From Pseudomonadota bacterium (GTDB taxonomy: Bacteria > Pseudomonadota > Gammaproteobacteria > Burkholderiales > Burkholderiaceae_C): a DNA stretch of 43,861 nucleotides. The stretch is taken from contig JAJZEB010000012.1 of assembly GCA_021805805.1 (NCBI GenBank), positions 7,452 to 51,312 on the forward strand. Reading direction: 5' to 3'. How positions within the stretch are numbered: the stretch's first letter is position 1; every line of letters begins with the position of its first letter. A model generated the notes under the pieces. That model had not been told where the DNA came from and did not search any database. It was given only the letters and a program-made list of their open reading frames with translations. Position numbers and translations under genes: made by a program. Shown piece by piece: positions 1-43,861 of this stretch.

Positions 1-402
1 CTGGTCGTGCAGGCGCAGTTGCTGCTCCTTCCGACGCTTCGAGAGCGCACCCGCCCTTGTCTTGTCGCCCTCCGGCAGCGCAACGCCCGCCGCGCGCTGC
101 GCGCCGGCGTTGCCGCGCACCGCGCCCTGGCCCGCCGGCACGACCACGCGGCCGCCGAATGCAGCTTTGCGCTTCGCTTCGGCATCCTTGCGCAGGCTGA
201 TCTGGTCGTGCAGGCGCAGTTGCTGCTCCTTCCGACGCTTCGAGAGCGCACCCGCCCTTGTCTTGTCGCCCTCCGGCAGCGCAACGCCCGCCGCGCGCTG
301 CGCGCCGGCGTTGCCGCGCACCGCGCCCGCGCCCACCGGCACGACCGCGCGGCCGCCGGGTGCAGCTTTGCGCTGCGCTTTGGCTTCGTTGCGCTGCCTG
401 AT
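1..402. repeat. Tandem 201-bp direct repeat inside the exported protein gene
   Basis: The sequence beginning CTGGTCGTGCAGGCGCAG at position 1 recurs at 202, giving a period of 201 bp, or 67 codons. The first 125 or so bases of the two copies are essentially identical, and divergence rises toward the end of each unit. A third, degraded start of the unit follows near 403. The period is a multiple of three, so unit number can change without breaking the reading frame. The array continues past the left edge, so the total copy number cannot be seen. Confidence 0.85.
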
Positions 403-576
403 CTGTTCGTGCAGCAGGCGCAGTTGCTGCTCTGGCGAGCGCGGCGGCAACTGACTCGCCCTGGCCTCGTCGCCGGCGGCCCATGCATGGCTCGGGATAC
501 CGCTGAGCAAAGTCAGCACCAGGCCCGCCATCAGACGGCCAGACCGTGCCGCCGCGCGTTGTTTGTCACATGCCAT
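1..576 (-). CDS. Exported basic repeat protein, 3' end beyond window
   Basis: I do not recognise this protein. The frame is open from an ATG at 576 to the left edge, 192 codons, so the C-terminus is missing. The start is supported by a GGAGG ribosome site eight bases upstream. The first 35 or so residues form a signal peptide: basic N-terminus, hydrophobic core LMAGLVLTLLSG, then a likely cleavage site after SHAWA. The mature part is rich in Lys, Arg, Gln and Ala. It contains 67-residue tandem units, each with a KEQQLRLHDQ-type helix, a basic stretch like AEAKRKAA and a Gly/Ala-rich stretch GAVRGNAGAQRAAGVALPEG. The two units nearest the left edge are almost identical; an earlier partial unit (EQQLRLLHEQIRQRNEAKAQ) has diverged. 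It lies downstream of two other exported proteins on the same strand. Function unknown; a periplasmic or surface-associated charged repeat protein is an inference. Confidence 0.7.
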   Translation of the reverse strand, partial: MACDKQRAAARSGRLMAGLVLTLLSGIPSHAWAAGDEARASQLPPRSPEQQLRLLHEQIRQRNEAKAQRKAAPGGRAVVPVGAGAVRGNAGAQRAAGVALPEGDKTRAGALSKRRKEQQLRLHDQISLRKDAEAKRKAAFGGRVVVPAGQGAVRGNAGAQRAAGVALPEGDKTRAGALSKRRKEQQLRLHDQ

Positions 577-783
577 GATCGACCTCCAGGCAGCCCTGAT
601 CCGGGGCACGAAATCGTCTTTCCGTGCCATTTCCGGCCACCGAAAGACCTCTAGGCCGAGTATGCGGTTCACTGCATTAATGTCCGCGCGCCGCGGCAGC
701 AGCCGCGCATGACCGCAGTGTCGACCCGCTGCCCGCGCACGCGGTGCATCCTGCGAATCACCGGATGCGCGGCACCGCCACTG

Positions 784-1620
784 TCATTGCGCGTAGACCA
801 CGTACGCGATCTCGTCGAGCAGCGCAGAGTTCGAAGGCACGACAGCATCGGTCGCCGCGAAGCCGCCATGCCCCTTGCCGGACCTCTGCTCCAGAATCGC
901 CACGCTGCGCGGCCCGGACGAGCTGCCGGGATCCGCCACCGGAACCGCAACCAGATACGCGCCGGTATCGATCCCGCCGCGCGGGGCCCTGTCGCGCGCG
1001 ACGACGGCAACGATGCGCCCGCGATCGGGCAGCGCGTCGAACGACGCCTTTGCGCCCAGCCGCAGCACCGAGGCCATCAGCACCGGGTCGACTGCCGCCG
1101 CACGCCGCGCTTCGATGGCACCGGCCAGCGCGTGGTCGCTGCCGTCTGTGTCCGCGAATTCCACGTCGGCGTACCGCAGCCCGAGTTGACCCCAGATTTC
1201 TCCGAACGTGGCGCGCGACCCGCGCATCGACAGCTCGCCGAGGCCGTCGCGCAAGCGCTTCACCCGCGTCAGCTGTTCCATTTTCTGCGCATCACTGCGA
1301 GGCACCGTCTCGCTCGACCGGATCGCCCGGAACAGCACCCTGCCAGCCGCGCTGACAGCCGACAGGCCGCGACTGCCATCGGCGACATCCGCCGCGATCT
1401 GGCCCTCAGCGTCGTGCTGCGCCGCGCCGACCGGGCCCGGCCTGGCGGCAGCCACCCGCCGCTTCGCGGCCACGCCCGAATGCGCGCATCGTGGACCGCC
1501 GCGCTCGCCGTCTTCCGCAGCCTGGCTTTCGCCACCCGCTGCACCGAGCAGCGCCAGCGCCAGCGCCAGCCACGGCGCCATCAGGCTGCGCCCCACGCAT
1601 GGTGTCATCGACGTTTTCAT
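784..1620 (-). CDS. Exported protein of unknown function, single-module paralogue of its neighbour
   Basis: Unrecognised 278-residue protein. The ATG at 1620 is chosen because GGAG lies about six bases upstream; an in-frame ATG at 1632 has no such site. A signal peptide is visible (MKTSMTP, then LALALALLGAAGGESQA, cleavage probably after SQA). The C-terminal half carries one copy of a module that occurs three times in the larger upstream gene. It has an F-x-x-[VI]-W-x-x-[LI]-G-L element, then SFDALPDRGRIVAVVARD near residue 190-210, a YLVAVP strand, and the terminal sequence EIAYVVYAQ. The signal peptide and the basic segment after it also match the neighbour, so the two genes look like tandem paralogues. 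The genes are 65 bp apart on one strand and may be co-transcribed. No catalytic motif is evident. Confidence 0.65.
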   Translation of the reverse strand: MKTSMTPCVGRSLMAPWLALALALLGAAGGESQAAEDGERGGPRCAHSGVAAKRRVAAARPGPVGAAQHDAEGQIAADVADGSRGLSAVSAAGRVLFRAIRSSETVPRSDAQKMEQLTRVKRLRDGLGELSMRGSRATFGEIWGQLGLRYADVEFADTDGSDHALAGAIEARRAAAVDPVLMASVLRLGAKASFDALPDRGRIVAVVARDRAPRGGIDTGAYLVAVPVADPGSSSGPRSVAILEQRSGKGHGGFAATDAVVPSNSALLDEIAYVVYAQ

Positions 1621-1685
1621 GATGTTCTCCATTCAGTCGATCAGGCGCCCATGCGTCGAGGCGATGCACGCGCGCCTGTGCCGGC

Positions 1686-4346
1686 TCAGGGCGCGTAGAC
1701 GACGTAGGCGATGTTGCTCAATGCGGCCGAAGTCGACCGCACCATCGAGTCGGACAGATACCGACGACCGCTTTCGTGTTCGGGTGCGTATTCGTCGATG
1801 ATCCAGACAAGCTTGGAACCTTTTCGGACCTCGAGTTCGGTCGGTACCGCAACGATGTAACCGTTGAAACCGCCACCGAGACCTACGCCGCGAGCGACCA
1901 CTGCCAGGATGCGCTCTCGATCGGGCAGATCATCGAACGACATCGGCCGGCACGGCCGCAGAACCAAGGCGCCGAGCTCTGGCACGTAGCCGGTCCTGCT
2001 CGCGCGCATGGTCCTGATCGCATCGGCCATCCCCGACGGGCCTTCATGCTGCGGAACCACGTTCGCGTACTCCAACCCGATCCCTTGCCATACGCTCTGG
2101 AATGAAGCGAACTCGGACCCGGATGGCAACTCGGCGAGTTTGGCCTGCAGCGTTGCTGCGTCAGCCGGCGGCCGGCCGACCCGCCGAATCACCTGGTCCA
2201 CGAGAGACTCGATGGCGATGCGCTCGTCCCGACCTCGATGCTTCGGAGCAATGACCTGCCCGCGCTTCGGCTTCCCGGCAAGGTGATCGCCCAACGGCGC
2301 ATAGAACGCGAACATCACCCGGGCCGCGTTCAAACTCCCGTCCGCGGCCGCCTGGCTGTCCAGCATCTGCCCGTCCGGGCCCACTTCACGCGGCTGTCGC
2401 GTGTGCGGGTCGGGTCGAACCACCGCATAGCTGTACTGAGTGGCCCCGCCGACTTCATGCGTGAAACATATGACGGCCAGCACCAGACGCTCGCGCATCG
2501 GAAGCTTCCGGAACCGCAACGCGGGCTCGAAGCGTATGAACTGGCCAGTCGCGTCATACCCACCTTCGGCCTGCGCCCGCGCAATCCAACGGGTGAGGCC
2601 GAGCTGCGACTGGACTCTGCGGTCGGTGGTGTCGAATTTGAACATCGAAAACCCGTTGTCCATCAGCCATTGGGTCAGCGAGGACGGTTCGTCAGATACG
2701 CCGATGTCGATCGCCTCGCGAATGGTTCTGAGCGCGTTGTCAGCGTGCAGCAGCGAGGTGCGGTCCTGCTCGCTCAAGCTGGCCTTGATGGCGCTCAGCG
2801 CAGTGGCCGCAGCGTCCTTCGCGCTGAGCTGCGTCCATCCGCTGGCCGCGAGCAGCGCATGCGACTGCGACGGTGCCTGGTTGGCGTGCATCACCGCGCT
2901 GGCAACCCCGGCGCGCGCATCGGGCTGCTCCAAACGTGGCACGGCTTCAGCGTCGAGCCCTTGGCGCTGCGGCGCGGGTTGCATCCGGGCGCTGGCCTCA
3001 CCAGCCGGAAGCGCCTCGAACCGTGGCTGCCCGGCCAGCGGTTCGCCGGCCACCGCCAGCGGCGCATAGACCGCGTGGGTGACGTATTTCAGCGCGGGGT
3101 CGCCAGGACCGACGCGCACCGCGTCGTGTTCCGCGCCCAGGCCACCGGCAATCCGGACTTCGCGTGCGGTATCCGTGGACGGGTCGTGATGCACGACGAC
3201 GTATTCCCCACTCCCGCCCCTGCGCGCGATGGCAAACAGCAGCCGCTGACGCTCCGGAAGCGCCTGATAGGGCAGCGCCGGGTTGAAGCGCACGATCACG
3301 ACACCTGCAGTCGACTGCGCACCCAAGCTGCGCTGGCCTTTGGCGATCGATTGGGCCACGTCGGCCTTGAACCGCTCCAGATACGCCCAGCGTTCATGAT
3401 CCGTCTCCGGGTTGAAGTCCGCCCCGTTTTTTTCAAGCCATTCGGCCGTCTCAACGCGACTTACGCCCACGACCTTCAATCCGCCGGACTGGAGCCATCG
3501 GTTGACCGATTCCGAGTCGAAGGGCCGATCGTCCGGGGCCTTTGCCTTTTGCGCCTCGAACAGATCCCGGGCGCGCTGCACGGCTGCGCGATCGTGCGCG
3601 CCCGGCCCGGCTTCGACGGCGCCGAGCATCGCGTCGGCGGCGTCCATCGCCGGAACCCAGGTCAGCGCGGCCGGGTTCGCGTTCACGGGCGCGTGCTCCG
3701 AGCCCATCCGCTCGCGCGCGCAACGATCCGGCACCTCCCCCTGCACGTCGCTGCTGCCATGATCAGCGTGATCGGCGTTGCCGACGCCCGCTCCGACATA
3801 GGGCAGCTCGCCGGTCGACGCAGTCGACAGCGACGCGCCGATGCGCGCTGCACCCGCGGCCTGCGCAACCGGCTTCGCCCTCACGCCGCGCCTGGATTGC
3901 AGCACCGGAGCTTGCAACCGATCGATCATCGACGGCGCTACCGCGCGTTGCGCGCCAGCCACCGGTTTGGCCGCCACGCGCGCGTCGTCCCGCTTTGGCG
4001 CCGCGGGCGCGGGACGCTTCACCTCGGCCGCACCAGCCTGCGCCTGCGCTGCGTTGCGCAGCCGCGGCCTGGCCAGATCTTCGAGGCGTTTGGAATTGAC
4101 CTTGCGCACCTGCCCGGGCGCCGCCATGCCCGCTCGCGGCTCCCCGCGCTGCGCAGCGTTGCCCGGGGCCGGTTTGGCCGCAGCCACCGGCTGCTTCGCG
4201 ACCACGCCCGGCTGCGCGCGCCGTGCAGTGCCGCGCTTGCCGTCTTCCACGGCCCAGCTTTCGCCGCCCGCGGCGCCCAGCAGCGCCAGCGTCAGCCATG
4301 CCGCGATCGGCTTGCGTGCCGCGCGTGGTGACGTCGGTGTCTTCAT
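1686..4346 (-). CDS. Large exported three-module protein of unknown function
   Basis: Unrecognised 886-residue protein. Of two close ATGs, the one at 4346 is preferred because AAGGAGA ends seven bases before it; the ATG at 4352 abuts that site. It has a signal peptide (PIAAWLTLALLGAAGGESWA) and a low-complexity Ala/Lys/Pro/Arg region to about residue 150. Three divergent copies of one module follow. Each starts with a W-[LQ]-x-x-x-G-[LF] element, has a core L-P-x-R-x-R-x-[LI] (near residues 361, 614 and 806) followed by a strand such as YVVVHHDP, YAVVRPDP or YIVAVP, and ends in a YAP-like sequence (THAVYAPL, MFAFYAPL, AYVVYAP). The downstream gene has a single copy of the same module. The arrangement suggests duplication within the gene and then of the gene. 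Function unknown; probably periplasmic or secreted. Confidence 0.65.
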   Translation of the reverse strand: MKTPTSPRAARKPIAAWLTLALLGAAGGESWAVEDGKRGTARRAQPGVVAKQPVAAAKPAPGNAAQRGEPRAGMAAPGQVRKVNSKRLEDLARPRLRNAAQAQAGAAEVKRPAPAAPKRDDARVAAKPVAGAQRAVAPSMIDRLQAPVLQSRRGVRAKPVAQAAGAARIGASLSTASTGELPYVGAGVGNADHADHGSSDVQGEVPDRCARERMGSEHAPVNANPAALTWVPAMDAADAMLGAVEAGPGAHDRAAVQRARDLFEAQKAKAPDDRPFDSESVNRWLQSGGLKVVGVSRVETAEWLEKNGADFNPETDHERWAYLERFKADVAQSIAKGQRSLGAQSTAGVVIVRFNPALPYQALPERQRLLFAIARRGGSGEYVVVHHDPSTDTAREVRIAGGLGAEHDAVRVGPGDPALKYVTHAVYAPLAVAGEPLAGQPRFEALPAGEASARMQPAPQRQGLDAEAVPRLEQPDARAGVASAVMHANQAPSQSHALLAASGWTQLSAKDAAATALSAIKASLSEQDRTSLLHADNALRTIREAIDIGVSDEPSSLTQWLMDNGFSMFKFDTTDRRVQSQLGLTRWIARAQAEGGYDATGQFIRFEPALRFRKLPMRERLVLAVICFTHEVGGATQYSYAVVRPDPHTRQPREVGPDGQMLDSQAAADGSLNAARVMFAFYAPLGDHLAGKPKRGQVIAPKHRGRDERIAIESLVDQVIRRVGRPPADAATLQAKLAELPSGSEFASFQSVWQGIGLEYANVVPQHEGPSGMADAIRTMRASRTGYVPELGALVLRPCRPMSFDDLPDRERILAVVARGVGLGGGFNGYIVAVPTELEVRKGSKLVWIIDEYAPEHESGRRYLSDSMVRSTSAALSNIAYVVYAP

Positions 4347-4508
4347 GGTCATTCTCCTTACCGCCATTGATTCGGAACAATTGCCGAACATGACGATTTA
4401 GATGCAACCAATCAGATCAGTTCCACTCCAAAATTTAGGGATCAACAAGCGCAGCGCAATGCCGCGGCAACACGGCGTGAGCCGTGCGCAGGCCGCCCGC
4501 GCACGGCC

Positions 4509-4536
4509 GGGCACCGGCCGCGCGCGGGCGGTGCCC
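4509..4536 (-). terminator. Weak candidate hairpin downstream of dsbA
   Basis: GGGCACCG and CGGTGCCC form a perfect 8-bp stem around a 12-base GC-rich loop, ten bases past the dsbA stop codon on the minus strand. No U-tract follows, so intrinsic termination is doubtful. Confidence 0.25.
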
Positions 4537-4546
4537 CGCGGGCGCT

Positions 4547-5188
4547 TCAGCGCGCCTGCGGCTGCTGCGCGATCAGTGCGTCGACCACCTGCAGCACCTG
4601 CCCCATCGTCGGCGTCCCGGGCATGTCGGCCGACGCCACGTAGCGCCCCTGGACCGCCAGCGACGGCACACCGTCGATCTGGTACGCGGTGGTCAGCCCG
4701 GCCGCGCGCCGGGCCTGCATCTGCACGCCGAACGCGTTGTAGGTATCGAGGAACTGCTGCCGCGGAACTCCGTGGCTCTGCAGCCAGTCGGCCATCTGAT
4801 CGGGGGTTTCCAGCTTGATGTGCTGGCGATGGATGGCGTCGAACACCTTGGCCTGCAACGCACCGACCTTGTGCAGCGCGAGCAGGGTGTAATACAGCCG
4901 CTGCTGCGGAACGAAGCGCGGAGCCCATTTGACCGGGACGCGTTCGAGCACGACATTCTTCGGCAGCTTGCTCGCCCAGGCTTCGAGCATCGGCTCGAAC
5001 TCAGCGCAATGCGGGCAGTCGTACCAGAAGAACTCCATCACGACGACCTTGCCCGCCGGACTCACCGGCTGCGCCACCGGCAACGTCCTGTAGTCCCGGC
5101 CATTCACCGGCGCGACGCCGGCCGCACTGGCCCCGCCAGCGAACAGCAGCGCGACCAACGCCGCGCCGATCATCCAGAACCGCTTCAT
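4547..5188 (-). CDS. dsbA: Thiol:disulfide interchange protein DsbA
   Basis: Periplasmic thioredoxin-fold oxidoreductase of the DsbA family, which introduces disulfide bonds into exported proteins and is re-oxidised by DsbB. The 213-residue product has a signal peptide (MKRFWMIGAALVALLFAGGASA). The active site is C58-P-H-C61 in the strand FFWYDCPHC, followed by a helical insert and the cis-proline loop IDGVPSLAV near the end. This is the classic DsbA arrangement and length. The ATG at 5188 is chosen because GAGGAG lies about ten bases upstream; an in-frame TTG at 5206 overlaps that site. It is transcribed divergently from the FUSC-family gene. Downstream on the same strand are the exported proteins of unknown function, about 200 bp away, which could be clients, but nothing in the sequence shows this. 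Confidence 0.92.
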   Translation of the reverse strand: MKRFWMIGAALVALLFAGGASAAGVAPVNGRDYRTLPVAQPVSPAGKVVVMEFFWYDCPHCAEFEPMLEAWASKLPKNVVLERVPVKWAPRFVPQQRLYYTLLALHKVGALQAKVFDAIHRQHIKLETPDQMADWLQSHGVPRQQFLDTYNAFGVQMQARRAAGLTTAYQIDGVPSLAVQGRYVASADMPGTPTMGQVLQVVDALIAQQPQAR

Positions 5189-5446
5189 TCCGTGTCTTCT
5201 CCTCAAGTGCGCCGCAACGCGGATCGTCGCGCGCCATGCCGCAGTCTAGGCGCGCAGGCTGTCGCCCGGGTGACGCCGCGATGACAAACACCTGACATCC
5301 CCTCGCCATCGGCCTTCGGCCACCGCTTGCGCGGCAGGGGCGAGGATTCCTGTGCTGCGCGGTTCCCGTTATCGAGACGCCGATGTCAAGCGTTAAAGCG
5401 CCATGCACTGCTGCCGCGGCGACGGCGATCACTGCACAATCGGGCC

Positions 5447-7534
5447 ATGGACGCGATCGACTCGATCAGCCGCGTGGTGCTCGGGCGCCATTTCGCCAGC
5501 GCGGTGGTCGCCGCTTCCGGAGCGCTGGCGCTGGCGCTGCTCGGTGCCGCGCTGGGCGGTGTCGCGGTGGCGCTGCCGCTGGGCAGCGGCGCGCTGACAG
5601 TCGGCTTCGCCGACATCCCGGGGCCGCCGGCGCTGCAATTGGTCGAGCTCGGCTTCACTGCCGCCGCCACCACCGTGGACTACGCACTGGTCTGGGCCTG
5701 CAACGGGCAACCCCCGCTGCAACTGCTCGTCGTGCCGCTGCTGGGCTTCGCCGGCGGCATGGTCGCGTTGTGGGGCAAGCGCGCGCTGGCGGTGAGTTTC
5801 AGCATCCTGTTCATCACCGTGATCGCGCTCGGTCTGCCGCCTGCGCCCTCCCCGCAAGCGTGGATCCACGGCGTGGCGTTGTTCGCCGCCGGCGGCGCCG
5901 CGTACACGGCGTGGGCCATGCTGCTGGGCGCCGCGCTGCGCGCGCGCACGCGGCGCCTGGCGCTGGCCGATCTGTTCGACGCCCTGGCCGCGTACCGTGT
6001 CTGGCAGGCCGAGTCATGGGCCGCAGAGCAACCGCACCGCGGAGCCGCGCTGCTCGAGGCGGCCAACGACGCGCTGCAGGTCGCGCGCGACAGCGTGCTG
6101 CGCGACACCCGCAATCCGCACGAAGCCGTCGACATCCACATGCTGTTGCAGGCACTGGATCTGTTCGAGGCCATGCTCGCGGCGCAAACCGACATGGCGC
6201 TGCTGCGCGACGCGTTCGACGGCACCGGAATCATCGACCAGCTCTGCGTCGGCAGCCGTCGCAGTGCGCGATCGCTGCGGCATCTGGCCGGCGCGCTGCG
6301 CCGAGGTACCGCGACCCCGCCGCCCACGGACCCGGCGCCGTGGCGTGCGCTCGCCACGCAGGCCGCGCGCTTGCGTCGCACACACGACACGCCGAGGTTG
6401 CGACCGGCTTACGCCGCGCTGCGCGCGCAGCTGCAGACGCAACGCGCGATCGACTTCGCCGTGCGTCGCCTGCATACCCTGCATGGCGGCCGCGACCAGG
6501 CCGGTGAAGCACCTCCGGCAATCGCCGATGTGGCCGCCTTCACCAGCGCCTGGAGCTACGCGCCGCGCCAGTTGCTCGCGCATCTCGACCCGGCCTCGCC
6601 GATTCTGCGCCACGCCCTTCGCATGGCCCTGGGCTTCGCCGCCGCACTGCTGCTGGCGCGGCTGCTGGGGCGGCAAAGCCACGACTACTGGATCCTGCTG
6701 ACCATTGCAGTGATTCTGCGGCCGAACTACGGCGTCACCCGCCAGCGGCTGCAGGATCGCCTGATCGGTACTTTGCTCGGCTGTGGCGCAAGCGCATTGC
6801 TGCTGCAGTTGTCACCGTCGACTTCGGTCCAGCTGGCGGTCCTGGTTCTGGCCATGGCGATGGCGCGTACCTTCGTCACCATCAACTACCGCTTCACGGC
6901 GTTCGCGGCATCGGTCATGGCACTGGTGCTCGCACGGCTGCTGCACGAGGGCGCGCACGCGCTGATTGCGCAACGCCTGCTCGACACCGCGATCGGGGGC
7001 GCGCTGGCCTGGGGCTGCAGCTACGTGCTGCCGCGCTGGGAAGCGCACGACCTGCCCAGGCTGCTTTCGGCGCTGCTGCAGGCGCAGTACGCCTACGCCG
7101 CGGCGACGCTGGCGGCGCATACCGGCGCCGAGCTCGGGTTCCGCATGGCGCGCAAGCAGTTGTTCGACACCCTGGCCGGAATCGGCGGCAGCCATGCGCG
7201 CATGCTCGAGGAGCCGAGCCAGCAGCGCTCGGCGCAACCGGCTCTCGCCGAGCTGATGCAGCAGGGCTATCTGCTCGGCGCCCACCTTGCCAGCCTGCGC
7301 GTGGCGCGCGCGCTGCTGCGCCGCGTGCCCGAGGCGCGCGTGGAGTCGATGATGGGACCGGTACGCGACTGGACGCTGCGCTGCCTGGACGCCGAACAAC
7401 CCATGCCGGCGCTGCCGCCGGCGCCGCCGCCGGCAACCGACGACCCGCTGCAGCGCCGCCTCGATCAGGTCACGGCAACCGCGGCGCGCAGCCGCAGGCT
7501 GGTCGACGAACTGCGCGCGCTGCTGCCGGCCTGA
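5447..7534 (+). CDS. FUSC/YccS-family inner-membrane protein
   Basis: A 695-residue membrane protein of the FUSC (fusaric acid resistance-like / YccS-YhfK) family, associated with efflux of aromatic acids and other small molecules. There are two membrane bundles: an N-terminal one of about six hydrophobic segments (for example GALALALLGAALGGVAVALP) and a second from roughly residue 385 with FAAALLLARLLGRQ and the signature YWILLTIAVILRPNYGVT. That signature matches the FUSC_2 core with its conserved Arg-Pro-x-Tyr. Cytoplasmic helical regions follow each bundle, and the C-terminus is Pro/Ala-rich. The start is taken at ATG 5447, where similarity-type sequence begins; the frame is open further upstream but looks non-coding. 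It stands alone, divergent from dsbA and convergent with the hydrolase gene. The substrate cannot be inferred. Confidence 0.82.
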   Translation: MDAIDSISRVVLGRHFASAVVAASGALALALLGAALGGVAVALPLGSGALTVGFADIPGPPALQLVELGFTAAATTVDYALVWACNGQPPLQLLVVPLLGFAGGMVALWGKRALAVSFSILFITVIALGLPPAPSPQAWIHGVALFAAGGAAYTAWAMLLGAALRARTRRLALADLFDALAAYRVWQAESWAAEQPHRGAALLEAANDALQVARDSVLRDTRNPHEAVDIHMLLQALDLFEAMLAAQTDMALLRDAFDGTGIIDQLCVGSRRSARSLRHLAGALRRGTATPPPTDPAPWRALATQAARLRRTHDTPRLRPAYAALRAQLQTQRAIDFAVRRLHTLHGGRDQAGEAPPAIADVAAFTSAWSYAPRQLLAHLDPASPILRHALRMALGFAAALLLARLLGRQSHDYWILLTIAVILRPNYGVTRQRLQDRLIGTLLGCGASALLLQLSPSTSVQLAVLVLAMAMARTFVTINYRFTAFAASVMALVLARLLHEGAHALIAQRLLDTAIGGALAWGCSYVLPRWEAHDLPRLLSALLQAQYAYAAATLAAHTGAELGFRMARKQLFDTLAGIGGSHARMLEEPSQQRSAQPALAELMQQGYLLGAHLASLRVARALLRRVPEARVESMMGPVRDWTLRCLDAEQPMPALPPAPPPATDDPLQRRLDQVTATAARSRRLVDELRALLPA

Positions 7535-7559
7535 TGCATACCGGCCCGAGGCACCGGGA

Positions 7560-8336
7560 TCAGCCGGCGAACAGAGCGCGCAGCGCCTGCGCCAGCTCCA
7601 CGGGCGCTTCGCCCATCAGATCGTGGCCCGCGTCGAGCACCGTGACGGCAGCCTCGGGCAGCGCCTGCTGCAGCGCCTGCGCAGCCGCTGGCGGGGTCAT
7701 GCGGTCATGCGCACCGAGCACCAGAGCGCTGCGCGCCTGCACCCGCGCAGCACTGTCCGCAGCGTCCGCATAGGCGTCGCAAGCGGCGAGGTCGAGCGCG
7801 ATCAGATTGGCCGCGGCGCAGCCTTGCTGCACCGCACGCATGACGTCCAGATCGTGCGCCGCCGACGCCTGCGGCGCATCGGCGCGATGCGACCAGGCCG
7901 CGACGCGCTGCAGTGCCTCGTCGGGCTGGCTGCGCGCCAGATCGAGCAACCGGGCAGACACCTTCATCGGCCACGCGGTGCCGATCAGCGCCAGGTGCGT
8001 CACGCGCTGCGGCGCCAGCGCCGCAGCGTGCAGCGCGATCAGCGAACCCATGCTGTGCCCGGCCAGTGCGCAGCGCTCGATGCCGCAGGCATCGAGCAGC
8101 CGCAGCAGCCACGACGCCTGCGCGCCGATATCGGCCAACGGACCTCCGCCACTGGCGCCGTGGCCGGGTAGATCGGGCGCGTAGACATCCACGCCGCAAT
8201 CGCCGAGCGCGTCGCACACCGGCGCCCAGGCGCGATGGTCATGGCACGCGCCGTGCAGCAGCACCAGCGCACCGGAGGCGGAGGCGGCGCGGCGAACTTC
8301 GACATGGACGGCGGCGCCGTCGACCAGACAGTGCAT
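7560..8336 (-). CDS. Alpha/beta-fold hydrolase
   Basis: A 258-residue alpha/beta hydrolase of the large esterase/haloperoxidase-like group. Visible elements in order are the oxyanion-hole loop LLHGACHDHRAW, the segment APDLPGHGASGG, the nucleophile elbow GHSMGS with Ser95, an acid loop GAHDRMTP, and the catalytic-His region DAGHDLMGE. The family hydrolyses esters, C-C bonds or related substrates; which one cannot be told here. The start at 8336 has GAGGAG seven bases upstream. The gene is divergent from the CBS-pair gene, about 110 bp apart, so the two may share a control region. It converges on the FUSC gene with a 25-bp gap. Confidence 0.88.
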   Translation of the reverse strand: MHCLVDGAAVHVEVRRAASASGALVLLHGACHDHRAWAPVCDALGDCGVDVYAPDLPGHGASGGGPLADIGAQASWLLRLLDACGIERCALAGHSMGSLIALHAAALAPQRVTHLALIGTAWPMKVSARLLDLARSQPDEALQRVAAWSHRADAPQASAAHDLDVMRAVQQGCAAANLIALDLAACDAYADAADSAARVQARSALVLGAHDRMTPPAAAQALQQALPEAAVTVLDAGHDLMGEAPVELAQALRALFAG

Positions 8337-8446
8337 CGTGATACTCCTCGTTGGGAAGTGCGCGCAGCGCCGTATCTGGCGGCGCCGCGTCGGCTCGACT
8401 ATATTGGCGGCAACCGGCGAGGCTAACAACAGCACAGGAGACGGCG

Positions 8447-8902
8447 ATGCAGGTCACCGATATTTTGCGCGTCAAGGGCGGAACCCTGTTCACGGTGGCG
8501 CCCGATACCGCACTGAGCGAGGCGGCGCGCACGATGGCGCAGCACGACGTCGGCTCGCTGGTCGTGATGGACGCGGGCCAGCTGGCGGGAATGCTGACGT
8601 TCCGCGAAGTCATCGTCGCGCTGGGCAGCGGCGACCTGGCACAGCTGCGCGTCGACAGCGTGATGCAGCGCCGGCCGGTGCAGTGCAGCCCCGACACCAG
8701 CGTCGACGCGCTGCGCCGACTGATGCTCGACAGCCACACGCGCTACATCCCGGTGATGGACGGCGCCACGCTGCTGGGCGTGTTGTCGTTCCACGACGTG
8801 GCGCGGGCGGTCGTCGAGGAACAGGATTTCGAGAACCGGATGCTCAAGGCGTACATCCGCGATTGGCCGCAGGACGACGCCCCCCCGGCGCAACCGAGCT
8901 GA
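8447..8902 (+). CDS. CBS-pair domain protein
   Basis: A 151-residue stand-alone protein made of two CBS motifs (about residues 10-60 and 72-125), which pair into a Bateman module that usually binds adenine nucleotides. Typical motifs are LSEAARTMAQHDVGSLVVMD in the first half, and VDALRRLMLDSHTRYIPVMD followed by LLGVLSFHDVARAVVEEQ in the second. The ATG at 8447 is preceded by CAGGAG at good spacing. No effector domain is fused, so it is probably a small regulatory or energy-sensing protein; the partner is unknown. In Burkholderiales such proteins are often annotated with an IMPDH-like domain label, but no dehydrogenase part is present. Confidence 0.9.
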   Translation: MQVTDILRVKGGTLFTVAPDTALSEAARTMAQHDVGSLVVMDAGQLAGMLTFREVIVALGSGDLAQLRVDSVMQRRPVQCSPDTSVDALRRLMLDSHTRYIPVMDGATLLGVLSFHDVARAVVEEQDFENRMLKAYIRDWPQDDAPPAQPS

Positions 8903-8986
8903 AGCGGGCCTTGAGACAACCTCGGCGCCGGCCGCGGCACGCGGCCGGCGCGCTAGCATTGCGGCTGGCACGCGTCTCCGGCCAGC

Positions 8987-9589
8987 ATGTCCACACCCAC
9001 CCACCTGCTCTACCTGCACGGCTTCCGATCGTCGCCGGCTTCGGCCAAGGCGCAGCGCACCGCTGCGCGGCTGCGCACCCTGCGCGCGCCGCCCCGGTGG
9101 CTTTGCCCGCAGCTACCCGCATCGCCATGCGCAGCGATGGCGCAGGCGCTGGCGTTGCTCGACGGTGTCGCCCCGGAGCGCATCGCGCTGATCGGCAGCT
9201 CGCTCGGAGGCTACTACGCGGCGTGGCTGTCGGCACGGCTGGGCTGTCGCGCCGCGCTGCTGAACCCGGCGGTCGATCCGGCGCGCGACCTGCGCGCGCA
9301 GATCGGAACCCAGCGCGCGTGGCATGATCCGCAGCTGCGCTTCGAGTTCACCGCGCGGCACGTCGACGAACTGCGTGCGCTGGACGCCGGAGTCCCGGAC
9401 GCAGCCGCCGCGGCGCGGCTGATGGTCGTCATCGCGCGCGACGACGAGGTGCTCGACTGGAACGAAATGCATGCGCGCTACCGGCTGGCCGAGCTGCGCA
9501 TTGCCGAGCACGGCGGGCATGCATTGCACGACTACGCCGAGCACCACCTCGACGCGGTGCTGGCTTTCCTCGACATCGATTTGAATTGA
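8987..9589 (+). CDS. YqiA/YcfP-family esterase
   Basis: A 200-residue compact alpha/beta-fold protein of the YqiA/YcfP esterase family. It opens with LLYLHGFRSSPASAKAQ, characteristic of the family, and has the nucleophile elbow GSSLGG (Ser72), the loop NPAVDPARDL, the acid region VIARDDEVLDW and the histidine region EHGGHALHDY. The length fits the family, about 190-200 residues. It begins a same-strand run followed by a short dehydrogenase remnant and the RNase gene; this pairing with an RNase II-type gene is familiar from Burkholderiales. The physiological substrate is unknown; short-chain ester hydrolysis is known for related proteins. Confidence 0.85.
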   Translation: MSTPTHLLYLHGFRSSPASAKAQRTAARLRTLRAPPRWLCPQLPASPCAAMAQALALLDGVAPERIALIGSSLGGYYAAWLSARLGCRAALLNPAVDPARDLRAQIGTQRAWHDPQLRFEFTARHVDELRALDAGVPDAAAAARLMVVIARDDEVLDWNEMHARYRLAELRIAEHGGHALHDYAEHHLDAVLAFLDIDLN

Positions 9590-9621
9590 CCCTGCAAAGA
9601 CGGACTCTGCAAAGGACCCCA

Positions 9622-9765
9622 ATGCGTCTGCATCACAAAATTGCGCTGATCACCGGCGCCGCCCAGGGAATCGGCCTGGCCAACGTCTACGCGTTCCTCG
9701 CCAGCGACGAAGCCAGCTATGTCAAGGGCGCGGTGATCGAAGTCGCCGGCGGCATGACGGTCTAA
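9622..9765 (+). pseudogene. 47-codon remnant of a short-chain dehydrogenase/reductase
   Basis: An intact short frame, ATG 9622 to TAA 9765, joins the two ends of a short-chain dehydrogenase (SDR). The first 20 residues (MRLHHKIALITGAAQGIG..) are the N-terminal beta strand and the Gly-rich TGxxxGIG cofactor loop. They are followed directly by FLASDEASYVKGAVIEVAGG, which is the C-terminal SDR signature (F-L-A-S-D-x-A-S-x-x-x-G-x-x-x-x-V-x-G-G). About 200 residues, including the Ser-Tyr-Lys catalytic centre, are absent, with no frameshift at the junction. AAAGGA stands upstream of the ATG, and the next gene starts nine bases after the stop. It cannot be an active dehydrogenase. It is either a deletion relic or, less likely, a retained micro-protein. 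Confidence 0.8.
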
Positions 9766-9774
9766 GAGGCGGCT

Positions 9775-11817
9775 TTGAGCGTGAATTACGTGCTGTTCGA
9801 GGACTCCGGCAAGCTGGCCACCGCACGCGTGCTCAGCCGCGCCGATGCATCGATGCAGGTCGAGATGGCCAGCGGCAAGCGGATGAAGATCAAAGCGCAA
9901 CAGGCACTGCTGCCGTTCGACGCGCCGTCCCCCGACGAACTGCTGCAGTGGGCGCAGGCCCAGCACGACGACATCGATCTGGACCTGCTGTGGGAGTTCG
10001 CTCCCGAGGACGAATTCGGTTTCGCCGAAGTCGCCGCAGACTATTACGGCGGAGCTCCCGATGTGCGGCAACAGGCCGCCGTGCTGCTGCGGCTGCATGG
10101 CGCGCCGCACTATTTCCAGAGGCGCGCCAAGGGGCGCTTTCGCAAGGCCAGCCGCGAGACCGTGCTGGCTGCGCTGGCCGGAATCGCGCGACGCCTCGAG
10201 CAGCAACGCCAGATCGAGGCCGACGCGGCGGAGCTGCGCGCAGGCAACTGCCCGCAGGCGATTTCCGAACGTCTGTACAGCCTGCTGTTCAAGCCCGACA
10301 AGAACAGCGTCGAGTACAAGACGCTGGCGCTGGCGGTCAAGCAAAGCGGCCAGGGAGCGCTGCACCTGCTGCGCGCCGCCGGCGCGATCACCTCGCCGTG
10401 GCATTTCCACATGCAGCGCTTCCTGCTGGAGTATTTCCCGAAGGGCACCGGCTTCCCGGCGCTGCCGCTGCCCGAGGTCGACTCCGGCACGCTGCCGCTG
10501 GCCGACGTCGAGGCGTTCAGCATCGACGATTCGGCGACCACCGAGATCGACGACGCACTGTCGGTGCGCGGCCTCGACGGCGGCGGCCTGCGCCTGGGCG
10601 TGCACATTGCCGCGCCGGCGTTGGCGCTGGTGCGCGACAGCGCGTGGGACCAGGTCGCGCGCGCGCGCATGTCGACCGTCTACATGCCCGGCGACAAGAT
10701 CACCATGCTGCCCGATGCGCTGGTCGACGCGTTCACGCTGGCCGAAGGCAGCGCGCGCCCGGCGCTGAGCATCTACTTCACCTTCGACGCTGCGCTCGAG
10801 GTGGTGGCGCACGAGACCCGCGTCGAACGGGTGCCGATCGTCGCCAATCTGCGACACGACCTTCTCGACGCCCAGATCAGCGCCGAGTCGCTGCAGGCGG
10901 ACCCCGCGCAGCAGCCTTATCCGTGCGCGGCCGAACTGGCCCTGCTGTGGCGCGTGGCGCAAAAGCTCAGGTCCGGGCGCGAACAGGTGCGCGGGCGTCC
11001 CGAGCGCAACGACGGAGTCGACTACACGTTCCGCGTCAGCGGCCTCGAACAGGACGCCGACACCGCGCGCGTGGATATCGTGCCGCGGCGCCGCGGCGCG
11101 CCGCTGGACCTGATCGTGGCCGAGCTGATGATCCTGGCCAACGCGACCTGGGGCGGCTGGCTTGCCGAGCTCGGGCTGCCCGCGATCTACCGCAGCCAGA
11201 GCGGATTCGGCGCCAACCTGCGCACCCGCATGGGAACCCGCGCCGCGCCGCACCAGGGACTGGGCGTGGCGCAGTACGCCTGGTGCACGTCGCCGCTGCG
11301 CCGCTACACCGACCTGCTGAACCAGGCCCAGATCATCGCGGCCGCGCGCCACGGCCGCACCGCGCCGCTGGCGGCGCCGTACAAGCCGAAGGACGCCCAG
11401 CTCTACGCGGTGGTCAGCGCGTTCGAGGACGCGTATGCGGCGTACGCCACGTTCCAGCGCGGCATGGAACGCTACTGGACGCTGCGCTATCTGAGCCAGC
11501 AGCACATCGAGCAGTGCGCGGCCACGGTGCTGCGCGAGGGCCTGGTTCGCGTCGACGGCCTGCCGCTGGTGCTTCCCGCGCTGGGCGCGGCCGACCTGCC
11601 GCGCGGAGCGCGCGTGCGCGTGCAGTTCGGCGCTGCCGATCTGGTCACCCTCGAGCTGCCGTGCCGGGTGATCGAGCACCTCGACGCGGCGGGCGCGGCA
11701 GCGATGCCCGCCGAAACCGAAAGTTCCGCCGGCGACGACGACGACGCCGCGCTGGCCGGCGGCCTGCAGCTCGAAGTCGACCGTCCGGAAGAGGAGACGC
11801 CCGCGGCGGCGACCTGA
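9775..11817 (+). CDS. RNase II/R-family exoribonuclease (RNB domain)
   Basis: A 680-residue 3'-5' exoribonuclease of the RNB superfamily. The catalytic RNB domain starts near residue 245 with FSIDDSATTEIDDALSV, containing the Asp cluster that binds the two metal ions. It continues through VHIAAPALALV, STVYMPGDKITMLP, LIVAELMILAN and the C-terminal YAWCTSPLRRYTDLLNQAQI signature. An N-terminal region of about 240 residues replaces the usual cold-shock domains and resembles the Burkholderiales RNase II-like form. A short S1-like segment (LREGLVRVDGLPLVLPA) and an acidic tail follow. The start is TTG 9775, five bases after GAGG; GTG 9781 is an equally possible start. The stop is four bases before the TonB-like gene, implying co-transcription. 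It degrades unstructured RNA in the cytoplasm. Confidence 0.88.
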   Translation: MSVNYVLFEDSGKLATARVLSRADASMQVEMASGKRMKIKAQQALLPFDAPSPDELLQWAQAQHDDIDLDLLWEFAPEDEFGFAEVAADYYGGAPDVRQQAAVLLRLHGAPHYFQRRAKGRFRKASRETVLAALAGIARRLEQQRQIEADAAELRAGNCPQAISERLYSLLFKPDKNSVEYKTLALAVKQSGQGALHLLRAAGAITSPWHFHMQRFLLEYFPKGTGFPALPLPEVDSGTLPLADVEAFSIDDSATTEIDDALSVRGLDGGGLRLGVHIAAPALALVRDSAWDQVARARMSTVYMPGDKITMLPDALVDAFTLAEGSARPALSIYFTFDAALEVVAHETRVERVPIVANLRHDLLDAQISAESLQADPAQQPYPCAAELALLWRVAQKLRSGREQVRGRPERNDGVDYTFRVSGLEQDADTARVDIVPRRRGAPLDLIVAELMILANATWGGWLAELGLPAIYRSQSGFGANLRTRMGTRAAPHQGLGVAQYAWCTSPLRRYTDLLNQAQIIAAARHGRTAPLAAPYKPKDAQLYAVVSAFEDAYAAYATFQRGMERYWTLRYLSQQHIEQCAATVLREGLVRVDGLPLVLPALGAADLPRGARVRVQFGAADLVTLELPCRVIEHLDAAGAAAMPAETESSAGDDDDAALAGGLQLEVDRPEEETPAAAT

Positions 11818-11821
11818 GGCC

Positions 11822-12715
11822 ATGCGCGCGGCACCTTCGTCGAACCTGGCCCCGAACGCGTCCGGCGCGCGGCGGCTGAACGCGCTGCAGTGGGCGCTGC
11901 TGGCTTCGGTCGCGGTGCATGGCGCGCTGCTGGCGTTGCGTTTCGGTGCGCCGGGCGCGTTCGACCGGGTGTTCGAGGACACGCCGCTGTCGGTGGTGCT
12001 CGTCAACCGCCGTGGTTCCGACACGCCACGGCGACCGCAGGCACTGGCCCAGGTGGCGCTCGACGGGGGCGGCAACGCCAGGCGCGGGCTGAGCGCAACG
12101 CCCTTGCCCGACACCCCGCGGCAGACCGATGGCGACGCGCTGCAGGACAGCAGCCGGGCGCTGGCGCTGGCGCAGCAGCGCCAGCGCCAGTTGCTGACCC
12201 AGGTGCGCAGCCAGATGGTGCAGTTGCAGCAGCTGGCTGCGCAGACCGATTCGCCGCGCGCGGCGCAGGCCTTGCAGGAACGCCGGCGCCGGCTTCTCGA
12301 CTTGCTGGGAGCGATCGAGCGCCGGATCGCGCAGGACAACGCAGGCCCGCGGCGACGCTTCGTCGGCCCGCGCACGCGCAGCGTTCCGTACGCGCTTTAC
12401 TACGATCGCATGCGGCAGAAGATCGAGCGCCTGGGCACCGCGGATTTCCCGCAGCTGCGCGGCCGCAAGCTGTACGGGAAGCTGATCATGGCGATCACCG
12501 TCGACTCCCGCGGCCGCTTGCTGCGCACCGAGGTGGTGCGCGGCTCGGGCAACGCCACGCTCGATCGCATGGCGCGTTCGATCGTCGCGGCGTCGCAGCC
12601 ATTCGGCGCATTCAGCTCCGCGATGCGCGCCGATGCCGACCAGATCGTGATCGTTGCCGGCTTCGACTTCACCCACGGCAACAATCTTCAGACCATGATG
12701 CAGGGGCGACCTTGA
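11822..12715 (+). CDS. TonB-like energy-transducer-type protein
   Basis: A 297-residue single-pass inner-membrane protein. The transmembrane segment is near residues 22-40 (ALQWALLASVAVHGALLAL), followed by a periplasmic region with a Gln/Arg-rich, probably coiled-coil stretch (about residues 115-170). The C-terminal domain (YYDRMRQKIERLGTADFP, then LYGKLIMAITVDSRGRL) matches the TonB C-terminal fold, including the F-P and V-x-x-x-G features. TonB proteins pass proton-motive energy to outer-membrane receptors; this one lacks the usual long Pro-rich spacer and sits far from any receptor or exbBD genes. Its role may therefore differ. It overlaps the aroE start by one base (TGATG). Confidence 0.75.
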   Translation: MRAAPSSNLAPNASGARRLNALQWALLASVAVHGALLALRFGAPGAFDRVFEDTPLSVVLVNRRGSDTPRRPQALAQVALDGGGNARRGLSATPLPDTPRQTDGDALQDSSRALALAQQRQRQLLTQVRSQMVQLQQLAAQTDSPRAAQALQERRRRLLDLLGAIERRIAQDNAGPRRRFVGPRTRSVPYALYYDRMRQKIERLGTADFPQLRGRKLYGKLIMAITVDSRGRLLRTEVVRGSGNATLDRMARSIVAASQPFGAFSSAMRADADQIVIVAGFDFTHGNNLQTMMQGRP

Positions 12716-13617
12716 TGCCGCAGGGACCCGATTTGTACGCCGTGCTCGGCAATCCGGTGGAACACAGCCGGTCGCCGCGGATTCACGCCCTGTTCGCCGC
12801 GCAATGCGCCCAGGCGCTGCGCTACGAACGCCGCCTGGTGCCGCCGGGCGGCTTCGACTCGGCGCTGGCCGCGCTGCGCGCCGACGGCGGCCGCGGCTGC
12901 AATGTCACGGTGCCGTGCAAGTTCGATGCCGCACGCGCCGCACAGCGGCTGAGCGCCGGTGCAGCGCTGGCGGGAGCGGCCAACACCCTGGGCTGGGACG
13001 CCGACGGGTGCCTGTGGGGCGAAAATACCGACGGCATCGGGCTGCTGCGCGACTTGGCGCGGCTGCTCGGCGCGCGCGCCGACGCTGCGCCGCTGCACGG
13101 CCGTGAGGTCCTGTTGCTGGGTGCAGGAGGAGCAGCCAGCGGAGTGCTCGGCGCGCTGATCGCGGCCGGTGCCGCGCGCATCGCAGTCTGGAACCGCAAC
13201 GCCGCGCGCGCTGCGGCGCTGGTCGCGCGGCACGCCGAACTGGCGGATCGCCACCGCTGCGCGCTGGAGTCGTGCGCCCAGCCGGGCGGCACGCCGACGC
13301 TGGTCGTCAACGCCACCGCGGCCAGCCTCGGCGGAGAAGGCCTGACGTTGCCCGAAGGTCTGTTGCGCCCTGGAGTTCTGGCCTACGACCTGATGTACGC
13401 ACGCACGCCGACCGCTTTCGTCGCCCAGGCACTGGCCGCCGGCGCGCACGCTGCCGACGGCCTGGGCATGCTGGTCGAACAGGCCGCCGAGAGCTTTGCG
13501 TTGTGGCGCGGGGTACGTCCGGACACCGCTCCGGTGCTGGCCGCGCTGCACGCCGAACTGCAGGCCGAGCTGCAGACCGAACTGCAGGCCGGAGTGCGCG
13601 CGACGACGCCGCGCTGA
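12715..13617 (+). CDS. aroE: Shikimate dehydrogenase
   Basis: NADP-dependent reduction of 3-dehydroshikimate to shikimate in the aromatic amino acid pathway; cytoplasmic. The 300-residue protein begins with the substrate-binding domain (YAVLGNPVEHSRSPRIHALF). The catalytic-Lys motif NVTVPCK and the ENTDGIGLL motif follow. The nucleotide-binding Gly loop LLLGAGGAASGVLGAL is next, then NATAASLGGE and the C-terminal DGLGMLVEQAAESFALWRG. All are expected AroE landmarks. The Cys in VPCK, where Phe is usual, is a small deviation. The tail has a short Glu-Leu-Gln repeat (ELQAELQTELQ). The ATG overlaps the upstream stop codon, so translation is probably coupled. mtgA follows 21 bp later. Confidence 0.95.
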   Translation: MPQGPDLYAVLGNPVEHSRSPRIHALFAAQCAQALRYERRLVPPGGFDSALAALRADGGRGCNVTVPCKFDAARAAQRLSAGAALAGAANTLGWDADGCLWGENTDGIGLLRDLARLLGARADAAPLHGREVLLLGAGGAASGVLGALIAAGAARIAVWNRNAARAAALVARHAELADRHRCALESCAQPGGTPTLVVNATAASLGGEGLTLPEGLLRPGVLAYDLMYARTPTAFVAQALAAGAHAADGLGMLVEQAAESFALWRGVRPDTAPVLAALHAELQAELQTELQAGVRATTPR

Positions 13618-13638
13618 AGCCTGTCCGGACCGACTGCG

Positions 13639-14355
13639 ATGCGCCCTCGCCGCCGCCATCCTCGCGCCCGCGCGCTGCTGCTGCTGGCGCTGTGCGCGCC
13701 GCTGCTGCTGCAAGGCTACTTCGCGCTGCGCATTGCCGCATGGCGGCTGCTTCCGGTCGCCTCCGGAGCGTTCCTGCGCAACGGCCAGTTGCAGCTGCTG
13801 CGTGCGCGCGACGCGTCGGCCTGGCATCACGAATGGACGCCAGCTTCGGCCATCAGCCCGTGGCTGGAGCGTGCCGTGATCGCGTCCGAGGATGCGACTT
13901 TCGACAGCAACGACGGAGTCGACTGGAGCGCGCTGCGCGACGCGTGGCGGCGCAACCATGAAAAACGCAATGAACGCCTGCACCGAATCGTCGGCGGATC
14001 GACCATCACCCAGCAGCTGGCGAAGAACCTGTTTCTTTCGCCTCAGCGAAGCTATTGGCGCAAGGCGCAGGAACTGGCGATCACTTTCATGCTCGAAGCG
14101 ATCCTCGGCAAGAAGCGCATCCTCGAGATCTACCTCAACAGCGTCGAATGGGGTTACGGCATCTACGGCGCGCAAGCCGCCGCGCAACATTACTACCGGC
14201 GTCCGGCGTCAACCCTGAGCCGCTGGCAGGCCGCGCGACTGGCCGTGATGCTGCCAGCCCCGCGCTTTTTCGAGCGCCACTTCGACGGCCCGTACCTGAG
14301 CGCGCGCAGCGGCGTGATCGCCGCGCGCGCGCTCGACGTGCTGCCGCCGCGCTGA
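13639..14355 (+). CDS. mtgA: Monofunctional biosynthetic peptidoglycan transglycosylase
   Basis: A GT51 glycosyltransferase that polymerises lipid II into glycan strands at the outer face of the inner membrane. The 238-residue protein has an N-terminal membrane anchor (LLLLALCAPLLLQGYFAL). The family motifs come in order: the catalytic-Glu region VIASEDATFDSNDGVDW, the GGSTITQQLAKNLFLS motif, a KAQELAITFMLE helix, and KKRILEIYLNSVEWGYGIYGAQAAAQ. It has no transpeptidase domain, so it is the monofunctional type and has the usual length. The aroE-mtgA pairing is common in Burkholderiales. It converges on hemL with a 20-bp gap in which ACCGCG and CGCGGT could pair as a short shared hairpin. Confidence 0.94.
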   Translation: MRPRRRHPRARALLLLALCAPLLLQGYFALRIAAWRLLPVASGAFLRNGQLQLLRARDASAWHHEWTPASAISPWLERAVIASEDATFDSNDGVDWSALRDAWRRNHEKRNERLHRIVGGSTITQQLAKNLFLSPQRSYWRKAQELAITFMLEAILGKKRILEIYLNSVEWGYGIYGAQAAAQHYYRRPASTLSRWQAARLAVMLPAPRFFERHFDGPYLSARSGVIAARALDVLPPR

Positions 14356-14375
14356 ACCGCGCCGCGGCTCCGCGG

Positions 14376-15662
14376 TCAGCCGCGCGCCAGCGCCGCGAAC
14401 GCGTCGTCGGCGGCCTGCAGCGTGGCGTCGATCACCGCGTCGTTGTGCGCTGCCGAGACGAAACCGGCTTCGTACATGCTCGGCCCGAGATAGACGCCGC
14501 GGTCGAGCATGGCGTGGAAGAAACGCTTGAACAACGCCAGGTCGGCACGAGCCATGTCGGGATAGTTGCGCGGCAGCGCGTCGGCGAAATACAGCCCGAA
14601 CATGCCGCCTTCGCAGTCGGTACGCAAGGTCACGCCATGGCGTGCCGCGGCGTGCTCCAGGCCCTGCATCAGCCGCCGCGTCGCCGCCCCGAGGCGGTCG
14701 TGGAAGCCGGGCTCGCGGATCAGCCGCAATTGCGTCATCCCGGCGGCGACCGCGACCGGATTGCCCGACAGCGTTCCGGCCTGGTAGACCGCGCCCAGCG
14801 GAGACAGCGCACGCATCACGTCGGCGCGCCCGCCGAACGCTGCCAGCGGCATGCCCCCGCCGATGACCTTGCCCATCACGACCAGGTCCGGACGGATGCC
14901 GTAGAGCTGCTGCGCGCCGCCGAGCGCAACGCGGAAGCCGGTCATCACCTCGTCCCAGATCAGCAGCGCGCCGTGCTCGGTGCACAGTTCGCGCAGGCGG
15001 CGGTGCCAATTCGCGTCGCCACGGACGAAATTCATGTTGCCGGCGATCGGCTCGACGATCACGCATGCGAGCTGGTCTCCGCGCTCGGCGAACAAGGCCT
15101 CGAGCTGGTCGACGTTGTTGTATTCCAGCACGATGGTGTGCCGTGCGACGTCGGCCGGCACACCGCCCGAACTCGGGTTGCCGAAAGTCAGCAGCCCGCT
15201 GCCGGCCTTGACCAGCAGGCTGTCGGCGTGGCCGTGGTAGCAGCCCTCGAACTTGACGATCGCGTCGCGTCCGGTGAATCCGCGCGCCAGCCGCAGCGCG
15301 CTCATTCCGGCCTCGGTGCCGCTGGACACCAGGCGCACCATCTCGACTGCCGGCATCGACTGCGCAATCGCCTCGGCCATCTCGATCTCGTCCGCGGTCG
15401 GCGCGCCGAACGACAACGAGCGGGTCGCTGCGCGCTGCACCGCTTCGATCACTTCCGGATGGGCGTGACCGAGGATCATCGGCCCCCACGAACCGATGTA
15501 GTCGATCAGCCGCCGCCCCTCGGAGTCGACCATGTACGCGCCTTCGGCGCGCTCGATGAAACGGGGAACGCCCCCGACCTGACCGAAGGCGCGAACCGGC
15601 GAATTGACTCCGCCCGGAATGGTGCGCTGGGCGCGTGCGAAAAGCTCGGCGTTGCTGGACAT
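14376..15662 (-). CDS. hemL: Glutamate-1-semialdehyde 2,1-aminomutase
   Basis: A PLP enzyme that converts glutamate-1-semialdehyde to 5-aminolevulinate, the first committed product of C5-pathway haem synthesis. The 428-residue protein begins [20 protein letters not shown], which is diagnostic. It continues with the cofactor-site motifs [20 protein letters not shown], the Asp motif in [13 protein letters not shown], and the Schiff-base Lys in [18 protein letters not shown]. The length equals that of typical HemL. The ATG at 15662 is chosen by family start; its ribosome site is weak. It lies 59 bp downstream of thiD on the same strand, probably in one transcript. Confidence 0.96.
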
Positions 15663-15721
15663 GGCTGATGCGCCGTCTTGCGGCGCGAATGGAAACAGAG
15701 GTGGATTGTGCGCCGGCGCGC

Positions 15722-16588
15722 TTACTGCAGTCCGACCGGAGAGATCGACTCGTCGTCGGCTTCCGGGCCGGTCTGGGCCCAGAAGAAGCGATCGGGCACC
15801 AGGTGACCCATTCCGGGCCGGTACGCGAAATCCAGGCTCTGGTCGAGGAACTCGAGCGCCTCGTGCACCGCCTGGTCGAGCTTGGCACCGGTGCCCAGCA
15901 GCGCAGCCACCGCAGCCGACAGGGTGTCGCCAGCGCCCGAGAAACCGGCGTCGAACATCTCGAAACGCTCGCGCAGCAGTTGCCGGCGCGGGCTCAGCAG
16001 CAGATTTTCGACATGGTTCTCGGGAACCAGGATGCCGCTGACCAGCGTGTACTGCACGCCCATGCCCTGCGCCTGCTGCATCAGCGCCTCGGGAGTCGGC
16101 GGCTCCTCGCGCTCGACGTCGGCGAACAGCAGCTGGGTCAGCGCGGTGACGTTGCCGCACAGCAGCCGCGTCTGCGGCAGCACCAGCTCCTGCATGGCCT
16201 TGATGTATTCCTCGAGTTGCGACTCGTCGAGCGCCTGCAGATTGCCGACATAGGTCACCAGCGGCAGCTGGGCGTAGTCGGCAAGCAGCTCGGCGACCGC
16301 GCTGACGACCTCGACGCTGCCGAGGAAACCGACCTTCCAGGCCGCCAGCTCGACGTCCTCGAGCACCGCGCGCGCCTGCTCGACGACCGCGTCGGCGTCG
16401 ACCTCGACGATGTCGAAAATCTCCGCGGTGTCGCGCACCCAGATCGACGTCGTCACCGGCAGCGCATGACAGCCCACCGCGGCGCACACGGCCTGGTCGG
16501 CCGCCAGCCCCGCCGATCCGCTTGGATCGGCTGCGTTGAAGGACATCACGGCCGGCGGGGATTCTGGGGCTTCGTTGGTATTGGACAT
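15722..16588 (-). CDS. thiD: Hydroxymethylpyrimidine/phosphomethylpyrimidine kinase
   Basis: Ribokinase-fold kinase of thiamine biosynthesis, phosphorylating hydroxymethylpyrimidine. The 288-residue product has the N-terminal [20 protein letters not shown], corresponding to the family SDPSGGAGIQADL signature. The C-terminal anion-hole and catalytic motif is [17 protein letters not shown], with the catalytic Asp in GAGD. The middle ([16 protein letters not shown]) is more divergent from E. coli ThiD, as in other betaproteobacteria. The start at 16588 has CAGGA seven bases upstream. It is divergent from the rubredoxin gene across about 115 bp. Full bifunctional activity cannot be judged from sequence. 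Confidence 0.85.
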
Positions 16589-16702
16589 GTTCGATCCTGA
16601 GGGCGGCGCTGTACGCCGCGATGGCGCTGGTCGGCGGAACGCCACAGCGGCGGCGGTCCTGTTCTTAGAATGATTGAATCTTATGCCAGAGGACGATACG
16701 CT

Positions 16703-16882
16703 GTGACACAACCTGAGTTCAAGACGTGGATGTGCTTGATCTGCGGCTTCGTTTACGACGAACAGGAAGGCCACGCACCGAGCGGAGTCGCCCCAGGTAC
16801 ACGCTGGCAGGACGTGCCGATGAACTGGACGTGTCCCGAATGCGGTGCGCGCAAGGATGATTTCGAAATGGTGCAGATCTGA
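16703..16882 (+). CDS. Rubredoxin
   Basis: A 59-residue one-iron electron carrier. Four Cys ligands are visible in two knuckles: CLICGFVYDE and CPECGARKDDFEMVQI. The conserved PGTRWQDVPMNWTCPEC segment lies between and into the second knuckle. The GTG at 16703 follows AGAGGA at suitable spacing and gives the normal length; an ATG at 16670 would add eleven atypical residues. It precedes the pil chemosensory genes by 48 bp and may share their transcript, an arrangement familiar from Burkholderiales, although a functional link to twitching motility is not established. The electron-transfer partner is unknown. Confidence 0.95.
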   Translation: MTQPEFKTWMCLICGFVYDEQEGHAPSGVAPGTRWQDVPMNWTCPECGARKDDFEMVQI

Positions 16883-16930
16883 GCATCCACAAGCTGTTTT
16901 GTTGACGCCACACTCTTCTGGAGAGTCCGC

Positions 16931-17335
16931 TTGGGCAAGGCTCACGCCCCTTTCACGGTGCTCGTCGTCGACGACAGCAACACCATTCGCCGCAGCGCCG
17001 AGATCTTCCTCAAGCAGGCCGGCTACGAGGTGTTGCTGTCCGAGGACGGCTTCGACGCGCTGTCGAAGGTCGACGACGCGATGCCCGACCTGATCTTCTG
17101 CGACATCCTGATGCCGCGGCTCGACGGCTACCAGACGGTGGCGATCATCAAGCGCAGCCCGCGCCACGCCTCGATCCCGGTGGTCATGCTGTCGTCGAAG
17201 GACGGCGTGTTCGACAAGGCGCGCGGCAAGATGGTCGGCGCCCAGGACTACCTGACCAAGCCTTTCACCAAGGACCAGTTGCTCAAGACCGTGCAAGGCT
17301 ATGCGACGGCCTCCAACGCTTCCGACCAGCCATGA
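16931..17335 (+). CDS. pilG: Twitching-motility response regulator PilG
   Basis: A single-domain CheY-like receiver, 134 residues. The acidic pair is in VLVVDDSNTIRRSAEIFLKQ and the phospho-accepting Asp in PDLIFCDILMPRLDGYQTV; the switch residues follow in VVMLSSKDG and the Lys in YLTKPFTKDQL. In the Pil-Chp system PilG is phosphorylated by the PilL kinase and promotes type IV pilus extension and cAMP signalling. It starts with TTG, five bases after GGAGAG, an unusual start that may lower expression. The stop overlaps pilH (ATGA), so the two are translationally coupled. Confidence 0.93.
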   Translation: MGKAHAPFTVLVVDDSNTIRRSAEIFLKQAGYEVLLSEDGFDALSKVDDAMPDLIFCDILMPRLDGYQTVAIIKRSPRHASIPVVMLSSKDGVFDKARGKMVGAQDYLTKPFTKDQLLKTVQGYATASNASDQP

Positions 17336-17700
17336 GCAGCATTCGCAAAATCCTCATCGTCGACGATTCGCGCACGGAGCTTTATTTCCTGTCGGACTTG
17401 CTCGCCAAGAACGGCTACATCGTCAGCACTGCCGAAAACGGCGACCAGGCGCTTGCCGCGCTCGCTGCCGACCGCCCGGATCTGGTGCTGATGGACGTCG
17501 TGATGCCCGGGCAGAACGGTTTCCAGCTCACCCGCCAGATTTCGCGCAATCCGCACTACGACGGCTTGCCGATCATCATCTGCACGAGCAAGAAGCAGGA
17601 AACCGACAAGCTGTGGGCGATGCGCCAGGGTGCTCGCGACTACGTGACCAAGCCGGTCGACCCCCACGACCTGCTGAGCAAGATCATGGCCCTGTCGTGA
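17332..17700 (+). CDS. pilH: Twitching-motility response regulator PilH
   Basis: A second single-domain CheY-like receiver, 122 residues. It has ILIVDDSRTELYFLSDLLAK, the phospho-acceptor in DLVLMDVVMPGQNGFQLTRQ, the Thr switch in IIICTSKKQETD, and KPVDPHDLL. The MPGQNGFQ sequence is typical of PilH. In characterised systems PilH favours pilus retraction or acts as a phosphate sink opposite PilG. The ATG overlaps the pilG stop by four bases, and pilI starts seven bases after the stop. Confidence 0.93.
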   Translation: MSSIRKILIVDDSRTELYFLSDLLAKNGYIVSTAENGDQALAALAADRPDLVLMDVVMPGQNGFQLTRQISRNPHYDGLPIIICTSKKQETDKLWAMRQGARDYVTKPVDPHDLLSKIMALS

Positions 17701-17707
17701 AAAGGCG

Positions 17708-18220
17708 ATGCAGCGCACCGACCTGATCGCATTCCAGGGACGCCTTGCCGAGCGCCTGCAACTGGCGCAACAGGGCGCGGCCGAATCGCGCTGGCTCGCC
17801 GTGCTCGCCGGCGACGCACGGCTGCTGCTGCCGCTGGCGCAGGCAGGCGAGATCTCGGCCTACGCCCAGCCCACCGTGCTGCCGCACGCACAACCGTGGT
17901 TCCTCGGCCTGCTGAACCTTCGCGGCGAGCTCTGCGGCATCGTCGACCTGGCTGCGTTCCTCGGCGGCGGCAGCGGCGCGCGCCCGTCTGCGCGCAGCCG
18001 GCTGGTGCAGTTCGCGCCCAGCCTCGACACGAATGCTGCGCTGCTCATCGACCACCTCGCCGGACTGCGCACGCCCGGCCAGTTCGTCGTCGACCCGCTG
18101 GCGCCGCCCGCTGCCGAGCCGTGGCTCGGAGCCGGACTGCTCGATGGCGACGGGCTGCGCTGGCGTGAACTGAACCTGGCATTGCTCGCCGACGATACAC
18201 GTTTCCTGCAGATTGTCTGA
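17708..18220 (+). CDS. pilI: CheW-like coupling protein PilI
   Basis: A 170-residue CheW-domain protein that would connect the receptor PilJ to the kinase PilL. The central segment PWFLGLLNLRGELCGIVDLAAFLG matches the conserved CheW strand pair (G-L-x-N-x-R-G-x-x-x-x-V-x-D-L). The C-terminal DGLRWRELNLALLADDTRFLQI is characteristic of PilI. It lies between pilH (7 bp) and pilJ (32 bp) in the expected order. It is shorter on conserved motifs than E. coli CheW, as usual for the pilus system. Confidence 0.88.
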   Translation: MQRTDLIAFQGRLAERLQLAQQGAAESRWLAVLAGDARLLLPLAQAGEISAYAQPTVLPHAQPWFLGLLNLRGELCGIVDLAAFLGGGSGARPSARSRLVQFAPSLDTNAALLIDHLAGLRTPGQFVVDPLAPPAAEPWLGAGLLDGDGLRWRELNLALLADDTRFLQIV

Positions 18221-18252
18221 ACCGCGCCTGAACGCCCCCAGCCGGAGTCCCC

Positions 18253-20385
18253 ATGGCCCTGTTTCCCAAATTCGCCACCACTGCACCGCCGTCCGACGTC
18301 ACGGCGATCGCCGACGCCGGAATGCAGGCGTCGGTTGCCGCTGCCGCCGAGCTCGAAAGCGGCCGCATCGGCCTGCCCCTGCTCGGGCGCATGCCGCTGG
18401 CACGCCAGCAGCGGATGCTGATCGTGCTGCTCATCGCCGCCTTGCTGCTGCTCGGTGCCGGCCTCGCGGTCACGCTGCGCATCAGCTCCAATTCGGCGCG
18501 GCTGCTCAACGCCGCGGGCGACGCCGCAATGCAGTCGCAGCGCCTTGCCAAGTCGATTTCGGCCGCGCTGCTGGGCTCCGAGCCCGCATTCGGCGAATTG
18601 CGCGCCAGCGCCGCCGCACTGCACGCCGACATGCAGACCCTGGGCAGCGACATCGGTCCCGGCAAGACGCGCGCGCTGGCCGAGGCCACCGTGCGCAGCG
18701 CCCACGTCGTCGTCGGCCTCGAAGGCGTGCTGACCGGCACCAACAAGGCGCTGCACGGCGTGTCGCAGCAGTCCGACGACATGCTCGACGCGACGCAGAC
18801 GCTGATGGCCATGCTGCAGCACGACAAGGCGCCGCCGGCCGACGTCGCGGCAGCCGCGCAGCTGGGCATGCTGACCCAGCGCATCGGCAAATCGGCGAAC
18901 GAATTCCTGTCCTACGGCGGTGTCAGCCCGCAAGCCGTGTTCGCGCTCGGCAAGGACCTCGACACCTTCCAGCAGCTGCTCGCCGGACTGCGCGATGGTG
19001 ACAGCTCGCTGCAGCTCGTCGCGGCCCCGGATGCGCAGGCGCAGCAACAGCTCGCCGCACTGCAACACGGCTTCGCCGCGATGCGCCAGGCCGCCACCGC
19101 GGTGCTTGGCAAGCTGCGGGACCTGACCAACGCGCGCGTCGCGCAGGCTGCGGTGGTCGCCGACTCGACCCCGCTGCTCGACGGCCTCGAGCAGCTGCGC
19201 GGCAGGTACTCGCCGTCTTCCGATGGCGGTGTCGACGCGCTGCTGTTCGTGGGCGCCTGCGGTGCGCTGTCGCTGCTCGCGCTGCTCGCGCTCGCCCAGC
19301 TGTACGTGACCGACAACCGTCAGCGCGCACTGCAGGCCGAACGCCAGCGGCTGCAGGCCGAACGCCTGGAACTGGAAGCACGGCGCAGCAACGAGGCCAA
19401 CCAGTCGGCGATCCTGCGGCTGATGAACGAACTGCAGAACGTCGCCGAAGGCGACCTCACGCAGCAGGCCACCGTGACCGAGGACATCACCGGAGCGATC
19501 GCCGATTCGGTGAACTACACGGTCGAGGAACTGCGCAATCTGGTCGGCCAGGTGCAGTCCAGCGCCGAGCAGGTGCGCGCTGCGTCGGCGCAGGCGCAGA
19601 CCACTTCCACGGATCTGTTGCGCGCTTCCGAACAACAACTGGCCGAGATCCGCGCCACCGGGCAGTCGGTGCTCGACATGGCCGGGCGCATCAATACCGT
19701 GTCCTCGCAGGCGCAGCAGTCGTCGGACGTCGCGCACCGCTCGCTGAGCGCGGCCGCGCAGGGGCTGCGCGCGGTGCACAACTCGATCGAGGGCATGAAC
19801 GCGATCCGGAGCCAGATCCAGGACACGTCCAAGCGCATCAAGCGCCTGGGCGAGTCGTCGCAGGAAATCGGCGAAATCACCGAGCTGATCTCGGACCTGA
19901 CCGAACAGACCAACGTGCTGGCGCTGAACGCAGCGATCCAGGCAGCATCGGCCGGCGACGCGGGACGCGGCTTCTCGGTCGTCGCCGAGGAGGTGCAACG
20001 GCTGGCCGAGCGCTCGGCCGACGCGGCCAAGCAGATCGCCGCGCTGGTGCGCACGATCCAGACCGACACCCAGGACGCGGTCGCGGCGATGGAAAAGAGC
20101 ACCCAGGGCGTGGTCGAAGGAGCAAGGCTGTCCGACAGCGCGGGTACCGCACTGAGCGAAATCGACCGCGTGTCGCGCGAACTTGCCGAACTGATCCAGC
20201 GCATTTCCGAACAGGCTCAGACCGAGGCCAGGTCGGCGAACCAGGTCGCCGAAAACATCCAGCACATCTTCGTCGTCACCGAACAGACCGGCGAAGGCAC
20301 TCGATCCACCGCGGACCTCGTCGCCGAGCTGGCGCGCGTGGCCGAATCGCTGCGCGAGTCGGTGGCACGTTTCAAGATCGCCTGA
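18253..20385 (+). CDS. pilJ: Methyl-accepting chemotaxis receptor PilJ
   Basis: A 710-residue inner-membrane receptor of the Pil-Chp pathway. There is a cytoplasmic N-terminus of about 50 residues, TM1 near 57-76 (LIVLLIAALLLLGAGLAVTL), a periplasmic region with two PilJ-type repeats (AMQSQRLAKSISAALLG and LGMLTQRIGKSANEFLSYGG), and TM2 near 334-354. A HAMP-like region (ILRLMNELQNVAEGDLTQQA) and a long coiled-coil signalling domain follow. The hairpin tip is LTEQTNVLALNAAIQAASAG, the universal contact for CheA and CheW. The two matching periplasmic repeats are typical of PilJ, which senses surface contact through pilin in studied species. The start has GGAG six bases upstream. No pilK methyltransferase gene is present nearby. 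Confidence 0.94.
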   Translation: MALFPKFATTAPPSDVTAIADAGMQASVAAAAELESGRIGLPLLGRMPLARQQRMLIVLLIAALLLLGAGLAVTLRISSNSARLLNAAGDAAMQSQRLAKSISAALLGSEPAFGELRASAAALHADMQTLGSDIGPGKTRALAEATVRSAHVVVGLEGVLTGTNKALHGVSQQSDDMLDATQTLMAMLQHDKAPPADVAAAAQLGMLTQRIGKSANEFLSYGGVSPQAVFALGKDLDTFQQLLAGLRDGDSSLQLVAAPDAQAQQQLAALQHGFAAMRQAATAVLGKLRDLTNARVAQAAVVADSTPLLDGLEQLRGRYSPSSDGGVDALLFVGACGALSLLALLALAQLYVTDNRQRALQAERQRLQAERLELEARRSNEANQSAILRLMNELQNVAEGDLTQQATVTEDITGAIADSVNYTVEELRNLVGQVQSSAEQVRAASAQAQTTSTDLLRASEQQLAEIRATGQSVLDMAGRINTVSSQAQQSSDVAHRSLSAAAQGLRAVHNSIEGMNAIRSQIQDTSKRIKRLGESSQEIGEITELISDLTEQTNVLALNAAIQAASAGDAGRGFSVVAEEVQRLAERSADAAKQIAALVRTIQTDTQDAVAAMEKSTQGVVEGARLSDSAGTALSEIDRVSRELAELIQRISEQAQTEARSANQVAENIQHIFVVTEQTGEGTRSTADLVAELARVAESLRESVARFKIA

Positions 20386-20397
20386 GCCTGCGCCGGC

Positions 20398-23300
20398 ATG
20401 GATCCAATGCAGCGCCACGAACCCGCGACGACCGACGACGCGCCGCTGGCCTGGGTCATCGACCAGGTCCGCGACAATCTGCTCGGCGCGATCAATGCTG
20501 TGCGCAAGCATGTGCAGCTGCGCGCTCTGGATGACGATACCGGAACGTCGCTGCTGCTGCAGGCGCGCGGCCAGATCCACCAGGCCGCGGGCGCGATCGG
20601 CCTGCTCGGGCACGACGCCGCGGCACGCGTGGTGCGCGCCGCCGAGCAGGCATTGGCGCACTGCATCGAGGAACCGCGGCGGCTCGACGACCATGCGCTG
20701 CAGCTGCTCGCTTCCGGGCTGCATGCCGAACTCGATTTTCTCGACGCGCGGCTTAGCGGTCGGCATGACGCGGCGCTGAAACTGTTCAAGCCGTACCGTG
20801 CGCTGGCCGAATTCGCCGGCGCCACCGCGCATCCCGCCGATCTGTGGGAGTTCGACTGGAACTGGCCGGCGCAGGACGGCGAACCCGCCGCGGTCGCGTT
20901 GCGCGCGGTCGATCGCTCGGATTACGAGCGCGCGCTGCTGGAACTGCTGCGCGGCCGCGACACGGCTGCCGCGGCAGCGTCGATGCAGCGGGTGGCGGCC
21001 ACCGCAGCGGCCGCAGCGCACGACCGTGAGCGCACGGTGTGGCGCGCCGCCGAGGGCTTTTTCGAGGCGCTCGGCCAAGGACTCGTGCCTTCGGACCTCT
21101 ACGTCAAGCGCATCTGCAACCGCCTGAACCTGCAGCTCAAGAACCTGCTCGGCGGCCAGCCGCAACCAGCCCAGCGACTGACGCACGAACTGCTTTTCTA
21201 CTGCGACCAGGCGCTGGCGCGCGCAGCGGATCACGAACTGCCGGCGCTGCGCGCAGTGGCCCGCGCGCTGCAACTCGCGCCCGGCGAGGCTGTCGACTAC
21301 GAGACCGACTACTTCGGGCGCATCGACCCGGCCCTGGTGCAGCAGGTACGGCGCCGCCTGGCGCAGGTCAAGGATGGCTGGTCGATGCTCGGCAACGAGG
21401 ATTTCAGCCGCGTCGACCGCCTGCTCGACGCGCTTGGACAGCTGGCTTCGGCGCTGCGCGACGTGCAGCCAGGTGCCGAGGTGCTCGCTGCGGCCATCGA
21501 GCGCATGGTGCGCGCCGTGCACGCGAAGCGCGCGCTGCTGACCCCCGAGCGGGTGCTCGAGACAGCCACCGCGCTGCTGTTCCTGGAGGCCGCGTTCGCG
21601 CATTTCCGCGCCGACGACGCGGAGTTCCTCGAACATGCGCGCGAACTGGCGCAGCGGCTGCTGCGCAGCGCCGACGGCGTGGACGCAGGAACCTTCGCGC
21701 CGTGGATGGAGGCGCTGTATCGGCGCACCTCGGAAACCCAGACCTTGGGCAGCGTCGTCGAGGAGCTGCACCACGACATGGCCGAGGTCGAGCGACTGCT
21801 CGACGGCTATTTCCGCGACCCCGCGGTTCGCCCCGATCTGGAATCCGTTCCGCGGCTGCTTGCGCAGATGCGCGGTGTACTGTCGGTGCTCGGCGTGGAA
21901 GTCGGCGCCCAGGCGCTGGGCCGCATCCGCCAGCAGGTCGACGCCCTGATCGACGGCGCGCACGACGAGGCACAGGCACGCGCCGAGGGTGGGCCATTCG
22001 ACCAGCTCGCCGCCAACATCGGTGCCCTCGGCTTCCTGATCGACATGCTCGGCTACCAGCCCGATCTGGCCAGGACGCTGTTCACCTTCGACGCCGAGCG
22101 TGGCACTTTGCGACCGCGGGTGGCCAGCACGCCGCGCCGCGCGCCGAGCGCGGCGCAGCAAGCGGCTGCCACCGGCGGTGTGACGGACGTGGCCGACGCT
22201 GTCGGATCGGCGACCGCGGCGCCGGGCGACACAGCGACGGCAGCGCACGTCGCTGAGCCGGCCGCTGCCGGTGACGCAAGCAAAGCGCCGGAAGCCGCTG
22301 CCGACGCAACGACGCCCGACGCCGCAGTGTCGGACGCAGAAGTCGACCCCGAGCTGCTGGGCATCTTCCTCGACGAAGCCGCCGACGTGATCGCTGCCGG
22401 GAACGCGGTGCTCGTGCATTTGCGTGCCGACCCGGACGCGGACGACGAATCGTCTCTGGCAAGCGTTCGGCGTGCTTTCCACACCCTCAAGGGAAGCTCG
22501 CGTATGGTCGGGCTTCGCGACTTCGGCGAAGCGGCGTGGGAAATGGAGCAGTTGTTCAACCAGGTCCTTGCCAAGCAGCGCGCCGCGACCTTGCCGCTGC
22601 TGGACCTGGCCAAGCGCGCGTTCGCCGAGCTCGACTCCTGGGCCGGCGCGCTGCGCGCCGGCGACGCGCGTGCGCACGCGAACACGGGCATCGTCGCCGC
22701 GGCACGCGCGCTTCGCGTTGGCGGAACCCAGCCGGACATTGCGTCGCACGGCCCGGCGCCCGCGCCGGAACCGGTTGCGCAAGCGCACGCCCTGCCGCAG
22801 GTCGACACGACCGCGAGCCCGGTGGCCGAGCTGGAGCTGTCCGACGCCCTGCTGCTCGGCTCGCTGGATCCGACCGCGCCAACTCCGGGGTCCGCGCCGG
22901 CGCACGAACCGGTGTGGGAGTCGCTGCAGGAACCGCTGCAGGAACCGGCGCAGGAACCGGCGCAGGAGCCGGCGCAGGAGCCGGCGCAGGAGCCGGCGCA
23001 GGAACCGGCGCAGGAACCGGTGTGGGAGTCGCTGCAGGAACCGGTGCAGGAGCCGGCGCAGGAACCGGCGCGGGAACCGGCGCAGGAACCGGCGCAGGAA
23101 CCGGTGCACGAACCGGTGCAGGAACCGGTGTGGGAGTCGCTGCAGGAACCGCTGCACGAACCGGCGCACGAACCGGTGCACGAACCGGTGCACGAACCGG
23201 TGTGGGAGTCGCTGCAGGAACCGGTGCAGGAACCGCTGCAGGAACCGCTGCAGGAACCGCTGCACGAACCGGCGCAGGAACCGGCGCAGGAACCGGTGCA

Positions 23301-26298
23301 CGAACCGGTGCAGGAACCGGTGTGGGAGTCGCTGCAGGAACCGCTGCACGAACCGGCGCAGGAACCGGCGCAGGAACCGGTGCACGAACCGGTGCAGGAA
23401 CCGGTGCAGGAACCGGCACAGGAGGCGGCACAGGAGCCGTCCACCGAAGCGGTCAAGCAGATTGGCGATCTGCGCATCGCGCTGCCGCTGTACAACATCT
23501 ATCTGAGCGAAGCCGACGAACTGATCCGCCGTCTGCATGCGGACATCGGCGCCTGGGCCGCCCAACCCGAGCAGGCGCTGAGCGCCGACACGGCGGCACT
23601 CGCCCACCAGCTGCGCGGCAGCTCGCGTACCGTCGGCCTGCACACGGTCGGTCGTCTGGCCGAGCTGCTCGAGGACATCATCGGGCTTCAGCGCGACGCG
23701 CCGCAGGCGCTGTCGCCGGCCGATGCCGCGCTGCTGCCGCACGCCGTCGACGACTTGCGCCGGCTGCTGCACCACTTCGCCGCCGGGTTCGTGCGCCAGC
23801 CGCCGCCGGAGCTCGAGCGCGCACTCGAAACGCTGATCCTGCGCCTGCGCCACGGCGCGCCGGCGCGGGCGCGCGAAGCGTTCGCCCATGGCGCGCCGCC
23901 GGCGCCACCGAGCGCAGCGCCCGCGCCGCAGGCGCCACTCGGGCTTCTGGACCACGTCGACGCCGAACTCTTCGCAGTGTTCGAGTTCGAAGCCACCGAA
24001 CTGCTGCCGCAGCTCGCGTCGGCGTTGCGCCAATGGGAGGCACGTCCGCACGACGCTGCCAGCCCCAAACAAGCCATGCGGCTGCTGCACACATTCAAGG
24101 GCAGCGCGCGAATGGCCGGCGCGATGGCGCTGGGCGAAGCCGCGCACCGACTTGAAGCCGACATCGAGGCGCTGCTCGGCGCCGCGTCCGCTCCCGAACC
24201 GGGCGCGCTGGTCGACGCGATCGCGCGTTGCGACGCGCTGACGATGCGTTTCGACCGCTTGCGCGAAGCGCAGGCCCTTCCCGACCACCATGCAGCGGCG
24301 CCGGTGCAAGCCGTCGACGCCGATGAATTCGAGGTCGTCGAACACGACGGCGATGACGAGACGTCCGCGCCGCGCGCGCCGGCACCGGCACCGGCTCCCG
24401 CGCCGGCACCGGCACGCGCCGCAGTCACGCGCCAGGCCGCCCAGCCGGTGCGGGTACGCGCCGCGCTGCTCGACCGTCTCGTCAATCAGGTCGGCGAAGT
24501 CAGCATCGCGCGCGGGCGTCTGGACGTCGAATTCGGCCAGATCCGCTCCAGCACCCGCGACCTGGGCGACAACCTCGAGCGGCTGCGCACGCAAGTGCGC
24601 GATATCGAACTGCAGGCTGACGCACAGATGGCGGCGCGCGCGCAGGCCGCGCGCGATGACGGCCGCGACTTCGACCCGCTCGAGTTCGATCGCTTCACCC
24701 GCTTCCAGGAATTGACGCGGATGATGGCAGAGTCGGTCAACGACTTGGCGCTGGTGCAGACGACACTGACGCGTGCGCTGCAGGCCACCGAGGACAACCT
24801 GTCGCGCCAGGCACGACTCACGCGCGATCTGCAGCGCGACCTGCTGCGCACGCGGATGGTCGAGTTCGACAGCATCTCCGAGCGCCTCTACCGCACTGTG
24901 CGGCAGGCCGGCAAGGACTCCGGCAAGGCGGTCAAGCTCGACATCGTCGGCGGCACCATCGAAGTCGACCGCGGCGTGCTCGACCGCATGGCCGGGACCT
25001 TCGACCATTTGCTGCGCAACGCCGTCGCGCACGGGCTGGAAAGCGCCGACGCACGCGTCGCGGCTGGCAAGGACCCGATGGGAACGATCACGTTGAGCGT
25101 GCGGCACGAAGGCAGCGAAGTCGTCATCGCGGTGAGCGACGATGGCGCCGGACTCGACGACGCTGCGATCGCGCAGCGCGCCCGCGCACTGGGGCTGATC
25201 GCCGCCGACACGCGTCCCGACCGCGACCAGCTCCACGAACTGATCTTCCGCGCCGGCTTCTCCAGCATGCGCCAGGCCACGGCGATGGCCGGACGCGGCG
25301 TCGGCCTCGACGTCGTGCGCAACGACACCCGTGCGCTGGGCGGCCGTGTCGAGGTCTCGTCGGTACCGGGCCGCGGCAGCACCTTCACTCTGGTGCTGCC
25401 GCTGACCACCGCGGTCACCCAGGTCGTGCTGCTGCGCGTGGGCACACGCGTCTATGCGGTGCCATCCAGCCTCGTCGACCTGGTCGTGCGCCTGAAACCG
25501 CAGGACGCGGTCGCCACGGCCCAGCGGCGCAGCTACGCCGACGACGACGCGGAAATGCCGTGCTACTGGTTCGGCGCGCTGACCGCGGACTCAGGCGCGA
25601 GCACCGATCCGGTCGGCCGCAGCGTGCCGCTCGTCCTCGTGCGCAGCGCCGCGCAGCGCCTGGCGCTGCTCGTCGACGAAGTGCTCGGCAATCAGGAAGT
25701 GGTGGTCAAGAACCTCGGGCCGCAACTGTCGCGGGTCCCCGGGCTGGCTGGCATCTCGCTGCTGCCCGACGGTGCGCTGGTGCTGATCTACAACCCGGTC
25801 GGCCTGGCCGCGGTGCACGGCGCGCAGGCGGCGCTGCTGATGGACGAGGCGCGCGGAGTCGACGCCAGGCGCGCGGCGACCGCCGAGCCCGAGCTGCCCG
25901 ACGATCTCATCGCCGTTCCAGCCAACACCGTTCTGGTGGTCGACGATTCGATCACCGTGCGCCGTGTCACCCAGCGCTTCCTCAGCCGCAATGGCTACAA
26001 CGTGATGCTGGCCAAGGATGGCCTCGACGCGCTCGAGCAGCTGCAGAGCAGCTTGCCGGACGTGGTGCTGACCGATATCGAAATGCCGCGGATGGACGGT
26101 TTCGACCTGGCACGCAACATCCGCGCCGACGAACGCACCCGGCACCTGCCGGTGATCATGATCACGTCACGGATCGCCGACAAGCACCGCAACTATGCCG
26201 AGGAGCTCGGAGTCGACCATTACCTGGGCAAGCCGTACTCCGAGGACGAGTTGCTCGGCCTGATCAATCGCTACATGCGCGAAGGGGCCCGTCACTGA
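20398..26298 (+). CDS. pilL: Hybrid histidine kinase PilL/ChpA
   Basis: A 1966-residue CheA-type kinase of the pilus chemosensory system. The first 560 or so residues are helical with degenerate Hpt-like segments ([15 protein letters not shown]). Three Hpt domains have clear phospho-His motifs: H695 ([12 protein letters not shown]), H1070 ([12 protein letters not shown]) and H1231 ([12 protein letters not shown]). A repeat linker occupies residues 836-1014 between the first two. The dimerisation helix pair starts with [19 protein letters not shown], and the ATPase has its N box at N1541-H1545 ([11 protein letters not shown]), the VSDDGAGL box and [11 protein letters not shown] CheW-like domain and a receiver with phospho-Asp1893 ([14 protein letters not shown]) complete it. 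It starts 12 bp after pilJ. The gene overlaps the convergent phrB by 35 bp. Confidence 0.94.
22903..23439 (+). repeat. 12-bp-based tandem repeat encoding a Q/H-E-P linker in PilL
   Basis: About 45 consecutive four-codon units of the form CAGGAACCGGCG, encoding Gln/His-Glu-Pro followed by Ala, Val or Leu. A marked variant PVWESLQEP occurs five times, with TGGGAG at 22915, 23023, 23131, 23203 and 23323. The intervals are 108, 108, 72 and 120 bp, all multiples of 12. The array therefore has a higher-order period laid over the 12-bp unit. Spacing preserves the frame throughout. The protein segment is acidic, Pro-rich and probably extended. Confidence 0.9.
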
Positions 26299-27778
26299 GG
26301 CCTTCGGGCTGCTCTGCAGCGGCGTCGCGCACCACCGCATAGCGCTGCAGGGTCCGCGCGCGCGCGCGCGCGTGGTCGACCACCGGCGCCGGATAGTCGG
26401 CGCCCAGTCGAACCCCGGCGCGCTGCAACACCGCCGGATCGGCCAGCCACGGCGCGTGCAGCGCAGCGTCGGGCAGCGCGGCCAGTTCGGGCACGTAGCG
26501 ACGGATGAAACGCCCGTCGGGGTCGAAGCGCCGGCTTTGCGTGACCGGGTTGAAAATGCGGAACCAGGGCTGTGCGTCGCAGCCGCTGGACGCGGCCCAT
26601 TGCCAGCCGCCGTTGTTCGAAGCCAGGTCGAAGTCGTTGAGCTGCAGCGCGAAATGCGCCTCGCCCAGACGCCAGTCGACGCCGAGGTCCTTGCACAGGA
26701 AGCTGGCCGTGACCATGCGCAGGCGGTTGTGCATGTATCCGGTGGCGGTGAGCTGGCGCATGCCGGCGTCGACCAGCGGGTAGCCCGTGCGCCCTTCGCG
26801 CCAGGCTTCGAGCAGCGCCGGCGCATCGTCCCAGACGATGGCGTCGTAAGCGGGCTTGAACGCGCGCTCGACCACGCCCGGATGATGGAACAGGATCTGG
26901 GCGTAGAACTCGCGCCAGACCAGTTCGCCGAGCCACGCATCGGCACCCGCATCGCCCCGCCGCGCCCACGCCACATTGACCGCATCGCGCACGCTGATGG
27001 TGCCGAAGCGCAGGTGCACCGACAGGTAGCTGGTCCCGCGCCGTCCCGGAAAATCGCGCGCCTGGGCGTAACCGGCCAACCGCGGCACGAAGGCATCGAG
27101 CAAGGCGCGCGCGCCGCCGCTGCCGCAGCCCAGTTCGGCCGGCGGCAACGCCTGCGCGTCGAAGCCGAGTTCGGCCAGCGACGGCGGCTGCGGCCCCTCC
27201 GATCCAGCGGCCAGGCGTACGGCCAGCGCAGAGCAATCCCACGGCCGCAGCAGCGCCGGATTCGCGTGCACATGCGCCAGCCACGCCTTGCGGTACGGCG
27301 TATAGACCGCATACGCGCGGCCGCCACGCAACAGCTGCGGCGCAACGACGACATGGTCGTCGTACGCGTGCAACGCAATGCGCAACGCGGCAAGCCGCGC
27401 ATCGACCTCGGCGTCGCGGCGCAGCGCCCGCGGCTCGTAGTCGCGGTTGACGTACACGGCCTCGGCGCCCAGACGCGCCGCAAGTCCGGGAACGCACTCG
27501 GCAGCATCGCCGTGCAGCACGTGCAACGCGCCACCGAGCGCGCGCAAGCGCGCGTCGATGTCGGAGAGCGCGGCATGGATGAACGCCACCCGCCGGTCGG
27601 CGTGCGCACCGGCGCGCAACAGCGGGTGCAAGATATCGGTGTCGAAGACGAACAGCAGCGCCACACGCGCGCCGCTGCGCAGCGCGTGGTGCAGCGCAGC
27701 GTGATCGTGCAGACGCAGGTCACGGCGCAACCAGACCAGCGCCAGGCGGCGCGAAGCGTTCGAGGCGGGCGTCATCAT
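26264..27778 (-). CDS. phrB: Deoxyribodipyrimidine photolyase
   Basis: A flavoprotein that repairs cyclobutane pyrimidine dimers using blue light. The 504-residue protein has the N-terminal antenna domain starting LALVWLRRDLRLHDHAALHHAL. It also has the FAD-binding catalytic half with GGARALLDAFVPRLAGYAQARDFP, TSYLSVHLRFGTISVRD, WREFYAQILFHHP, RTGYPLVDAGMRQL and GWQWAASSGCDAQPWFRIFNP. These are class I CPD photolyase signatures, with the electron-transfer Trp in the last two. The start is taken at 27778; a longer frame from 27817 would overlap the yqgE start. The gene is divergent from yqgE and converges on pilL, overlapping it by 35 bp. Confidence 0.94.
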   Translation of the reverse strand: MMTPASNASRRLALVWLRRDLRLHDHAALHHALRSGARVALLFVFDTDILHPLLRAGAHADRRVAFIHAALSDIDARLRALGGALHVLHGDAAECVPGLAARLGAEAVYVNRDYEPRALRRDAEVDARLAALRIALHAYDDHVVVAPQLLRGGRAYAVYTPYRKAWLAHVHANPALLRPWDCSALAVRLAAGSEGPQPPSLAELGFDAQALPPAELGCGSGGARALLDAFVPRLAGYAQARDFPGRRGTSYLSVHLRFGTISVRDAVNVAWARRGDAGADAWLGELVWREFYAQILFHHPGVVERAFKPAYDAIVWDDAPALLEAWREGRTGYPLVDAGMRQLTATGYMHNRLRMVTASFLCKDLGVDWRLGEAHFALQLNDFDLASNNGGWQWAASSGCDAQPWFRIFNPVTQSRRFDPDGRFIRRYVPELAALPDAALHAPWLADPAVLQRAGVRLGADYPAPVVDHARARARTLQRYAVVRDAAAEQPEGLSDGPLRACSD

Positions 27779-27815
27779 GCTCGGTGCAACGAATGCGCGG
27801 CGATAATATCGTGCC

Positions 27816-28391
27816 ATGAACCGTCTTGCCGACGTATCCAATCTGAGCAACCAGTTCCTGATCGCGATGCCGGGCCTGGTCGACTCGGCGTTCGCCTCCA
27901 GCGTCGTGTACGTCTGCGAGCATTCGCCGCGCGGCGCGCTGGGCCTGGTCATCAACCGGCCGACCGACATCGTGCTCGGCGACCTGTTCGCGCGCATCGA
28001 GCTGCCGCTGCTGCGTACCGAGCTGGAACACCTGCCTGTCTACTACGGCGGCCCGGTGCAGACCGAGCGCGGCTTCGTGCTGCACGACAGCGACGGCCGC
28101 GACTACGCATCGACCCTGCACGTGGCCGCGGGGCTGCAGATGACCACGTCGAAAGACGTGCTCGAGCACATTGCGCGCAATGGCGGGCCACGGCGTTTCT
28201 TCGTCGCGCTGGGCTACGCCGGCTGGAGCGCTGGCCAGCTCGAGGACGAAATCGCGCACAACGGCTGGTTGACGGTCGAGGCCGACGCGTCGATCGTGTT
28301 CGACACCCCGGTCGAACAGCGCATGGACGCCGCGATGGCCTTGATTGGTATTTCGTCGCTGAGCCTGTCGCAAACGCCCGGCCATGCCTGA
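27816..28391 (+). CDS. yqgE: YqgE/AlgH family protein (UPF0301)
   Basis: A 191-residue member of the conserved UPF0301 family. It opens with LSNQFLIAMPGLVDSAFASSVVYVCEHSPRGALGLVINRP, a near-perfect family signature, and includes YYGGPVQTERGFVLH and FVALGYAGWSAGQLEDEI. Its biochemical role is not established; in pseudomonads it was linked to alginate regulation. The gene leads an operon with ruvX, which it overlaps by eight bases, a conserved pairing in proteobacteria. A TA-rich GATAATAT stretch about ten bases before the start may be part of a promoter or leader. Confidence 0.95.
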   Translation: MNRLADVSNLSNQFLIAMPGLVDSAFASSVVYVCEHSPRGALGLVINRPTDIVLGDLFARIELPLLRTELEHLPVYYGGPVQTERGFVLHDSDGRDYASTLHVAAGLQMTTSKDVLEHIARNGGPRRFFVALGYAGWSAGQLEDEIAHNGWLTVEADASIVFDTPVEQRMDAAMALIGISSLSLSQTPGHA

Positions 28392-28803
28392 GCAGTCGCG
28401 TGCGCCTGCCGCCGGCGCAATCGTCATGGGCTTCGACTACGGCAGCCACCGCATCGGCGTGGCCGTGGGCAACACCATCACGGCCAGCGCGCAGGCCTTG
28501 TGCAGCGTCGACGCGATGCGGCGCGACATCCGTTTCGCGTCGATCGCCTCGCTGCTCGTGCAATGGCAGCCGACGCAGCTGGTCGTCGGCCTGCCGCTGG
28601 CGCGCGACGGGCACGAGCAGTTGCGCACCACCCAGGCGCGGCGCTTCGCCAACCAGCTCCACGGCCGCTTCGGCCTGCCGGTGGCGATGGTCGACGAGCG
28701 CTACACCTCGCGCGCGGCCGAGGACGCCGGCGCGGCCGACGTCGACGCCGAATCGGCGCGACTGATTCTGGAACAATACCTGCAATCCGACGCATGCCCA
28801 TGA
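28384..28803 (+). CDS. ruvX: Putative pre-16S rRNA nuclease / Holliday junction resolvase-like RuvX
   Basis: A 139-residue RNase H-like fold protein of the YqgF family, implicated in 16S rRNA 5' maturation. It has the initial catalytic-Asp strand VMGFDYGSHRIGVAVGN, the second motif QLVVGLPLARDGHEQ with the following Arg-rich helix, and the third Asp region PVAMVDERYTSRAAED. The length is typical. It overlaps yqgE by eight bases and pyrR by four (ATGA), so the cluster is almost certainly one transcript. Confidence 0.94.
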   Translation: MPEQSRAPAAGAIVMGFDYGSHRIGVAVGNTITASAQALCSVDAMRRDIRFASIASLLVQWQPTQLVVGLPLARDGHEQLRTTQARRFANQLHGRFGLPVAMVDERYTSRAAEDAGAADVDAESARLILEQYLQSDACP

Positions 28804-29315
28804 GCACTCCTCCGGACGCTGAAGCGCTGTACGCGCTGCTCGTCGAACAGCTTCGAGACTGGTTGGCCGCGCAGCCGAATGCGCCCACGCTGGTCGGTGT
28901 CTACTCAGGCGGCGCCTGGCTGGCCGAGCGGCTGCACGCCGAGCTGGCGCTGGACACCCCGCTGGGCGTGGTGTCGTCGACCTACCATCGCGACGACCTG
29001 GCCACCCGCGGCCTGCACCCGAACGGCAACCGCACCGCGCTGCCGTTCGACGTCAACGGGCGCGCGATCGTGCTCGTCGACGACGTGCTGTACACCGGGC
29101 GCACGACGCGCGCGGCAATCAACGAGCTGTACGACTTCGGCCGTCCTGCGCGCATCGATCTGGCGGTGCTGGTCGACCGCGGCGGTCGCGAACTGCCGAT
29201 CTGCCCGACGCTGTGCGCCGGTCGCATCGAGCTGGCGGCGGGGCGCATGCTCGAACTGTGCCGCGCCGAAGGCGACCCGATGCGCTTCGAATTCCTCGAG
29301 TCCGAATTCCGATGA
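28800..29315 (+). CDS. pyrR: PyrR-type phosphoribosyltransferase / pyrimidine regulator
   Basis: A 171-residue type I phosphoribosyltransferase. Landmarks are [24 protein letters not shown] and the PRPP-binding loop [19 protein letters not shown], followed by [17 protein letters not shown], as in PyrR. Gram-positive PyrR binds pyr mRNA and has uracil phosphoribosyltransferase activity; whether the betaproteobacterial form regulates transcription is uncertain, and I see no clear attenuator in the overlapping junctions. An upstream in-frame ATG at 28794 is also possible. Overlaps of four bases with both ruvX and pyrB indicate translational coupling. Confidence 0.9.
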
Positions 29316-30268
29316 GCAAGCACCCGCAACTCAACCGACACGGCGAACTGCGCCATCTGCTGACCATCGAGGGGCTGCCGCGCGACGTGCTGCTGCACAT
29401 CATGGACACCGCGCAGGGGTTCATGAGCTTCGGCGACCGCGAAGTCAAGAAGGTCCCGCTGCTGCGCGGCAAAAGCGTGTTCAATCTGTTCTTCGAGAAC
29501 TCGACGCGAACGCGCACGACCTTCGAGATCGCGGCCAAGAGGCTGTCGGCCGACATCTTCAACCTCGACATCCAGCGCTCGAGCACGGCCAAGGGCGAGA
29601 GCCTGCTCGACACCATCGCCAACCTGGAGGCGATGGACGCCGACATCTTCGTCGTGCGCCACAGCGAAAGCGGCGCGCCGTTCCTGATCGCGCAGCACAG
29701 CCCCGACCACGTGCACGTGGTCAACGCCGGCGACGGGCGCCATGCGCACCCGACGCAGGGCCTGCTCGACATGATGACCATCCGCCACTACAAGCGCGAC
29801 TTCAGCGCGCTGCGCGTGGCCATCGTCGGCGACATCGTGCACTCGCGGGTGGCGCGCTCGGACATCCATGCGCTGACCACGCTGGGCGTCCCGGAGGTTC
29901 GCGTGGTCGGCCCGAAGACCCTGGTGCCGGGCGACCTGCGCGACCTGGGCGTGCGCGTGTGCCACGACATCGCCGAAGGCCTGCGCGACGCCGACGTGGT
30001 CATGATGCTGCGGCTGCAGAACGAGCGCATGTCGGGCGGCCTGCTGCCTTCGGCAAGCGAATTCCACATGATGTACGGGTTGACACCCGAACGCCTGGCG
30101 CTGGCCAGCCCCGACGCGATCGTCATGCATCCGGGGCCGATCAACCGCGGCGTCGAAATCGACTCCAGCGTCGCCGACGGCCCCAGCAGCGTGATCCTGC
30201 CGCAAGTGCGTTTCGGCATCGCCGTGCGCATGGCGGTGCTGTCCATCGTCGCCCATACCGCAGCCTGA
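29312..30268 (+). CDS. pyrB: Aspartate carbamoyltransferase catalytic subunit
   Basis: Catalyses carbamoyl phosphate plus aspartate to carbamoyl aspartate, the committed step of UMP synthesis. The 318-residue protein carries the carbamoyl-phosphate motif [19 protein letters not shown] and the Lys loop [12 protein letters not shown]. It also has the [12 protein letters not shown] motif, the aspartate-domain strand [15 protein letters not shown] and the C-terminal [12 protein letters not shown]. No regulatory pyrI gene is present. The next gene encodes a dihydroorotase-like protein lacking metal ligands, as in class A ATCases where an inactive DHOase is needed for assembly. It overlaps pyrR (ATGA) and is 2 bp from the next gene. 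Confidence 0.96.
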
Positions 30269-30270
30269 CC

Positions 30271-31563
30271 ATGATCGAGCCCCATTCCATCCTCGTGCGC
30301 GGCGGCACCCTGGTCGACCCGGGCACCGGCACCGAGCAACCCGGCGACGTCGCCATCGCCGGCGAATCGATCGTCGCGGTCGGCCATGCGCCCGACGGCT
30401 TCCAGCCCGACCTGGTGCTCGATGCGCACGGCTGCCTGGTCATGCCCGGACTGGTCGACCTGTGCGCGCGGCTGGGCGAGCCGGGCGGCGAAGCCGCCGG
30501 CCTGCTCGACGCCGAGCTGGCCGCAGCGGCCGCCGGCGGCGTCACGCGCGTCGTCTGCGCGCCCGACACCGACCCGGTGCTCGACGAACCCAGCCTGGTC
30601 GAAATGCTGCGCTGGCGCGCCCGGCGCATCAAGCGCGCGCGGGTCTACCCGCTGGGCGCGCTCAGCGTCGGACTGCACGGCGAGCGGATCGCCGAAATGG
30701 CCTCGCTGGTCAAGGCCAGCTGCATCGGACTGTCGCAGGCCGACCGCCCGGTGGCCGACACCCAGCTGCTGGCGCGCGCGCTGCAGTACGCCAGCACCTA
30801 CCGCTACAAGGTCTGGCTGCGCCCGCTCGACGCCCACCTCGGCCGCGGCGTCGCCGCCAGCGGCGCGTACGCACAGCGCCTGGGGCTGGCCGGCGTGCCG
30901 ACGACCGCCGAAACGATCGCGCTGCACACCATTTTCGAGCTGGTCCGCGCCAGCGGCTGCGCCGTGCACCTGAGCAAGCTGTCGAGCGCCGCGGGAGTCG
31001 AGCTGGTGCGCCGGGCCAAGGCCGACGGCCTGCCGGTGACCGCCGACGTCTCGATCCACAATCTGCTGCTGACCGACCTGGACATCGGCTGGTTCGATGC
31101 CCGCGCCCGGCTCGATCCGCCGCTGCGCCAGCGCGCCGACCGCGACGCGCTGCTGCAGGGGCTTGCCGACGGCACACTCGATGCGCTGTGCTCGGACCAC
31201 AGCATCCTCGGCAGCGACGACAAGGTGCTGCCGTTCGCCGAGGCGACTCCGGGTGCCAGCGGGCTGGAACTGCTGCTGCCGGTGCTGCTCGAATTCGCCC
31301 GCCGCAGCGGCCTGCCGCTGCCGGCCGCGGTGGCCTGCGCGACGACCCGTGCGGCGGCTGCCGCCGGGCTCGCCGCGCCGGCATTGCGCGCCGGCTGCGC
31401 TGCCGAGCTGATCGTGGTCGATCCCGCGCAGCGCTGGCGCGCCACGGCAGACGCGCTGCACAGCCGCACCAAACCGACTCCGTTGGCCGAGATCGAACTC
31501 AGCGGGCGGGTGCGCGCGACCATCGTCGACGGGCGCATCGTGCATCGCAGTGCGACGGCGTGA
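30271..31563 (+). CDS. pyrX: Dihydroorotase-like protein, probably inactive (PyrC'/PyrX type)
   Basis: A 430-residue amidohydrolase-fold protein of the type I dihydroorotase family, but degenerate at the metal site. Where active enzymes read D-x-H-x-H-x-R-E-P-G, this has DLCARLGEPGGE, so both His of the HxH motif are gone. The usual PHHL metal-ligand segment reads IHNLLLTD, and the TDHAPH motif reads SDHSILG. The scaffold is otherwise intact from VRGGTLVDPGTG to the C-terminal SGRVRATIVDGRIVH. In Pseudomonas a comparable inactive homologue is required to hold the aspartate carbamoyltransferase dodecamer together, and the position two bases after pyrB fits that role. A catalytic PyrC should be encoded elsewhere in the genome. 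Confidence 0.85.
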   Translation: MIEPHSILVRGGTLVDPGTGTEQPGDVAIAGESIVAVGHAPDGFQPDLVLDAHGCLVMPGLVDLCARLGEPGGEAAGLLDAELAAAAAGGVTRVVCAPDTDPVLDEPSLVEMLRWRARRIKRARVYPLGALSVGLHGERIAEMASLVKASCIGLSQADRPVADTQLLARALQYASTYRYKVWLRPLDAHLGRGVAASGAYAQRLGLAGVPTTAETIALHTIFELVRASGCAVHLSKLSSAAGVELVRRAKADGLPVTADVSIHNLLLTDLDIGWFDARARLDPPLRQRADRDALLQGLADGTLDALCSDHSILGSDDKVLPFAEATPGASGLELLLPVLLEFARRSGLPLPAAVACATTRAAAAAGLAAPALRAGCAAELIVVDPAQRWRATADALHSRTKPTPLAEIELSGRVRATIVDGRIVHRSATA

Positions 31564-31579
31564 ACCCGGGCTTCCAGCA

Positions 31580-32350
31580 ATGACCGCTGCGTTGCGGTTG
31601 CTGGGCATGTTCGGCGGCCTGCTGTGGCTGCTGCCGAGCGGGCTGCTCAAGCTGCACCGCGTGCGCCGTCTCGGCGCCGCGCAGCGCGACCGCGTGATTC
31701 GCGACTGGTCGCGCGCCGTGCTGCGCACCTGCCGGATCGAGCTGCAGCTCGACGGCCCCCCGCCGACGGCGCCGTGCCTGCTGGCGATCAATCATGTTTC
31801 GTGGCTCGACATCGTGGTCCTCAACGCGGTCGCGCCGACGCGCTTCGTAGCCAAGGCCGACGTCGACCGCTGGCCCGTCGTCGGCGCGCTGGCGCGCGGT
31901 TCCGGAACGCTGTTCATCGAGCGCTCGCGCCCGCGCGACGCCATGCGCGTCATGCACGACATGACCCGCTGCCTGCGCGAAGGCCAGCAGGTCAGCGTTT
32001 TCCCGGAAGGGACGACGTCGGCCGGCGACCGCATCCTGCCGCTGCACGCCAATCTGTTCCAGGCTGCGGTGAGTGCCGCGGTCGCGGTGCAACCGGTGCT
32101 GCTGCGCTATCTCGACGCCGACGGGGTCACGCCGAGCACGGCACCGGCGTATGTCGGCGACGACAGCATCCTGCGCACGCTGTGGCGCATGGCCGCGGCC
32201 CCGCGGCTGCACGCGTCGATCGCCTACCTGTCGCCGATCCACGGCGGCGAACGCCGCGCGCTGGCGCGCGCGGTGCAGGACAGCCTGCAGCAGGCCCTGT
32301 CCACGGCAACACCGCTGGCCGCAGCAGCTGAGCTGGCCGCGGCGCGCTGA
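31580..32350 (+). CDS. plsC: 1-acyl-sn-glycerol-3-phosphate acyltransferase (PlsC-like)
   Basis: A 256-residue membrane-associated acyltransferase of phospholipid synthesis. There is a hydrophobic N-terminal segment (LRLLGMFGGLLWLLPSGLL), the catalytic H-x4-D motif in INHVSWLDIVVL, the substrate-binding region GTLFIERSRPRDAMR, and the VFPEGTTSAGDRILPLHANL motif followed by VQPVLLRYLD. All four acyltransferase blocks are present. It is the last gene of the yqgE-to-pyr cluster, 16 bp after the dihydroorotase-like gene, an order common in Burkholderiales. A specialised role, such as ornithine-lipid acylation, cannot be excluded. Confidence 0.87.
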   Translation: MTAALRLLGMFGGLLWLLPSGLLKLHRVRRLGAAQRDRVIRDWSRAVLRTCRIELQLDGPPPTAPCLLAINHVSWLDIVVLNAVAPTRFVAKADVDRWPVVGALARGSGTLFIERSRPRDAMRVMHDMTRCLREGQQVSVFPEGTTSAGDRILPLHANLFQAAVSAAVAVQPVLLRYLDADGVTPSTAPAYVGDDSILRTLWRMAAAPRLHASIAYLSPIHGGERRALARAVQDSLQQALSTATPLAAAAELAAAR

Positions 32351-32764
32351 GCGGCGCCTGCGCTTCGGCCGCATCGCGGCGCGCAGCGCAGCGCGGCGGC
32401 GGCGCATCGGCAGCGGGTCGTTAGATGCACGCAAAGGCAACATGAATATTGGCTGCGCCTGCAGCCGAATCGGCATCCAGCGGCTACGCTAGACGCGTTG
32501 CGTCGCCCTGCCTTGCCGCAAAGTGCTTCACTGCCACCGAATCCAGAGTGGCTTCATTGCGAAGTCGACGCCGGTTCGCGCGCGCCGCCCGGCCCCCGGC
32601 CGTCGGCGGAGTCCGGCTGCTGCGGGACTTCCGACCCGACCGCCGCGCGCGCCGCCATGCCGCGGCATGACTTCCCGTGCCACGCCGCATCGATCGACCG
32701 GGCGCCCACGCCCGTGTTCAACCTGGCACGCGACGCAACGGGTCGCGTGATCGGAACAAGTCCC
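32351..32764. other. Intergenic region before the GH15 gene
   Basis: These 414 bp hold no gene I can support. The GH15 frame stays open upstream of its chosen start, so ATG 32657 is a possible longer start. A small stem (GGCTGC-GCCT-GCAGCC, 32451-32466) follows plsC at about 100 bp but has no U-tract. A slightly AT-richer patch near 32420-32450 could be promoter DNA; no clear -35/-10 pair is visible. Confidence 0.5.
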
Positions 32765-34639
32765 ATGTCTGCTCTGTACGAAATCTCCCCGCACACGGTG
32801 CGGGAACCCGTCCGCCTGGCCGCGGACATGTCCGTGGCGCCGAGCGCCGCACGCGGCGGCGATCGCCTCGCGCTGGGACTGGTCGGCAACGGCTCGGCCA
32901 GCGCGCTGATCGACCGGCACGCCACCATGGTCTGGAGCTGCGCACCACGGCTCGACAGCGACCCGGTGTTCCTCGCCCTGCTCGACCACGGTGCCGAGGC
33001 CCGCGGCGAGTTCGCAGTCGACCTGCACGGTGCTTCGCGCTACGAACAAAGGTACGACACCAATACCGCGGTGTTGCGCACCAAAGTCTGGAACGAAACC
33101 GGCGACGGAATCGAGATCACCGACTTCGCTCCGCGCTTCATCGCCCAGGGCCGCGTCTTCCGGCCGCCGATGCTGGTGCGGCGCGTGCGCGTGCTGTGCG
33201 GAACGCCGTCGGTGCGCATTCGGTTGCGCCCCTGCTTCGACTGGGGCCGGAATGCGCCGCAACTCAGCGTCGGCAACCACCACGTGCGCTACAGCGCCGC
33301 CGGCAGCGTGCTGCGCGTGACCACCGATGCCCCGCTGACCTATCTGGTGCAGGAATCGTTCTTCATCCTGCGCCAGCGCGTCGATCTGGTGTTCGGCGAA
33401 GACGAATCGCTGCGCGGCAGCGTTGCCGACGTCGCCGCGGACTACGAACGTCAGACGCTGGACCATTGGCGGCACTGGTCGAGGCATCTTGCGGTGCCGC
33501 TGCAGTGGCAGGACGCGGTGATCCGCGCCGCAATCACCCTGAAACTGTGCGTGCACGAGGACACCGGGGCGATCGTCGCGGCCATGACCACCAGCATTCC
33601 CGAGGCACCGTCGAGCGGCCGCAACTGGGACTATCGCTACTGCTGGCTGCGCGATGCCTATTTCGTCGTCCGCGCACTCAACAGCCTGTCCGAAGTCGGG
33701 ACCATGGAAAACTACCTCGAATGGCTGTGGAACGTGATCGCCGACGCGCAGGACGGCGCGCTGCAACCTCTGTACGGAGTCGGGCGCGAACGCAGGCTCG
33801 ACGAAGCCGCGGTTCCGAGCCTGTCGGGCTATCTGGGCATGGCTCCGGTTCGGCGCGGCAACCAGGCCTACGAGCACGCACAGCACGATGTCTGGGGAAG
33901 CGTCGTGCTGGGCGCCGCACAGGCGTTTTTCGATCGCCGGCTGCTGCAGCCGGCAGCACACCTCGAATTCGCCCAGCTCGAGCGCATCGGTGAGCAGGCG
34001 GTGGCCGCGCACCAGGTCGCCGACGCCGGACTGTGGGAACTGCGCACCCGGCGCGCCGTGCACACGCACTCGGTGGCGATGTGCTGGGCGGCGTGCGATC
34101 GCCTGGCGAAAATCGCCGTACACCTCGGCCTGCGCGACCGTGCCCGCTACTGGCGCGTGCATGCCACGCGAATCCGCGCGTGGCTGCTGCCCAGGGCCTG
34201 GAACGAGCGCCGCCAGGCGTTCGTCGATGCGCTCGGCAGCGAGACCATCGACGCCAGCGTGCTGCTGCTGCCGCAGATCGGTCTGGTCGACGCTCGCGAT
34301 CCGCGCTTCGTGCGCACCTACGAAGCGCTCGAACGCACGCTGTGCGACGGCGCCCACGTCCGGCGCTACGAAGCGGCCGATGACTTCGGGGTTCCCTGCG
34401 TGGCGTTCAACGCGTGCAGCTTCTGGCGCGTCGAGACGCTGTGCATGATGGGGCGCAGGCGCGAAGCGCGCGCGCTGTTCGAGGACCTGCTCTCAGCGTG
34501 CAATCCGCTGGGCCTGATGGCCGAGGACACCGATCCGGACACCGGAATGGCCTGGGGCAATTTCCCGCAGACTCTGGCGATGGCCGCGCTGATCAATGCC
34601 GCGGTGCGCCTTTCGTCGCAGTGGAGGTCGGTGCTTTGA
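32765..34639 (+). CDS. Glycoside hydrolase family 15 protein (glucoamylase/trehalase-like)
   Basis: A 624-residue protein of the bacterial GH15 group, predicted to cleave alpha-glucosidic bonds such as in trehalose or short maltodextrins. The N-terminal beta-sandwich domain starts LALGLVGNGSASALIDRHATMVW. The alpha/alpha-barrel begins near residue 250. Within it are LCVHEDTGAIVAAMTTSIPE, SGRNWDYRYCWLRDAYFVVR, ADAGLWELR with a candidate acid Glu, and the C-terminal EDTDPDTGMAWGNFPQTLA signature. No signal peptide is evident, so it is probably cytoplasmic. The start at 32765 has only a weak ribosome site; 32657 is an alternative. The 3' end overlaps the convergent membrane-protein gene by 47 bp. 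Confidence 0.88.
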   Translation: MSALYEISPHTVREPVRLAADMSVAPSAARGGDRLALGLVGNGSASALIDRHATMVWSCAPRLDSDPVFLALLDHGAEARGEFAVDLHGASRYEQRYDTNTAVLRTKVWNETGDGIEITDFAPRFIAQGRVFRPPMLVRRVRVLCGTPSVRIRLRPCFDWGRNAPQLSVGNHHVRYSAAGSVLRVTTDAPLTYLVQESFFILRQRVDLVFGEDESLRGSVADVAADYERQTLDHWRHWSRHLAVPLQWQDAVIRAAITLKLCVHEDTGAIVAAMTTSIPEAPSSGRNWDYRYCWLRDAYFVVRALNSLSEVGTMENYLEWLWNVIADAQDGALQPLYGVGRERRLDEAAVPSLSGYLGMAPVRRGNQAYEHAQHDVWGSVVLGAAQAFFDRRLLQPAAHLEFAQLERIGEQAVAAHQVADAGLWELRTRRAVHTHSVAMCWAACDRLAKIAVHLGLRDRARYWRVHATRIRAWLLPRAWNERRQAFVDALGSETIDASVLLLPQIGLVDARDPRFVRTYEALERTLCDGAHVRRYEAADDFGVPCVAFNACSFWRVETLCMMGRRREARALFEDLLSACNPLGLMAEDTDPDTGMAWGNFPQTLAMAALINAAVRLSSQWRSVL

Positions 34640-35711
34640 GCCCTGCCGGTGCGGTCGCGGGGGGTGCGGACGGTTCGTCGCGCCACTCGCGCCACACCGC
34701 CAGCAGCACGGCGAGCACCATCGGGCCGAGGAACATCCCGATCAGGCCGAACGCCGACATGCCGCCCAGCACGCCGAACAGCACCAGCACGAACGGCGCG
34801 CGCGTGCTGCCGCTGATGACCAGCGGGCGCACCAGGTTGTCGACCCAGCTGACCGCCAGCAGGCCCCAAAGCAGCAGTCCGACTCCGGCGCCGAAGCGCC
34901 CGGTCGCGATCAGCCACAGCGCCGCCGGAACCCAGACCAGCGGCGCGCCGAACGGGGCCAGCGCGAACATCGCGGTGATCGCCGCAAGCAGCACCGGAGC
35001 GGGCACGCCGGCCCAGCCGTAACCGAGACCGGCGATCAGTCCCTGCGCCAGCGCGGTGGCCAGCAGCCCCCACAGCACGGCACGCGTCATGTCGGCAGCG
35101 GCCTCCAGGTAGGCATCGACGCGTGCGCCCAGGATGCGCCGGAACACGGCCTGCGCCTGCCGCAGACCGCGCTCGCCGTCGCGATAGACGAAGAACAGCG
35201 TCAACAGCGCAAAGCCGAACTTGGCCGCGTTGCGTCCGGCGCCGCCCAGCAGCGCGAATGCCTGCGTGGCGACCTGCGCGCTCCACGCCGACGCCTGCAG
35301 TCGGCTTGCGGCCTGCGCGCGGGTGCTCGCGCGCAGCAGGTCCTGCAGCAGGCTGCCGATCAGCGGCAGTCGCGCCAGTGCCGTCGACAGCGTGGAGACT
35401 TCGCTGGCCAGCTGGGTGCCGGCCGAGGTCAGCGCGCCGACCAGTTCGTTGCGCAGCAGCACACCGAGCCAGAGCATCGGCAGCACGAATGACAGTGCGA
35501 CCAGCAGCGTCATCAGCAACGCACCCAGGCTGGGGTGCCGGCGCGTGCGCACGCGTTCGAACAACGGCCAGCTGACGAAACCCAGGATCATCGCCCAGGC
35601 CACCGAAGCGAGGAAGGGCCGCAGCACCTGATAGGCCAGGCCCAGCAAGGCGAGCAGCAGAAGACCCAGGATGATGCGCCGCAGCGCCGGCGGCGTCGGC
35701 AACGCATTCAT
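34593..35711 (-). CDS. AI-2E family transporter / PerM-like permease
   Basis: A 372-residue polytopic inner-membrane protein of the AI-2E exporter family (PerM/YdiK/TqsA type). It has an N-terminal pair of membrane segments (IILGLLLLALLGLAYQVLRPFL and ASVAWAMILGFVSWPLFERV), a large loop, and a C-terminal group of segments. The family motif regions FALLTLFFVYRDGE, AGVPAPVLLAAITAMFALAPFGAPLVWVP and GMFLGPMVLAVLLAVW are present. Members have been linked to autoinducer-2 export or ion antiport; the substrate here is unknown. The start at 35711 is chosen where membrane sequence begins; the frame stays open upstream. It is divergent from the lipoprotein gene across a 238-bp region holding a large palindrome. 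Confidence 0.85.
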   Translation of the reverse strand: MNALPTPPALRRIILGLLLLALLGLAYQVLRPFLASVAWAMILGFVSWPLFERVRTRRHPSLGALLMTLLVALSFVLPMLWLGVLLRNELVGALTSAGTQLASEVSTLSTALARLPLIGSLLQDLLRASTRAQAASRLQASAWSAQVATQAFALLGGAGRNAAKFGFALLTLFFVYRDGERGLRQAQAVFRRILGARVDAYLEAAADMTRAVLWGLLATALAQGLIAGLGYGWAGVPAPVLLAAITAMFALAPFGAPLVWVPAALWLIATGRFGAGVGLLLWGLLAVSWVDNLVRPLVISGSTRAPFVLVLFGVLGGMSAFGLIGMFLGPMVLAVLLAVWREWRDEPSAPPATAPAGLKAPTSTATKGAPRH

Positions 35712-35819
35712 GGTCGGGCGATGGTCGTGCGCGGCGCGCCGCAGCGCGCTGCGCCAGATCAAGATCGTGGCGACCTGCCCAGGTGCCCTTCGCGAAGACG
35801 TCGAGCGATCCGCCGCCCA

Positions 35820-35845
35820 CGGCATCGTCAATATTGACGATGCCG
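35820..35845. promoter_or_regulatory. Perfect 26-bp palindrome in divergent promoter region
   Basis: GGCATCGTCAAT is followed immediately by its exact reverse complement, and one more flanking pair (C...G) extends the symmetry to 26 bp with no loop. It lies 109 bp upstream of the perM-like start on one side and 105 bp upstream of the lipoprotein start on the other. The absence of a loop and of a U-tract argues for a dimeric repressor or activator operator, not a terminator. The LuxR-type regulator downstream of the lipoprotein is a possible ligand protein. Confidence 0.65.
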
Positions 35846-35949
35846 GCGATCGCCGCAGCCGTTTCAATCGATTCGAAGCGCGATTTCCCGGGCCATCGGC
35901 ACGGGAACCACCATCCCCATCCCAGCCGCCTAATCCAGGAGCAGCAAAA

Positions 35950-37056
35950 GTGTTCAAGCGTACGATCGAAACCAGGAAACTTGTCTTGGCGCTGCTGTGC
36001 AGCCCGTTCGCACTCGCCGCCTGCGGCGGCGGTGGCGGCGCTGGCGCAACGGGCAGCGGCAACACCGGCGCGACCGGCAGCAACAACAGTTCCGGCCAGC
36101 AGACCGCCAGCGCCTGCACGGTGACCGACACCGGCCCCTTTGTCGCGGTGTCCCTGACCGGACAGGTCGGGCAGGCCCAATTCACCAGCGGCGGCGCGGT
36201 ACTGACCTACGGCAGCTATCCGTCCAGCTTCCCCGGAAACAGCCTCAGTGGCACGCTCGACCTGATCCAGGACCCGAACCACACCGGGGTCTGCATGGAC
36301 CAGGGTGGCGCTAACGGCTCGATGCGTACGGTCGTGCAGGCCAACGGAGTGATCGGCATCTCGCATGCGGTGGTCAACGGGACCGACGAACCGGTGGTGC
36401 TCCTCGAAGAAAGCGCCCTCGTCCCCAATACCAGCATGGCCAATCTCGCGGGCACCTACGATCTGCTTCGCTACCAGACCGACACGACCAATGGGGGCGA
36501 AACGAGGTCGTCCTACGTGACTTTCACGGTCAGCGGATCCGGCGCCTGGAGCATGTGCAAGAATGCGCCGACATGCTCGACGCCGACCGCGAGCGGCACC
36601 TTCAACGCGCTGGCCGGAAGCAGCAACGAGTTCGAGTTCGCCGCTGCGGGCCTGGTGCGCGGCGATTCATTCATCGTCAACGATGGGGCAGCCCAGATTC
36701 TTGTGAACGCAGAGCACGATACCGGCAGCGGATTGGTTCAAGGCCTGCATTTCGGCATGGCGCAGGCAGCGTGGAATCCATTGTCCGCGCCTTACGCGGT
36801 CAACACCACGGACGCGACGAGCCAGCAGGTGATCGTCTACGGCAGCGCGGTAAGCGGCTCCGGGTCCAGCCCCATCGCGCTGACGACCGACAGCCCGATC
36901 ACCGGACTGGCCACCGCAACGGCCGCCGACGGCGTGACGCTCGACTACCTGCTCGACACGCCGAGCGGTTTCTTCGCCGACGCCAGCAACACCGGCAACA
37001 ATTTCACCGCCGGCCCCGGATTCTTCGCCTTCGGCGTCGTCCCGCCAGGCAACTGA
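35950..37056 (+). CDS. Putative outer-envelope lipoprotein of unknown function
   Basis: A 368-residue protein starting at GTG 35950, eight bases after AGGAG. The N-terminus is a lipoprotein signal: basic FKRTIETRK, hydrophobic LVLALLCSPF and the lipobox LAAC, with the Cys to be lipidated followed by five Gly. A flexible Gly/Thr/Ser/Asn linker runs to about residue 60. The rest is predicted beta-rich and Thr/Ser/Gly-rich, for example AGTYDLLRYQTDTTNGG and SYVTFTVSGSGAWSMC, ending in GPGFFAFGVVPP. Cys pairs (SMCKNAPTC) suggest a disulfide. It may belong to the DUF2957-like putative lipoproteins of Burkholderiales, but I am not certain. The LuxR-type gene starts 23 bp downstream, probably in the same transcript. 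Confidence 0.75.
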   Translation: MFKRTIETRKLVLALLCSPFALAACGGGGGAGATGSGNTGATGSNNSSGQQTASACTVTDTGPFVAVSLTGQVGQAQFTSGGAVLTYGSYPSSFPGNSLSGTLDLIQDPNHTGVCMDQGGANGSMRTVVQANGVIGISHAVVNGTDEPVVLLEESALVPNTSMANLAGTYDLLRYQTDTTNGGETRSSYVTFTVSGSGAWSMCKNAPTCSTPTASGTFNALAGSSNEFEFAAAGLVRGDSFIVNDGAAQILVNAEHDTGSGLVQGLHFGMAQAAWNPLSAPYAVNTTDATSQQVIVYGSAVSGSGSSPIALTTDSPITGLATATAADGVTLDYLLDTPSGFFADASNTGNNFTAGPGFFAFGVVPPGN

Positions 37057-37079
37057 CTCCGCACCCGCCGCGCCGCCGC

Positions 37080-38192
37080 ATGCTCCCGCTCGACGTCGAC
37101 TCCGTGCCGGATATGGCTGCCGAACTGTACGCCAGCGCATCCGCGCCCGAGCGCTTTGGCGAAGCGCTGGGCGCGGTATCGCGATGGCTGGACGCGGATC
37201 TCTTCCACCTCATCCGCTGGAACGAGTCGAGCGACGCCTACGACCTGTCGCTGCGCTCGCCGCTTCTCGACGCGACCGTCGACGGGCCATATCGTTCGTA
37301 TTACGCCGCGATCGATCCGCGGCGGCCGATCGGCGCGACTGCCGAGGTCGGCGAGGTACGCGCTTGCCACTGGTATTTCGACGATCGCTTCGTCTCGCGC
37401 AACGAGTTCTACCAGGACTACGCCGTCAAGCAGCACGGAACCCGCTGGATCATGGGCGCCCCGCTGCATCGCGGCGAGGGCAACGTCGTCTATTTCTCGT
37501 TCAACATGTTCGCGGACCGGGACCATTTCTCGCTGCGGCAAATCGCGGGATTGCGCTACCTGATGCCCACTCTGCAGCGCGCGTATCTGCTGATGGATCG
37601 CGTCGAGGGGCTGGAGCGCAATCTGCGCGCGGCCGATGCGGCGCTGGACGCGTGGTCCACGGGAGTCGTCGCGCTCGACCCCAAAGGCCGCGTGCTGTGG
37701 CACAACACGGCGGCGCGATCCTGGTTCGGGCCTGATCGCCTGTTCATCGTGCGCGCCGGCCGCCTGCTCGGCGTCGGCGCGGGTGCGGCGCGGCTGCAAC
37801 GCGCGCTGGCCGACGGCATGGTGCAGCCGACGCATTGGACCGCTCGCCCGCGCGTGGCCGGCTGGTTCGGCAAAGCAGACCGTGTCGCGCTGACGTTGAC
37901 GCGGGCCCCCGAAGCCGGCGGCTCGCCGCCCCACCTGCTGCTGCTCGGACAACCGCTGCGCACGGCCAACAGCGTGTCTGCGCAAGCGCTGCGGGCGTGG
38001 TTCGGCCTGACCCCGGCCCAGGCCCGGATCGCTGCACTGCTGGCGCGTGGCCTCGATGCCAAATCCGTGGCCGAGGCCTGCGGCGTTTCGATGCCGACCG
38101 TACGCACGCAGATTCGACAGATCCTCGATCGCTGCGACGCGCGCAGCCTGCAAGACCTGCAGCGCCTGCTCGCACGACTGCCCGACGCGTGA
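37080..38192 (+). CDS. LuxR-family transcriptional regulator
   Basis: A 370-residue regulator. The C-terminal 65 residues form a LuxR/FixJ-type helix-turn-helix (FGLTPAQARIAALLARGLDAKSVAEACGVSMPTVRTQIRQIL), with the usual T-P-x-x-A-x-x-A-x-L-L-x-G pattern and recognition helix. The N-terminal 200 residues carry sequence such as SRWLDADLFHLIRWNE and HWYFDDRFVSRNEFYQDY, seen in stand-alone LuxR proteins of proteobacteria. A PAS-like middle (GVVALDPKGRVLWHNTAARSWFG) may bind a small ligand. It is not an acyl-homoserine-lactone receptor by any motif I can see. There is no luxI homologue in the window. It probably regulates its own operon with the preceding lipoprotein. Confidence 0.85.
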   Translation: MLPLDVDSVPDMAAELYASASAPERFGEALGAVSRWLDADLFHLIRWNESSDAYDLSLRSPLLDATVDGPYRSYYAAIDPRRPIGATAEVGEVRACHWYFDDRFVSRNEFYQDYAVKQHGTRWIMGAPLHRGEGNVVYFSFNMFADRDHFSLRQIAGLRYLMPTLQRAYLLMDRVEGLERNLRAADAALDAWSTGVVALDPKGRVLWHNTAARSWFGPDRLFIVRAGRLLGVGAGAARLQRALADGMVQPTHWTARPRVAGWFGKADRVALTLTRAPEAGGSPPHLLLLGQPLRTANSVSAQALRAWFGLTPAQARIAALLARGLDAKSVAEACGVSMPTVRTQIRQILDRCDARSLQDLQRLLARLPDA

Positions 38193-38451
38193 CCGCGGGC
38201 ACGGCATGCGTGGCAGCACAGGTCGGTTCCGGACGCGTGCGGTAATCGACCGGGCCGGAGCCGGATTGCCGGTGGACCGGCGACGACGGCGAGCGCCTGA
38301 ACATGTTGCCGGCCCAAGCTGGCTGCGGCCTGGTGCGACCCGGCGACACGGCGGTCGACAGCGGCATGGCGCTGCCCCTGGCGGCCTTCGGCCGGGCCTT
38401 GGCGACGTTAGAATGGCGCGCTCTGCCAGGGCCGCGCCCTGCCATCCCGAC

Positions 38452-38526
38452 CTCGCCGTAGTTCAATGGATAGAACACGCGCCTCCTAAGCGTGAAATAC
38501 AGGTTCGATTCCTGTCGGCGGGACCA
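38452..38526 (+). tRNA. tRNA-Arg (anticodon CCT)
   Basis: A complete cloverleaf can be drawn. The acceptor stem CTCGCCG/CGGCGGG is 7 bp with one G-T pair. The D stem is GTTC/GAAC, the anticodon stem CGCGC/GCGTG with loop CTCCTAA (anticodon CCT), and the T stem ACAGG/CCTGT with loop TTCGATT. The discriminator is A, followed by an encoded CCA. It reads AGG codons. An integrase gene follows 223 bp downstream on the same strand, so the 3' half is the likely attachment site of the island. Confidence 0.95.
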
Positions 38527-38652
38527 CGCCCATGTTTCTCAGCGTTCCGCATCGCTGCAAGGAAACAAAAAATCTATAAAAAAAACAACAGGTTGAGCCG
38601 ACGACGGCGTCGCCTGATGTTTCGTGTTGTCGCCCATCAATCCACGAAAGAT

Positions 38653-38693
38653 GGGGGTATTTTTGGGGTATCGACCAGGCTCAAGTGGGGGTA
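38653..38693 (+). repeat. Direct GGGGGTA repeats upstream of the integrase
   Basis: GGGGGTA occurs at 38653-38659 and 38687-38693, with GGGGTA between them at 38665-38670, all in the same orientation in the 90 bp before the integrase gene. Short direct repeats between the tRNA and int are typical places for integrase arm-type binding. This is an inference from position. Confidence 0.45.
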
Positions 38694-38748
38694 CTTTGGT
38701 CATCTGGCGGTAGCATGTGCCCGTGCACACCTCCACGGGAACCAAAAC

Positions 38749-39942
38749 ATGCTTAGCGACCTCCAAATCCGCAAGGCTGCTGCCCGCAACAAGCCTTACA
38801 AGCTAAGCGACAGCGGTGGCCTGTACTTGTACGTGACGCCGAGTGGCGGGCGTCTCTGGCGCATGAAGTATCGATTCGGCGGCGGCGAAAAGCTCTACTC
38901 AATCGGCCCCTACCCGGTCATCACCCTTGCCGCGGCCCGAGAGGCGGCGCTCGCCGCCAAGCGGCTGCTCGCTGCGGGGACCGACCCCAGCGCTGCCAAA
39001 AGGGCAGCGCACGAGCCGGAGAAGCCCCCGGCGCTCTTTGCCGAGGTCGCTGAGCAATGGCAGGCGTGGCGGCGCTCGGCGTGGACGGAAGGTACTGCTG
39101 ATGCGGTCCGCGCTAGCCTGGCCAACCATGTGCTCCCCATCCTTGGCGCGATGCCTCTCGTCGCGATCAAGCCGGCCGACGTCCGCGCCATCGTCCAGGC
39201 GGTCGACGCCAAAGGCGCAGGAGAGACCGCTGGCCGGGTTTTCCAGCGGCTCAAGGCGATCTTCCGCTATGCCGTCACCCACGAACACCTAAAGTCGGCA
39301 GACGACCCTATGTACAGCCTCCAGCCGGGAGAGATCATCGCGCCGCGCAAGGTCCGGCACCGCGCGGCGCTCGCGGCCGCCGATGTACCCGCATTCTTTG
39401 CCGCCCTCGATCAGTACCAGGGGTACCCGGCTGCCACGCTAGGGCTGCAACTGCTGATGCTCACCGCCGTCCGCCCAGGGGAGCTACGCGGTGCGCGCTG
39501 GCCGGAATTCGACCGCAAGAACGCGATGTGGCGCATCCCCGCCGAGCGCATGAAAATGAAAACCGAGCACCGCGTGCCACTGTCGAGCCAGGCCCTGGCC
39601 ATCCTGGAGCAACTGGCCGACCTCGGCCTGTCGGATGACCTGCTGCTGCCGAGCCCCTTCTACCCTGGGAAACCCATCAGCGACGCGACCTTTAACTCGG
39701 CGCTGGCGCGACTGGGATTCAAAGGCACCGCCACCGCGCACGGCTTCCGCTCGCTATTCTCTACCGAGGCGAACGAGGCCGGCTACCACCCGGACGTAAT
39801 TGAACTCCAGCTCGCCCACACCGAGCGCGACGACGTGCGGGCCGCCTACAACCACGCGCAGCGCTTAGTCGAAAGGGCTGCACTGATGACATGGTGGGGG
39901 GAGCGTGTTGACGAGTTGAAGATGCCTGACGAATGGAGCTGA
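38749..39942 (+). CDS. P4-type tyrosine recombinase/integrase
   Basis: A 397-residue site-specific recombinase. The N-terminal DUF4102-like arm-binding domain reads LSDLQIRKAAARNKPYKLSDSGGLYLYVTPSGGRLWRMKYRF, closely matching P4 and CP4 integrases. The core-binding domain spans about residues 100-190. The catalytic domain shows the first Arg in LTAVRPGELRGARW, a Lys in the beta hairpin, H-x-x-R in ATAHGFRSLFSTEAN, the second His in ELQLAHTERD, and the nucleophilic Tyr in VRAAYNHAQ. All active residues are present, so it should be functional. The length is normal. It lies immediately downstream of tRNA-Arg(CCT) in the same orientation, as expected for the element's left end. Confidence 0.95.
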   Translation: MLSDLQIRKAAARNKPYKLSDSGGLYLYVTPSGGRLWRMKYRFGGGEKLYSIGPYPVITLAAAREAALAAKRLLAAGTDPSAAKRAAHEPEKPPALFAEVAEQWQAWRRSAWTEGTADAVRASLANHVLPILGAMPLVAIKPADVRAIVQAVDAKGAGETAGRVFQRLKAIFRYAVTHEHLKSADDPMYSLQPGEIIAPRKVRHRAALAAADVPAFFAALDQYQGYPAATLGLQLLMLTAVRPGELRGARWPEFDRKNAMWRIPAERMKMKTEHRVPLSSQALAILEQLADLGLSDDLLLPSPFYPGKPISDATFNSALARLGFKGTATAHGFRSLFSTEANEAGYHPDVIELQLAHTERDDVRAAYNHAQRLVERAALMTWWGERVDELKMPDEWS

Positions 39943-40115
39943 CCGCGACCCTAGGTGGCCCGCTCGGGTTCGTTGGTCCGCCTGCCACGCGAAGCTTAGG
40001 GCTGAGGGCTGGCAAATTGCGGTCGATTCCTTCGGCCTCAAAAGTCAGAAACCTGTAAGCAATAGCGAATTACGTGCTGAACCCCCACAAAATTTGTAAG
40101 AAACCAGCAACACGG

Positions 40116-40584
40116 CTGTGGGGAACAGGGTGTCTGTGGATGTAGAAAATCGCGCTGTGGATGTAAATGTGGATGTAAAGTCAGCGAAAACTACTTCAAA
40201 AACAACAATTTACGTTCATTCTGTGGATGTTGTGGATGTTCGGAGGGGGTCCGATATCCGTAGCGCGTGCGTGATCACGCGCGCGCACGTATACGTGCCT
40301 GCATGCGCACGCTTCACGCGTGCTCGCGCGTATGTGCGTGAGCGAGGCCCTGCCGCGCCACGGCCTTTTGCGCCTCTCGCGCGCGCACACGTACGTAAGG
40401 ACAACATCCACAACATCCACAACATCCACAAACCAATGCCGCAAGACTTCTCAAGGCAACCATAAGTTGTTGTTTTATATTGGTTTTTTATGCCAAGCCA
40501 TCGAAACAACCGCTTGTGGATGTAGCCGAAATTCCACATCCACAAACATCCACAACATCCACAACCTCTGTGGGGAACGGGGTG
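40116..40584. repeat. Iteron-like array of twelve 9-mers between a 17-bp direct repeat
   Basis: TGTGGATGT occurs exactly at 40135, 40156, 40168, 40222, 40231 and 40515. Its complement ACATCCACA occurs at 40404, 40413, 40422, 40536, 40546 and 40555. Several copies abut head to tail with a 9-bp step. The left cluster points right and most of the right clusters point left, so blocks of at least 19 bp form perfect inverted repeats about 160 bp apart. The array is bracketed by a 17-bp direct repeat, CTGTGGGGAAC(A/G)GGGTG, at 40116-40132 and 40568-40584. No gene is credible across it. The core TGTGGAT is shared with DnaA boxes (TGTGGATAA), but the last two bases differ throughout. A replication origin, Rep/primase site or recombination control region is the best inference. 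Confidence 0.75.
40261..40400. other. Palindrome-rich alternating purine-pyrimidine core
   Basis: Between the opposed 9-mer clusters lies about 140 bp dominated by CG, CA and TG steps. It has perfect palindromes GCGTGATCACGC (40269-40280) and GCACGTATACGTGC (40285-40298), and further short ones (GCATGC, ACGTACGT). Such alternating sequence can adopt Z-DNA or cruciforms under supercoiling. It is not coding in any convincing frame. Confidence 0.6.
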
Positions 40585-40664
40585 GATCGTCAATGCAATT
40601 GTGCTTCGGCACCGTCTTAGCGGCGTGTTCGCCGAGTGCCGGCGCAGCGTCCAGGGTCAGGCCC

Positions 40665-40742
40665 GACGTCCAGAGGGACGTCTTCACGCCCTGAGGAAAT
40701 TAGTTCGTGGCGCCCAACTGTTGCATTGGCAGGGGACGTCCC
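40665..40742. promoter_or_regulatory. Repeated GACGTC palindromes upstream of the small island gene
   Basis: GACGTCC-AGAG-GGACGTC forms a 7-bp stem with a 4-base loop at 40665-40682, and a third copy lies in the 10-bp palindrome GGGACGTCCC at 40733-40742. They end 21 bp before the ATG of the small basic protein. They may be operator half-sites, possibly for that protein, or a hairpin terminator after the array; there is no U-tract. Confidence 0.4.
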
Positions 40743-40763
40743 TGCGCAGAGTCCAGCGTAATC

Positions 40764-41009
40764 ATGAGCACGAAGACCTCCTCTTCCAGGCGACGTGGCC
40801 GCCCGTGCATCGCACCCGAGCAGCGCCTATCCCGCGGCGTTCGGCTAAGCGTCCCCCCCTCCACCTTCAACCTGTGGATGTCGCTCCCTTCCGAGGTGCG
40901 CCGTCGCGCGCTGTCGGAACTGCGTGTGTGCATGCTTGCACTGCTCGCCCGTGAGTGCCACCCCCTAGCTAGCGAAGGCGACACAGATGACGCTGGCCCT
41001 CGACGGTAG
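40764..41009 (+). CDS. Small basic protein of unknown function (island)
   Basis: An 81-residue open frame that I think is real but do not recognise. The N-terminus is strongly basic (SSSRRRGRPCIAPEQRLSRG), then RLSVPPSTFNLWMSLPSEVRRRALSELRVCMLALLARE predicts a short strand followed by helices, then an acidic tail. The strand-helix-helix pattern is reminiscent of small ribbon-helix-helix DNA-binding proteins, but I see no firm match. Codon third positions are mostly G or C, as in coding DNA. The stop lies four bases from the convergent mcrC stop, which supports a real gene boundary. The ribosome site is weak. A thirteenth TGTGGATGT (40873-40881) lies inside it. Confidence 0.45.
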   Translation: MSTKTSSSRRRGRPCIAPEQRLSRGVRLSVPPSTFNLWMSLPSEVRRRALSELRVCMLALLARECHPLASEGDTDDAGPRR

Positions 41010-41013
41010 TCTT

Positions 41014-42351
41014 TCAGACGCTCACGCAAGCCTCGGCCTCGGCGAGGTGCGCAGTCTCACTGGCGTGATCAGACGCCGCAACCGACCACAAGGGTACCAG
41101 CTTCACTGTGATGGTGATGCTGCCGTCCAGGCCTCTAGCCCGAAGCTTAAATACCGGAGGTTGAATGAAGTTCGCGGTGCCGCCCGGTCGCGGGTACGCG
41201 AGCTCCAGCGACGTGCAGCCGTAGCGCACTGCATAGGCCAGCAACTGGTACACGTCAGTCTGGTCCACGCCGAAGTCCGCCGCGTGCGGGTCCAGACGCT
41301 TCCACTTCGCATCGACAACGCGGTCAATGCCTGCGGCAGCACCGTCGCGGCCGACGTGCCAAACCGTGATGTCTGGCTTCAGCATAAACGCATCGACCTC
41401 GCCGTTTGTTGCGAGCGGCAGCGGCGGTCCCTGCATGTGCACGATGCGATCACGCCCGGCGACAGCTTCCTCCAGCCTAGCTGCGTGAGCCTCGAAGAGC
41501 TTGTTCATGTCGAACAGTAGCCCGGGCGCTTGCGATGCCCCAGCGCTTATCGCTGGGCTGGCCATGGCAAGCAGCCATTCGCACCACATCAGCAAGGGAC
41601 CGTAGCGGTAAGTCGTGCGGTTGCGGGGCAAGCGCGCCGCGTCGGCCGCCGACATCTTTACCGCCGAAACGCTAGCGTACCGGGCGTGGGTCTCGAACCA
41701 CATCCGCTGTGTCCCGGCTCTGCTGATCAACGGGCGACACACCTCCAGCGCAGCGCGGACGGCCCGGTTGTAGGCATTGTCAGCGGTGAACTCGTCATAC
41801 TCGCAATGCAGCAGGTGCGGTCGCGCGAGATTACGTCGGGTGTGTCCGTGGGACTGGAACCGCCCTTTGATGACGGGAAGGTCGTCTGCGTGCGCCACAT
41901 AGCGGCTCAACAGGCCACGCCGCGCTTGCTCGAGTGCGCATTGCAGGAAGCTCTCGATGAAAACGTCCAGCAGTGGCGCGTGCACGGCTTGCTGCGGCAC
42001 CGGGCCGATCTTGGTGATGGCGACCTGCTTGGCATTGTGCAGCATGGCTAGAAGCGCACCGCGCGAGCGTTCCAGCTCGTTGGGCGTCCGAGCATCTGCC
42101 ATGCCGACCTTAGGCAGCACTTCCACCACGCAGGTCGGCAAGCGAACGATCCCGCAGTGCTGGGCCAGCTTGACGCCACCCGAGAGTCGCTGACAAAAGC
42201 CCCGGCGCAGGTCATTGAGTCTCAGAAGCGCCTGAGCCTCAGCTTCTGAAAGCCACGGGAAGGCGTCCGCCAACATGCGCGGATCATCGTCGCCCTCGAT
42301 GATGGGAATGACCTCGTGCTCCAAAACGGTGACGATGCGCAGCCCCCCCAC
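41014..42351 (-). CDS. mcrC: McrC-like component of a McrBC modification-dependent restriction system
   Basis: A 445-residue protein that would supply the nuclease of a type IV (McrBC) restriction system cutting methylated DNA. The N-terminal region (LRIVTVLEHEVIPI) is typical of McrC. The C-terminal PD-(D/E)xK nuclease core is visible as LKPDITVW followed by IDRVVDAKWKRLD, and then DVYQLLAYAVRYG with the trailing LAYP strand. The GTG at 42351 is preferred: it follows a GGGGTGAT ribosome-site match and comes four bases after the mcrB stop. ATGs at 42387-42402, overlapping mcrB, are alternatives. It converges on the small basic gene. Confidence 0.87.
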   Translation of the reverse strand: MGGLRIVTVLEHEVIPIIEGDDDPRMLADAFPWLSEAEAQALLRLNDLRRGFCQRLSGGVKLAQHCGIVRLPTCVVEVLPKVGMADARTPNELERSRGALLAMLHNAKQVAITKIGPVPQQAVHAPLLDVFIESFLQCALEQARRGLLSRYVAHADDLPVIKGRFQSHGHTRRNLARPHLLHCEYDEFTADNAYNRAVRAALEVCRPLISRAGTQRMWFETHARYASVSAVKMSAADAARLPRNRTTYRYGPLLMWCEWLLAMASPAISAGASQAPGLLFDMNKLFEAHAARLEEAVAGRDRIVHMQGPPLPLATNGEVDAFMLKPDITVWHVGRDGAAAGIDRVVDAKWKRLDPHAADFGVDQTDVYQLLAYAVRYGCTSLELAYPRPGGTANFIQPPVFKLRARGLDGSITITVKLVPLWSVAASDHASETAHLAEAEACVSV

Positions 42352-42355
42352 CGCA

Positions 42356-43861
42356 TCACCCCGCGTTTTGCATGGTGTCGTCACCATCTGCCGAGGCATC
42401 ATCGGGAGACGCGGGTGGTGGCGTAACGACCGGCGCCGCCCCGTACAAGCCCATGATGTCGGCCTCGCCCCAAGTGCCTGGTTCGCCCACCGTGAAGGCC
42501 CGGCGCGCTTCAGTGCCCACAGCCTGTTTGGCGCCGGGGAATAGTTCTGACGGCGAAAGCGACCTGGACTTGAAAAACACGCTGTCTTTGCCGTTGCCTG
42601 TCAAGACAAGGCGCACCTTCTCCATGTCCTCGAAGAAGTATTCCTGGAGCAGCGGGATTACACGCTGTGCCAGCACTTGTTGTAGCGCGGCCAGCGACGT
42701 GATGCCCAGGAATGCCGCGTGGCCGATCGCGTGGTCGCGATCCAGCAGGTATTCAAGCCGGTCATTCAAGCGCTGGAGCAAGGCGGGAAGATCGATAGCC
42801 CCCACCATTGCGGGCTCGATGCGCTTGGGCTCCGGTGGACACTCCTGGAAGCGGAAGCGCCGCCGCAGGGCGATGTCCATCATGGCAATAGATCGGTCGG
42901 CCGTGTTCATCGTGGCCACGATGTTCAGGTTGTCGGGCACGCCGAAGCGCGTTGAAAGACCCGGCAGCGTGACCCAGGCACCCGCATCGTTGACCTTGCT
43001 CCCTGCAATCACGCGCTTGCTGGGTTCGATCAGCGTGATCAGTTCGCCGAAGACCTTGGCGACGTTGGCGCGGTTGATCTCGTCGATGAATAGGGTGAAC
43101 TGCTGCGTCGGGTTCGCATGGGCCTTCTCGCAGAGCGTGAGGAGCGGCCCCTTCTGAAAGACGACGACCACCCCCGAACCATCTTTGGCAGCCACCGGCC
43201 GCAAGCCGCCGATGAAGTCCTCGTAGGCGTAGCTGGGGTGGAACGCTACGAACGCGAAGTCCTCGCCCTTGTCGAAGGCCTCCTTCATGCGCGCCTGCAT
43301 CTCATAGGTCTTCCCGGTGCCAGGCGGTCCATAGAGGATCAGGTTGTCTGCCAAGCGCAGAGTTGGTTTGGCGTTGGTTGCGGCTTCCTCGTCGTACTCC
43401 GGGTCTGGCTCTTGCTCGGACAGCGGAGCAGGATCGGTCGTCTCGTTGGGGCTGCCGGAACCCTTGTCTGCGACCTCGCCCGGTTGGACACCTTGTTGCT
43501 TGACGAGCGTGCCTACCGGTAGATCGTAGTAGTCCACCGAATCTTGGTGCTGTACCTCCAGGCGCTTGCGCAAGTCCTGTAGGGCGGCGTCCATGGCCGG
43601 GCGGCTTTCGCCCAGGGCAGGCGTCCAGATCTTGTGTGCCCGTGCCACCTGGTACTTGTGGCCCTGGCTGAAGATGCGCTCGAAGCTTTCAGGGAACAGC
43701 ACATGGCACAGCGTGTGATAAAGCTGCCGCCCTTTTCCCGAGGGGATGCTGTCCAGCCACGACGCGAAGGCCTGAGCGTCGTTCAGCAAGGCCTCGCGTT
43801 GGCGATGTCCCAGACTCTGTTGAACGGATAGTGTGAAGGTGGCTCCCCCTTTCACCCGGGT
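42356..43861 (-). CDS. mcrB: McrB-like AAA+ GTPase subunit, 5' end beyond window
   Basis: AAA+ NTPase that binds modified DNA, translocates and activates McrC. The frame is open to the right edge (more than 500 codons visible), and the first visible residues (VKGGATFTLSVQQSLGHRQ) look internal, so the start is outside. Walker A is LILYGPPGTGKTYEM, followed by FHPSYAYEDFIGGLRP, an McrB family hallmark. Walker B is FTLFIDEINRANVAKVFGE, and the GTPase signature is NIVATMNTADRSIAMMD with the arginine-finger region ALRRRFRFQE. The C-terminal tail is Pro/Asp-rich. The visible N-terminal part (LYHTLCHVLFPESFERIFS) resembles a domain common in stand-alone McrB homologues; the DNA-recognition domain, if any, lies off the window. 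Confidence 0.9.
   Translation of the reverse strand, partial: TRVKGGATFTLSVQQSLGHRQREALLNDAQAFASWLDSIPSGKGRQLYHTLCHVLFPESFERIFSQGHKYQVARAHKIWTPALGESRPAMDAALQDLRKRLEVQHQDSVDYYDLPVGTLVKQQGVQPGEVADKGSGSPNETTDPAPLSEQEPDPEYDEEAATNAKPTLRLADNLILYGPPGTGKTYEMQARMKEAFDKGEDFAFVAFHPSYAYEDFIGGLRPVAAKDGSGVVVVFQKGPLLTLCEKAHANPTQQFTLFIDEINRANVAKVFGELITLIEPSKRVIAGSKVNDAGAWVTLPGLSTRFGVPDNLNIVATMNTADRSIAMMDIALRRRFRFQECPPEPKRIEPAMVGAIDLPALLQRLNDRLEYLLDRDHAIGHAAFLGITSLAALQQVLAQRVIPLLQEYFFEDMEKVRLVLTGNGKDSVFFKSRSLSPSELFPGAKQAVGTEARRAFTVGEPGTWGEADIMGLYGAAPVVTPPPASPDDASADGDDTMQNAG

Follow-up and report, generated by a model that had tools for sequence, protein, structure and literature searches.

A probable PICI/SaPI-type replication origin, made of opposed 9-bp iterons and separated from its initiator, behind a P4-type integrase gene

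The locus and its genes

The window (the whole stretch of DNA analysed, 43.9 kb) carries near its right-hand end a tRNA-Arg(CCT) gene (38452..38526, forward strand; ARAGORN and Rfam), the presumed integration site of a mobile element. Behind it lies a gene for a P4-type tyrosine integrase (38749..39942, forward strand; start codon chosen by eye), whose Pfam domains are Arm-DNA-bind_3, Phage_int_M and Phage_integrase. These two assignments, and the position of the integrase gene beside the array described below, bear out the sequence-only reading from which this work started. Sequence reading shows GGGGGTA-type direct repeats upstream of the integrase gene (38652..38694, forward strand), which are candidate integrase arm sites; repeated motifs resembling them were found in four of 29 loci of integrase relatives. 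The integrase stop codon is 173 bp upstream of the array (40116..40584), with no gene intervening. ORFs crossing the array are short (≤ 125 aa) and lie on both strands.

On the other side, an 81-aa ORF (40764..41009, forward strand) begins 180 bp to the right of the array. It is followed by a McrC-like gene (41014..42402, reverse strand; Pfam McrBC, 1.5e-63) and, at the contig end, by an AAA_5 gene (42356..43855, reverse strand; Pfam), taken as McrB from its position beside mcrC. A 25-bp piece of the tRNA 3' end, used in an attR search, has one occurrence in the assembly at ≤ 2 mismatches, which leaves the right-hand boundary of the island out of view. Of the traits of a whole PICI (int, alpA/xis, pri-rep and ori), an integrase gene and the array are present, on a stretch that ends with both window and contig 3.3 kb past the array.

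The 81-aa ORF, known from the ORF list, has an AT-hook/ribbon-helix-helix look by eye only. It contains an exact copy of the 9-mer of the array, TGTGGATGT (40873-40881), possibly an operator and possibly a chance occurrence. Ribbon-helix-helix ParR and omega proteins are a model for operator and centromere arrays, and the product of this ORF, or another protein of the element, might bind the 9-mers and thereby repress transcription or partition a circular form. The closeness of the ORF, its basic, AT-hook-like start and the internal 9-mer all favour such a role. It is nevertheless improbable, since Pfam and PHROG searches with the ORF gave no match, and its sole other match in the class (E 7.6e-4) has an internal stop and shares its position with a longer ORF of the opposite strand, making it unusable as a relative. 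Furthermore, other elements have the same layout on the 3' side of their initiator genes.

Structure of the array

Exact copies of TGTGGATGT/ACATCCACA number 14 in the window, against a mean of 0.11 and a maximum of 2 in shuffled sequence (n = 100). Twelve fall at 40135-40563, far above chance, and the remaining two at 6132 and 40873. The twelve follow the strand order +++ ++ --- + --- (five forward, three reverse, one forward, three reverse). Three outer forward iterons (40135..40176) precede two inner forward iterons in 9-bp tandem (40222..40239); beyond a 164-bp core come three inner inverted iterons, also in 9-bp tandem (40404..40430), and then a right cluster of a single forward iteron (40515..40523) and three outer inverted ones (40536..40563). 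With spacers in bp, the array reads '+12+3+45+0+164-0-0-84+12-1-0-', and exact 9-bp steps occur at 40222/40231, 40404/40413/40422 and 40546/40555. Direct repeats of 17 bp, in forward orientation at 40116..40132 and 40568..40584, stand either side of the set and are identical at 16 of 17 positions. Thus the exact-copy search, together with the tandem detector and a repeat search, reproduced the twelve copies first seen by eye (five forward on the left, six reverse and one forward on the right), their 9-bp steps and the single mismatch between the flanking repeats. All twelve copies are exact, and between 40101 and 40620 no further non-overlapping copy was found at ≤ 2 mismatches. When this GC-rich stretch was divided into 91 windows of 480 bp, five reached two opposed 8-mers, and none the six of the array.

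The core (40240..40403; composition scan) has alternating purine/pyrimidine runs of 23, 16 and 20 bp, which are three of the ten such runs of ≥ 16 bp in the window. None of 1000 base shuffles of the core gave a 23-bp run; nine of 200 shuffles intended to preserve dinucleotides did, so that run length is partly due to composition. The GC content of the core is 0.68 (window 0.69). In PICI and SaPI origins an AT-rich region between the opposed sets is a trait; here the low-GC sequence lies between iteron clusters, at 40177..40221 (0.31) and 40431..40514 (0.40), and from their composition these two segments are candidate unwinding elements. The core also holds a near-palindrome (40263-40286), in agreement with the palindromic centre noticed earlier. 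Single-strand folding of the array predicts a long stem (z -6), which arises because the arrays are inverted and is no proof by itself; the idea that pairing of the arms across the centre is the point of the layout was not supported.

A cluster of DnaA boxes used by the host initiator was considered, as the complement of what we take to be the DnaA-box consensus shares seven of nine bases with TGTGGATGT, a likeness that had been remarked on from the start. The box pattern TTWTNCACA, however, has no match anywhere in the 43.9-kb window, and the iterons of related arrays are quite unlike a DnaA box, making use by DnaA extremely unlikely.

Distribution of the 9-mer and the link to the integrase

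Searches with 39940-40800 found no DNA similarity to plasmids or phages, and with a 36-base piece of the array as query only weak matches appeared (E 0.1 or more). The pattern of paired TGTGGATGT copies is present in four of 399 genomes of the order. In the own genome it is found seven times, never outside the array, and each of three further genomes has a single pair; pairs form an array in the own genome alone. An 18-mer scan of the GTDB contig collection returned 69 stretches. One of these, from an Acidimicrobiales MAG (L066), has an opposed array of six copies of TGTGGATGT in a gap read as intergenic. Among the stretches listed (69 from GTDB, and 27, at least 120 and 33 viral), only L066 has at least five copies in both orientations; with this one comparable case, a reading of the array as chance repeats was set aside. 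Sixteen loci with iteron copies were inspected locally, and a candidate with 12 copies (L093) was rejected, its copies lying inside a 440-aa ORF.

Relatives of the integrase (E ≤ 1e-60) occur in 57 of 369 genomes of the class, the own genome included. Thirty loci were fetched, again with the own locus among them, and exact TGTGGATGT was present in none of the 29 others within flanks of 319-1500 bp downstream (≥ 1400 bp in 26 of 29). For this reason an array linked to the integrase, as initially proposed, was rejected over that reach: the 9-mer is absent from loci with related integrases, an outcome that the sequence-only reading had itself named as refuting. This search would miss an array separated from the integrase by another gene, and in one relative (L433, described below) an array with another word does lie beyond its reach.

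The same result bears on control of excision or integration, in which the 9-mers would be arm-type sites of the integrase or Xis sites. The array stands 173 bp behind a P4-type integrase gene near the attachment site, and a viral contig taken as a prophage end (L177) has copies of CATCCACA near a tRNA-like end. Against this are the 0/29 relatives and the GGGGGTA repeats upstream of the integrase gene, where the arm sites may be, and we regard the proposal as very unlikely. Of the original suggestion of a dedicated protein-binding array with replication or excision control, binding for replication is retained as most likely, with no Rep found beside the array, while excision control is unsupported.

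In L177 the copies of CATCCACA (98-305) surround an apparent tRNA end and an integrase start; they may be arm sites for the integrase of a prophage whose host, by a guess, is an actinobacterium.

The layout recurs at D5-type primase-helicase genes

A second contig of the own genome (C136) carries a D5_N gene with opposed arrays of another 9-mer, CATGACAGA, directly behind its stop codon. This contig (L289, 1-7104) is a second mobile-element fragment, with a truncated D5_N/DUF5906 gene, a RepB_primase-like ORF and a type ISP/IIG restriction-methylation gene.

The C136 locus gave the idea for a detector of opposed tandems, in which two tandem copies face two inverted ones. At a step of 9 it matched four of 14 D5_N loci (three of 13 without the own-genome locus) and none of 281 other loci (2.18 Mb), these controls being loci already fetched, many through the iteron pattern itself, and not a random sample. 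At the other steps from 7 to 14 there was one match in the 281 loci; step 6 was noise in both sets. A looser detector (steps 8-11, restricted to 540 bp around the stop codon) matched six of 13 cellular D5 loci (five of 12 without the own locus) and none of 244 control windows. All six matches have step 9 and start -11 to +20 bp from the stop codon. With viral D5 genes the looser detector matched ten of 26 loci compared with 0/255 controls. Across all 80 viral D5 loci, step 9 matched in nine, step 11 in four and step 8 in one.

Arrays with an 11-bp step are seen 3' of the viral D5 genes in L353, L387, L388 and L409, indicating that the step is not always 9.

A test based on exact opposed 8-mers was weak to negative outside the viral ATPase set described below; it was positive for four of 13 D5 loci (0/237 controls) and for two of 43 viral D5 loci (4/342 controls). 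Thirteen of the 14 D5 loci entered both tests (L318 was too short), and L317 was positive with 8-mers and negative with the looser detector. Viral samples were 43 of the 80 loci for the 8-mer test and, for the looser detector, 26 of the 80 picked by eye against near-duplicates and short flanks. In profile searches the D5 set matched solved primase-helicases, best C962R (1.5e-19); it also matched a 'DNA primase', 7ola/7om0 (3.8e-17), which we take to be SaPI5 Rep.

The layout recurs at A2-type ATPase genes and Toprim fusions

In L066 the array is just 3' of a gene for a 526-aa ATPase-like protein, which itself follows a Prim-Pol gene (PF09250, 8.6e-45). The ATPase part of this family (A2) has no Pfam match and has PHROG matches to primases; from these, from its place beside primases and from an ATPase motif recognized by eye, it is a putative helicase. 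Profile comparison of the D5 set with the A2 set found no homology; they may be unrelated, or too far apart for such a comparison to link them.

Among cellular A2 relatives, the looser detector matched four of 13 loci (1/184 controls; L424 included and L066 not), and the 8-mer test two of 13 (1/178 controls; L066 included and L424 not). Visual inspection found opposed repeats at about nine of the 13 cellular loci, a count which is not a test. Four partial A2 matches, available as short stretches only, were left out of the looser-detector set.

Viral relatives of the L066 ATPase gave a far stronger signal, with at least three opposed 8-mers per strand in 14/14 loci, whereas 0/124 controls reached even two. 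Three of the 17 viral loci were dropped because the contig ends in or near the array. As L326, L328, L329, L331 and L332 are near-identical, the 14/14 represents fewer independent cases, although at least seven different iteron words occur among the 14. Ten viral loci were checked in more detail: the frame that encodes the ATPase stays open for 372-469 further codons upstream, and this upstream part has DUF7146 and Toprim_3 domains (10/10). These viral genes are thus Toprim-primase/ATPase fusions, broadly P4 alpha-like, and not Prim-Pol genes. In this they are unlike L066, whose primase is encoded by a separate Prim-Pol gene.

Layout was compared between 13 of the 17 viral loci, L066 and the window, and reading frames in the same 13 loci. 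The viral arrays (L319-L335) share with the window forward copies, an inner tandem, an alternating core, inner inverted copies and, last, copies in forward and inverted orientation. In 12/13, L321 being the exception, an inner 9-bp tandem of two or three forward copies adjoins the core. The alternating run of the core is 14-30 bp in 12/13 (8 bp in L321), and core length is 51-59 bp in 12 loci and 82 bp in L321, compared with 164 bp in the window. In 12/13 a forward copy and then an inverted one come 25-30 bp after the inner inverted set; L331 has no forward copy there (at 1 mismatch). The finer spacing at the right end of the window array ('+12-1-') has a counterpart of similar kind ('+7 to 9, then -, 1 or 2, -') in five of the 13, four of them near-identical. 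The right-side order is the same, and the window's spacers are longer. Since iteron words differ between elements, it is the layout and not the word that recurs.

The viral arrays differ in lying inside a gene frame, which is open through the array in 13/13 loci, so that 9-bp steps correspond to three codons. The window array, with its own iteron word, is outside any conserved gene found and has no such frame. Ten of the 13 viral frames, from loci that are partly near-duplicates, end in W(L/M)xx(V/I/L)(P/D).

L433, the relative within the class whose integrase is 47% identical to that of the window, has on one strand the integrase gene, an A2-type ATPase gene and an opposed 9-bp array, the word of which differs from TGTGGATGT. 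Beyond the array its genes are phage-like by eye.

Comparison with known origins

The type of origin is already known. EcCICFT073, a PICI of E. coli, replicates as a plasmid from a rep-ori segment (PMC6092414). The sole step-9 opposed match in 49 kb of CFT073 sequence falls in the gap that directly follows the DNA primase gene on its 3' side. At ≤ 2 mismatches this gap has 13 copies of TGTCTACCC in alternating clusters ('+0+38-12+2+0+23-2-12+38-0-1-24-'), and at ≤ 1 mismatch seven copies compared with five in the other 48.7 kb. That the gap is the published origin follows from the text of PMC6092414, where the origin region lies on the 3' side of the initiation gene, and not from coordinates. 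Like the window array, the EcCICFT073 origin has opposed short iterons, 9-bp steps and several clusters, over about 270 bp versus 429 bp.

Initiators of SaPIs, PICIs and SCCmec elements bind iterons downstream of their own gene, and the SaPI initiator appears to bind as two hexamers, as summarized in PMC7581432. The likeness to a SaPI rep-ori concerns its role in replication, here taken from the description in that source and not from SaPI sequence. Compared with these PICI/SaPI origins, the window array has no rep gene immediately 5', a GC-rich core with alternating runs, and copies that are all exact. The SCCmec Cch2 origin likewise consists of repeats downstream of an initiator helicase which binds them, but these are direct repeats with 5-nt iterons and not opposed 9-bp arrays (PMC7581432).

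Origins of plasmid pRN1 and of a Bordetella phage have inverted arms downstream of a primase-helicase gene; they differ in being published as one large stem-loop adjoining the gene (PMC4234260). In phage BPP-1 (L454, about 1105-1215) opposed pairs of GTTTGCCTC are located about 465 bp 3' of a Prim-Pol/PriCT_2/D5_N primase gene. These 9-bp iterons are placed beyond bbp28, or in another reading of the locus between bbp27 and bbp28. The stem-loop was published for BIP-1, which is near-identical to BPP-1, and the BPP-1 iterons are not equated with it.

For satellite P4, PMC4234260 describes an alpha protein in which a Toprim primase is combined with a helicase and which binds repeats at the origin. 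The viral Toprim set may resemble alpha. Of satellite P4 with its ori/crr system the window shows the P4-type integrase; no alpha gene was seen.

The missing initiator

No initiator gene is present immediately 5' of the array, where the integrase gene is the nearest. For the four families searched in the own genome (D5_N, Prim-Pol, DUF5906 and the A2-type ATPase) this contig has no match, and the assembly (95.9% complete) has none to the A2-type ATPase or Prim-Pol. MAGs often lose mobile elements, which makes absence of an initiator from the assembly weak evidence. Furthermore, the contig end is only 3.3 kb from the array, so that a distant or trans-acting initiator may exist. All initiators surveyed are 5' of their arrays because the search was made there, and a survey of loci beside initiators gives no frequency of arrays without one.

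Two genes of the own genome were tried as the missing initiator. The D5 gene of C136 was rejected because its own, different iterons lie behind it; the fragment may still belong to the same island as the array. The DUF5906 gene of contig C89 (L453) was rejected as there is no array beside it. This helicase-like gene is near a BrxC-PglY gene.

Gene order in the window resembles that of L433 (int, ATPase gene, array) minus the ATPase gene, and the array might accordingly be a remnant, an origin no longer used after deletion of its initiator. This overlaps with the origin reading and differs from it only in present use. L433 has an initiator between int and array where the window has none, and the McrBC-like cargo on the right also fits a remnant. 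In contrast, all 12 copies are exact, with no copies at one or two mismatches among them, which does not look like decay. We hold a disused origin to be a minor, though not a negligible, possibility.

Interpretation

The array is probably the replication origin, of PICI/SaPI type, of an integrated element, separated from its initiator. This conclusion is drawn because the layout recurs at D5-type and Toprim-type initiator genes and in a PICI replicon that has been tested. The sequence-only reading had called opposed iteron blocks unusual; with these recurrences that view no longer holds. Against an origin, no initiator adjoins the array, its core is GC-rich and, at 164 bp, longer than the 51-82 bp of its relatives, and several of the layout tests at other initiator genes were weak or negative.

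By analogy with the systems described above, a primase-helicase initiator would bind the two facing sets of short iterons, probably as a pair of hexamers, with a hexameric helicase loaded on each set. The low-GC parts or the core, between or beside the iteron sets, would then melt, and priming would start replication of the element.

A wider proposal, which is speculative and rather doubtful, is that the element lacks an initiator by design. It would be an McrBC defence satellite replicated in trans by an incoming phage or plasmid whose initiator reads TGTGGATGT, the origin serving to sense the invader and also as the site of hijacking. In broader terms, there would be one architecture in which the 9-bp word is repeatedly replaced while the layout, including the alternating core, is kept.

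In the literature searched, which was mostly open-access and probably leaves the original work on SaPI origins outside, three features were not seen described: an origin without an initiator beside an integrase gene, an alternating core common to the window and the viral set, and iteron words that differ although the layout is alike.

The data point to this layout, with differing words, at primase-helicase genes of D5 and Toprim type from other bacteria and from viral contigs. A simple criterion in the search for such origins is a set of opposed tandem 9-mers where an initiator gene has its 3' end, and initiator-origin specificity, incompatibility and helper dependence become testable over many pairs. 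If it is truly detached from its initiator, the origin beside this integrase gene would qualify as a candidate for being replicated in trans.
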